DNA of 36,709 nt from Deltaproteobacteria bacterium (GTDB lineage: Bacteria; Desulfobacterota; WTBG01; CAIYCZ01; CAIRTM01). The stretch's first letter is position 1; the number at the start of each line of letters is the position of its first letter. Both the position numbers and the translations under genes were made by a program. Shown one piece after another: positions 1 through 36,709 of the stretch. Location of the stretch: positions 1-36,709 of the forward strand of contig JAJRXD010000160.1 of assembly GCA_024276465.1 (NCBI GenBank), read 5' to 3'. Under the pieces are notes generated by a model, which had not been told where the DNA came from, made no database searches, and saw only the letters and a program-made list of their open reading frames with translations.

Positions 1-2
1 AA

Positions 3-161
3 CTAATAAAAAAATTAAAAAAATCTGGATGTGACCTGATCAGACATGGTGGAAATCACGACTGGTACCAGAATCCGGAAACAAAAGAATGTCAACCAGT
101 TCCACGCCATAGAGAAATTGTCGAATCACTGGCTAAACATATTATAAAAAAGTTGAGCTAA
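3..161 (+). CDS. hicA: HicA-family mRNA interferase toxin, 5' end cut by window edge
   Basis: The frame open from base 3 to the TAA at 159-161 encodes 52 residues ending in the HicA (YcfA-like, dsRBD-fold) signature. Visible motifs are SGCDLIRHGGNHDWY, with the usual catalytic His in GGNHD, followed by PVPRHREI. HicA toxins cleave mRNA and are neutralised by HicB. The family is about 60 residues, so probably fewer than ten N-terminal codons lie outside the window. A partner hicB would have to be upstream of base 1, because the next HicB-like frame is on the other strand and belongs to a different HicA. About 250 non-coding bases follow, holding only the IS3 scrap listed next. Confidence 0.72.
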   Translation, partial: LIKKLKKSGCDLIRHGGNHDWYQNPETKECQPVPRHREIVESLAKHIIKKLS

Positions 162-301
162 ACAAACAGCTCCAGCGGACAGCCAATCGCTGCCGATGAT
201 CCTTAGCGTTAGCCAGCTAAAGAATTTAAACAATAAACTTTTGTCAACCAGGTGCAAATAGTAATATATAACCAGAAATGACGGGAAAAATAGGCCACGA
301 C

Positions 302-337
302 TTCAATCTGGCTCTCTGTGAATCGTGCTCTTTTCAT
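302..337 (-). pseudogene. 5' scrap of an IS3-family transposase orfA
   Basis: Reading the minus strand from 337, a GGAG ribosome-binding site precedes an ATG and the residues MKRARFTESQIE. This is the typical start of IS3-family OrfA (helix-turn-helix protein). The match stops after about 12 codons and the frame continues into unrelated residues. Only the extreme 5' end of an insertion sequence seems to remain, with no terminal repeat recognised nearby. The match is short, so it could be chance. Confidence 0.35.
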
Positions 338-408
338 TGCTGGAGTTCTCCTTTCTTCTGTTTGTTATACCGGAAAACTCCATTCTTTGCTGGCACTATT
401 ATATTTAA

Positions 409-645
409 TTATTGGCTTAATTTGGCGCTTGCAATCCGGTTAAGGCTCACACCGGATTCAGCAGCCTGAATAGCTATTTTCCGATGAACATCCGGAGGAA
501 TACGGACCATAAACTTGCCGCTATAAGACCTGCAGGCAATTGGCTCTGGAACTTTTTCCCCGGTATTATTCATGTCTCTAACGACATCAGCAACCAATTT
601 TCGGATACCTTTCAAAGCTGCTTCCGGGGTAGGTGCAAGCCAACT
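409..645 (-). pseudogene. hicB: HicB antitoxin, N-terminally truncated by a repeat array
   Basis: The minus-strand frame gives LSWLAPTPEAALKGIRKLV, then a linker, YSGKFMVRIPPDVHRKIAIQ and AAESGVSLNRIASAKLSQ. This is the C-terminal half of a HicB antitoxin: the end of the degraded-RNase-H-like domain, followed by the Arc/ribbon-helix-helix DNA-binding part. The usual first 40 or so residues are missing. The homologous frame stops at a TGA inside the repeat that begins at 647. A TTG at 615 could start a 68-residue product, but no ribosome-binding site supports it. The matching HicA lies just beyond the repeat array (859-1062, same strand), so this was probably a hicA-hicB operon split in two. 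Confidence 0.7.
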
Positions 646-646
646 T

Positions 647-902
647 AGTCAAGTTGAAATAGAGGAACATGTCAGGTTTTGCAGTGGTCAATTTCGGTAT
701 GCTTTAAAACTCACTCAAGAGTCAAACGGAGATTTGACCCCCTGCCCAGACCCTGACCCCCTGCCCAGACCCAGATGACCCCCTGCCCAGACCAAGAGTC
801 AAACGGAGATTTGACCCCCTGCCCAGAGTGGTCAATTTCGGTATGCTTTAAAACTCACTCAAGAGTCAAACGGAGATTTGACCCCCTGCCCAGAGACTTT
901 AA
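647..902. repeat. Hairpin-repeat array (GTCAAA-CGGAGA-TTTGAC)
   Basis: The array contains three copies of the 18-base palindrome GTCAAACGGAGATTTGAC (721-738, 798-815, 865-882). Each is followed by CCCCCTGCCCAGA, and extra short CCCTGCCCAGA units lie between. A longer unit starting AGTCAAGTTGAAATAGAGG spans from 647. Part of it, from GTGGTCAATTTCGG, recurs at about 829. The whole unit recurs at 1091. The stems could form RNA or DNA hairpins in the style of REP/BIME elements. No transposase is present. The array separates hicA from hicB and truncates both. Confidence 0.8.
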
Positions 903-1062
903 TTCTTGGATCACCCTGCCATGGGGAGACATAAACCCGATGGCTGCTCGAACTGTTATGTGGTTTCCCAAAATATTTTTCGCATACTTTAGATAATTCA
1001 GAGAATCTGACATCTCTGGGATTTCTTTTCATTTGGAGTAAAATTTCATCAATTCCTGCCAT
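859..1062 (-). pseudogene. hicA: HicA-type toxin, C-terminus replaced by repeat
   Basis: The minus-strand frame starts at an ATG (MAGIDEILLQMKRNP) and continues VRFSELSKVCEKYFG and SSSHRVYVSPWQGDPRIKVS. This matches the HicA subtype usually annotated as toxin HicA, with the SSHRVY catalytic-His segment. After about residue 57 the remaining codons (GQGVKSPFDS, stop) are a translation of the GTCAAA hairpin repeat. The normal tail of roughly 20-30 residues is therefore lost. A possible promoter lies upstream on the minus strand (TTGACT near 1095-1090, TA-rich -10 near 1070). The toxin is probably inactive, since its C-terminus is gone and its antitoxin is also broken. Confidence 0.68.
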
Positions 1063-1090
1063 GCCTATATAGTAGCACTATTGATATCAT

Positions 1091-1232
1091 AGTCAAGTTG
1101 AAATAGAGGAACATGTCAGGTTTTGCAGTGGTCAATTTCGGTATGCTTTAAAACTCACTCAAGAGTCAAACGGAGATTTGACCCCCTGCCCAGACCAAGA
1201 GTCAAACGGAGATTTGACCCCCTGCCCAGAGA
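1091..1232. repeat. Second copy of the hairpin-repeat unit
   Basis: From AGTCAAGTTGAAATAGAGG at 1091 the sequence repeats the unit seen from 647. It carries two more GTCAAACGGAGATTTGAC palindromes at 1165-1182 and 1201-1218, each followed by CCCCCTGCCCAGA. With the first array it brackets the truncated hicA. The bases from 1233 to the rmlC stop at 1288 show nothing recognisable. Confidence 0.8.
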
Positions 1233-1287
1233 CTTTAGACCCCCCCATATTATTGCCTTTTGTTTGAAGTTAAGTTAAGAACAGTTG

Positions 1288-1860
1288 TTAATCAGAAGGC
1301 ATCCTGTACATGGGCAGGAGGTTTTCCGGTATATCTTTGAGCATGGGCAGAACCAGGTCTTTGTCGGAAAGGAAGGGGGTTGTGACTGGCCATGAAACAG
1401 CAGCAGTTTCATCTGCCCAGCTAATGCCCATGTCATCTTCTGAATGATAAAAACCAGTACACTTATAGTAGAAGGCTGCCCTGTCGCTCAGAACACAAAA
1501 TCCGTGTGCAAAGCCTTCGGGTATGAACATCTGTCGGTGGTTTTCCGCGGAAAGCACCTCGCCCACGTAGCGCCCGAACGTGGGGGAACCCCGGCGAATA
1601 TCCACTGCAACATCAAAAACCCTGCCTTTCAGCACGTGAACAAGTTTTGCCTGGGGATAATTGAGCTGGTAGTGAAGGCCCCTGAGAACATCTTTTGATG
1701 AGTTTGAATAGTTGTCCTGTACAAAGGTGCAGTCAAGCCCAGCCTCATAATACTTTTTCCTGCTGTATGTTTCCAGGAAAAGGCCCCGGCTGTCACCAAA
1801 AACCTGTGGCTCGATTATCAAAACATCAGGAATAGAAGCCCGTACAATTTTAAGAGACAT
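1288..1860 (-). CDS. rfbC: dTDP-4-dehydrorhamnose 3,5-epimerase
   Basis: RmlC/RfbC double-epimerises dTDP-4-keto-6-deoxyglucose at C3 and C5, the third step of dTDP-L-rhamnose synthesis in the cytoplasm. The 190-residue product has the normal family length and the cupin fold signature. Visible features are the GDSRGLF segment near residue 22, QDNYSNS near 48, RGLHYQ with the catalytic base His63, the PEGFAHGF strand near 114, and the general-acid Tyr132 in YYKC. The ATG at 1860 is preferred over the TTG/ATG codons upstream, because homologues begin with this MxLKIVR segment. It overlaps the end of rmlA by 11 bases, so the two are co-transcribed and probably translationally coupled. rmlB and rmlD are not in the window. 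Confidence 0.95.
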
Positions 1861-2740
1861 GCTGCCTTTTTTTCTCCTCATCAATTAAATCAAAAAGATA
1901 CCTGCCGTAGGAATTATTTGACATCTCATCTGCATGCCTGTGCAGCCGGGCAATATCTATGTAGCCCATCCGGTATGCGATCTCCTCAATACATGAAATT
2001 TTCAACCCCTGGCGAGCCTCAATAGCTTCCACATAACTTGCTGCCTGCTGAAGCGATTCGTGTGTTCCAGTGTCAAGCCATGCAAGGCCGCGCCCGATCA
2101 GCTCTACCCTGAGCTGGCCCATGCGGAGATACTCGAGGTTGAGATCTGTGATCTCAAGCTCACCCCGGGCTGAAGGCTTCATCTGCTCTGCAATGCTGAT
2201 GACATTGTTGTCATAAAAATATATTCCCGGCACAGCAAACCGGGATCTGGGATTTTCAGGCTTCTCCTCTATTTTTGTTACATTTCCAGCCCTGTCGAAA
2301 CAGACAACGCCGTAGCGCTCAGGGTCCTTAACAGGATAGCCGAAAATCAGGCCTCCTTTTTCAAGCCTGGCTGACTTTCTTAAAGTTTCAGGGAATCCGT
2401 GCCCGTAAAAAATATTATCTCCCAGTATCAGGCATACAGAGTCACTGCCAATGAATGATTTCCCTACTATAAATGCCTGGGCAATGCCCTCAGGTCGTGG
2501 CTGAGCTGCATAGGAAAAAGAGATGCCTATCTGTGAGCCACTGCCCAAAAGCCGTTCAAAATTCGGCAGGTCCCCGGGCGTAGAGATTATAAGTATTTCC
2601 CGAATTCCGGCAAGCATCAGGACAGACAGCGGGTAATATATAAGGGGTTTGTCATAGACTGGTAATAGCTGTTTGCTTACTGCTCGAGTTACAGGGTAAA
2701 GCCGTGTTCCAGTGCCACCGGCCAGGATTATTCCTTTCAT
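1850..2740 (-). CDS. rfbA: Glucose-1-phosphate thymidylyltransferase
   Basis: RmlA/RfbA condenses dTTP and glucose-1-phosphate to dTDP-glucose, the first step toward dTDP-L-rhamnose. The product is about 296 residues, the usual length. The nucleotide-binding motif [13 protein letters not shown] lies at residues 7-19, followed by [17 protein letters not shown]. Also visible are [10 protein letters not shown] near residue 107, EEKPENP near 160, and the C-terminal region [10 protein letters not shown] that contacts the sugar. The ATG at 2740 follows an AAGGATC ribosome-binding site; the TTG codon before it is not needed. The gene overlaps rmlC at its 3' end. It fits the rhamnosyltransferase-like GT2 at 31812-32750. 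Confidence 0.95.
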
Positions 2741-2855
2741 CAATAGATCCTTTTATGTGGTTTGTGCTTTTTTTATAATAAAAACTTTACCATAAATCAG
2801 CCTGCAGTTAAAGCATTTAAAAGGCTTTCTGTTTGTAACAGCTTTCTGGCACAGC

Positions 2856-5240
2856 TTAATTTTCAGACTGGCTTGAAGAAAACTTCCTGAGCAGCTGGTT
2901 TTTGTCTGAGCTGCCAATGAGCAGGTCACTGCAGTCATAGTATCTGTCAACAAGAAATCGGCCTGCAGCTGTTTTTAATAAAAACCGGTCTCTCCATGCC
3001 CGCATGTTTTTCAGCACAGTTTGATTTTCAACAAGAGTTGATACAATGCAGGGTCTTCCACCTTCTCCGGTTGTAAAGCTCCAGGTTGGCCCCTGGGTTG
3101 CAGTGCCCCCGCTGTTTTTTGCTGTGATTTTCCAGTAGTAAACAGTGGATGGGTTCATTTCCTCCGGGGTGTAGAACATGCTGTCTGCATTTTCAGCAAC
3201 AAGAGGTGGCTCTTCTTCAGTTCCAAAATAGATATCAAAGGTCAGGCTGACTGTATCAGCATTATCTATGCTCCACTGAAGAGTAGCTGTCAGAGGAATA
3301 CCAGTTGCATTATCATCAGGATAAGGGTTGCCAGGAATTCCAGGGGGATCAATGTTCTGGCCTGCTGTAGTAGTTGTTGTGGTTTCTCCAGGTGCTGTAG
3401 TAGTATTGTTGTCAGGTATTGTTGAAGTTGTTGAAACATCGTCTGTGTCAGGAGTATATGCCAGAATTATTCCTTTCCCGCCCACAAAAAAGATATCACC
3501 TTCACCGCCTCCCCAGATATCACGCCAGAAGACTGAATCATTGCCAATGTCAGTTTTTTCCCAGGTGCTGTTATTATATTCAAGGATTACACCATTGCCG
3601 CCGGCAAATATTTTTCCGGAATCAGCTCCGTAAACAGTGTTTAAATGCGCAGATACCCCGCTGTTTTGCGCTGTCCATGAGCTGCCGTCATAGTGCAGTA
3701 TCGTGCCTGATCTTCCAACAGCAAACACATTACTGCTGTCAGATCCCCATACTGAGCGCAGGTTTTCCGCTGTTCCGCTGTCCATCAGGCCCCACTCTGA
3801 TCCGTCATAGTGAAGTATTGTTCCTGAATTTCCCACAGCAAAAAAATTATTTTCAGTATCTCCCCACACCCCCTGAAGATTTTTGTCAGTCACGCTCTGC
3901 ACAGCTTTCCATGCAGAACCGTTGTAGTAAAGTATTGTTCCTGAGTCACCAACTGCAAACATGATAATGTCCTGGGCAGTGTTGCTGAATGATATTCCCC
4001 AGACAGAATTGAGGTTTTCATCAGTATTGCTGTCAGCCTCGGTCCAGGTCCCGTCAGTTGCATTGAAAGAATAAATTGTGCCTTCCTCACCTACAGCATA
4101 AACTGAGTTCAGGCGATACACGGTATTTCCCCATGCATCATAAAGCGCAACATCAACAGGAAGCTTATACAGATTTGCAAGCCAGCCATCTGTTGGCTCG
4201 CACACTGTGGCTCCGTCACAGTCATGCCTGTACAGAACCGTCTGGTTTTCTCCCAGCACAAAGAGATCCCTGCCGTAGCGTGATGACTCAAAACCTGTCA
4301 CAGAATAAAGCAGAGAATCTGTTATGAGGGTCATTGCTTCCCATGAGCTGCTGTTCCTCCTCAGGATAACCCCCTCATTGCTGCATATGAAAATATTATC
4401 TGGGGAGTCTCCCCATATCCCGTAATTAGCCGTTGTGTTTCCGGTAACTGCCAAAGACCAGGATGTTCCGTCATAGGCTGCAATTCTTCCTGAGCTGCCA
4501 ACAGCATACAATGTCCCGTCGTCCAGCCCCAGGATGTCATGGTAATCACGGGTGTCGGTTAGTTCAGAACTCCATGTGCCCCCACTGTAGCGGAGAATTG
4601 TCCCTGACTGTCCTGCAGCATAAACTGCTGATGATGCAGCATAAACAGCATTCAGGTCTGTTGTAACGCCGTAGCTCAGAGCAGACCACCCTGTTCCGTC
4701 ATAATGAAGAATCACTCCCCTGTCTCCAACAGCATAAACATCAGATGAAGATCTCCCGCAAACAGCATTCAGGTCTGCTGTAATGCCGGAGGTCAGAGCA
4801 GACCATCCTGATCCGTCATAGTGAAGAATTGTCCCGCTGTCTCCGACAGCAAAAATATCATCGCCAGAGCTGCCCCATATTCCGTTCAGGTTCTCGTCTG
4901 TGCCTGATGAAACAGATGTCCACTGTGCAGAGTCATTGTGAAGGATTAAACCGCTGTTTCCAACTGCATAAACACTGCTCCACAGATTTCCCCATACAGC
5001 GTTCAGTGCTTCTGATGTTCCTGAATTTTGAGCTGACCATGAGCTTCCGTCATAGTGCAGTATTGTGCCGTTTTTCCCAACAGCAAAAACATAGCTTGAG
5101 GAAGATCCCCAGATACCTGAGAGATCTTCTACTGTGGGGGATGGGCTCTGCCATGTCCATTGCCCGCAATGCCCGTCTCTTTCATGAAGGGTAAATATGC
5201 TTAGAATTGCAAATGCTAAAAAAGTTGTTTTGAGTTTCAT
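2856..5240 (-). CDS. Secreted double beta-propeller protein with Thr-rich linker and Fn3-like domain
   Basis: The 794-residue product starts with a signal peptide (MKLKTTFLAFAILSIFTLHE...). I count about 14 blades of the type VWGSSSSNVFAVGxxGTILHYDG between residues 40 and 590, as expected for two seven-bladed propellers. A Thr/Ser-rich linker (TTSTIP, TTTAPG, TTTTTTAG) follows near residue 605. Next is a fibronectin-III-like domain (PPGIPGNPYPDD to TWSFTTGEGG) near 630-720. The tail, about 65 residues (NMRAWRDRFLLKTAAGRFLV...), resembles the region after CFIATAAYGS in exported deltaproteobacterial proteins, though CFIATAAYGS itself is degenerate (CIVSTLVEN). No catalytic function is known. 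A surface or extracellular binding role is likely. The gap to rmlA (2741-2855) shows no other gene. Confidence 0.88.
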   Translation of the reverse strand: MKLKTTFLAFAILSIFTLHERDGHCGQWTWQSPSPTVEDLSGIWGSSSSYVFAVGKNGTILHYDGSSWSAQNSGTSEALNAVWGNLWSSVYAVGNSGLILHNDSAQWTSVSSGTDENLNGIWGSSGDDIFAVGDSGTILHYDGSGWSALTSGITADLNAVCGRSSSDVYAVGDRGVILHYDGTGWSALSYGVTTDLNAVYAASSAVYAAGQSGTILRYSGGTWSSELTDTRDYHDILGLDDGTLYAVGSSGRIAAYDGTSWSLAVTGNTTANYGIWGDSPDNIFICSNEGVILRRNSSSWEAMTLITDSLLYSVTGFESSRYGRDLFVLGENQTVLYRHDCDGATVCEPTDGWLANLYKLPVDVALYDAWGNTVYRLNSVYAVGEEGTIYSFNATDGTWTEADSNTDENLNSVWGISFSNTAQDIIMFAVGDSGTILYYNGSAWKAVQSVTDKNLQGVWGDTENNFFAVGNSGTILHYDGSEWGLMDSGTAENLRSVWGSDSSNVFAVGRSGTILHYDGSSWTAQNSGVSAHLNTVYGADSGKIFAGGNGVILEYNNSTWEKTDIGNDSVFWRDIWGGGEGDIFFVGGKGIILAYTPDTDDVSTTSTIPDNNTTTAPGETTTTTTAGQNIDPPGIPGNPYPDDNATGIPLTATLQWSIDNADTVSLTFDIYFGTEEEPPLVAENADSMFYTPEEMNPSTVYYWKITAKNSGGTATQGPTWSFTTGEGGRPCIVSTLVENQTVLKNMRAWRDRFLLKTAAGRFLVDRYYDCSDLLIGSSDKNQLLRKFSSSQSEN

Positions 5241-5297
5241 GCTTTATCCATCATTACTAATCTATTATTAAATTCCAGAACTGATCGTGGTTTTTTC

Positions 5298-5340
5298 AGG
5301 AATTCCAACACCATTCGCTTTATTTCAGCCTTTTGATATT
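5298..5340 (-). pseudogene. 3' remnant of a GxxExxY gene
   Basis: Read on the minus strand, this stretch gives YQKAEIKRMVLEF. It matches, residue for residue apart from conservative changes, the C-terminus of the intact GxxExxY protein at 32998-33387 (HQKADIKRMVLEL). The DNA AATTCCAACACCATTCGCTT is shared exactly by both. Everything upstream of this C-terminus is gone. A CACGAAG array starts about 50 bases away (5392), as for the other GxxExxY loci in the window. No product is expected. Confidence 0.65.
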
Positions 5341-5369
5341 TATCTCATACATAATATTATCATTAATTG

Positions 5370-5612
5370 GATGAACACAGGTTTTTAATTTCACCACGAA
5401 GCTCACGAAGAGCACGAAGAAAAAACTTCTGCTTTAACCTGCAACCAGAAGTTTTTCCTCTGTGCCTGTCCAACTTTGTCCCTCTGTGCCTGGTTGTTTA
5501 CCTTGAGATTGCCTGTCCTGATTTATCGTGGATCTTCGCAATAACAGGGATGAACACAACAGGTTTTTAATTTCACCACGAAGCTCACGAAGAGCACGAA
5601 GAAAAAACTTCA
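5370..5612. repeat. Two direct copies of a CACGAAG-array repeat
   Basis: The 461-base gap 5241-5701 holds no gene apart from the GxxExxY remnant. Two nearly identical blocks of about 60 bases begin at GATGAACACA (5370 and 5549). Each contains GGTTTTTAATTTCACCACG followed by three CACGAAGNN units, and they are 182 bases apart. Between them lies CCTGTCCTGATTTATCGTGG, a piece of the palindromic family seen at 13105 and 36655. Confidence 0.85.
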
Positions 5613-5701
5613 GCCTCGAATGACACTCTGACCCTGTGTGCCTTAATTCGCTGATCCTTAATCCTCAACACCTCTGTGCCTGTTCCCTTTGTGTTTGATG
5701 T

Positions 5702-6832
5702 TTATTCCACCAGGCGTTCTTCTGACATGAAAAAACCGATATACGGTTTATCATCTTCATCAATTTCAAGGCTGTTATAAGGCCCGGAAAAAGTTTTGTC
5801 ATAGGGCAACTCCTTATACCAGCTCCGCCCCTGTCTGGTCGCAAAAAATATCCGGCCGTATGTCACGCTGTAATAAGATATCCTGGCAATGTCATCAGAC
5901 CCGATTTTCAGGCAGCAGTAGGTGCCTTCGTCAGTGCTGCTTCCAAGAACAGATATCAGATCAAGCACACTGTCAGCAACATATTCTGTTTTCCACCTGG
6001 TTCCATTATAAAAAGCATATTTCAGTGCTGTAAATGTACTGTCATAATATGCAATTGCCGGAAGGCCGCTGCCGGTAATTACCAGAGAGGCATACTGCCC
6101 CACATCCTGCTTGTAATCAACTGTTTCCTGCAACCATTCAGTGCCGTTAAAATAAGCGTATTTCAGATCTCTGTTTGTGGCATCATAATATGCAATATGG
6201 GGCAGATTTTCCGAATCAACATCAATGCTGCAGTGCTGCCCCACGTCGCCTTCAGAATCGACAGTGCTTTTCAGCCAGGTGTTTCTGTCATAATAAACAT
6301 ACACAAGGTCACTGTCAGCTTCATCATAATAACATAGCTGGATGTTATCAGAGCTGTCACATGTCGCAGATACAAAGCTGCCTGCATTTTCCTCTGCTAT
6401 TGTCTCCCTGTACCATGTTGAGTTGTCAAGAAATGCGTATTTAAGTGAAGTCTCATCCGGATCATAATAAAACAGGTGGGGGCGCCCCGCAGAGTCAACA
6501 GCCAGGCTGACATAATTTCCTTCCCCTTCTGTTAGATCACTATTCTCCACAATATCAACTGTCCAGTGGGATTTCTCAAATCCATTCAGATTGGTGGTAT
6601 ATTTCAGATCAGAATATCTCAGCTCTGACTCGTTATCATAGTATGAATTAAAATAACATATATGAAGCAGTCCTGGTGCTTGAGGGTCTGCCATTATAAC
6701 AGGATGAAGACCTCGAAAAGCATCTCCTCCGTCAATCAGTATTGTCTCCTCAAACTGTGCTGAAGATGAAACTGCGACAGGTAGAAAAACAATAAAATAC
6801 AGTATAAAAACAGAGATAGTTCTGCTTTTCAT
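5702..6832 (-). CDS. Secreted beta-propeller-like repeat protein
   Basis: The 376-residue product begins with a signal peptide (MKSRTISVFILYFIVFLPVAVS). After it come about six repeats of the pattern SLAVDSAGRPHLFYYD - SLKYAFLDNSTW, spaced 45-55 residues apart. These Asp-rich strands, with xLxYxxxNGTxW turns, indicate a beta-propeller. No enzyme motif is visible and I do not recognise a named family beyond that. The ATG at 6832 is chosen because it follows TTGGAGTG and opens a clean signal peptide; 25 further in-frame codons upstream lack one. The gene lies between two repeat-filled gaps, on the same strand as the double-propeller gene and the polymerase-like gene. A surface or secreted role linked to the polysaccharide is inferred from location only. 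Confidence 0.82.
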   Translation of the reverse strand: MKSRTISVFILYFIVFLPVAVSSSAQFEETILIDGGDAFRGLHPVIMADPQAPGLLHICYFNSYYDNESELRYSDLKYTTNLNGFEKSHWTVDIVENSDLTEGEGNYVSLAVDSAGRPHLFYYDPDETSLKYAFLDNSTWYRETIAEENAGSFVSATCDSSDNIQLCYYDEADSDLVYVYYDRNTWLKSTVDSEGDVGQHCSIDVDSENLPHIAYYDATNRDLKYAYFNGTEWLQETVDYKQDVGQYASLVITGSGLPAIAYYDSTFTALKYAFYNGTRWKTEYVADSVLDLISVLGSSTDEGTYCCLKIGSDDIARISYYSVTYGRIFFATRQGRSWYKELPYDKTFSGPYNSLEIDEDDKPYIGFFMSEERLVE

Positions 6833-6920
6833 ATTAAAACACTCCAATTTCATGCCCAATATTAAATTATACCACATCCTCAACCTGTCATGAAGTCTGC
6901 CCTGCAAAAAAGCTTTTATT

Positions 6921-7154
6921 AACCGCAGAATGTCGAATCATGAAGTTTTTCTTTTCTTCGACATTCATAATTCCTTGTTCGTCATTCGTCATTGTTTTTT
7001 TATTTTCCCCTTCGTGTCCTTCGTGGTGAAAAATCTTTTTTTTAATAGCACCACGAAGCTCACGAAGTACACGAAGGTTGCTAACAGTAGAATGTCGAAT
7101 TACGAAGTTTTTTTTTATCACTTCGACATTCTGCGGTTCGTCATTCGTCATTCG
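6921..7154. repeat. Composite palindromic repeat: TGTCGAA arms around a CACGAAG inverted pair
   Basis: The block fills the gap 6833-7232. It starts with AACCGCAGAATGTCGAA (6921-6937) answered by TTCGACATTC (6957-6966). Then comes an inverted CACGAAG pair: CTTCGTG at 7010 and 7019, CACGAAG at 7052, 7061 and 7070, around a T-rich spacer. It ends with AGAATGTCGAA (7089-7099) answered by TTCGACATTCTGCGGTT (7122-7138) and GTCATTCGTCATTC. The same order of modules recurs at 13842-14061 and, shortened, at 35267-35412. Confidence 0.85.
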
Positions 7155-7232
7155 ATTTTAATTTTACATTTTCATCTGCCTATGGCCCTTTGTGCCTTTG
7201 CTCCTCTGTGCCTCTGCCCCTGCCTGCTTTCT

Positions 7233-8522
7233 TCATTCAACCCGCACTGTTCTAAGCGTAGATATCATCCCAAGCATTATATACCATATAAATGTTATCT
7301 GGCCAAAATATGAAACCCCTAAAAATGATACTGTATGGCAGAAAAGACAGGCCCCAAAAGCCCATGCAAATTTCTGATACTGTGGATACCCTTGAAGTTT
7401 TTTTACTGTTCTGCCAATTGTCTTAAAGCACAATGCTATTATCACAACAAAAACAACAAGCCCTGCAAGGCCGCTGTCTATTGCCACGCGAACATACATG
7501 TTGGTTACATCCTCAAGTCCCCATCCCCAGTGCCCGCTGCCATAGGTTCCCATGAGCCACCACTCATCAAAGTATTCCACTGCTTTGCTTATAAGTCTGA
7601 CCCTGTGACCGGCTGTTGAGCCGCTTACAACAGTTGCCCGTCCTATCAGAGACCACACAGGCCCTTCCATTATTATGTGAAGGAATACAAGGGATGCAAC
7701 ACCTGCCCAGAAAACAGGTCTCATCTGTTTTCTGAATCTCCACATGAAGAGGCCAAAAAGTGCTGACATCAAAGTAAGGGCAGGGCCGCTTGAGGCAGAG
7801 GTCAGGGTTATGGTGAAGGCGGAAACAAGGCCAAGAGCAGCGATTTTTATCTTTTTTTTGTTCAGACACCAGTACCCGAAGATTAAAGGCACCAGCGAAG
7901 CTCCAAAAGTTCCAGCCATTATTGGATGAGAAAAAGCACCCTGGCTGCGGAGCCTGCCATCACGTATTACTGTTATTTCAGGAACCCCCCCCATAACACT
8001 GAAAAAATTACGGGTTGTAAGCTGCTCGGTTATCATGAACAGGGCAACCGGAAGGCTCATTATAACAAGGGATTTTATAACAACCTGCATGTCCGTAAAA
8101 TCCCTTACAAGTATCCTGCACAGGAAATACATACCGATAACATTATATGCCATGCCCAGCCGGTTTACAAAGGCCTCCTTTGTTCCCCACAGTGCTGTGT
8201 ATGCCACAATGTTAACCAGAACAAACAGGATCATGCAAATATCAATCCGGTTCAGCTTTAAATGCCTGTATTCTGACCGCATAAGAACCCGCACCATGCC
8301 AAACAGTGCCATAATCCGTATCATGTCAAAATCAAGTGTTGCAATGACAATTCTCTGCAGAGGGGTTGTAAACAGGGCTGTTGCAATAAAAGGAACTATT
8401 GCATATCTGCGGGGCAGAAACAGCAGCAGCAGGCCCATTGCAAGGACAAATGAAAATGCAAGAGGATTCAGGATGGTTTGTCCGTAAGTTGTCCACTGAA
8501 CACCACGCAGTGCTTCATCCAT
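7233..8522 (-). CDS. O-antigen polymerase/ligase-like membrane protein
   Basis: The 429-residue protein has about ten to twelve hydrophobic helices spread over its whole length. The large periplasmic loop contains GRLRSQGAFSHPIMAGTFGA (about residues 185-205), and later come TAGHRVRLISKAVEYF and GTYGSGHWGWG. This arrangement matches the Wzy/WaaL O-antigen ligase-polymerase superfamily, which joins repeat units or transfers finished chains from undecaprenyl diphosphate at the periplasmic face. Sequence alone does not separate polymerase from ligase. Since this is the only such protein in a locus that also has a Wzx-type flippase, polymerase is the more likely role. It lies 94 bases after the GT4 gene on the same strand. 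Confidence 0.85.
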   Translation of the reverse strand: MDEALRGVQWTTYGQTILNPLAFSFVLAMGLLLLFLPRRYAIVPFIATALFTTPLQRIVIATLDFDMIRIMALFGMVRVLMRSEYRHLKLNRIDICMILFVLVNIVAYTALWGTKEAFVNRLGMAYNVIGMYFLCRILVRDFTDMQVVIKSLVIMSLPVALFMITEQLTTRNFFSVMGGVPEITVIRDGRLRSQGAFSHPIMAGTFGASLVPLIFGYWCLNKKKIKIAALGLVSAFTITLTSASSGPALTLMSALFGLFMWRFRKQMRPVFWAGVASLVFLHIIMEGPVWSLIGRATVVSGSTAGHRVRLISKAVEYFDEWWLMGTYGSGHWGWGLEDVTNMYVRVAIDSGLAGLVVFVVIIALCFKTIGRTVKKLQGYPQYQKFAWAFGACLFCHTVSFLGVSYFGQITFIWYIMLGMISTLRTVRVE

Positions 8523-8616
8523 TTTATACCCTTTGGCTCGAGAGCAACAGTTTAATTTTTAAAAGCTTCAGATAGAGTGCTTCGGGAAAAAGCATCGGTT
8601 TCTTGAATGATTTTGC

Positions 8617-9795
8617 TCAGCGGCACAGTCGTTCAACAATATCAAGGAAGGGCTGTCTCCACTCAAGCTTTTTTACAACAGCATGGGCACTGCGAACAAT
8701 GCTCTGCCATTTTTCAGGAGATCTGTGCAGGTCAATTATCTTTGATGCAAGGTCAGCATGATTTCCGGGCTCGAAAAAAACCACGCTGCTCTCATCCACG
8801 TAATCCTCTATCCCGGGCAGTTTTGGAACAACAGCAGGCCTTTTAAGAAGAGCAAATTCAAGAATTCTCTGGGGAAAATTAATCATGGTAAAGGCATCTT
8901 TGCGATTGGGAACAACCCCTGCTGCACAGCTTTTTATAATGTCAGGTATTTTTGATATATAAACACCGTCTGCAAACTCAACATGCTTTTCCATCCCAAG
9001 CTCACTGCACAGGTTCCTGCACTCGCTGAGGTATTCCTCCTGGCCCACAAGCACTTTAAGCCTGGCCCCGGGTATCTCCTGCACTATAAGCGGCATTGCT
9101 TTTATCATGACATCCAGGCCGTGGCGCCTTACAATGGAGCCGCTGTAAAGAATGACAAATGTTCCGTCATCAGGAAAACAGTGCTCTTCAGCATCATCAA
9201 AAAAAATTGTCGGGTCCGGTGCATTCATTATTATATGAATTTTTCCGGCATCATAACCCCTTTTCACAAAAGCTTTTCTGAAGCCTTCATTAGGGGTTAT
9301 TATCTCGTCTGCGACCATAACACTGAGCTTTTCAAACAGGGAGATGAGCTTAAAAAAGAAACTTTTTTCTCCATTCCTGAACTTTGCAAGAAAAACCTCC
9401 CTTGAGGGGTCCTCCCAGTCTGTAAGAATTTTTGCTCCGAAGATCTTTGGAATAACACAGTTAAGGACTAAAAATTCAGGCATGACAAAGGGTATTATCA
9501 GCTTGTACCTGTTGCGCAGATAAAGGCAGTTCGTCATAATAAACACAAACAAACAAAAAGTTGCATATTCTGTCATATATCTCAGAACACCGCCTCTTTT
9601 TTTATGAATTGGAAAAGAATATATTCTTACACCTCTCATGGACGGCTTTGGCTCAGATGACATTCTTGTACATATGTAGTCAACCATGTAGCCATTGTCC
9701 ACAAGTGCGCCTATCTCTCTCTGGATGCGTGGATCAGTGCTCCAGTGCTTGTATGCAATTATTAATACAGGCTTTTCTGATCTGTCAGATCGCAT
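8617..9795 (-). CDS. Glycosyltransferase family 4 (GT-B fold)
   Basis: The 392-residue protein has the family length. The N-terminal acceptor domain opens with VLIIAYKHWSTDPRIQREI, the TDPRI/V-x-RE signature common in GT4 enzymes of polysaccharide loci. The donor domain starts near residue 215 (FVILYSGSIVRRHGLDVMI). It ends with NFPQRILEFALLKRPAVVPK and GIEDYVDES, the family's E-x7-E-type nucleotide-sugar site in modified form. It should add one sugar from a nucleotide donor to the lipid-linked repeat unit at the cytoplasmic face. Donor and linkage cannot be read from sequence. The GT4 at 30625-31800 shares the same N-terminal signature. The gene is divergent from the pyruvyl transferase, with 194 bases between the starts. 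Confidence 0.9.
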   Translation of the reverse strand: MRSDRSEKPVLIIAYKHWSTDPRIQREIGALVDNGYMVDYICTRMSSEPKPSMRGVRIYSFPIHKKRGGVLRYMTEYATFCLFVFIMTNCLYLRNRYKLIIPFVMPEFLVLNCVIPKIFGAKILTDWEDPSREVFLAKFRNGEKSFFFKLISLFEKLSVMVADEIITPNEGFRKAFVKRGYDAGKIHIIMNAPDPTIFFDDAEEHCFPDDGTFVILYSGSIVRRHGLDVMIKAMPLIVQEIPGARLKVLVGQEEYLSECRNLCSELGMEKHVEFADGVYISKIPDIIKSCAAGVVPNRKDAFTMINFPQRILEFALLKRPAVVPKLPGIEDYVDESSVVFFEPGNHADLASKIIDLHRSPEKWQSIVRSAHAVVKKLEWRQPFLDIVERLCR

Positions 9796-9951
9796 AATTA
9801 TGTTACAGCGTAAATCATAGATTAAAATACAATTAAGTTTAAGGTAATTTTAAGAATACCATTTTTTATGCTGATTTTCAATATGGTTTAATTCTCTGTT
9901 TTTTTAATAAAAACTTAAATTTTTAATAAAAACTTTCGATGCCTTAATGTG

Positions 9952-9978
9952 TTGACAGTCAGGTCCTGTAAATATAGA
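9952..9978 (+). promoter_or_regulatory. Candidate sigma-70-type promoter of the pyruvyl transferase gene
   Basis: TTGACA at 9952-9957 and TATAGA at 9973-9978 lie just before the ATG at 9990. The spacer is 15 bases, shorter than the optimum, and transcription would begin almost at the start codon, giving an essentially leaderless mRNA. Upstream, TTTTTAATAAAAACTT occurs twice in direct repeat (about 9901-9935). The rest of the divergent gap 9796-9989 is AT-rich without other clear signals. Confidence 0.35.
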
Positions 9979-9989
9979 GTTTTAAAATC

Positions 9990-11414
9990 ATGGAACCAGA
10001 AAAAAAATTCAAGGTCTGCCTGATGGGAGCATCCATGGGAACCGGCAACAAAGGGGTCTCAGCGCTTGCATCTTCTCTTGTAAAACTGATAAAAAAAAAC
10101 AAACCTGGTGCGTTTGTATCATTTTTTACAGGCAACCGTATATCTGATCCACAGGAAGTGATGCTGGCTTCTGGCACTCTGAAAATTGATGTGGTTAACC
10201 ACAGGCTTTCCCCAAAAGCAAAACCATCAGAGCATCTTTTTCTGATATTTTTTCTTGCCTGCATTCACAGGCTGATCCCCCTGAAAGGTCTCAGAAAAAA
10301 AATAACTGATTCAAACAGATTTTTGGGACAGATGCATCAGTGTGATTTTGCAGGTGACATATTCGGAGGTGACAGCTTCAGTGACATATATGGTTTACAG
10401 AGGCTTCTGTTTTCTTCTCTGACCCCTGTTATTGCCCTGCTTCTTGGTAAAAAACTTGTGCTGTTTCCCCAGACTTACGGACCATATAAATCAACAGCCG
10501 GAAAATTTATTGCCACTTATATTATAAGCCACTCTTCAGCCATTTTTTCAAGAGACAGGGACAGCATTATAACGATAGAGGATTTAACAGGAGATAAATT
10601 TAAACAGCTTAATGTGCTGTTCTGCCCTGATGTTGCGTTCATGCTGGATTCAATAATGCCGCACAATCCTGATATACAGCCCCCTGTTGATATTACCGAT
10701 AAATCAGCCCACCCCCTTATCGGCTTTAACATAAACGGTCTCATGTATAACGGAGGATACACGCGCTCAAACATGTTCGGTCTGAAGATAGATTTCAGAA
10801 GCTTTGCAAAAAAGCTTCTGAAAACCCTGCTTGCAGAAACAGATGCGCGGATTCTTCTTGTTCCGCACACATTCGGCCCCCCCGGCAATATCAACAGCGA
10901 CCCTGATGCTTCAAGGGATGTTCTTAAATCATTGAATGAAGCTGAAAAAAACCGTGTCTGCATCATGAGCCGTGAATATAACCAGTCTGAAATAAAAGGC
11001 ATTATAGGAAACTGCGATTTTTTTATCGGGTCAAGGATGCACTCCTGCATAGCTGCTCTTTCCCAGTCAATACCCACTGTTGGAGTTGCATACAGCAAAA
11101 AGTTTATCGGGGTTTTTGATTCAATTGGCTCTGGCGACAGTGTTGTGGATGCCCGAAAGGAAAATGAAAACACAATAACAGAAAAGATTCTTGACTGCTA
11201 TAAAAACCGTGAACAGATCAGACCCATTATAAAAAAGCAGGTTGCTGAGGCACAGAAATTAATAATGGAAACGTTTAATAAATTATTAAAAAATAAAATT
11301 ATTCACCACGAAGAGCACGAAGGAAAAAAAGAAAAAGCATTAACCACGAAGGACACGAAGGAAGAAGAAAAGAAAAATCTAACCACGAAGAGCACGAAGA
11401 AAAATGGAATTTGA
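9990..11414 (+). CDS. Polysaccharide pyruvyl transferase family protein with repeat-encoded tail
   Basis: Family members (CsaB/WcaK/EpsI type) transfer pyruvate from phosphoenolpyruvate to a sugar as a ketal, adding negative charge to the polymer. The core is residues 1-435. It shows VCLMGASMGTGNKGVSAL at the N-terminus, DIFGGDSFSDIYG near 120, LFPQTYGPYKST near 160, and the C-terminal signature SRMHSCIAALSQSIPTVG near 345. The last 35-40 residues (IIHHEEHEGKKEK..., LTTKDTKEEEKKN, LTTKSTKKNGI) are a translation of three CACGAAG repeat arrays. The original stop codon seems to have been displaced by repeat insertion. The frame ends inside the first codons of the next gene (11-base overlap). The FrhB-like gene downstream is a frequent neighbour of pyruvyl transferases. 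Confidence 0.9.
   Translation: MEPEKKFKVCLMGASMGTGNKGVSALASSLVKLIKKNKPGAFVSFFTGNRISDPQEVMLASGTLKIDVVNHRLSPKAKPSEHLFLIFFLACIHRLIPLKGLRKKITDSNRFLGQMHQCDFAGDIFGGDSFSDIYGLQRLLFSSLTPVIALLLGKKLVLFPQTYGPYKSTAGKFIATYIISHSSAIFSRDRDSIITIEDLTGDKFKQLNVLFCPDVAFMLDSIMPHNPDIQPPVDITDKSAHPLIGFNINGLMYNGGYTRSNMFGLKIDFRSFAKKLLKTLLAETDARILLVPHTFGPPGNINSDPDASRDVLKSLNEAEKNRVCIMSREYNQSEIKGIIGNCDFFIGSRMHSCIAALSQSIPTVGVAYSKKFIGVFDSIGSGDSVVDARKENENTITEKILDCYKNREQIRPIIKKQVAEAQKLIMETFNKLLKNKIIHHEEHEGKKEKALTTKDTKEEEKKNLTTKSTKKNGI
11304..11399. repeat. CACGAAG arrays, left end of the GxxExxY unit
   Basis: Three short arrays of the 9-base unit CACGAAGNN lie at 11304-11322, 11343-11361 and 11381-11399, separated by A/G-rich spacers. 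They are translated as the tail of the pyruvyl transferase. The last array ends four bases before the ATG of the GxxExxY gene. They are inverted relative to the array at 11789-11804. Confidence 0.9.
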
Positions 11415-11775
11415 TGATTTGTCAAACAGAGTTATCGGCTGTGCAATTGAAGTTCATAGACATCCTGGTCCTGGTTTGCTTGAATCCACTTATGAAAACT
11501 GCCTTGCCTATGAACTGAATTTAAAAGCAGTTAAATTCAAAAGGCAACATCCCCTTCCAGTATTCTATAAAGATATACAACTGGATTGTGGATATCGGAT
11601 TGACTTGCTGGTCGAGAATGATCTGATCGTAGAACTGAAAAGCGTGGAAGAACTCAAGGCAATCCATGAAGCACAACTATTGACTTACATGAAATTGTCA
11701 TGCATAAAAAAAGGTCTCTTATTGAATTTCAATGTTAAGAAATTAAAAGATGGAATCAGGAGGTTTGTTTTATAA
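11404..11775 (+). CDS. GxxExxY protein (PD-(D/E)XK nuclease-like)
   Basis: The 123-residue protein belongs to the GxxExxY family (TIGR04256 / PDDEXK_3). The name motif is at residues 24-30 (G-L-L-E-S-T-Y). A PD-(D/E)XK-like core is visible: Asp67 in YRIDLLV, then Glu77-Leu-Lys79 in LIVELKS, followed by HEAQLLTYM. This fold is typical of DNA nucleases, but activity has not been established for the family as far as I know. The ATG directly follows a CACGAAG array and has no independent Shine-Dalgarno except AAGAA in the repeat. An inverted array follows 13 bases after the stop. The gene interrupts the otherwise contiguous pyruvyl transferase-FrhB pair. Its N-terminus is nearly identical to the truncated copy at 17008-17196. 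Confidence 0.9.
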   Translation: MEFDDLSNRVIGCAIEVHRHPGPGLLESTYENCLAYELNLKAVKFKRQHPLPVFYKDIQLDCGYRIDLLVENDLIVELKSVEELKAIHEAQLLTYMKLSCIKKGLLLNFNVKKLKDGIRRFVL

Positions 11776-11788
11776 TTATCTTCCTTTT

Positions 11789-11804
11789 CTTCGTGCCCTT
11801 CGTG
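11789..11804. repeat. Inverted CTTCGTG array, right end of the GxxExxY unit
   Basis: CTTCGTG at 11789-11795 and 11798-11804 form the reverse complement of the arrays at 11304-11399. They close the unit about 14 bases after the GxxExxY stop codon. They also supply the GTG at 11793 that would extend the FrhB-like frame by 14 codons. Confidence 0.9.
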
Positions 11805-11834
11805 GTTAGAAAAGAATTTAAAAAAAATGAAATT

Positions 11835-13061
11835 ATGCGATCAATAAAAACTCTACCTGATGTTGTTGACTGGGGCCTGTGTACTGGCTGCGGGGCCTGC
11901 TGCTATTTCTGCGACAAGCAGGATGTTGTGCTTGAAAATATTCTTTCTGTGGGCATAAGGCCACGCTTTAACAGGGCTGTATGTAAAACCTGCACAGACT
12001 GCCTTGACATCTGCCCTGGCTGCCGGATTGATGTTGAAAATGATAAAGCCACCTGTAATGAGTCACTGCTAATTGGACCTGCTTTAAAAATCATGGAAGG
12101 TCATGCAGTGGATGAAAGCATCCGCTTCAAGGCTTCATCCGGAGGTGCTCTTACTGCCATTGCTCTTTACTGTCTTGAAAAAGAAAACTTCTCCCTTGTT
12201 CTGCATTCCGGGATGGATTCTGCTGAGCCATGGAAAAACCATGCAAAAATAAGCCGCAGCAGGGAAGAGCTTCTACAGCATACAGGCTCGCGCTATCTTA
12301 CATCATCTCCATGCGAAAGCCTTCATCTTATTGAAGAAAGTGACAGGCCGGCAGTATTTATCGGCAAGCCCTGCGATGCTGCAGCAGTCAGTAAACTCAG
12401 AAAAAAACGCCCGAAACTTGACAGAAACCTGGGTCTGGTCCTGAGCTTTTTCTGCGCAGGAACACCATCCAGCAGGGCAACCCTTGATCTTCTGAAAAAA
12501 CTTGATTTTGACCTGTCCTCGCTGGCATCGCTTTACTACAGGGGCAATGGCTGGCCCGGCGGCTTTACAACAGTCGATAACAGTGGCAGGCAAACAACTC
12601 ATTTGACATACCGCGACAGCTGGCACTTTCTTCAGAAGTATCGCCCGTTCCGGTGTCACCTGTGCCCTGACGGATTAGGCCAGACTGCTGACATCTCATG
12701 TGGAGATGCGTGGCACAGGTATCAGAGCGAGAAAAAAAATCCAGGACTGTCCCTTATTCTTGCAAGGAACCTCCATGGCAGGCAGATACTTGAAAAAGCT
12801 ATCCTGTCAGGATACCTTAATGCAGAAGAATCAAAAGCAGGAAATGTAATTAAAGCCCAGGGGCTTGTGGAGCGGAGAAAAGAGATTTTTGGAAGGGTGC
12901 TTGCAATGAAGCTTCTTGGCATTCCTGTTACAGACTTTTCCGGATTTAATCTTTTCAGGTGCTGGCTTATGGCATCAGGAATGACAAAGATAAAATCAGT
13001 TTTTGGCACAATAAGACGCCTGATTCAAAGGGGGCTCTGGCATGGAAATCCACTAATGTAA
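11835..13061 (+). CDS. FrhB-like Coenzyme F420 hydrogenase/dehydrogenase beta-subunit family iron-sulfur protein
   Basis: The 408-residue protein opens with two ferredoxin-type [4Fe-4S] clusters: LCTGCGACCYFC (Cys16, 19, 22, 26) and CKTCTDCLDICPGC near residue 55. These are followed by FrhB N- and C-terminal domains (FKASSGGALTAIALYCLE near 100; FIGKPCDAAAVSKLRK near 175; CHLCPDGLGQTADISCGDAW near 285). In organisms without F420, such proteins sit next to polysaccharide pyruvyl transferases and are thought to carry out a redox step on the sugar or polymer; the exact reaction is unknown. The ATG at 11835 is chosen over the GTG at 11793, because the first 14 codons of the longer frame come from the repeat. 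No strong Shine-Dalgarno is visible, so the native leader may have been lost when the repeat unit inserted. Confidence 0.88.
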   Translation: MRSIKTLPDVVDWGLCTGCGACCYFCDKQDVVLENILSVGIRPRFNRAVCKTCTDCLDICPGCRIDVENDKATCNESLLIGPALKIMEGHAVDESIRFKASSGGALTAIALYCLEKENFSLVLHSGMDSAEPWKNHAKISRSREELLQHTGSRYLTSSPCESLHLIEESDRPAVFIGKPCDAAAVSKLRKKRPKLDRNLGLVLSFFCAGTPSSRATLDLLKKLDFDLSSLASLYYRGNGWPGGFTTVDNSGRQTTHLTYRDSWHFLQKYRPFRCHLCPDGLGQTADISCGDAWHRYQSEKKNPGLSLILARNLHGRQILEKAILSGYLNAEESKAGNVIKAQGLVERRKEIFGRVLAMKLLGIPVTDFSGFNLFRCWLMASGMTKIKSVFGTIRRLIQRGLWHGNPLM

Positions 13062-13104
13062 CGAGCAAATAATATTTACCAAAAAGACAAGAAGGAAAAA
13101 CATG

Positions 13105-13140
13105 CGCCAGCCTGTCCCGATAAATCGGGACAGGCTGGCG
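13105..13140. repeat. Perfect 16-bp palindrome (CCTGTCCCGA family), terminator-like
   Basis: CGCCAGCCTGTCCCGA (13105-13120) and its exact complement (13125-13140) flank a TAAA loop, 43 bases after the FrhB-like stop. A T-run (ATTTTTT) follows about eight bases later. The hairpin could therefore end transcription, but shorter copies at 22063, 23888, 36486 and 36553 show that it belongs to a dispersed palindrome family. A degenerate CACGAAG array is at 13166-13190. Confidence 0.75.
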
Positions 13141-13215
13141 GTTAGAATTTTTTAAAAAACATAAAACCACGAAGTTGCGAAAAGCACAAAGAAAAAATCC
13201 GGTTAACTGACAACT

Positions 13216-13833
13216 ATGAAAATATTCAAAACATATCTGGTTAAATTCTTCTGCTTAATGTATCCCATTAACAAAAGAGTCCTGCGCCACCTTCTGATAA
13301 GATGCATTGCAGCCCTTGAAGGAGGTCAGCATTATTCTCCTGCCATCAGGAGGCTGTTCAGGCAGTATCACAACATATCTGTTGGCATGTACAGCTATGG
13401 CGGCTGTTTCAGGCCTGGCAATATTCCTGAGGGGACTGTAATTGGAAGGTACTGTTCTTTTTCCTCTGACATCTGTCTGATTTCAGCAAATCATCCCCTT
13501 GAAAGCTTTTCAACTCACCCGTTTTTCTATAATCCTGCTTACAGGGTGATTGATGAAAACAAAATCAGGTCAACAGACCTGGTAATAGGAAATGACGTTT
13601 GGTTCGGACATAACAGCATTGTTCTTCCTTCAGTAAAAAACATTGGTGACGGGGCTGTTATTGGTGCAGGAAGTGTTGTGACAAAGGATGTTCCTGATTT
13701 TGCAATTGTCGGGGGAAATCCAGCCAGGATTATCAGGTACAGGTTTTCTGATGAGAAAATCAGAGAAATGAAAGAATCTGCCTGGTGGGAAAAGGATATT
13801 GAAGAAATAAAAAACGAATTTATTCACCGCTAA
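13216..13833 (+). CDS. Hexapeptide-repeat acetyltransferase (CatB/XAT-like, left-handed beta-helix)
   Basis: The 205-residue protein carries hexapeptide repeats from about residue 75. GTVIGRYCSFSSDICLIS is followed by ANHPLESFSTHPFFYN, with the XAT-type active-site His in the extended loop. Then come IGNDVWFGHNSIVLPS, IGDGAVIGAGSVVTKDV and IVGGNPARIIRYRF. Acetyl-CoA-dependent O- or N-acetylation of a sugar in the repeat unit is the usual role of such enzymes in polysaccharide loci. The N-terminal 70 residues are basic and not shared with CatB. The ATG at 13216 has no strong ribosome-binding site, because repeats lie directly upstream. Confidence 0.88.
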   Translation: MKIFKTYLVKFFCLMYPINKRVLRHLLIRCIAALEGGQHYSPAIRRLFRQYHNISVGMYSYGGCFRPGNIPEGTVIGRYCSFSSDICLISANHPLESFSTHPFFYNPAYRVIDENKIRSTDLVIGNDVWFGHNSIVLPSVKNIGDGAVIGAGSVVTKDVPDFAIVGGNPARIIRYRFSDEKIREMKESAWWEKDIEEIKNEFIHR

Positions 13834-13841
13834 GAGCATAA

Positions 13842-14061
13842 GAACCGCAGAATATCGAGCACTAAAATGTCGAATCAGGAAGTTTTTTTATCACTTCAAC
13901 ATTCGTAATTCCTTGTTCCTTTCCTTCGTGAACTTCGTGTCCTTCGTGGTGATATTAAAAAAAGAATATTCACCACGAAGCTCACGAAGGGTGCTAACAG
14001 CTGAATATCGAACAATAGAATATCGAATTATGAATTTTTTTCACTTCGACATTCTGCGGTT
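13842..14061. repeat. Composite palindromic repeat, second copy
   Basis: The module order is the same as at 6921-7154. It begins AACCGCAGAATATCGAG and AAAATGTCGAA, with CACTTCAACATTCGTAATTCC in place of the answering arm. Then comes an inverted CACGAAG pair (CTTCGTG at 13924, 13933 and 13942; CACGAAG at 13974 and 13983) and finally AATATCGAA arms with TTCGACATTCTGCGGTT at 14045-14061. It fills the gap between the acetyltransferase and the Asp-box protein. Confidence 0.8.
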
Positions 14062-14118
14062 CAAAACATTTGTCATTCTTCTTCATTTGTCTTCTTCGTG
14101 CCTTAATATTTTTAAAAC

Positions 14119-16356
14119 CTATTCGCATACCTGCCTGCATGAGCCTCCGCAGTCAATCCCCAGCTCATTGCCGTTTTTTAAATCATCATGGCATGAGGGC
14201 CTGGATACAAGAGAAGGATAAATCAGGTTTGAGGATTTATACGGAGGAGGAAAAACCCACGTTCCTGCACAACCCCCGATAAACAGTTCTCCTGAATGGG
14301 GGTTGATGTTCATTCCTGACACACCAAGGCGGGGCAGGTTGTATGATATGTTTTTCCATGTTTTGCCGCTGTCAGTGCTTCTCCAGACTGTTTCAGTTCC
14401 AGGTGCAAACATGCCAGCATAAATGACTTCCGGGTGCAGCACATCAACAACAACTGAGCGAACATAATTTTTCGGTTTTTCTGAACCTGCAAGATCAAGC
14501 ACCCCAACGCTGTTCCATTTTTTTCCATCAAATACAGCAAGGTCACCGCTTTTGTCTATTGTGTATATAATGTCAGGGTCAGAAGCATGAGCTGAAAAAG
14601 TGGGCTTGCTGTCATGGCGTGCAAAAGACCATGCAGCAGCCACGTAAACCCTCCAGGTTTTTCCGCAGTCATCAGAGCGGAAAATGGTTTTGCGCTTTTT
14701 GTCCATGGCATAAACAGTGTCAGCATGATTAAAACAGAAATCAAGAACAGAGGCTTTATGCTCAGCAAGATACGGAATTCGCATGAATGTTAAGCCCCCG
14801 TCTTCTGACACCATGTCATCAGCATATACAATATTCTTTTTTTGTGGATGAAATGATATGAAAAGATAGTTTTTCAGTTTGCTGTTAATAATTTCCCATG
14901 TAATACCTGAATCATTGCTTTTTACCAGCTTTTTTTTCCAGGTGTTTCCAACAGCAGCTATAATGGTTTTGGTCCCGGGCTGCAGGGCTGCGCTGTGCAT
15001 GCTGGTCCATGGAATTTTTTTATATGCTTTTGTGCGCCATTTTTTGGGCACTCCCCGCCTGTAAAAAAAATTGCCCCTGTTTTCAGTAATTGCCATTCCA
15101 ACATCTGCATTAAATATTGCAAAGCGGTTTGGGTTCTCAAGGTCAAATCCTATTGAGTGATTCCACCACCCGCAGTTGTAACCTGTAAACAGGGCTGAGC
15201 TGTCACGGAAGCTGATGCCGTCATCTGTTCGCCAGATTGCAGCAGTGCTGTATGCTACTGCCTGCAGAGGATTGCGGGGGTCAGGAACAATTCCTGTCAT
15301 GGGCCTGCCCATTCTTTTCTTGTAATCCCTGCCAAGGCCGGGGGCAGGAGAAAGTGACACGGTTTTCCATTTTTTGCCCCCATTAGTGCTCAGCATGGTA
15401 TTATACGATCCAGCAAGATACATTGCATCAGGATGCAGGGGGTTAATAAAAACATGCTCAGCCTTAAATTTTCTGACAAGGATAAATTTTCTGCCCCCAT
15501 CATCTGATCTGTAAAGCCCCAGACCTTTCAGAACCACGTAAACAGCTGTTGGTTTCCTGCTGTCTATGGCAATTGAAGAAACAGCCCCTGCAGGAAGATC
15601 ACCGGTTTTTTCAATGCTCCTGCCCTGGTTTTTGCCTTCAAACAAGCCCTTTTCAGTTGCAAGGAATATGGTTTTACCATCAGATGGATGAACCATGATT
15701 GAATAAATATGTCCGCATGAAGACAGCTCAGAAACTTTGTGCCAGGTTGTGCCCCTGTCATCTGTTCTGTAAAGCCAGTCATTCGTAACAGCCGCATACC
15801 ATCTCTTTGTTCGCCCGTCAGTTGTGGTGGTGGGGTCATAAGCAATATTGTGCTGATATCTCCTGCTGTTTTTAATATCAGTTTTAACTGGAAGCACAAA
15901 CTGCCAGGTATCGCCCCCATCATCAGAACGATATATTCCCTGGTAATCTTTGTGCATCCAGTCCCAGGAGTTGTCCATTAACACAAAAACAGTCTTTTCA
16001 TCAGCAGGATCAACCTCAATTGACTGGCCTGCAACAACATACATATTTTTACAAGGCGGTTTATTCCATGTTTTGCCTGAATCATCACTGCGCCAGACCT
16101 GGCCGCAGTCATGGGACAGGTATATAACATCAGGATTTGATACAGAGCGCGCAATGCCCTGGTTGTGCTGCTCTGCTTCCCCGCCAATCATGCCCCCAAG
16201 GTATTCCTGCTTGGACCGTACAGGCATGACACGCCATCCGTCAAACTCTTCGCTAATGTCCGGCATTGATGGTTTTGCAGAACCAGCGCCGGCATAGCAG
16301 GGTATAATGCAGAAAATAAAAAACAAAACTGGCATGAAATATTGTTTTATACTCAT
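14119..16356 (-). CDS. Secreted Asp-box (BNR/sortilin-like) beta-propeller protein
   Basis: The 745-residue product starts with a signal peptide (SIKQYFMPVLFFIFCIIPCYA). It carries about a dozen Asp boxes of the SxDxGxTW type, for example RSDDSGKTWN, RSDDGGDTWQF, RTDDRGTTWHK, KSNDSGITWE, RSDDCGKTWRV and RSTDSGKTWKN, which mark multi-bladed propellers of the sialidase/VPS10/xyloglucanase superfamily. The C-terminus (CHDDLKNGNELGIDCGGSC) is the Cys-rich C-x-DGxxNGDExGxDCGGxC tail of exported proteins. I do not see an assignable catalytic triad, so sialidase activity should not be assumed. The ATG at 16356 follows AGAGG and opens the signal peptide; 16 more in-frame codons upstream are unlikely to be used. 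Confidence 0.87.
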   Translation of the reverse strand: MSIKQYFMPVLFFIFCIIPCYAGAGSAKPSMPDISEEFDGWRVMPVRSKQEYLGGMIGGEAEQHNQGIARSVSNPDVIYLSHDCGQVWRSDDSGKTWNKPPCKNMYVVAGQSIEVDPADEKTVFVLMDNSWDWMHKDYQGIYRSDDGGDTWQFVLPVKTDIKNSRRYQHNIAYDPTTTTDGRTKRWYAAVTNDWLYRTDDRGTTWHKVSELSSCGHIYSIMVHPSDGKTIFLATEKGLFEGKNQGRSIEKTGDLPAGAVSSIAIDSRKPTAVYVVLKGLGLYRSDDGGRKFILVRKFKAEHVFINPLHPDAMYLAGSYNTMLSTNGGKKWKTVSLSPAPGLGRDYKKRMGRPMTGIVPDPRNPLQAVAYSTAAIWRTDDGISFRDSSALFTGYNCGWWNHSIGFDLENPNRFAIFNADVGMAITENRGNFFYRRGVPKKWRTKAYKKIPWTSMHSAALQPGTKTIIAAVGNTWKKKLVKSNDSGITWEIINSKLKNYLFISFHPQKKNIVYADDMVSEDGGLTFMRIPYLAEHKASVLDFCFNHADTVYAMDKKRKTIFRSDDCGKTWRVYVAAAWSFARHDSKPTFSAHASDPDIIYTIDKSGDLAVFDGKKWNSVGVLDLAGSEKPKNYVRSVVVDVLHPEVIYAGMFAPGTETVWRSTDSGKTWKNISYNLPRLGVSGMNINPHSGELFIGGCAGTWVFPPPYKSSNLIYPSLVSRPSCHDDLKNGNELGIDCGGSCRQVCE

Positions 16357-16457
16357 AATAACCTCTTGTTTGCTGTTAGCCATTGGTCGAAGGAAAAATT
16401 TCATAAATTTATCAAAAGAGATTGCCGTAGTGTCGTGTCAACAATATAAAGTCGCAT

Positions 16458-16531
16458 GTCATTGCGAGCTTAGCGAAGCAATCTTGTGCTTTTTGCCAAA
16501 AAGATTGCCGCGGCCTTCGGCCTCGCAATGA
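16458..16531. repeat. REP-like palindrome (GTCATTGCGAG family)
   Basis: GTCATTGCGAG (16458) followed by AGCGAAGCAATCTT is answered by AAGATTGCCGCGG, CCTTCGGC and CTCGCAATGAC (ends 16531), around a short loop. Imperfect single arms recur at 33515-33541 and 33664-33690. It sits upstream of the Asp-box gene. Confidence 0.75.
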
Positions 16532-16735
16532 CTATCTTTGTTGCGTTGTTACAGGTTTGACACAACAGTAGCCTGTCCTGATTTACCGGGACAATGCCAG
16601 GCAGTGCATGTTTTTCATATTACCACGAAGAGCACGAAGAACACGAAGAAAAAGAATATTAACCGCAGACTTAACATGTCGAAGATCCTCATTGGATATC
16701 TGGACAATGCCAGGCAGTGCATGTTTTTCATATTA

Positions 16736-17015
16736 CCATCCCGACAGACGTGGATAAACTCCGAGCACGAAGAAAAAGAATATTAACCGCAGACACATCC
16801 AGGAAAATTAATTATTACAAATATCCGTCGAAGATCCTCGTAAAGACAGGGATGAACGCAGGTTTTTTTATATTACCATCCCGACAGACGTGGATAAACT
16901 CCGAGCACGAAGAAAAAGAATATTAACCGCAGACACACGCAGAAAAATTAATTATTACAAATATCCGTCGAATATCCTCGTAAAGACAGGGATGAACGCA
17001 GGTTTTTTTATATTA
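16736..17015. repeat. 140-bp tandem duplication plus shared fragments
   Basis: Two adjacent 140-base copies begin at CCATCCCGACAGACGTGG (16736 and 16876). Both run through GAGCACGAAGAAAAAGAATA, TTAACCGCAGACACA, AATTAATTATTACAAATATC and GATGAACGCAGGTTTTTTTA, with only scattered differences. A shorter duplicated stretch, ACAATGCCAGGCAGTGCATG, occurs just upstream (16591 and 16705). Parts recur in inverted orientation near 20955 and 23757. The gap 16357-17007 holds no gene. Confidence 0.88.
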
Positions 17016-17196
17016 CAAGAACACGAAGAGCACGAAGGGTTATAAAAGGATGCTGTAATTTGAATTTAATTGCTTTTAAAGAGAGTTCATGGGCGAGACA
17101 TTGCTCGTAAGTTGATTCAAGCAAACCCGGCCCAAGATGCCTGTGGACTTCAATTGCACAGCCAATAACTCTGTTTGATAAATCATCAAATTCCAT
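17008..17196 (-). pseudogene. Internally deleted GxxExxY gene
   Basis: Residues 1-51 (MEFDDLSNRVIGCAIEVHRH..., with the motif G-L-L-E-S-T-Y at 24-30) are nearly identical to the intact copy at 11404-11775. After KLQHPF the frame passes directly into translated CACGAAG repeat (ITLRALRVLVI). The deletion removes the whole nuclease-like core (Asp67, Glu77, Lys79). Both flanking inverted arrays remain: CTTCGTG x3 before the start (17202-17226) and CACGAAG x2 after the break (17022-17037). It is therefore a deletion derivative with intact ends. Confidence 0.85.
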
Positions 17197-17201
17197 TTTT
17201 T

Positions 17202-17226
17202 CTTCGTGCTCTTCGTGAGCTTCGTG
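17202..17226. repeat. CTTCGTG array bordering the deleted GxxExxY copy
   Basis: Three CTTCGTG units at 17202, 17211 and 17220 lie six bases upstream of the GxxExxY start on the minus strand. The opposite array is at 17022-17037. Beyond it, a third copy of CCATCCCGACAGACGTGG starts near 17251, joined to GAGCACGAAGAAAAAACG. From there to 17409 there is only the leader of the next gene. Confidence 0.88.
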
Positions 17227-17409
17227 GTGAAAAATCTTTTTTTAATACTACCATCCCGACAGACGTGGATAAACTCCGAGCACGAAGAAAAAACGTTGAG
17301 ATTACCACCCCCCTGATCCCTTTTTCTTTTATTTTTTTGTAATTATTTTTGTGTTTCATTCGAAAAGATACTACAATTAAGTCAATTTTCAAAGAGGTGA
17401 TATTAATAT

Positions 17410-18291
17410 ATGGACAAAACCCTCAAGTACATTCTCATAACCCCTTCACGAAACGAAGAAAAATACATTGAAAAGACTATAAAATCAGTTATAGAACAGA
17501 CTTTTCTGCCTGAAAAATGGATAATCGTAAGTGACGGGTCCACGGACAGGACAGATGAAATTGTAAAGCATTATGAAAGCAAAGCTGATTTTATCCAGCT
17601 TTTAAGAAGAGAGCCGGGCACAGGCAGGGATTTTGGATCAAAAGTTTATGCGATCATGGAAGGGGTGAGAAAAATTCCAGAAACAACTGATTACAGCTTT
17701 ATCGGAGTCATGGATTCTGATGTCTCTTTTGAACCCTCGTTTTTTGAGGATGTACTGTCAAAGATGGAGTCTAATAAAAAAATTGGTATTGGCAGTGCAG
17801 TAGTTTATGAGCAGACATCCGGAAAATGGATTCCTAAATCCTACAACTATGAATGGAGTGCATCAGGATCAATGCAGATGTTTAGCAGGCAGTGTTTTGA
17901 AGCAACAGGTGGATACATACCCCTTAAGCGCGGTGGGGTTGACATGATTGCTGAGGTTATGGCTCGAATGAACGGATGGCAGGCCACGACTTTTCCTGAT
18001 ATGAAAATATATCATCATCGCCGTATGGGTGCGGAAAAAGGCAGCACTCTTTATGCAAACTTTCGCCGTGGAATGATGGAATATGTAAACGGGTATCACC
18101 CTCTGTTTCAGACAGCCCGGTTTTTTTCATGGATACCTTTACCCCCTTTTCTGCTTGCAGCAGTTTTCCGGACATCAGGTTATCTGTGGTCAATGATGCG
18201 CAGGGAGCCTTTTGCAGTGCCTCTTGATGTTGCAATGTATCTTAGAAAAGAACAGATGATGAGACTTAAACAGGCAGTTTTAAAAAAGTAA
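17410..18291 (+). CDS. Glycosyltransferase family 2 (GT-A fold)
   Basis: The 293-residue protein has the GT2 N-terminal domain: ILITPSRNEEKYIEKTI (residues 8-24), IVSDGSTDRTDEIV near 39-52 with the nucleotide-binding Asp, and VMDSDVSF near 100 as the DxD-type metal site. A hydrophobic stretch near the C-terminus (FFSWIPLPPFLLAAVF, near 238) may hold it at the inner membrane. AGAGGTG precedes the ATG by about 11 bases. The gene at 28989-29882 is a clear paralogue: the first 60 residues and the C-terminal REPxxVPxxxAMxxxxEQMMRLK-type tail align. It probably adds a sugar to the lipid-linked repeat unit. It is separated from the flippase by a 300-base repeat region. Confidence 0.92.
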   Translation: MDKTLKYILITPSRNEEKYIEKTIKSVIEQTFLPEKWIIVSDGSTDRTDEIVKHYESKADFIQLLRREPGTGRDFGSKVYAIMEGVRKIPETTDYSFIGVMDSDVSFEPSFFEDVLSKMESNKKIGIGSAVVYEQTSGKWIPKSYNYEWSASGSMQMFSRQCFEATGGYIPLKRGGVDMIAEVMARMNGWQATTFPDMKIYHHRRMGAEKGSTLYANFRRGMMEYVNGYHPLFQTARFFSWIPLPPFLLAAVFRTSGYLWSMMRREPFAVPLDVAMYLRKEQMMRLKQAVLKK

Positions 18292-18377
18292 AACAGGAGC
18301 AAAGGCACAGAGGAAAAACGGGTTGCGAGTTACGTGTTGCGGGTTAAAGCAGCACTGAAAGAAAAAAAGAATTGAAC

Positions 18378-18585
18378 CATGAAGGCACGAAGGACACGAA
18401 GGAAAAAAGACAGGGGCAAAGGCACAAGGGCACAAAGCATGCAGGTTGTGGTTGATGAAAAGCAGGGCTGTCATTTCGAACGAATGTGAGAAATCTTCAT
18501 TTCCTTCGTGCTCTTCGTGTTCTTCGTGGTGGAAAGAAAAAAAGAATTGAACCATGAAGTCACGAAGAGCACGAAGGAGGAAAGA
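18378..18585. repeat. CACGAAG arrays and inverted pair before the flippase gene
   Basis: A forward array (GGCACGAAGGACACGAAGG, about 18383-18402) is followed by CAAAGGCACAAGGGCACAAAG. Next is the dispersed phrase GTCATTTCGAACGAATGTGAG (about 18470-18490), which has a relative near 23450. Then comes an inverted pair: CTTCGTG at 18504-18528 and CACGAAG at 18561-18576. Its last bases, GAAGGAGGAAAG, form the apparent ribosome-binding site of the flippase. The stretch AAAGAAAAAAAGAATTGAAC occurs twice (about 18357 and 18534). Confidence 0.85.
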
Positions 18586-18591
18586 AATATT

Positions 18592-20064
18592 TTGCTCTCA
18601 AAAATACGCTCCATAATTAAATCAGATGAACTGAAGGGCAGGTTTGCCAGGGGCGGGATTATCCTTACAGGTGCGTCAGGTTTTGAAGTTGTACTCAGGT
18701 TTATCCGCAATATTATTCTTGTAAGGCTCCTTGCACCTGAGTACTTTGGCCTTATGGCAACCATAATGTCATCAGTTGCTGTTTCCGAGGCTTTTACTGA
18801 AGTTGGAATAAGGCAGGCTGTAATTCAAAACAAGCACGGGAAAACATCAGATTTTCTCAATGTTGCATTCTGGTTTTCCGCTATAAGGGCAGTATGCCTT
18901 TACCTCATTGCTTTTTTCATATCCCCGCTGCTGTGCAGCTATTTTAAGCAGCCCGAGCTGCTTGTGCCCATGCGTGTTGCTTTTTCAGTCCTGTTTTTTA
19001 ACGGTATTATTTGTCCGAAGACACATGTCCTTGAAAGAGATTTTAATTTTCTGAAATGGATTATAATAAAACAGACCCCGGCTGTTATTAACCTGATTAC
19101 AGCAGTGCTGCTGAGCCTTTATTATAAAAGTGTCTGGCCCCTGGTCCTGGGCTACACCATTGAACATACTTCAGTCTGCCTGTTTTCATACCTTCTGCTT
19201 CCTTTCAGGCCGTCCATGAAAATTGACAGAAAGAAGCTGACAGATCTTCTGCATTTTGCCCGTGGCATGGTTGGGCTACCCATACTGTCTGCTGTTTTTT
19301 TCCAGTTTGACATTTTCATGCTTGGGCGGTTTGTTACAATGGAGGAGCTTGGACTTTATTCCATGGCAAGAATTTTTGCTCTTGTGCCGCTTAATGTTTT
19401 CTCTAAAATCGTATCCAGGCTTGTACTGTCTGCTTTTACAAATCTTCAGAATAAAGAGCAGGAGCTCAGGAACTGGTTTTTGAAAATAACTGACCTGACC
19501 ATCATGATAAGCATGCCTGTTATAGGCTTATGCATTGTTGCTTCCAGGTCCCTGCTTGCTGTTGTTTATGGAGAAAAATATGCTGCTGTTTCAACCCCTT
19601 TTTCAATTCTTATGACCTATGTCATGGTGCGGATGCTGAGCACTATCATGATGCAGCTCTATTTTTCATACGCAAAGCCTCATCTGCAGAGGCGCTATGC
19701 CCTTGTAAGGGCAATCATTGTTCTTGTTATTGCCTATCCTGCAATTAAGATGTTTGGACTGGTTGGCGGGGCATCAACAGTTCTTATCGGTATGCTGAGC
19801 CTTTTTGTACTTCAGCTCAGAGGAACTGTAAAACTGACAGGCCTGAAAATGGACAGCTATTTAAAGTGTCTGCTCAGGGGGCTGATGTATTCGTCCATAG
19901 TATTAATCCCAGGATTTTTTTCAAGAATTTTTCTTTTCGAGTCAGATATTGTTATTATAATTTTCTGTGTGGTTCTGTGCTTTGCTGCATGGGCAGTTGC
20001 CATAAATACTCAGCACTACAAAAACATGCTTTTCAGGGAAAGCCATGAACAAAACAAACCATGA
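18592..20064 (+). CDS. Wzx-type polysaccharide flippase (PST/MOP family)
   Basis: The 490-residue integral membrane protein has about 12-14 hydrophobic helices. Its start, RFARGGIILTGASGFEVVLRF and IILVRLLAPEYFGLMA, is the signature of oligosaccharide flippases (Polysacc_synt, MOP superfamily). Such proteins move the undecaprenyl-linked repeat unit to the periplasmic face. The frame is open back to 18508, but the first 28 codons (MLFVFFVVERKKELN...) translate CACGAAG repeats. I choose the TTG at 18592, ten bases after a GGAGG that belongs to the repeat. The gene overlaps the sulfotransferase by 20 bases, so they form an operon. With the polymerase-like gene at 7233-8522 it indicates a Wzx/Wzy pathway. 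Confidence 0.9.
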   Translation: MLSKIRSIIKSDELKGRFARGGIILTGASGFEVVLRFIRNIILVRLLAPEYFGLMATIMSSVAVSEAFTEVGIRQAVIQNKHGKTSDFLNVAFWFSAIRAVCLYLIAFFISPLLCSYFKQPELLVPMRVAFSVLFFNGIICPKTHVLERDFNFLKWIIIKQTPAVINLITAVLLSLYYKSVWPLVLGYTIEHTSVCLFSYLLLPFRPSMKIDRKKLTDLLHFARGMVGLPILSAVFFQFDIFMLGRFVTMEELGLYSMARIFALVPLNVFSKIVSRLVLSAFTNLQNKEQELRNWFLKITDLTIMISMPVIGLCIVASRSLLAVVYGEKYAAVSTPFSILMTYVMVRMLSTIMMQLYFSYAKPHLQRRYALVRAIIVLVIAYPAIKMFGLVGGASTVLIGMLSLFVLQLRGTVKLTGLKMDSYLKCLLRGLMYSSIVLIPGFFSRIFLFESDIVIIIFCVVLCFAAWAVAINTQHYKNMLFRESHEQNKP

Positions 20065-20935
20065 TAAATCTGAAAAAAAAGGACGACTCCCTGATTTTAT
20101 GCTCATAGGATCTGCAAAATCAGGCACCAGCACCCTGTATGAATATCTGTACAAACACCCTGAAATTTTCATGTCAGAAATAAAAGAGCCTGAATTTTTC
20201 AGCAGGCAGGAGGTGTATGACCGTGGTATTTTGTGGTACAAAAGCCTTTTTGCAGAAGCTGGAGAAAATCAGGTTTGCGGAGAAGCATCAACCACCTACA
20301 CACGATGGCCACACACTCTTGACGCGCCTGAAAAAATAGCTCAGGCAGTGCGTGACCCCAAATTTATTTACATTATGCGCCACCCGGTTGACAGAGCTTA
20401 TTCTCATTACGGGCATCACATGCGCCTCGGAGTCACAATGACATTTGAGCAGGCTCTTGAAAGGGATGATATTTATGCTGACTGCAGCATGTACATGAAG
20501 CAGATAGAGCGCTTTCTGCGATTTTTCCCTGCAGAATGTTTTCTGTTTCTTTTTTATGATGAACTCAGGCAGACTCCCCGGAATCTGCTTGAAAAAATAT
20601 ACAGATTCCTTAATGTTCAGCAGGGTGATTTTATATCTGATGGTATTGTCAGGCGCAATATCGGGGGTGCTGAAACTTTCATAAGGTCTAAAACAACCAT
20701 GAGGCTGAAAAAGATCCCCCTTCTTTCTTCCATTATAGATTGCATGCCCAGGAAAACAAAAGATGCAGTATTTGAAATCCTGAAAAATTCCTTTATTGGA
20801 CGCAGGGTAAAGTCGCAGTACAAGCTTCAGCCAATGCTGCCTGAAACAAGAAAAAAACTGCTGGATCTGTTTGAGGAGCCCAACAGGAAACTTGAAAAAT
20901 TCTTAGGTGTTAGCCTGGACAGGTGGAGGGTTTGA
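20045..20935 (+). CDS. Sulfotransferase domain protein (PAPS-dependent)
   Basis: The 296-residue protein has both PAPS-binding signatures: the 5'-phosphosulfate loop IGSAKSGTSTLYEYL (residues 19-33) and the 3'-phosphate motif YIMRHPVDRAYSHYGHH (about 107-123). It also has KEPEFFS near 55 and the acidic/basic C-terminal segment ending LEKFLGVSLDRW, typical of heparan-type NDST/HS3ST-like sulfotransferases in bacteria. It would transfer sulfate from PAPS to a hydroxyl or amino group of the glycan in the cytoplasm. Its start lies inside the flippase gene, so the two are translationally linked. No PAPS synthesis genes are in the window. Confidence 0.92.
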   Translation: MNKTNHDKSEKKGRLPDFMLIGSAKSGTSTLYEYLYKHPEIFMSEIKEPEFFSRQEVYDRGILWYKSLFAEAGENQVCGEASTTYTRWPHTLDAPEKIAQAVRDPKFIYIMRHPVDRAYSHYGHHMRLGVTMTFEQALERDDIYADCSMYMKQIERFLRFFPAECFLFLFYDELRQTPRNLLEKIYRFLNVQQGDFISDGIVRRNIGGAETFIRSKTTMRLKKIPLLSSIIDCMPRKTKDAVFEILKNSFIGRRVKSQYKLQPMLPETRKKLLDLFEEPNRKLEKFLGVSLDRWRV

Positions 20936-20954
20936 TAAAACAGGGCAGGGTGGT

Positions 20955-21063
20955 TTTATTATTGCGAGGATCTTCGACGTATATTTGTAATAATTAATTT
21001 TTCTGCGTGTGTCTGCGGTTAGTATTCCTGAAATAACCACGAAGGGCACGAAGGACACGAAGG
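20955..21063. repeat. Inverted copy of the 140-bp unit plus CACGAAG array
   Basis: From GCGAGGATCTTCGACG (20963) through TTTGTAATAATTAATTTTTC to TGTCTGCGGTTAGTATT, this is the reverse complement of the core of the unit at 16736-17015. It is followed by CACGAAG units at 21038, 21047 and 21056. The block lies between the sulfotransferase stop and the hicA stop. Confidence 0.82.
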
Positions 21064-21106
21064 GAAAAGGAAAACTGATATTTCAGGACATGACCCTGGG
21101 CTGGTG

Positions 21107-21331
21107 TTAAAGATTTTTTTTCAATTCTTTTTTTGTGATGTCGCAGTCTCGTAAAATTTGAGCAAGAAGTCCACGACCTATAGCCTCTCCTCTGTGAAGT
21201 GGAATAACTGTGCATCGGCCATTTTGATGTTGCAGAAAATGATGACTGCCTTTTACACGTACTACTTCGAAACCAAGTTTGCGCAATGCTCGAATCAGCC
21301 GAGTGCCTGTTATTGATGGAAACGCGGTCAT
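21107..21331 (-). CDS. hicA: HicA-family mRNA interferase toxin
   Basis: The 74-residue protein has the full HicA (YcfA) pattern: PSITGTRLIRALRKLGFEVV, VKGSHHFLQH with the catalytic His, VIPLHRGEAIGRGLL and LAQILRDCDIT. It degrades mRNA when free of antitoxin. The ATG at 21331 overlaps the hicB stop in TGATG, so translation is coupled. Antitoxin comes first and toxin second, the reverse of the classical hicAB order but common for this subtype. The last residues (KKELKKNL) may run slightly past the usual end. Confidence 0.9.
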   Translation of the reverse strand: MTAFPSITGTRLIRALRKLGFEVVRVKGSHHFLQHQNGRCTVIPLHRGEAIGRGLLAQILRDCDITKKELKKNL

Positions 21332-21534
21332 CAATTTACCGCCACTTTTTGCACACCAATAAATTCATTGGATATTGGCTTTTCCACCTCAAGACAAAGT
21401 TCAATTGCTTCTTTAATCCTCTTTATTAATGTATCAAGAGATTTGGCCTGAGTATGACAACCGCGAAGTGACGGTACTGAAGCAACAAAATACCCATCCT
21501 CATCTTTTTCTATTATTACGCTAAATTCCTTCAT
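21331..21534 (-). CDS. hicB: HicB-family antitoxin
   Basis: The 67-residue protein is a short, single-domain HicB: FSVIIEKDEDGYFVASVPSL, RGCHTQAKSLDTLIKRIKEA and IELCLEVEKP. This is the partial RNase-H-like fold that binds and blocks HicA. No separate DNA-binding domain is present, as is usual for this size class. GGAG lies eight bases before the ATG. The gene starts 40 bases after the stop of a truncated vapC, so part of its promoter region derives from the vapBC locus. Confidence 0.9.
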   Translation of the reverse strand: MKEFSVIIEKDEDGYFVASVPSLRGCHTQAKSLDTLIKRIKEAIELCLEVEKPISNEFIGVQKVAVN

Positions 21535-21573
21535 TTTTTAAACTCCAAAATCACTCTTGTCCAAAATCGGGTT

Positions 21574-21675
21574 TTATTTGGACAGCATATAAAGTTTGCT
21601 GACAACCTGATATTTGTCAGCCAGTTTGCCATCAGTAAACCATTCTAACCATCCACAGGAGTCAACAATAATCAT
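21574..21675 (-). pseudogene. vapC: VapC (PIN-domain) toxin, only the N-terminus left
   Basis: Starting in a TGATG overlap with the AbrB-type antitoxin gene, the frame reads MIIVDSCGWLEWFTDGKLAD and 13 more residues, then TAA. MIIVDSxGWxExFxxG is the classic PIN-domain start carrying the first catalytic Asp. Full VapC toxins are about 130 residues, so about 100 residues and the other acidic residues are missing. The stop falls just where the hicBA upstream region begins. Confidence 0.75.
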
Positions 21676-21881
21676 CAGAAACGATCCTTTTTTTCCCGGT
21701 AGTCAGCGATTTTGGCACCTGCTGCAAAACCTCTTAACTCCTCAAGAGAGGACTGCGGGATAAGAATAAGAAGTTTGTCTTTCTCTATAACAGTCAACTT
21801 TTGTTTGGGTTTCAGGTTAAGATGTTCTCTGACTGACTTTGGAATTACCACCTGATATTTGTTAGAGATAGTTGTCTGCAT
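21675..21881 (-). CDS. vapB: AbrB/MazE/SpoVT-type antitoxin (VapB-like)
   Basis: The 68-residue protein begins with the swapped-hairpin DNA-binding domain MQTTISNKYQVVIPKSVREH, followed by LNLKPKQKLTVIEKDKLLIL. Its C-terminal part (SSLEELRGFAAGAKI) is the toxin-binding tail seen in VapB partners of PIN toxins. The ATG at 21881 has GGAG six bases upstream and is preferred to the preceding GTG. It should repress its own operon. Because its toxin is truncated, it is now an orphan antitoxin. Confidence 0.85.
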   Translation of the reverse strand: MQTTISNKYQVVIPKSVREHLNLKPKQKLTVIEKDKLLILIPQSSLEELRGFAAGAKIADYREKKDRF

Positions 21882-22097
21882 CACATTCTCCTTTTTGATA
21901 AGCTATGCAATAAGGCTAAGTAATTTCTAATTGAATGTCAAGAGACAAATGGGCAGGAGCTTCCCCCTGAATTGCAGGACAGATTGAAAGTCTGTAATCC
22001 TGAGTGATTGCAGGATGGCAGCAAACAGGTACTTTTCTTTGCCTGCTCCAAAGAAAATCCCGATGAATATCGGGACAGGCTATGGCAATCTCATCTG

Positions 22098-22260
22098 TTT
22101 TTCTTCGTGCTCGGAGTTTATCCACGTCTGTCGGGATGGTAGTATTAAAAAAAGATTTTTCACCACGAAGCTCACGAAGAGCACGAAGAGTAAAAAGCCT
22201 GACCCATTTGTCATTCCCGCGTGCTTTTAGCGGGAATCCAGTAGTGCTGGTGGTAGATAA
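22098..22260. repeat. Mixed CACGAAG palindrome and the first copy of a 91-bp repeat
   Basis: The left arm (TTTTTCTTCGTGCTCGGAG, TTATCCACGTCTGTCGGGAT) and a right arm with CACGAAG at 22166, 22175 and 22184 flank GTAGTATTAAAAAAAGATT. The 91-base repeat 22170-22260 (TAAAAAGCCTGACCCATTTG, ATTCCCGC...GCGGGAAT hairpin, CAGTAGTGCTGGTGGTAGAT) recurs directly at 23987-24077. A CCCGATGAATATCGGG palindrome is at 22058-22073. The rest of the gap 21885-22320 shows no gene. Confidence 0.82.
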
Positions 22261-22320
22261 ATGTTGATTTTTTATAGCATAATTACGAGCAATTTGTGTC
22301 TACATTATATAGGGGGCTGA

Positions 22321-22421
22321 AAAGATACAATCGAGGCGGCTCGTAATAATCTCAGGGAAGCCTTGGAGCTGTTTTTTGAAACTGCTTCTCCTGATGAAAA
22401 TAAACAGCGCCTCCATGATGA
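22321..22421 (+). pseudogene. HicB-like antitoxin fragment
   Basis: The plus frame reads TIEAARNNLREALELFFETA followed by SPDENKQRLHDEIF. This matches the C-terminal part of the HicB/UPF0150 domain (xxEALxNLREAIELFLE...). A TGA directly precedes it and the frame runs on into unrelated residues. The N-terminal beta-strands are absent. It lies 120 bases upstream of the HEPN gene and is not expected to be translated. Confidence 0.6.
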
Positions 22422-22541
22422 AATTTTTAATGGGTGCCCCCGGAACTTCCCCTTGTTTTTGTTGACATGCAATTTCACCAGTTCTATAATTTATGCGCTA
22501 TTTAAAAGGATATTATTAAAATAAATCTCGGTCGTCAAAAA

Positions 22542-22934
22542 ATGAATATCAAAGAACATGTTCAACATTGGCTTGATGGAGCAGACCATGATTGGGATAC
22601 AGCATGTAGTTTGTTTTTATCAGAAAAATATGACTGGTGCTTATTTCTTGGACATTTGGTTCTGGAAAAGACATTGAAAGCACTTTATATACAAGATAAT
22701 AACAATCAACTGCCGCCAAAAACGCATAACCTTATTAAATTAGTAAGACATACAAACCTGACTCTGACTGAAGATCAAGAAAATTTTCTGGATGAAGTGT
22801 CTGATTTTAATCAGGAAGCAAGGTATCCCCAATATAAATATGAATTCTATAAGAAATGCGATAAAGAGTTTACCGAACATTATTACCACAAAATTGAAGA
22901 GATGAAGATATGGCTAAAATCCCAGATAAAGTAA
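22542..22934 (+). CDS. HEPN-domain protein (toxin-like partner of an MNT pair)
   Basis: The 130-residue helical protein matches the HEPN family: WLDGADHDWDTACSLF, DWCLFLGHLVLEKTLKALYI, LPPKTHNLIKLVRHTNL and FNQEARYPQYKYEFYKKCD. HEPN proteins paired with minimal nucleotidyltransferases are RNase-type toxins or their relatives. I do not see a clear RX4-6H catalytic motif, so this one may lack RNase activity. The start of the nucleotidyltransferase gene lies 25 bases inside its 3' end. The pair sits between two direct 91-bp repeats. Confidence 0.88.
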   Translation: MNIKEHVQHWLDGADHDWDTACSLFLSEKYDWCLFLGHLVLEKTLKALYIQDNNNQLPPKTHNLIKLVRHTNLTLTEDQENFLDEVSDFNQEARYPQYKYEFYKKCDKEFTEHYYHKIEEMKIWLKSQIK

Positions 22935-23227
22935 TAAAAACAATAGATCAATTCTTGAAAAAATTGACTGAAAATAAAATCATTATCGAAAAAGCTGTTC
23001 TATTTGGAAGTTACGCTCAAGGTACATATACAGAATGGAGTGATATAGATATCGCAATCGTATCTAAATCATTTGAAGGCGAACGCTTTATTGACAGGGG
23101 TAAAATCAGACGCATTAAACTTATGGTTAGTTGTGACCTTGAGCCTGTACCCTACACTCCAGAAGATTTTAATATTGAAAATCCTTTTGTAAAAAAAATC
23201 CTTGAAACAGGTATCCGGGTTGCTTGA
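22910..23227 (+). CDS. MNT-domain nucleotidyltransferase (antitoxin-like)
   Basis: The 105-residue protein has the minimal nucleotidyltransferase signature GSYAQGTYTEWSDIDIAIVS (residues 36-55). This is GSx10DxD, with both metal-binding Asp residues, followed by a short helical tail ending in VKKILETGIRVA. In HEPN-MNT toxin-antitoxin pairs the MNT protein neutralises HEPN, in studied cases by adding AMP to it. The 25-base overlap with the HEPN gene implies coupled translation. About 1.1 kb without genes follows, filled mostly with dispersed repeats (23450-24077). Confidence 0.9.
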   Translation: MAKIPDKVIKTIDQFLKKLTENKIIIEKAVLFGSYAQGTYTEWSDIDIAIVSKSFEGERFIDRGKIRRIKLMVSCDLEPVPYTPEDFNIENPFVKKILETGIRVA

Positions 23228-23641
23228 TCACAAAGAGAAGATTTCTCCACAGCCTGTCCCCTTATTTTATATGCGGGAGAACTTCACAGCAAAATCCAAT
23301 TGAAAGCGACCAATTTTTCACTTAACAAATATAACACAGACATAAAGTATGCGCTGAATTTCCTTCCTAACCCTTCTTTAGTTAAAGGAGAGATTAGGGG
23401 GGAGGTCTGTTTCAAATATTCCTTTTAACCCCTATGTTCACCCTCTATTGTCATTTCGACCGCAGGGAGAAATCTTTCCCCCCCTTCGTGTCTCTTCGTG
23501 CTTGCAGTTTATCCTGAGTTATCGGGGTGGTAAGGCTTTCCCTTCCTTCTTTTTCTTCGTGGTAAACTGCTGTTCCTTTTTCTCTGTGCCTTTTCTTCTT
23601 TGCTATAGAATAACGGGACAATTAGATACTGCAATTCCCAT

Positions 23642-23745
23642 CCCCACAGACAGGGATTGACCATATGCTTATGATGCCCATCAGGCGGGCAGGCCAGTCG
23701 TGCCGTAGTTTAAAAGAACGAAGGCTGATCGACCGCCTGATTGTC
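23642..23745. repeat. Palindromic repeat (CATCAGGCGGGCAGG family) with an internal insert
   Basis: CCCCACAGACAGGGATTGAC, CATATGCTTATGATGCCCAT and CAGGCGGGCAGG lead to CGACCGCCTGATTG. At 32866-32940 and 34717-34770 the reverse complement of this sequence is continuous. Here about 35 bases (CAGTCGTGCCGTAGTTTAAA and following) sit between GGGCAGG and TCGACCGCC. Confidence 0.75.
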
Positions 23746-23756
23746 AGTCCCGTTAT

Positions 23757-24077
23757 TCAACGAAGATCTTCGATGTATAATTTGTAATAATTAATTTTCC
23801 TGGATCTGTCTGCGGTTAATATGGTTTTTCTTCGTGAGCTTCGTGCTCTTCGTGGTGATATAAAAAAACCTGCACTGCCTGTCATTGTCCCGATAAATCG
23901 GGACAGGCTACGGTAATCTCTTCTTTTCCTTCCTGTCGGGATGGTAGATAAAATATTATTATTTCTGCTTCTGTATTCACCACTAAGCACACGAAGAGCA
24001 CGAAGGGTAAAAAGCCTGACCCATTTGTCATTCCCGCGTGCTTTTAGCGGGAATCCAGTAGTGCTGGTGGTAGATAA
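23757..24077. repeat. Repeat block: 140-bp core, CACGAAG arrays, CCTGTCCCGA palindrome, second 91-bp repeat
   Basis: The block contains, in order, CGAAGATCTTCGATG with TTTGTAATAATTAATTTTCC (the core of the 16736 unit, inverted), CTTCGTG units at 23829, 23838 and 23847, TGTCCCGATAAATCGGGACA near 23888, and a degenerate CACGAAG array at 23978-24007. It ends with the 91-base direct repeat 23987-24077, a near-identical copy of 22170-22260. No gene is visible in 23228-24199. Confidence 0.82.
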
Positions 24078-24207
24078 TCTTCTTGCCTGCTGTAAAATCT
24101 TCTGAAAATTTATTTTACAAATATTAAAAAATTCGCTTAACAAGTTGTGATACCTGTTCGATTATAGTATATTAAAGATAAAGAATCAGGCTGCAGAAAA
24201 ACAGTTA

Positions 24208-24251
24208 CTCCAAAATGGAACAGTAGTAACACTATGATTCCAAACTGGAAC
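24208..24251 (+). promoter_or_regulatory. Two palindromic upstream sites (TTCCA-N3/4-TGGAA)
   Basis: CTCCAAAATGGAAC (24208-24221) and TTCCAAACTGGAAC (24238-24251) are near-identical inverted repeats, 30 bases apart and on the same face of the helix. They lie about 100-140 bases upstream of the candidate sigma-54 promoter at 24347. That is the usual place for dimers of a bacterial enhancer-binding protein. The regulator is not in the window. Confidence 0.5.
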
Positions 24252-24346
24252 AACAATATAAAAAGCAAAATAATCAGCGAAAACAGAAAAATCAATTGGT
24301 GCTGATATTGCTTATGGTTGTACGATAATATACAATTTAACTGTTA

Positions 24347-24364
24347 TTGGCATGGACACTGCTT
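24347..24364 (+). promoter_or_regulatory. Candidate sigma-54 (-24/-12) promoter
   Basis: TTGGCATGGACACTGCTT contains the invariant GG (24349-24350) and GC (24361-24362) with exactly ten bases between them. It agrees with TGGCACG-N4-TTGC at all but two positions. It lies about 138 bases before the ATG of the beta-helix gene. The leader carries a short repeat piece (CCATCCCGACAAGTCGGGAT, from 24379). Confidence 0.55.
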
Positions 24365-24499
24365 TACTTACTTTTTACCATCCCGACAAGTCGGGATAAA
24401 CTCCGGTCACGAGGGAAAAGCTTTTTCACTTTGAGCTTTGATTTACAGAAATTAATTCTAACAATTCAATTAAATCAATTATTAAAACGAGGTGCCAGA

Positions 24500-25918
24500 A
24501 TGAAAACAAACAACAAAAACAGTTTTTCAATTACAGCCCTCAAATATTTTTATATTTTTCTTTTTGTTTTACTCCTTCCGGGTTTGGCTTTTTCAGCAAA
24601 CCACTACATACGCAGTGGTGCTACAGGCAGCAATGACGGATCAGACTGGACAAATGCCTGGACAGAACTCCCAGCTACTCTTACAAGGGGTGATACATAT
24701 TATATTGCAGATGGAACATATGGATACTATGATTTTGATGATGCAGAAAGCGGTACTGATTATATCTATATTAGAAAGGCTACTACTGATAATCCAGATT
24801 GTACTTCAGTTACTGGTTGGAGTTCTACTTATGGAGATGATCAAGCTCATTTTAATGCAGACCAGCCTGATGTAAATGGAGCAACATTAAGATTTCAGAC
24901 TGGTTATTGGGTGTTTGATGGCGCAACAGGAAGTGGGAGCAATGAATCTTCCTACGGATTTAAAATATCACCATCAACTTACAGTGCACCGAGACGTTTA
25001 ATAGGAATACCTGCTTCAAACCAGTCATCTTTACAAATAGATCATGTTCAAATATCTCATACCGCTATGATACTTCCAGGTTCTTCGTATGATTATAGTC
25101 AAATTGGCTTATATTCGAATCCTATCATTAATGGTGTGCATGACATTACTGTAAGTCATAATTATTTTGCAAATGGCCAAAGCAACATATTGTTTAGAAA
25201 ATGGAAAAATTGTACAATTAAAAACAACTATTTTGCAAATAATTGGTCTAGCCCTTCAAATCATGGTCAACAAATTTCTCCAGGGAATGATTGTGATGAC
25301 ATTGTTTTGTGTAATAATATTTTTAAGGATTCTTTTACCTTTGTTGTTGGGTGTCATAAATACGATAGTGAACGATGGAAAATCTATAACAATATTATTA
25401 TTGGCGGTACTAACATGAAAGCTGTTTTTGCAAATGGGGAGTCAAGCTGGCCAGATGTAATTAAGGGATGGGAAGTACATCATAATACTTTAATTAATGT
25501 AAATTTATCTTCTGGATTTCTTTTTACTGGAACCTTAAGTGATCCTACGAATGATAGAAGTTTTGCATATAATAATTTATTTTATAATTGCACCAATCCA
25601 AGAATGACTAACCCAGGTTTTACACCTAATACTATAATTTATTCTAACAATGCTTATTTTGACTGTGCTGGAACATTTGATAATGACGAAGGTGGTACTG
25701 CTGATGTAAGTTCAGGTAATCCCTTTGTATCTCAATCTGATTATCATCTCGTGCACCCAACTTTAGCAGGAAAAAATGATCTCCTATCGACATTTGATAT
25801 TGATTTTGCTGGTTTACAAAGGGGTAAAGATGGTATTGTGGATAGAGGGGCCTATGAATTTCATAGTACCAATTCTCAACCATTCCCCCCAACTGGATTA
25901 AAAGTAATTACACAATAA
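24500..25918 (+). CDS. Secreted right-handed parallel beta-helix protein
   Basis: The 472-residue product begins with a signal peptide (ALKYFYIFLFVLLLPGLAFS, cut near residue 33). Then comes the opening HYIRSGATGSNDGSDWTNAW and TRGDTYYIADGTY, which is typical of pectate-lyase-like/right-handed beta-helix proteins. The coils show IxNNxFxN-type turns, for example TIKNNYFANNWS and LCNNIFKDS, and the C-terminus reads LQRGKDGIVDRGAYEF, the usual end cap. Such proteins bind or cleave polysaccharides; catalytic residues are not evident. The ATG at 24500 follows GAGGTG. The gene has its own candidate sigma-54 promoter, suggesting control separate from the operons around it. It is more AT-rich than genes left of 24 kb. 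Confidence 0.86.
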   Translation: MKTNNKNSFSITALKYFYIFLFVLLLPGLAFSANHYIRSGATGSNDGSDWTNAWTELPATLTRGDTYYIADGTYGYYDFDDAESGTDYIYIRKATTDNPDCTSVTGWSSTYGDDQAHFNADQPDVNGATLRFQTGYWVFDGATGSGSNESSYGFKISPSTYSAPRRLIGIPASNQSSLQIDHVQISHTAMILPGSSYDYSQIGLYSNPIINGVHDITVSHNYFANGQSNILFRKWKNCTIKNNYFANNWSSPSNHGQQISPGNDCDDIVLCNNIFKDSFTFVVGCHKYDSERWKIYNNIIIGGTNMKAVFANGESSWPDVIKGWEVHHNTLINVNLSSGFLFTGTLSDPTNDRSFAYNNLFYNCTNPRMTNPGFTPNTIIYSNNAYFDCAGTFDNDEGGTADVSSGNPFVSQSDYHLVHPTLAGKNDLLSTFDIDFAGLQRGKDGIVDRGAYEFHSTNSQPFPPTGLKVITQ

Positions 25919-25958
25919 TCTAAAGAGTTATTGCCGAACGGTGTATGTTTGGTGTTTA

Positions 25959-26795
25959 TTATATTTTTATTAAGTCTCTAACTTTTTTGGCATAATAAAA
26001 AATATAATCATTCTTGCAAAGATAGTTATCTCTCAGATCAGATAAATATCTTCGCATTAATATTTTGAGGAATTCTTTGTATCCATACAAATCTAATCCA
26101 CTTAGGTCCACATTGGCTTGTTTATTGTTTGATTTAAAAGATGGAGTTGAAAAACAATTAAGAATATTTCCTATACTGTCCCATTTTATTTTAACTCGAG
26201 TATTAAGTTCACCAACAAAATCAGTCAATTTTTTGTAGCCATTTTTAAAATAATCATGGTGTAATACAACAAATATAGGATTCGTAGTCACACCTGTTAT
26301 TATATCCTCTGGTGTATGCCTTACAAAAAAGGGAAAGTTTGAGGATCTATGTCCGTTTATAGGCATAGGTACAGTATTAACAGCAGCATAGTAATTATTC
26401 AATTGTAATGCATCCAACGCTTCATTAGAGAATATTCCTTGTGGAAAAACCATAACCCTGTCAAAAGAGATACCAGTAATTTTTTCATGTTCAATCATCC
26501 TTGCAGTTGCTAATTTAACCTTACTGTCTAAGTGTTCAATATCAGACACACCGAATTCACCTTTTGTGTGATCACATCCATGAACGCATAAACTAAACCT
26601 ATCTGGTCTTTCTCTAAATAAGGCAGCAATCTTTTTATCAGTTCGCTTATAATTCCACGGTATAAAAGCGATGGTAGTAAAGAAATTATGTTTATCCATT
26701 AAATCAAGCAATATTTGATAATTTAAAAAACCATAATTTTCTTTTAGGAGTGGGTCGTCAATAATAATGTTTGCGTAATGGAGTTTGTTTTGCAT
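25959..26795 (-). CDS. NodB-like polysaccharide deacetylase superfamily protein
   Basis: The 278-residue protein starts ANIIIDDPLLKENYGFLNYQ, with the paired Asp of the metal site. It continues FFTTIAFIPWNYKRTD, FSLCVHGCDHTKGEFG (metal His in HGCDHT), MVFPQGIFSNEAL and IFVVLHHDYFKNG. This is a divergent NodB-fold (CE4-like) protein with metal ligands retained. Hydrolysis of N-acetyl groups on a sugar is possible, but the substrate is unknown. The ATG at 26795 leaves seven bases after the acyltransferase stop; a longer start at 26858 would overlap that gene. It is the last gene of a minus-strand operon and is convergent with the beta-helix gene. Confidence 0.8.
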   Translation of the reverse strand: MQNKLHYANIIIDDPLLKENYGFLNYQILLDLMDKHNFFTTIAFIPWNYKRTDKKIAALFRERPDRFSLCVHGCDHTKGEFGVSDIEHLDSKVKLATARMIEHEKITGISFDRVMVFPQGIFSNEALDALQLNNYYAAVNTVPMPINGHRSSNFPFFVRHTPEDIITGVTTNPIFVVLHHDYFKNGYKKLTDFVGELNTRVKIKWDSIGNILNCFSTPSFKSNNKQANVDLSGLDLYGYKEFLKILMRRYLSDLRDNYLCKNDYIFYYAKKVRDLIKI

Positions 26796-26802
26796 CTTTA
26801 TC

Positions 26803-27375
26803 TTATTTCTTCTTGATTGGAACAAGACCTTTTTTGAAATCTTCAAAACTTGTACCATCTAAAGTCATAGGCACTGTAACATTAGCAATTGGTTTTGCTG
26901 GTGAACCACCAACTAGTGTAAAAGGTGGTACATTTTTAGTAACTACCGAACCAGCAGCAACAACTGAACCTTCTTCAATTGTCAATGTTTGATTTGGTGA
27001 TGCTATTATGATTGCACCAGTACCTACCCAGGCCTTTTGCTTAAGGATTATTTTACCTGTACCGCGAAAATGTGCAATAAGTGTGCATCTTGGAGCAAGT
27101 TCAGCCTCTTCATACATTTCAATGACTTCTGGATGACTGTTTTCAATGTAAACTTCATCACCGATAAAAACCTTTCCGTGTATTTTTACACCCCGTAGCC
27201 TATGCAGAAATGGACGTATATTAGTCGCACCAGGAATGAAACGAGCTAGTAAATGTAAAATTCTATTAAAGGCACCCCTAAAGAAATGTTTTACCATTTT
27301 TTTTATAATCCGAAGTTTGATTAATTGTTGAGTAAAGACGGGCAGGAATTTACATTGTCGCTCATCACTCATCAT
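26803..27375 (-). CDS. Hexapeptide-repeat acyltransferase
   Basis: The 190-residue protein has left-handed beta-helix repeats from about residue 65: VKIHGKVFIGDEVYIEN, then RCTLIAHFRGTGKIILKQ, AWVGTGAIIIASPNQTLTIE, GSVVAAGSVVTKNVPPFTLV and GGSPAKPIANV. It resembles sugar O-acetyltransferases of the LbH superfamily (WcaF/maltose-acetyltransferase type). It probably acetylates a repeat-unit sugar. The start is uncertain: two ATG codons at 27375/27372 lack a clear ribosome-binding site, and MVKHFFRG at 27297 is an alternative. It lies 27 bases after the alpha/alpha-toroid gene. Confidence 0.85.
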   Translation of the reverse strand: MMSDERQCKFLPVFTQQLIKLRIIKKMVKHFFRGAFNRILHLLARFIPGATNIRPFLHRLRGVKIHGKVFIGDEVYIENSHPEVIEMYEEAELAPRCTLIAHFRGTGKIILKQKAWVGTGAIIIASPNQTLTIEEGSVVAAGSVVTKNVPPFTLVGGSPAKPIANVTVPMTLDGTSFEDFKKGLVPIKKK

Positions 27376-27402
27376 TGTGTTTTGTTAATTTTCAATCTAT
27401 TT

Positions 27403-28584
27403 TTATGTTTTTAAATGTTGCATATTAATTTTTAATAATATAGCTGTCAAAGCCTTGTACATTGTAGCTTGCGCCCAGTGAAGCATAGGTGTTTTAGATT
27501 TCACTCCTAAAAAATATTGACGGTAATAAAAAAAACCTTTTTTGTCCTGCATATTTTTAATTGTCCATTGTGCAACCTTAAGAGCTTGCGGCAGCAATTT
27601 TTCATCAAATTCAGTAAAGTTTGAAAGTGTTTCAATGGATTGGGATGCACACTGACTGTCAACTGGGAATGTCCGGTTATGGTAATATTTTGGCTTACCA
27701 GATGGTTCGAAAAAGATACTTTTATAGTATGTAAGTCCACGTTCCATGTTTTCTTTGTATGTAGTGTCATAGGTGCTTTCGATGTAACATTTTAGGCTGT
27801 CTAGGTTATATCCTGTGTGGAAATTATCAATCCAGTGATGCATAGGATGTTCGCCATAGTACCATGCACCATCTGGAAGCTGTCGTGTGCAACTGTACCT
27901 CATAGCTTCACGAGCAACATCCAGATATGATGGGTTTTTAGTTAATTTTGCAGTTCTGGCAAGCATTGCCGAACCGAGCATGTTTGAATTGTGGATTGAC
28001 ACCTGACTTTCTGCTATGTAACTCAAACATGAGCCAGAGTCAGTTTGTTCCCGTGGCACATCGAGAATCCATCTGCAAATGCTCTGAGCTATAGCAAGAT
28101 ATTTTTGATCTTGAAGTAATTCATAAGCATCAAGGAATGCCTGGCCAATTAGACTAGTCCAGACAATGATGGGGGTGTGTTTTGGCAGTTTGCTAGCACG
28201 ACTAGAAAAGTCAAAATGATTACCCCAGCTGTGATTTGCATAACCGGGTGCTTTGTTCTTAGATAGCCAATCAAGACATTCTACAGCTTTTTTTTTGTAT
28301 GTTTGATCTCCAGTAATTTTTAGCATGGTTAGATACCCTCCTGCCATGTAACCACGTCCTTTTGTGGATTCCTTAGGTTTTATACCGAGAATAGGCCGGA
28401 GGTTAATTGGAGATTGGCGTACCATCTGTTGTAATATACGCTCAAGTAATAGATTGTCGCATGTTAATGGTTTTAAGAATGATGACAAACCATCAAAAGG
28501 TTCATAACCTTTGTAGTCATGACTCTCAACCCATTTCTCTACCTTCTTCAAGCTGGTTTCAATCTTTTCTTTCATCTCCATCAT
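27403..28584 (-). CDS. Alpha/alpha-toroid protein of polysaccharide loci
   Basis: The 393-residue protein is almost entirely helical, with repeating pairs such as GRGYMAGGYLTMLKITGD, KKAVECLDWLSKNKAPGYAN, YLAIAQSICRWIL and NPSYLDVAREAMRYS. It also has aromatic and acidic clusters (DGAWYYGEHPMHHWIDNFHT) lining the expected cavity. This is the six-hairpin/alpha-alpha-toroid fold shared by polysaccharide lyases, GH88-type hydrolases and C5-epimerase domains. Relatives in databases sometimes carry the name delta-aminolevulinic acid dehydratase, which nothing here supports. It could modify or trim the glycan, but no catalytic residue can be assigned with confidence. GAGGTG lies six bases before the ATG. 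Confidence 0.7.
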   Translation of the reverse strand: MMEMKEKIETSLKKVEKWVESHDYKGYEPFDGLSSFLKPLTCDNLLLERILQQMVRQSPINLRPILGIKPKESTKGRGYMAGGYLTMLKITGDQTYKKKAVECLDWLSKNKAPGYANHSWGNHFDFSSRASKLPKHTPIIVWTSLIGQAFLDAYELLQDQKYLAIAQSICRWILDVPREQTDSGSCLSYIAESQVSIHNSNMLGSAMLARTAKLTKNPSYLDVAREAMRYSCTRQLPDGAWYYGEHPMHHWIDNFHTGYNLDSLKCYIESTYDTTYKENMERGLTYYKSIFFEPSGKPKYYHNRTFPVDSQCASQSIETLSNFTEFDEKLLPQALKVAQWTIKNMQDKKGFFYYRQYFLGVKSKTPMLHWAQATMYKALTAILLKINMQHLKT

Positions 28585-28988
28585 CTGTTACACCTCGTAT
28601 CTATCTTCTTCTTCGCTCGATGCATAAAGAACTCTGCGTATTATTATTTTTTACATTCAGTTTAGATTAGCAGAATTCAAAAAGAAAAGGCATTGTGTTG
28701 ATATTGTTCCAACATCACTCAGGAATAAATGTTTTTATTTACAATCTATCGCAATAGGAAGTGAAAAAGGATAATCTTTTTTATATGTACACTGCGTTTT
28801 TGTTGTGTAATTAAAAAATTAAATATTTCTTACGTGTCTGTTTATATTAGTTTTTTGTTAATTGTAGTACCATAAACATTACCCTTTTAGGGTCACGTTA
28901 AATTTTGATCTTTTGTCGCTTTGAACGAAGATGCTAAGAGCTTATTTTTTTTAGAGACAAAAAAATCCTTTATCGCTATGCATTCAGT
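28585..28988. other. AT-rich intergenic region without dispersed repeats
   Basis: These 404 bases separate two minus-strand genes and are unusual here in lacking CACGAAG or other repeat families. They probably hold the promoter of the 28584-25959 operon. I see no convincing -35/-10 pair, sigma-54 site or terminator. A TTGGAACAATAT stretch on the minus strand near 28710 resembles half of the palindromic sites at 24208-24251. Confidence 0.4.
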
Positions 28989-29882
28989 TCACCTTTGGTG
29001 TAAGTAATGTTTTTTTAATTCTAAAAAAAACTTTTTCAAACGGGTCATTTGTTCTTCGCGATGAAATGCCATCAATTCTTTTGAAACTGGTCGTTCAATT
29101 TGGGATAGCATTGCCCACAAATAACCAAATAAAAGAAGAAAGCCCCCGAGAACATACGGCTTTTCCCCCATTTTGTAAACAGTCCTAAAAATCTGCCAAA
29201 GAGGATGACCGCCTAAAAAGTAGTCCTTTTTACCATGATTAAACCAAGACAGCAATTTACTGTTTTTACTGGTACCGATTGACCGATGATGATGACACTC
29301 TTTTTCTGTAAAAGTGCGTGTTTGCCAACCTTTCATTCGTGCGGTTGTAACTGCTGACCAATCAATGCCGCCTCCCTTAATAGGTCTGTATCCCCCAATT
29401 TTATCAAAGCACTCACGTCTGAAAGCTTGGCATGCGCCTGATACATGCTCAATATTAGTATACCTGTAATCATAATGAGATTCTTCCTCCATAAATGGTG
29501 TGCCGGCTACACCAAGGGATTGATTCTCTTCGAATTTTTCTAAAAGGAAAGCAAAATAGTCCTTTTCAAATGTAATATCAGCATCCAGATTGACTATGAC
29601 GTCGTATTCTATAGCAGACATTTTTTCATAGCCTTCATTAAATGCATATACCTTTGATCCAAAGTTTCGAGATGTGTCCGCCTCTCTTCTCAGTAGATAG
29701 ATAAATTTATATTTTTCAGCATACTTTTTTACAATTTCATCAGTACGGTCAGTTGAACCGTCACTTACTATCACCCATTTTTCAGGAAGTACAGTCTGTG
29801 AAATAACAGATTGGATTGTTTTTTCAATATAAGACTCTTCATTCCTTGCAGGTGTTATTAATACATATTTTTTATAACTCAT
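28989..29882 (-). CDS. Glycosyltransferase family 2, paralogue of 17410-18291
   Basis: The 297-residue protein has the GT2 domain: YVLITPARNEESYIEKTI, IVSDGSTDRTDEIVKK with the nucleotide-binding Asp, and VNLDADITFEKDYF as the DxD-type metal site near residue 97. A C-terminal hydrophobic segment (YVLGGFLLLFGYLWAML) probably contacts the membrane. It aligns along its length with the GT2 at 17410, most strongly in the first 60 residues and the EQMTRLK tail, but its codons are more AT-rich. The two may add the same kind of residue to different acceptors or come from two alternative polymer loci. No good Shine-Dalgarno is seen before the ATG. It lies 39 bases after the deacetylase gene. Confidence 0.92.
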   Translation of the reverse strand: MSYKKYVLITPARNEESYIEKTIQSVISQTVLPEKWVIVSDGSTDRTDEIVKKYAEKYKFIYLLRREADTSRNFGSKVYAFNEGYEKMSAIEYDVIVNLDADITFEKDYFAFLLEKFEENQSLGVAGTPFMEEESHYDYRYTNIEHVSGACQAFRRECFDKIGGYRPIKGGGIDWSAVTTARMKGWQTRTFTEKECHHHRSIGTSKNSKLLSWFNHGKKDYFLGGHPLWQIFRTVYKMGEKPYVLGGFLLLFGYLWAMLSQIERPVSKELMAFHREEQMTRLKKFFLELKKHYLHQR

Positions 29883-29921
29883 TTATCAGGTATACTATCA
29901 ATGTTAAATTATTTTATAAAG

Positions 29922-30623
29922 TTATTGATTATTTGCGATAGCATTTACCATACTATCAAGATGCAATTGTTCCTTATCGAAAACAGGTAAAATCAACTTA
30001 AGGGTTTCCACTGTAATATCGGCAGAATTATTAGAATTCGTACGCCCATCATGCAACAAAATAATAGAACCTTGAGGAGACTGAGTAAATATTTCATTAG
30101 CGATTTGTTTTGGAGACTTGTTTTTATAATCTTTAGGATCTATGTCCCAATATGCAAATTTCTTTCCGGAAAAAACAACATATAATAGAGTGAGAAGATT
30201 AATTTTTCCAAAGGGTGGACGAAAATGTAAAACTTGGTCATGGATATTCAAGTTTTTTAATGTTTTATGGCTTTTTATCAAATCAATAGCATATTTCCAC
30301 GGTGAACTTTTCCATGGATGAAGATGTTGATAGCCATGCTCTCCTATTTCATGCCCATCTTTCAATATTCTGTTAACTATTTCAGGATGTTTCTCAATAT
30401 GGCTACCCAAGACAAAAAAAGTAGCTTTTGAATTATAGGCTTTAAGCAAACTAAGAATTTTTAACGTGGATTGGGAACTTGGGCCATCATCAAATGTCAA
30501 ACAAACATAGCCCTTTCTGACATATTTTCTTTTTAGGAATTTTCTAATTACAATATTTGCAATTACTGGAAGTATAATATACATTATTAAAAAAATTATT
30601 ATAACATTCAGTAAAAGCATCAT
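29922..30623 (-). CDS. Polysaccharide deacetylase (NodB/CE4 family), membrane-anchored
   Basis: The 233-residue protein starts with a hydrophobic anchor (LLLNVIIIFLIMYIILPVI), then shows all five CE4 motifs. These are LTFDDGPS (catalytic and metal Asp), HEIGEHGYQHLHPW (metal His pair), HFRPPFGKIN, YWDIDPKDY and SIILLHDG. It should remove N-acetyl groups from an amino sugar outside the cytoplasm. The ATG pair at 30623/30620 starts right after the stop of the GT4 gene (one-base gap), and AAAGAAG within that gene may serve as ribosome-binding site. It is one of three NodB-fold proteins in the window and the one with the most canonical active site. Confidence 0.93.
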   Translation of the reverse strand: MMLLLNVIIIFLIMYIILPVIANIVIRKFLKRKYVRKGYVCLTFDDGPSSQSTLKILSLLKAYNSKATFFVLGSHIEKHPEIVNRILKDGHEIGEHGYQHLHPWKSSPWKYAIDLIKSHKTLKNLNIHDQVLHFRPPFGKINLLTLLYVVFSGKKFAYWDIDPKDYKNKSPKQIANEIFTQSPQGSIILLHDGRTNSNNSADITVETLKLILPVFDKEQLHLDSMVNAIANNQ

Positions 30624-30624
30624 T

Positions 30625-31800
30625 TTAGTAAATGCTTCTTTCTACAATTCGCAACAACTTTTTTTTGTCTTTTGGCCAGCTATAGCTCTCAAAGGCCCTT
30701 TTGTAAGCTTTATCAGCCATTTTCAATGCCTCATCATAATGATCAGCAAAATAAACTATTTTGTTGAAAAGTTCCTTAACATTATCCGGATTAAAATAAA
30801 TCATCTGTTCATCATCAAAATAAAATCTGGTTGAATCCAAATCAGATGTAATTACCGGTATTTTCAGGGAAACATATTCAAACATTTTAACAGAAAGAGT
30901 TTTTTTATTAGAAAGGTTGTTGTATAAAGGTATAATTCCAAAAAAAGAGTCCCCAATTATGCCTGGCAGGTCTTGCACAGGATAAAACCTGTTATCAAAT
31001 TTTACAAAATTCTCTAAGGATTTTTCTTTAATTTTTTGCTGAAATGTTTCAGCATACTCACCTATACCTATGATTGAAAAGAAAATATCATTAATATTTT
31101 TACCCTGAAACAATTCAGCTGCCTCTATTATTGAGTCCATCCCCAACCTTTTTGAGATAGTTCCATGATAAACTATTTTCTTTTCTTTTACTGGCAGTCT
31201 TTTCGAGGGATTGAAAATTTTGTCATCAGCGACATTCAAAACAACCTGAACATTTTTATTGATTCTGCCTTCTAAAATATTTTTATAAACATGATGTACT
31301 GTAATAACAGTATCAGCAAAGTTTGCACAAAATTTTTCAACCTGCAATAATAATTTGTAAAACAGTGAATTTTCACTGCTCTTAAATTTCAGAATAAACA
31401 GTTCAGGAAAAAGATCATGTATATCAAGAATTAATTTTGCACCTTTAAGTTTCTGAATAACCGCAGTTAAAATCACAAAATCAGGCATTGTATGAAAGTA
31501 CACAACATTATAATTGTGTTTAAAATCCAATTTGTTCAGTTTGAAAAATGCCTTTATGCAAAATAAAAAATAACTTATTAAATACCCCATCTTTCTGGCA
31601 GCTCTGAATCTTCCTAACTTGAGTGGATGAAAAGTAATTTTGGAGTAATCAGGTTGAATGTTTTGTGGCTCTTCAAGGGTTATAACATCAACAGGGTATT
31701 GTTGAGCAATTGCCTCAGCCTCTCTTTTAACCCGAGGGTCAGTACTGTAATGAGTATATGCTATCATGCATATTCGTATAGCAGGTGATTTTGCTTCCAT
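30625..31800 (-). CDS. Glycosyltransferase family 4 (GT-B fold)
   Basis: The 391-residue protein starts RICMIAYTHYSTDPRVKREA, sharing the TDPRVxRE signature with the GT4 at 8617-9795. It then has LDIHDLFPELFI near 130, the donor-domain start IVYHGTISKRLGMDSII near 210, and SVKMFEYVSLKIPVITSDLD near 325 as the nucleotide-sugar motif. It should transfer one sugar to the growing lipid-linked unit. The ATG at 31800 gives the family's usual N-terminus; a longer start at 31845 would overlap the upstream GT2. It sits 11 bases after that GT2 and one base before the deacetylase, in one operon. Confidence 0.92.
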   Translation of the reverse strand: MEAKSPAIRICMIAYTHYSTDPRVKREAEAIAQQYPVDVITLEEPQNIQPDYSKITFHPLKLGRFRAARKMGYLISYFLFCIKAFFKLNKLDFKHNYNVVYFHTMPDFVILTAVIQKLKGAKLILDIHDLFPELFILKFKSSENSLFYKLLLQVEKFCANFADTVITVHHVYKNILEGRINKNVQVVLNVADDKIFNPSKRLPVKEKKIVYHGTISKRLGMDSIIEAAELFQGKNINDIFFSIIGIGEYAETFQQKIKEKSLENFVKFDNRFYPVQDLPGIIGDSFFGIIPLYNNLSNKKTLSVKMFEYVSLKIPVITSDLDSTRFYFDDEQMIYFNPDNVKELFNKIVYFADHYDEALKMADKAYKRAFESYSWPKDKKKLLRIVERSIY

Positions 31801-31811
31801 TAGTTTAGTTT

Positions 31812-32750
31812 CTATAACACAATAAACGAATCCGTGATTAACCATTTTGCACAGGAGAAACCGCGCTTTATTTTATATGATGCAGTTTTCCTGCCAGATG
31901 GATTTAAAATGTATACTGCAGATTCTGATATAATTCTTACAAGTTGATGTATTAACATAATTAATTTAACAATAAAACAATTTATTTTGCTCGAATGTTT
32001 TTCCCAGTACTGCAGTTTTGCCCTGCAGAGCCTGACATAATACTTAACAGGATCGTCAGTAGAACTGCCACCTGTAAAATGCGTGATCCGGGCTTCAGGG
32101 AAAAATATGGTTTTCCAGCCCCTGTCTTTGAAGCGTCTGCACCAGTCAACATCCTCAGAATAAAAGAAAAACCGCTCATCAAGCAACCCCACATCATTGA
32201 CAGCTTTTCTGTGAGTGAGCCAGAATGCCCCTGTCAGTACATCAACTTCCTGTGTTGTGTCATAACCAAACCATGTCATCTCTTCACCTGCAAAAGCCCT
32301 TTTCCCCGGGAAAATTCTGTGCAGCATTACAGCAGAACAGAAATGTGCCCGGATTGAAGGAAACTGTTTGCATGATCTCTGAACACTGCCATCAGGCAGA
32401 TAAATTTTAGGGCCCATAAGTCCGATTTCAGGGTGTTCTTTCAGATATGCTGCCATTTTATCTATGCAGCCATCTTTTATTTCAACATCAGAATTAACAA
32501 GGCAGAGATATTCTCCCCTGGCTCTTGTTATGCCGATATTATTGGCTTTTGCAAAACCAAGGTTTTCTCTGTTCTGTATCAGGACAATGTCAGGAAACTG
32601 TGCCTTCAATGCTTCCTGTGAGCCGTCAGTTGATGCATTATCAACCACAATAATTTCCAATGTCTGCTCACGGGTGTGTTCTTTTAAAGATCGCACACAG
32701 GCAAGAAGCAGGTCTTTTGTATTCCAGTTAACTATGATTACAGAAATCAT
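31812..32750 (-). CDS. Glycosyltransferase family 2, WbbL/rhamnosyltransferase-like
   Basis: The 312-residue protein has VIIVNWNTKDLLLACVRSL, IIVVDNASTDGSQEAL, QNRENLGFAKANNIGI and the DxD-type LVNSDVEI. Downstream are LTGAFWLTHRKAVNDVGLLD and ERFFFYSEDVDWCRRFKDRG with the ED catalytic-base motif. This set is characteristic of WbbL-type transferases, many of which use dTDP-L-rhamnose, in agreement with rmlA and rmlC in the window. The last 60 residues are basic and hydrophobic. It is the first gene of the 32750-25959 operon and less AT-rich than the genes that follow. Directly upstream (32751-32997) only repeats are found. Confidence 0.92.
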   Translation of the reverse strand: MISVIIVNWNTKDLLLACVRSLKEHTREQTLEIIVVDNASTDGSQEALKAQFPDIVLIQNRENLGFAKANNIGITRARGEYLCLVNSDVEIKDGCIDKMAAYLKEHPEIGLMGPKIYLPDGSVQRSCKQFPSIRAHFCSAVMLHRIFPGKRAFAGEEMTWFGYDTTQEVDVLTGAFWLTHRKAVNDVGLLDERFFFYSEDVDWCRRFKDRGWKTIFFPEARITHFTGGSSTDDPVKYYVRLCRAKLQYWEKHSSKINCFIVKLIMLIHQLVRIISESAVYILNPSGRKTASYKIKRGFSCAKWLITDSFIVL

Positions 32751-32844
32751 GTTATTTACCGCAAAGTCTCAAAGAAAAAAAGCTTTTATTAACCGATGTT
32801 CTCATGATGCTAAGGTACTACAATGAAAACATGAAAAAAACATA

Positions 32845-32940
32845 TTAACCGCAGACACACGCAGACAATCAGGCGGTCGACCTGCCCGCCTGATGGGTAT
32901 CATAAGCATCTGGCCATATCCCTGTCTGTGGGGATGGTAC
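32845..32940. repeat. Dispersed repeat: CCGCAGACACACGCAGA plus CAGGCGGTCGACCTGCCCGC palindrome
   Basis: TTAACCGCAGACACACGCAG, then AATCAGGCGGTCGACCTGCC, CGCCTGATGGGTATCATAAG and CCCTGTCTGTGGGGATGG. The same order recurs at 34697-34770, and in inverted form, interrupted, at 23642-23745. The first half also occurs inside the 140-bp unit at 16924. Confidence 0.82.
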
Positions 32941-32997
32941 AGTATCTCGTTACAGTTCCAAAAAAATCTTTTATTAACCACATATAGCAGCAGACTA

Positions 32998-33387
32998 TCA
33001 CGGACAAAGATGCTTCTCTGACAATTCCAACACCATTCGCTTTATATCAGCCTTTTGATGCTTAAAATTCACCAACAATCCAACCTGTATACCGGTTGCT
33101 TTTAAATAGTTCAACAACTGTGCCTCGTGAGTTCTGTCAAGCCTTTCAACTGTTTTCAGCTCAACAATAACCTTTTTTTCAACCAGTAAATCCGCGACAT
33201 ATTCACCAACCATGCTTCCTTTATAACTGACTTTAACTGGAACCTGACTTTCAGCTTTTATTCCTCGACGTTTCAGTTCAACTAATAGCGCATTTTCATA
33301 AACCTTTTCAAGGAACCCAGGCCCAAGCTCTCTCTGTACTTCAAAGACAGCTCCATTTATCTCGTACGTAATATCATTAATTTCCAT
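32998..33387 (-). CDS. GxxExxY protein (PD-(D/E)XK nuclease-like), second intact copy
   Basis: The 129-residue protein has the name motif at 24-30 (G-F-L-E-K-V-Y) and the nuclease-like core Asp66 in YVADLLV, Glu76-Leu-Lys78 in VIVELKT, then HEAQLLNYL. It differs clearly from the 11404 copy (for example ELKRRGIKAESQVPVKVSYK), so it is a different lineage and not a recent duplicate. Its C-terminus matches the remnant at 5298-5340. The last residues (SEKHLCP) may be encoded by flanking sequence. Perfect CACGAAG arrays are not adjacent; instead the gene is framed by the 32845 repeat and the 151-bp tandem repeats. Role unknown. Confidence 0.9.
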   Translation of the reverse strand: MEINDITYEINGAVFEVQRELGPGFLEKVYENALLVELKRRGIKAESQVPVKVSYKGSMVGEYVADLLVEKKVIVELKTVERLDRTHEAQLLNYLKATGIQVGLLVNFKHQKADIKRMVLELSEKHLCP

Positions 33388-33425
33388 AACTGTTTTTTAT
33401 CCCGATATTCATCGGGATTGATTCT

Positions 33426-33830
33426 CATGACAGGACAGGTCGTCCTGTTATGATGTCTGCGTCAGTCTGCGTGCGTCTGCGGTTCCAAAAGAGTTTCTGT
33501 TTTTAAACATGAGATTGCCACAGCCTTCGGCTTCGCAATGACAGATTGTGTCCTGTTATTCATCGAAATTGCTCCTCATGACAGGACAGGTCGTCCTGTT
33601 ATGATGTCTGCGTCAGTCTGCGTGCGTCTGCGGTTCCAAAAGAGTTTCTGTTTTTAAACATGAGATTGCCACAGCCTTCGGCTTTACAATAACAGATTGT
33701 GCCCTGTTATTCATCGAAATTGCTCCTCATGACAGGACAGGTCGTCCTGTTATGATGTCTGCGTCAGTCTGTCCCGTTATACAACGAGGATCTTCGACGG
33801 TTCCAAAAGAGTTTCTGTTTTTAAACATGA
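33426..33830. repeat. Three tandem copies of a 151-bp unit
   Basis: Copies start at CATGACAGGACAGGTCGTCC at 33426, 33577 and 33728, exactly 151 bases apart. Each contains the palindrome AGGACAGGTCGTCCTGT, ATGATGTCTGCGTCAGTCTG, TTCCAAAAGAGTTTCTGTTT and CATGAGATTGCC. The third copy has its middle replaced by TCCCGTTATACAACGAGGAT and CTTCGACGG, a piece of the 140-bp family, and stops before the second half. Near-identity of copies 1 and 2 suggests recent duplication. No gene is seen in 33388-33850. Confidence 0.92.
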
Positions 33831-33850
33831 GATTGCCTTATTTTCTTTTC

Positions 33851-34036
33851 TTATTTGTCCTCTACACCCAATTGTTTGAGCACCAGAACCACGAGAGATT
33901 CTTTTATTTCACTATGGCGTGGAATCGGAGCTTGACGTCCATTTGTGGGATTCGCGTATATATCATGCTTGCTGCCATGTCTCTTTAAGTAACAACCGGT
34001 CTTGACAAGCTTTTTGATGAGATTGCCCCGTTTCAA
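33851..34036 (-). CDS. hicA: HicA-family mRNA interferase toxin
   Basis: The 61-residue protein has the full short HicA pattern: MKRGNLIKKLVKTGCYLKRH, GSKHDIYANP with the catalytic His, and APIPRHSEIKESLVVLVLKQ. It starts at a TTG that overlaps the hicB stop in TTGA, so its translation depends on hicB being read through. The length is normal and no internal damage is visible. The tandem 151-bp repeats end just downstream. Confidence 0.9.
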   Translation of the reverse strand: MKRGNLIKKLVKTGCYLKRHGSKHDIYANPTNGRQAPIPRHSEIKESLVVLVLKQLGVEDK

Positions 34037-34239
34037 ACGGCAACCTCAATCTTCATTGTTCTCGATTCCGGATGGGCTGGAACCACAATATCTTCAGTGA
34101 GCATACGATACGCATCACAGATATTTTCCTTGAGCTCTTCAATGGTCTTGCCCTGGCTGAACACACCCGGAACTTCCTGCAATCGACCGACATACCAGTC
34201 ATCTTCAAGCCAGTATTCTAATGTAAAATTTTTCAACAT
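34033..34239 (-). CDS. hicB: HicB-family antitoxin
   Basis: The 68-residue single-domain HicB reads MLKNFTLEYWLEDDWYVGRL, QEVPGVFSQGKTIEELKENI and CDAYRMLTEDIVVP. It neutralises the HicA encoded immediately downstream. The ATG at 34239 is chosen because AGAGGTGAT precedes it. The frame is open a further 23 codons upstream, but those (MLFVSFAVNKFF...) translate a CACGAAG repeat. That repeat array (34284-34312) lies in the promoter region of the pair. Confidence 0.9.
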   Translation of the reverse strand: MLKNFTLEYWLEDDWYVGRLQEVPGVFSQGKTIEELKENICDAYRMLTEDIVVPAHPESRTMKIEVAV

Positions 34240-34283
34240 ATCATCACCTCTTTGCTGATTATGGATACTTTGAAAAAACTTAT

Positions 34284-34312
34284 TCACCGCGAAGCTCACG
34301 AAGAGCACGAAA
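34284..34312. repeat. CACGAAG array upstream of hicBA
   Basis: CACCGCGAAGCTCACGAAGA followed by GCACGAAATG is a slightly decayed three-unit array on the promoter side of hicB, between it and the DUF2283 gene. Confidence 0.8.
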
Positions 34313-34360
34313 TGTTTGTCATTTGGACTTTTTAATTTGATATTTCCTTTGTGTGCCTGT

Positions 34361-34588
34361 CTAAGCCGTTCCTGCAGTTAATATTTTCTCATCCAGTTCA
34401 AGGGTGTATGACAAAATTGTTTCAACATCCATTTTTTTTGATGCTTCAAGGATCTCAATACCAACAATTTTATTTTCAAAAGTTGTATCTACATTAACAC
34501 CTTCTGATACTTCCACAACACCATCAGGTTCTTTATCACCTAACTTAATATAAATGACATCTGCTTCTTTGTCATAATTTACCTTCAC
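34361..34588 (-). CDS. DUF2283 domain protein
   Basis: The 75-residue protein matches DUF2283: MKVNYDKEADVIYIKLGDKE, VVEVSEGVNVDTTFENKIVG and IEILEASKKM. It is a small all-beta/alpha domain often found next to DUF4258 or TA-like genes. The function is unknown; DUF2283-DUF4258 pairs have been suggested to behave like toxin-antitoxin systems. No DUF4258 partner is present here, so it may be an orphan. GGAG lies about seven bases before the ATG. Confidence 0.85.
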   Translation of the reverse strand: MKVNYDKEADVIYIKLGDKEPDGVVEVSEGVNVDTTFENKIVGIEILEASKKMDVETILSYTLELDEKILTAGTA

Positions 34589-34696
34589 TTCATTCTCCTT
34601 TTTTTAAGAGGATAATTTGTTATTACAGTTGCAATATCTTTTTCTGTTGCAATGACATGTTGATATGTTGTCTGTGGCAATGGTTCCAGAAAAATC

Positions 34697-34826
34697 ATAT
34701 TAACCGCAGACACACGCAGACAATCAGGCGGTCGACCTGCCCGCCTGATGGGCATCATAAGCATATGGTCAGGTCTTGAAATCTCATTATTCCTTCGTGA
34801 CCTTCGTGGTGAAAAATCTTTACAGA
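34697..34826. repeat. Second copy of the 32845 repeat plus CTTCGTG array
   Basis: TTAACCGCAGACACACGCAG, AATCAGGCGGTCGACCTGCC and CGCCTGATGGGCATCATAAG (34698-34760) match 32845-32900. CTTCGTG units at 34794 and 34803 follow, then GGTGAAAAATCTTTACAG. From 34830 to 34931 lie GTTAATTCCGGGTTAACTCC and TTGCCTATTGCCCGTTGCCT, fragments also seen near 35435-35475. No gene is seen in 34589-34931. Confidence 0.82.
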
Positions 34827-34931
34827 TTGATATGAAACCTTTACAGGTTAATTCCGGGTTAACTCCACTGGCTTATTGCCTATTGCCCGTTGCCTATTGG
34901 CTTTTTTCACCTTGTGTCTTTGCCCAATTCC

Positions 34932-34988
34932 TCTTTTTAAATAACACCCATTACGTCTTAAATATTTTAAAAACTCACTTCGCTTCAT
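34932..34988 (-). pseudogene. hicA: HicA toxin, only the first 19 codons left
   Basis: Three bases after the hicB stop, an ATG opens MKRSEFLKYLRRNGCYLKR, the standard start of a HicA toxin. The frame then runs into dispersed repeat (CAAAGACACAAGGTG, GGCAACGGGCAATAGGCAAT) and loses the GxxH catalytic segment. The toxin has been cut off at the repeat junction, leaving its antitoxin intact. Confidence 0.72.
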
Positions 34989-34991
34989 GCA

Positions 34992-35207
34992 CTATTCTAC
35001 CAGAACCAGTTCAGCCTCTGCTTCTTTTGGAACACTACGAAGCGTATCCTGGCGTCGGTCTTCTAAAATCAATTTTACAGCATCAGAAAGATTCTTTAAA
35101 CATTCATCCTTTGTCTTTCCCTGACCATTTGCACCTGGTATTTCCGCACAGTAAGCAATATACCAATCCCCGTCTTTTTCTACTATTGCTGTAAATTCAT
35201 TATGCAT
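34992..35207 (-). CDS. hicB: HicB-family antitoxin, orphan
   Basis: The 71-residue protein reads MHNEFTAIVEKDGDWYIAYC, AEIPGANGQGKTKDECLKNL and SDAVKLILEDRRQD, a typical single-domain HicB. The ATG at 35207 follows AAGGAGTG; seven earlier codons from 35228 are not needed. Its toxin partner directly downstream is truncated (34932-34988), so it is now probably a solitary antitoxin that may still bind the other HicA proteins. Confidence 0.88.
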   Translation of the reverse strand: MHNEFTAIVEKDGDWYIAYCAEIPGANGQGKTKDECLKNLSDAVKLILEDRRQDTLRSVPKEAEAELVLVE

Positions 35208-35266
35208 ATCACACACTCCTTTTTTCATCAGTTGAGCAGATGGCCAGGTTTTGAAATATCAGCCTT

Positions 35267-35412
35267 TCCTTCGTGCTCTTCGTGGTGAAAATTCTTTTTT
35301 TAATACTACCACGAAGCACACGAAGTACACGAAGGTTGCTAACAGCAGAATATCGAATTACGAAGTTTTTTTTATCACATCGACATTCATAATTCCCTGT
35401 TCGTCATTCGTT
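35267..35412. repeat. Composite palindromic repeat, third (shortened) copy
   Basis: An inverted CACGAAG pair (CTTCGTG at 35269 and 35278; CACGAAG at 35310, 35319 and 35328) brackets GGTGAAAATTCTTTTTTTAA. It is followed by AACAGCAGAATATCGAATTA, CGAAG, TCGACATTCATAATTCCCTG and GTCATTCG. Compared with 6921-7154, the left TGTCGAA module is missing. Confidence 0.85.
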
Positions 35413-35463
35413 TTTTTATTTTTTATAAAACCTTCACAGGTTAATTCCGATTATATGTTAAGC

Positions 35464-36396
35464 CTATTGCCCATCTTTTATCTTTAAGTTCTGTTCCCTC
35501 CAGAACCTTGCCACCTCTCCTGGAGTTGGTTGCCAGTATTGATCTTCATAAGTCTTTTTAATATGTTCAAGAAAGTTTCTGTAATATTCTGCCGGGTATT
35601 CTTCGTTTCCTGGTGTTCCGTTATTAAATTTCATGTAATCAGGATGTGTTATAATAAGAGCCATGCCTTCCTGTCTGGAAATCCATTCAAGCTTTTTCTG
35701 CCATATATCAATACCAGTCTGCTGCATCAGGACAAAGAGAAGAAAATCCTGGGGCAGGGTATAGGGAAGTTCTACAAAGGACCTGTCTGTTTTTGTATCA
35801 CCTACAATAAATGGAAAAATTGTCTTTACACCGCCTCCCATTGGCTCAAAAGGGTCAGTGTCATAGGTTGATGCATCATATTCAACATTAAGGTCGTGTA
35901 GCCATGGCAGATTATGGTGCATGCATGGTGACCTGAAACCTGATGCTTTCCACTCGGCAATATAGCGGTTAATCTGCTTTGCACGCCTGCGGAAAATGCT
36001 CCTGGAGAAATAAAGTTTACCGTCATGTTTCAGCCCGTGAAGGCCTGTTTCAAAGCCGTTTCTATGAAGTTCTTCAAGGATGTGCTGTGAAATTTCATAG
36101 GCTTCAGGGACAAAATAAAAAGCAGACCTGAAGCCAAGTTCTCTTTCCATTTTCATAATATCAAGGACTTTGTCCTGACCAGCAGCAGATTCAACATCAT
36201 GGGTGAGAACAAGGGCAAACTTTTTACTTGCTGGCCACCCCTGCCATGAGTCAGGTTTTCTGCCTGCAATTTCATCTATGGGCCAGACACTTTCGTATCT
36301 GTTCAGGATAAGGTTTGCCCGTTTTCTTCGCATGAAGATCTGAAACTGTCTTGGAAGAAGGGGTTTTATTATGTTATATAATCTTGTTTTATACAC
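35464..36396 (-). CDS. Polysaccharide deacetylase-like protein of exopolysaccharide loci
   Basis: The 310-residue NodB-fold protein shows FALVLTHDVESAAGQDK (Asp of the metal/catalytic site), FRSAFYFVPEAYEIS and FETGLHGLKHDGKLYFS (metal His pair). It also has GFRSPCMHHNLPWLHDL, YDASTYDTDPFEPMGG and MALIITHPDYMKF. This set is found in large deacetylase-like proteins of EPS clusters in deltaproteobacteria. It probably N-deacetylates the polymer, but the substrate is unknown. The frame starts with GTG at 36396 without a clear ribosome-binding site; ATG at 36333 is an alternative. It is a single gene, separated from the main operon by the TA and repeat region. Confidence 0.88.
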   Translation of the reverse strand: MYKTRLYNIIKPLLPRQFQIFMRRKRANLILNRYESVWPIDEIAGRKPDSWQGWPASKKFALVLTHDVESAAGQDKVLDIMKMERELGFRSAFYFVPEAYEISQHILEELHRNGFETGLHGLKHDGKLYFSRSIFRRRAKQINRYIAEWKASGFRSPCMHHNLPWLHDLNVEYDASTYDTDPFEPMGGGVKTIFPFIVGDTKTDRSFVELPYTLPQDFLLFVLMQQTGIDIWQKKLEWISRQEGMALIITHPDYMKFNNGTPGNEEYPAEYYRNFLEHIKKTYEDQYWQPTPGEVARFWREQNLKIKDGQ

Positions 36397-36709
36397 ATCA
36401 ATAAGTTTTGGTTTATGAATGATTTTTTAACTCCTTCGACAGCCAATATCTCTGTACCTGATTTTGTTAAAAATTATAACCGCCCAGCCTGTCCCGGGAA
36501 TCTGGGCTGAGCTCAAGGCGCTAAGAACACAAAGAAACCATGAGATTGCCGGAGCCTGTCCCGATTTGTCGGGACAATGACAGGGATGAACGCAGGTTTT
36601 TTTCATATCACCACGAAGCTCACGAAGAGCACGAAGAAAAAACTTTGAGATTGGCATCCCGATTTATCGTGGATCCTCACAATGACAGGCTGGTGCATGT
36701 TTTCCCCTT
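36397..36709. repeat. Repeat-filled right end of the window
   Basis: No gene is visible. The region contains CCTGTCCCGGGAATCTGG near 36488, GAGATTGCCGGAGCCTGTCC with CCCGATTTGTCGGG near 36541-36566, GATGAACGCAGGTTTTTTTC (as in the 140-bp unit), and a three-unit CACGAAG array at 36609-36637 followed by AAAAAACTTTGAGATTG. CCCGATTTATCGTGGATCC follows at 36658. Confidence 0.8.

Follow-up and report, generated by a model that had tools for sequence, protein, structure and literature searches.

Sequence comparison shows that the hairpin repeat that disrupts a hicAB toxin-antitoxin operon in this Deltaproteobacteria genome forms the ends of a Y1 (HUH) transposase gene (contig C27) and is present in addition as scattered copies. 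It likewise shows that tandem duplications at the ends of such transposase genes stop, on their outer side, some 10-14 nt beyond the terminal GAC/GTC, with inner borders that vary. The window analysed here (36,709 nt) is the whole of contig C136 in a 4.1-Mb draft genome of 181 contigs (95% complete). The hairpin, GTCAAACGGAGATTTGAC, occurs in it as five identical copies in two clusters, as the initial annotation had noticed, and the features of the region are these:

409-648, minus strand: hicB remnant, the C-terminal part with PF05534; about 30 N-terminal residues are gone
646-901, plus strand: array 1, 256 nt, apparently copied from the sequence upstream of hicA and duplicated internally; it replaces 172 nt of hicAB
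721-738, plus strand: hairpin copy 1
754-769, plus strand: junction unit TGACCCCCTGCCCAGA without the hairpin, in array 1
776-791, plus strand: second TGACCCCCTGCCCAGA junction unit without the hairpin, in array 1
798-815, plus strand: hairpin copy 2
865-882, plus strand: hairpin copy 3
901-1062, minus strand: hicA remnant, 54 codons of homology; the C-terminal residues of relatives (about 32) are gone
1069-1096, minus strand: hicA promoter TTGACT-16-TACTAT, resembling that of relatives; array 2 has its left border at the -35 box (1091-1096)
1090-1237, plus strand: array 2, a 148-nt unit upstream of hicA with two hairpins, adjoining the hicA promoter
1165-1182, plus strand: hairpin copy 4
1201-1218, plus strand: hairpin copy 5

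The initial annotation described a hicAB operon whose partners lose the HicA C-terminus and the HicB N-terminus at the array borders, with a second array upstream of hicA, and the coordinates above bear this out. The hicB remnant matches Pfam PF05534 (1.6e-15), and in alignment with the HicB proteins of relatives its homology begins at LSWLA. The hicA reading frame continues into array 1 as far as a stop at 859-861. A Pfam search with the hicA remnant gave no match, and a search of 297 genomes of the phylum (E 1e-6 or better) found HicA in 29 of them, the own genome included, with 42-68% identity to the remnant in the 28 others. HicB lies beside HicA on the same strand in all 29 loci of these 28 relatives, which bears out that the two halves are one hicAB pair. 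The HicA C-terminus at one locus (L098) deviates from those of the other relatives, perhaps by a frame change.

Uninterrupted operons in relatives, which had been proposed as a check, were indeed found, and they define what is missing. We measured the junction as the distance between the hicA codon that follows DPR[VI] and the hicB L codon, which was possible in 28 of the 29 loci (the motif missed L094). The distance is 172 nt in 22 of these 28 and 173, 175, 175, 180, 180 and 203 nt in the others; in the window it is 252 nt, all of it array. Compared with the 172 nt of most relatives, the window thus lacks about 32 HicA residues and 30 HicB residues, and array 1 takes their place. By this comparison, array 1 has replaced part of the operon, which is neither a simple insertion nor the mere split originally described, even though both partners are indeed cut at the array. 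In gene order, promoter and domains the locus matches the intact HicAB type II toxin-antitoxin pairs of relatives, but both partners are cut short and, with 172 nt missing, it does not encode a full-length toxin and antitoxin. HicA and HicB are presumably both dead, and the wrecked pair taken alone is an ordinary pseudogene event. A second hic locus adjoins it: positions 3-161 (plus strand) encode the C-terminal part of another HicA (PF07927, 6.5e-11), ended by the contig edge. In a relative (G017, contig C134, locus L081), an ORF beside the hicAB pair fuses the beginning of HicA to that of HicB (MANVEDILARMREEPMVLKND...), which would fit loss of the middle part of a duplicated pair.

All five hairpins are arranged head-to-tail, with orientation scored by their flanks, and have CAAGA 5' of the stem. 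The identical 3' sequence noted initially, CCCCTGCCCAGA, follows directly in 5 of 5 copies, although it amounts to four C past the hairpin's own final C and not to five. Folded as single-stranded DNA, the hairpin has a 6-bp stem at -3.4 kcal/mol (z -2.2), and 8 of 200 shuffled sequences fold equally well or better. The window gave nothing above the gathering score in Rfam. The two arrays have 107 nt in common at 100% identity and share both borders (TAG...TTTA); their internal order differs. Elsewhere in the window are three more tandem arrays (11301-11404, 16724-17016 and 33406-33771, with periods of 38, 140 and 151 nt), and a perfect 13-nt inverted repeat, TATACCGGAAAAC (366-378 and 1321-1333), encloses the hicAB and array region with 942 nt between its arms.

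The shared borders, together with the scatter of the hairpin through the genome (20 sites for the 19-mer at up to 3 mismatches, compared with 4 for a reversed control pattern), would fit a mobile element that had transposed into hicAB and removed 172 nt. The initial annotation had suggested a REP-like element. A genome search with 1085-1250, however, found matches elsewhere only to the hairpin region, with none to the remaining array sequence, and the left border of array 2 is a hicA -35 box that looks native. The TTGAxx-16/17-TA promoter form occurs in 21 of 25 upstream regions, the own one included (5 of 30 loci yielded no upstream region); the match at L084 is probably spurious, and nearly all the remaining promoters read TTGACA-16/17-TACTAT. 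Array 1, beside hicB from position 646 onward, opens with the same bases as this -35 box. Because the native box recurs there, the simplest interpretation is that array 1 was copied from the sequence upstream of hicA. For the same reason array 1 as a mobile unit with its own ends carries little weight, and transposition of the array into hicAB appears improbable. At its junctions, array 1 has TAG in common with hicB and TTA in common with hicA, which slightly favours annealing on little homology; it meets hicA at +16 to +19, past the usual outer offset described below.

The annotation had further suggested that a transposase acting on the repeat lies elsewhere, and the genome search located such a gene among 16 Y1_Tnp matches, two of them in one gene and several partial:

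contig C27, 2926-3903, minus strand: transposase gene, 326 aa, Y1_Tnp and Bac_DnaA_C

The protein scores 49.6 bits against Y1_Tnp (cut-off 23; 5.3e-13) and 38.2 bits against Bac_DnaA_C (cut-off 31.5; 1.5e-9). It has HYH at residues 60-62 and Tyr119, presumably the catalytic tyrosine of the family. Against NCBIfam REP_Tyr_transpos (NF047646) it reaches 72.2 bits, below the curated cut-off of 80, and a PDB sequence search returned two DnaA sequences and nothing else. Inverted copies of the window hairpin flank the gene at 2922-2940 (minus) and 3933-3951 (plus), and its final codons (...KSQTEI-stop) sit inside one of them. On the 9.6 kb of C27, six hairpin copies or variants (near 2922, 3933, 4072, 5183, 6020 and 6831) surround the gene. 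Contig C64 carries a second gene flanked on either side by a variant of this end, again with its stop in the hairpin. In another genome (G051), a protein with 46% identity has the ends CGTCAAACGTAGATTTGACCCC with the stop in the loop; these ends and the solo copies seen there share the same CGTAGA loop. End and enzyme change together between the two genomes.

In its domains and ends, the C27 transposase is of the TIRYT / TnpAREP subclass 2.1 kind. In the accessible parts of the two papers, TIRtrons or TIRYT (Di Nocera 2013, PMC3733652) mostly correspond to TnpAREP subclass 2.1 (Quentin 2018, PMC6006769), and most, though not all, of the published cases have GGGGWSAS in the inverted repeat. C27 resembles them in its Y1 transposase with a Bac_DnaA_C C-terminus, in inverted repeats around the gene and in solo repeats in the genome; its repeat comes close to GGGGWSAS, agreeing at 7 of 8 positions in GGGGTCAA. 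It differs in that its repeat contains a clear hairpin and the stop codon of the gene, whereas no REP-like sequence was found near subclass 2.1 genes according to the available part of Quentin 2018 (PMC6006769). The original description of the element as REP-like stands for the hairpin, but the unpaired GTAG tag is absent and TIRYT / TnpAREP subclass 2.1 terminal repeats fit better.

Homologues of the transposase occur at E 1e-30 or better in 124 of 395 genomes; in a crude motif count over the 130 genes of the survey below, partial ones included, 82 had an HxH-type motif and 76 had YI-x-x-NP. The element DNA itself was present in 4 of 98 relatives searched, the own genome included. An exact 20-mer scan of the GTDB set gave five stretches, in MAGs titled Deltaproteobacteria (2), Desulfosudis oleivorans (2) and Pseudomonadota (1), and a related transposase was absent from all five at E 1e-3. 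The own genome also holds many Y1 transposase genes with differing terminal repeats side by side (L019-L034), several of them with duplicated ends.

The direct repeats in the window arrays lie 19 to 144 nt apart and extend 4 to 56 nt inward of the terminal GAC, and all of them end 12-15 nt outside it. We surveyed 133 loci, representing 130 distinct genes, and kept the 182 ends (104 genes) for which an inverted counterpart matched. Tandem duplications ran across 27 of these 182 ends (24 genes), compared with 0 of 185 other GACCCC/GTCCCC sites in the same loci. Under a different criterion, an earlier test had found duplications at 11 of 68 ends, 108 of 7853 random positions and 0 of 1090 CCCC sites. 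The outer border lay 7-17 nt outside the terminal GAC/GTC (median 10; mean offset 10.9 ± 2.4 nt), a range that follows recoding of one locus (L202) from 39 to 13, since three copies stand there. Some of the counted duplications are of low complexity (L105, L123 and L215 here, and L279 in the second subfamily described below). The outer offset was independent of unit length (rho 0.03, p 0.89), while the inner extent followed it (rho 0.77).

Detection required a match of 6 nt or more beyond the end, a demand that excludes smaller offsets and sets no upper limit. A scan that dropped this demand placed 21 of 41 outer borders at +10 to +14 and 4 at +5 to +9, with none below +5. On contigs other than C136, the window type of hairpin, either solo or at a gene end, was examined at 31 sites: 7 were duplicated, with offsets of 10-14, and 24 were without duplication. 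Three dispersed copies (C179:5750, C179:8980 and C115:31015) have a common 3' flank exactly to +12 and 5' homology of differing length. Most other scattered copies have only CC(C) in common after GAC, so that joint movement of 12 nt is unlikely to be a general rule. The 155 of 182 ends and 24 of 31 hairpins without a duplication also count against a nick at a fixed border, as does the junction of array 1 with hicA past the usual offset. No constant dinucleotide was seen at the outer border on inspection by eye, a further point against it.

The main rival is plain replication slippage or template switching at short homologies around the hairpin, without an active transposase, with array 1 as a patch from array 2 at a 172-nt deletion. 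The short matches at the array 1 junctions and the folding of the window hairpin are both in keeping with this, as is the finding that copies abut or overlap by 1-3 nt in 17 of 27 duplications (9 others have filler or gaps, and one an overlap of 8). Yet ends that lack a 5-bp stem (19 of 137 duplicated, offsets 7-14) have their outer border at the same distance as ends with one (8 of 45, offsets 9-17), which makes the end, rather than the hairpin, the point of reference. Moreover, for the 22 duplications whose units have 12 nt or more, 20,000 random placements of the offset within the unit never gave so narrow a spread. Enzyme-free slippage alone does not account for the ends without a palindrome, and we consider it a serious possibility, though on balance a doubtful one. 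An artefact of short-read assembly might be suspected in a draft of so many contigs in which the window is a contig to itself; arrays of the same logic in G051, duplications at 24 transposase genes and the differing internal order of the two window arrays make it very improbable.

The survey was repeated with the same pipeline on a second subfamily, the homologues of another transposase of the own genome (C125), which had matches in 54 of 297 genomes. A few own-genome members had helped to form the idea of a border, and the repeat rests mostly on new genes: 70 loci were sampled and 3 dropped as seen before, leaving 67 genes, with 59 ends in 35 genes. Duplications were present at 17 of the 59 ends (14 genes) and absent from 42, with a median offset of 12. 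Fourteen of the 17 offsets fell at 9-15; the rest, 19, 21 and 21, were left uncorrected; at two of these, short units occur more than twice. Offset and unit length were related at rho -0.33 (p 0.20), and the inner extent at rho 0.78. Only 1 of 112 control sites was duplicated, and this site is a GTGTCCCCGGAATT repeat in its own right. The scan with the looser demand placed 8 of 23 outer borders at +10 to +14 and one inside the end; like the three large offsets and the 42 ends without duplication, this speaks against a fixed border.

From these borders we infer a nick about 11 nt outside the end, followed by slipped re-copying. Y1 enzymes leave a free 3' end at the nick. The transposase would nick one strand some 11 nt 3' of its end; the 3' terminus released there would slip back, anneal with little homology and be re-extended. 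Each round would repeat the stretch between the annealing point and the nick and always end at the nick, which would give a variable inner and a fixed outer border. In the window, the sequence shows a hairpin copy upstream of hicA multiplied head-to-tail along with its flank, and an apparent copy of this cluster, hicA -35 box included, in place of the missing 172 nt. Array 1 would derive from one long-range slip, from just beyond array 2 (+16 to +19) into hicA, after which the DNA separating hicB from the copied array would have been deleted at the common TAG; two template switches would serve equally. That nicking by the transposase and slipped re-copying explain both the window arrays and the duplicated ends is, in our estimate, an evenly balanced proposition.

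Set against known systems, the window repeat is like the GTAG REPs and REPINs with their RAYTs in combining palindromic repeats with a cognate Y1 enzyme, as far as the available parts of PMC2817692 and PMC3116915 describe them, and tandem REP clusters that include flanking DNA are already described in the accessible parts of PMC3116915 and PMC3733652. It differs from GTAG REPs in lacking the tag and in its number, about 20 copies rather than hundreds and below a threshold of >100 per genome, and from a REPIN in that its hairpins stand head-to-tail and not as two REPs in inverted orientation. According to the available part of PMC8266576, CT or CA is the cleavage site of TnpAREP in groups 2 and 3, whereas the outer border here has, by eye, no constant dinucleotide. 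With IS200/IS605 elements such as IS608 the C27 type shares HUH Y1 chemistry, and the IS608 right-end cut presumably lies about 10 nt outside the hairpin; the C27-type ends differ in being inverted repeats whose copies have a variable inner border. Our search of the literature, mostly outside subscription journals and partly limited to accessible text, found no report that duplications share a fixed outer border or that subclass 2.1 has a REP-like hairpin.

In the words of the accessible part of PMC8266576, the mechanism by which REP-type repeats spread remains to be elucidated. Tentatively, and with doubts that slightly outweigh our confidence, we suggest that genomes hold a readable map of nick sites. 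The Y1 enzymes of TIRYT / subclass 2.1 and of the second subfamily would place their nick some 10-14 nt beyond the terminal repeat. Repeated re-extension of the 3' end released there would yield one-ended copies whose outer border is fixed and whose inner border varies. Repeats would thereby grow and spread by copying, unlike the cut-and-paste of IS200/IS605 through a single-strand circle, and in the window this process would have erased the toxin-antitoxin junction. The analysis names a likely substrate for one subclass 2.1 enzyme, gives a position-specific prediction of its cleavage, and outlines a route by which the growth of a repeat may destroy a toxin-antitoxin pair.

Follow-up and report, generated by a model that had tools for sequence, protein, structure and literature searches.

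A truncated GxxExxY gene for a predicted nuclease that has lost its interior and kept both inverted repeat arrays in a deltaproteobacterial genome

The window, that is, the whole stretch of DNA analysed here, is a 36,709-bp contig (C136) of a deltaproteobacterial genome assembly (G000; 4.1 Mb, 181 contigs). It contains a short copy of a GxxExxY gene, which reads on the minus strand from 17226 to 17008 as an array (CACGAAGCTCACGAAGAGCACGAAG), an ATG at 17196, about 50 GxxExxY codons, an abrupt junction and an inverted array (reading CTTCGTGCTCTTCGTG). After the 50 or so codons, the copy skips directly to the 3' end of the gene (TTTTATAACCCTTCGTG), and its stop codon ends at 17008 (Table 1). The search against PF13366 gave 49 bits (cut-off 22) and covered only model positions 2-48 of 117. 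The nuclease core is incomplete, as the deletion takes out D67, E77xK79 and Q91xxxY95. A scan for repeats around the copy revealed inverted pairs running from array to array only, and no target duplication was seen around it; it is embedded in nested repeats without clear outer borders. The earlier note had described this locus as an internal-deletion derivative of the GxxExxY unit that lacks the nuclease core and still has CTTCGTG and CACGAAG arrays on its two sides, and the alignments bear this description out: compared with the full copy of contig C124, about 215 bp are lost, most of the catalytic core among them, and an array stands at each side. These results show that the window copy arose from an array-bounded nuclease cassette by internal deletion and is dead; its anatomy and ancestry are firm. 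Two 140-bp tandem units (96% identical) adjoin the copy at 16724-17016, where array words link different modules, as if the arrays were recombination joints.

Table 1. Features of the truncated GxxExxY copy and related elements in the window.
Feature	Position	Strand	Remarks
Truncated GxxExxY ORF, 62 aa	17008..17196	-	About 50 N-terminal codons plus a frame-shifted tail through the array; from translation and PF13366
Deletion junction CAGCATCC/TTTTATAACCC	17043..17051	-	About 215 bp missing relative to C124; from alignments; unique in the genome
5'-side array, three repeats of CACGAAGNN in gene orientation	17202..17226	-	
3'-side inverted array, two exact repeats	17022..17037	+	Degenerate third repeat at 17013-17021
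AT-rich flank adjoining the 5' array (GGTAGTATTAAAAAAAGATTTTTCAC)	17227..17253	-	Common to C124 and C70
Outer module	17254..17307	-	Common to the C70 derivative and the gene-less site 22083-22196; absent from C124
Full-length GxxExxY unit, 85% identical relative	11384..11804	+	Array 11384-11399, gene 11404-11775, inverted array 11789-11804
Gene-less site with outer module and array (22164-22188)	22083..22196	+	94.7% over 112 bp
GxxExxY gene of another clade	32998..33387	-	Same window

The closest relative of the window copy was the full copy at G000:C124:33431-33802, to which it was identical at 148 of 150 nt and 50 of 50 codons; with E = 2.8e-83, this resemblance is not due to chance. The gene at 11404 shared only 125 of 150 nt and 44 of 50 codons, so that the earlier statement that the two match almost exactly was too strong, and the 11404 gene was dropped as a parent. 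Judged by these identities, the parent type is the C124 copy. Relative to it, the window junction has a 1-nt exact overlap, and, owing to mismatches, the break can be placed only to within about 4 nt. The only other two-ended derivative in this genome (C70:483-697) has lost 212 bp with different break points, and its junction shows a 3-nt exact overlap, AAG, inside the imperfect direct repeat AAG[C/A]AATTAAA. The short overlaps at both junctions fit interrupted copying or end-joining. The earlier note had proposed looking for more copies with the window junction; a search of the genome found none, and the C70 junction was likewise single, so that each derivative is present as a single copy here, as opposed to the several dispersed copies of one derivative that characterise a MITE. 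Because the two derivatives share an outer module that C124 lacks, and that is also found at the gene-less site, they may go back to a single earlier unit, even with different deletions.

The full GxxExxY copies in the window and on C124 were clear members of the family (148-156 bits). The AlphaFold2 model of the 11404 protein had a mean pLDDT of 95.5, and its best Foldseek matches in the PDB included lambda exonuclease, Cas4 SSO0001, the AddAB nuclease and RecE (E 2.4e-3 to 7e-2; TM-score by query length 0.44-0.52). No relatives with a solved structure were found by sequence. Invariant residues included G22, E27, Y30, D67, E77, K79, Q91 and Y95, a pattern that we take to be that of RecB/Cas4-type PD-(D/E)XK nucleases. 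The full proteins are thus predicted, from the modelled fold, to be nucleases resembling lambda exonuclease, Cas4 and RecB.

GTDB genomes were then searched with the C124 protein, and the best 80 loci (66-80% identity) were kept. Their hosts belonged to Planctomycetota, Verrucomicrobiota, Lentisphaerota, deltaproteobacterial groups, Pseudomonadota and others; most of the genomes are metagenome bins, and as the loci were picked by similarity, the prevalences are not unbiased. At 58 of the 80 loci, the 150 nt upstream of the gene contained CACGAAG and the 150 nt downstream contained CTTCGTG; the upstream array often abutted the start codon, and the downstream array often lay just past the stop codon. 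When no word was specified, matched inverted arrays with an 8-10-bp period were detected in 114 of 139 gene copies, a set in which some loci had been fetched twice, compared with 0/139 for mononucleotide-shuffled flanks. Other array words were CATGAAG, CACAGAG, CGCAGAG, CACGGAA and CACGAAA. At the 45 non-CACGAAG loci, a locus's own two flanks matched in 31 cases compared with 290 of 1980 mismatched pairs, a background that includes some real same-word pairs; in direct orientation, only 13 of the 45 had matching flanks. Full GxxExxY genes therefore usually lie between inverted arrays of about 9-bp period, and the intact unit, its repeat word matched on both sides, was found in at least ten phyla. 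A stricter proposal, that the left and right arrays are exact inverted copies including the spacer bases, was abandoned after a weak match (15/32 versus 10.8 expected).

Triple arrays were present in 16 of 395 genomes of the phylum to which the window belongs, one of the 16 being the window genome (reversed-pattern control, 0). Nine of the 15 other array-bearing genomes carried a gene or fragment at least 63% identical to the C124 protein, and six lacked the clade gene, which was also absent from all 30 sampled array-free genomes (best identity 61%). The other members of the window's family that were sampled had no CACGAAG triple arrays. In relatives of the window genome, the GxxExxY genes were without CACGAAG arrays, which first seemed to oppose the association; matched arrays of other words, some of them weak, were later found at 15 of 26. 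Convergent arrays with 11-47-bp loops also exist and could be empty sites; no occupied/empty pair of one locus was found. Searches for carriage of the unit gave no phage match and eight remote plasmid matches. In the window genome, arrays were concentrated on C124 and C136, so this region may have been binned in or horizontally acquired; an acquired region or mis-binned contigs are both possible for the array contigs C124, C136 and C70.

To relate the array words to the protein, they were mapped on a FastTree phylogeny, in which many forks are weak as the protein is short. The three commonest words (71 loci) required 2 changes, the minimum for three states, compared with at least 11 in shuffles. 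Host phylum required 28 changes (shuffled mean 43.6), and the CATGAAG group alone covered six phyla. The word thus follows the protein tree and not the phylum, indicating that gene and arrays travel together, and there is good support for their horizontal spread as a unit. In the sequences compared, array words vary by clade and are inherited with the protein.

Besides the two derivatives in the window genome, one was found at locus L059, beside a full copy and cut near the same left position, 20 in Schlesneria sp. (G070) and seven in the uncultured bacterium bin.53 (G059). The Schlesneria derivatives, with array-bounded interiors of 74-130 bp, were spread over 14 contigs; they comprised several classes of junction, and some were tandem. 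Many of the dispersed copies were homologous up to a point about 35 bp beyond the 5' array on one side and up to, or nearly up to, the outer edge of the 3' array on the other. The seven derivatives of bin.53 were dispersed and shared one junction. In all of these, and at locus L073, the interior alone was lost and both arrays were kept, a pattern that searches requiring both arrays favour. A pattern search for convergent arrays 81-141 bp apart gave hits in 7 of 36 genomes, bin.53 included, and many of the interiors were not derived from GxxExxY. A second repeat, AAAGGCCCGTTAACCACC...GGTGGGGTTTCGTT, stood inverted on both sides of some Schlesneria derivatives (L317, L318, L326, L331), possibly as a further outer terminal repeat. 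In a member of the Lentisphaeria (G086; contigs C5, C50, C96, C102, C121 and C184; loci L253 and L260), units bounded by arrays had a hairpin-rich interior that did not resemble GxxExxY remnants.

Alignment of the flanks in bin.53 revealed imperfect outer inverted repeats (GGYTCYTTGTCRTTYCGAGTGGGTA) that lie 50-110 bp beyond the arrays, on the derivatives as well as on two full units. Flanking duplications of 8 bp were present at L265 (8/8), L278 (7/8), L273 (7/8) and L277 (6/8), and absent at L264; they were read by eye with a shift of up to 1 bp. This was the only genome in which target duplications were found. It gave nine matches to the ISL3 transposase (PF01610), one of which is bordered by repeats of similar sequence (left 19/25, right 18-19/25; at 18 or more, a random megabase yielded a single match). 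An ISL3 element with 8-bp duplications has been described (PMC12554700), and no match was found in published papers for one with a GGCTCTTTG end. The outer ISL3-like repeats, the 8-bp duplications and the resident transposases together indicate that the array ends in bin.53 are not MITE ends, and its derivatives are best understood as non-autonomous elements of the ISL3 type that have the arrays in their interior. On these grounds, the simple view of the arrays as transposon ends was dropped. In the window genome, PF01610 had no match, and the combination of ISL3-like outer repeats with a resident ISL3 transposase seen in bin.53 was not found.

The best reading of these data is a horizontally spread, array-bounded nuclease cassette whose interior has been lost repeatedly and independently. 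We infer that the arrays are the targets of the nuclease, that the cassette is copied in a homing-like manner and that interrupted copying is the source of the deletions. Under this proposal, the arrays would be cognate sites of the GxxExxY nuclease, which would cut there; repair or recombination between arrays would copy the cassette; and interrupted copying or end-joining would repeatedly drop the interior while the ends are kept. Dead copies could then multiply through any system that moves the surrounding DNA, in bin.53 probably a transposase of the ISL3 type; in the window genome, nothing is visible in this role. To the full account, a dead derivative together with array cutting, homing-like copying and deletion by interrupted copying, we give a probability of about 0.5. 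More tentatively, GxxExxY and its inverted arrays of about 9-bp period may form an undescribed minimal mobile unit (about 430 bp, one gene), in which a RecB/Cas4-like nuclease would read its own heptamer array, with a word that changes between clades, and which would cross phyla and spawn end-retaining deletion derivatives, the window copy among them, that can become MITE-like families.

The earlier note had compared the copy with the way in which MITEs arise from autonomous elements. In a true MITE of this sense, the arrays would be terminal inverted repeats, GxxExxY the mobility protein, and the derivative movable in trans. The internal deletion and the retained ends stood, and a word that tracks the protein clade and, in Schlesneria, families whose homology stops close to the arrays speak for this reading; the local copy number speaks against it, with one copy per junction in the window genome. 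No target duplication was seen at the arrays, and in bin.53 the array ends did not stand as mobile ends, since duplications and termini lie outside the arrays. We consider a true MITE unlikely. It is similarly doubtful that the gene and arrays are a passenger, either cargo or a nested landing site in IS-derived elements that move and make the deletions. The outer repeats, the transposases with similar ends and the 8-bp duplications of bin.53, of the kind that ISL3 elements make (PMC12554700), fit such a passenger, but the outer sequences differ from genome to genome around a constant array-gene-array core, no ISL3 transposase was matched in the window genome, and cargo need not carry a repeat word that tracks its protein. 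Passive decay would have a duplicated unit lose its middle by replication slippage or chance end-joining, with the arrays kept incidentally. The earlier note would have accepted this if break points were random in many copies and array ends were not conserved; the two local break points do differ, neither derivative has multiplied here, and the overlaps of 3 nt, within an imperfect direct repeat, and 1 nt suit such a process, yet the derivatives of the window genome, L059, L073, Schlesneria and bin.53 all lose the interior and keep both arrays. That argument is limited because the searches themselves favour retained ends, and two local derivatives are too few, so that ordinary decay keeps a small chance; we regard it as quite improbable compared with the nuclease cassette.

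The GxxExxY family (TIGR04256/PF13366, PDDEXK_3), to which the full window and C124 copies belong and of which the window copy is a truncated member, is annotated as a protein only. No description of the inverted arrays, clade-matched words or derivatives was found in open-access papers, and a literature search on GxxExxY or the repeat words returned nothing relevant. In REP/RAYT systems, one small gene is bordered by inverted short repeats, and many solo repeats are present in the genome. RAYTs differ in being HUH/Y1 enzymes, whereas the gene here is PDDEXK_3 by Pfam and by its predicted fold, closest to lambda exonuclease, Cas4 and RecB, and the repeats are arrays of about 9-bp period and not single palindromes. 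Free-standing homing endonuclease genes are alike in being lone small nuclease genes at a presumed target in distant hosts, and a nuclease fold is predicted here too, although that of GxxExxY is nearest to lambda exonuclease, Cas4 and RecB. MITEs and non-autonomous IS derivatives such as MITEAba12 (PMC6382973) are likewise short, broken or non-coding, derived from a longer unit and flanked by retained inverted ends; here, however, the longer unit codes for a predicted PD-(D/E)XK nuclease instead of a transposase, and the derivatives are multi-copy in Schlesneria and bin.53 but not in the window genome. The likeness to ISL3-type non-autonomous elements is confined to bin.53, where the outer imperfect inverted repeats resemble those of the resident ISL3 element.

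If the arrays are what the nuclease recognises, a single family of small proteins would account for a large class of short repeats (CACGAAG, CATGAAG, CACAGAG and others) that are dispersed in the genomes of planctomycetes, verrucomicrobia, deltaproteobacteria and other bacteria, and clades with different words would be a ready-made specificity code to test. The end-retaining derivatives show what the unit can lose, and they are a record of its past activity. The recurrence of the gene-plus-repeats unit across phyla, together with multiplied gutted copies, points to a little-described kind of mobile DNA.

Several further repeats were observed in the window genome. Divergent double arrays, laid out as CTTCGTG repeats, an AT-rich spacer of about 20-35 bp and CACGAAG repeats, recur without a gene at window positions 7010-7076, 13924-13989, 18504-18576 and 35269-35334, and the C124 cassette is arranged in this way at its left edge. 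At G000:C124:35285-38238 (within L029), a larger repeated unit with a CCCGATTTATCGGG hairpin contains solo triple arrays that share one orientation; several form runs with a spacing of about 98-104 bp. The GxxExxY gene of the other clade adjoins a 151-bp tandem repeat (33406-33771) with periodic words of the CGCAGAC type, as though the second GxxExxY clade in the window had a second word of its own. A few hundred bases past the solo array of the gene-less site, at 22542-23227, a HEPN-like ORF is followed by an MNT-type nucleotidyltransferase ORF (MntA-like, below cut-off), likely a toxin-antitoxin pair.
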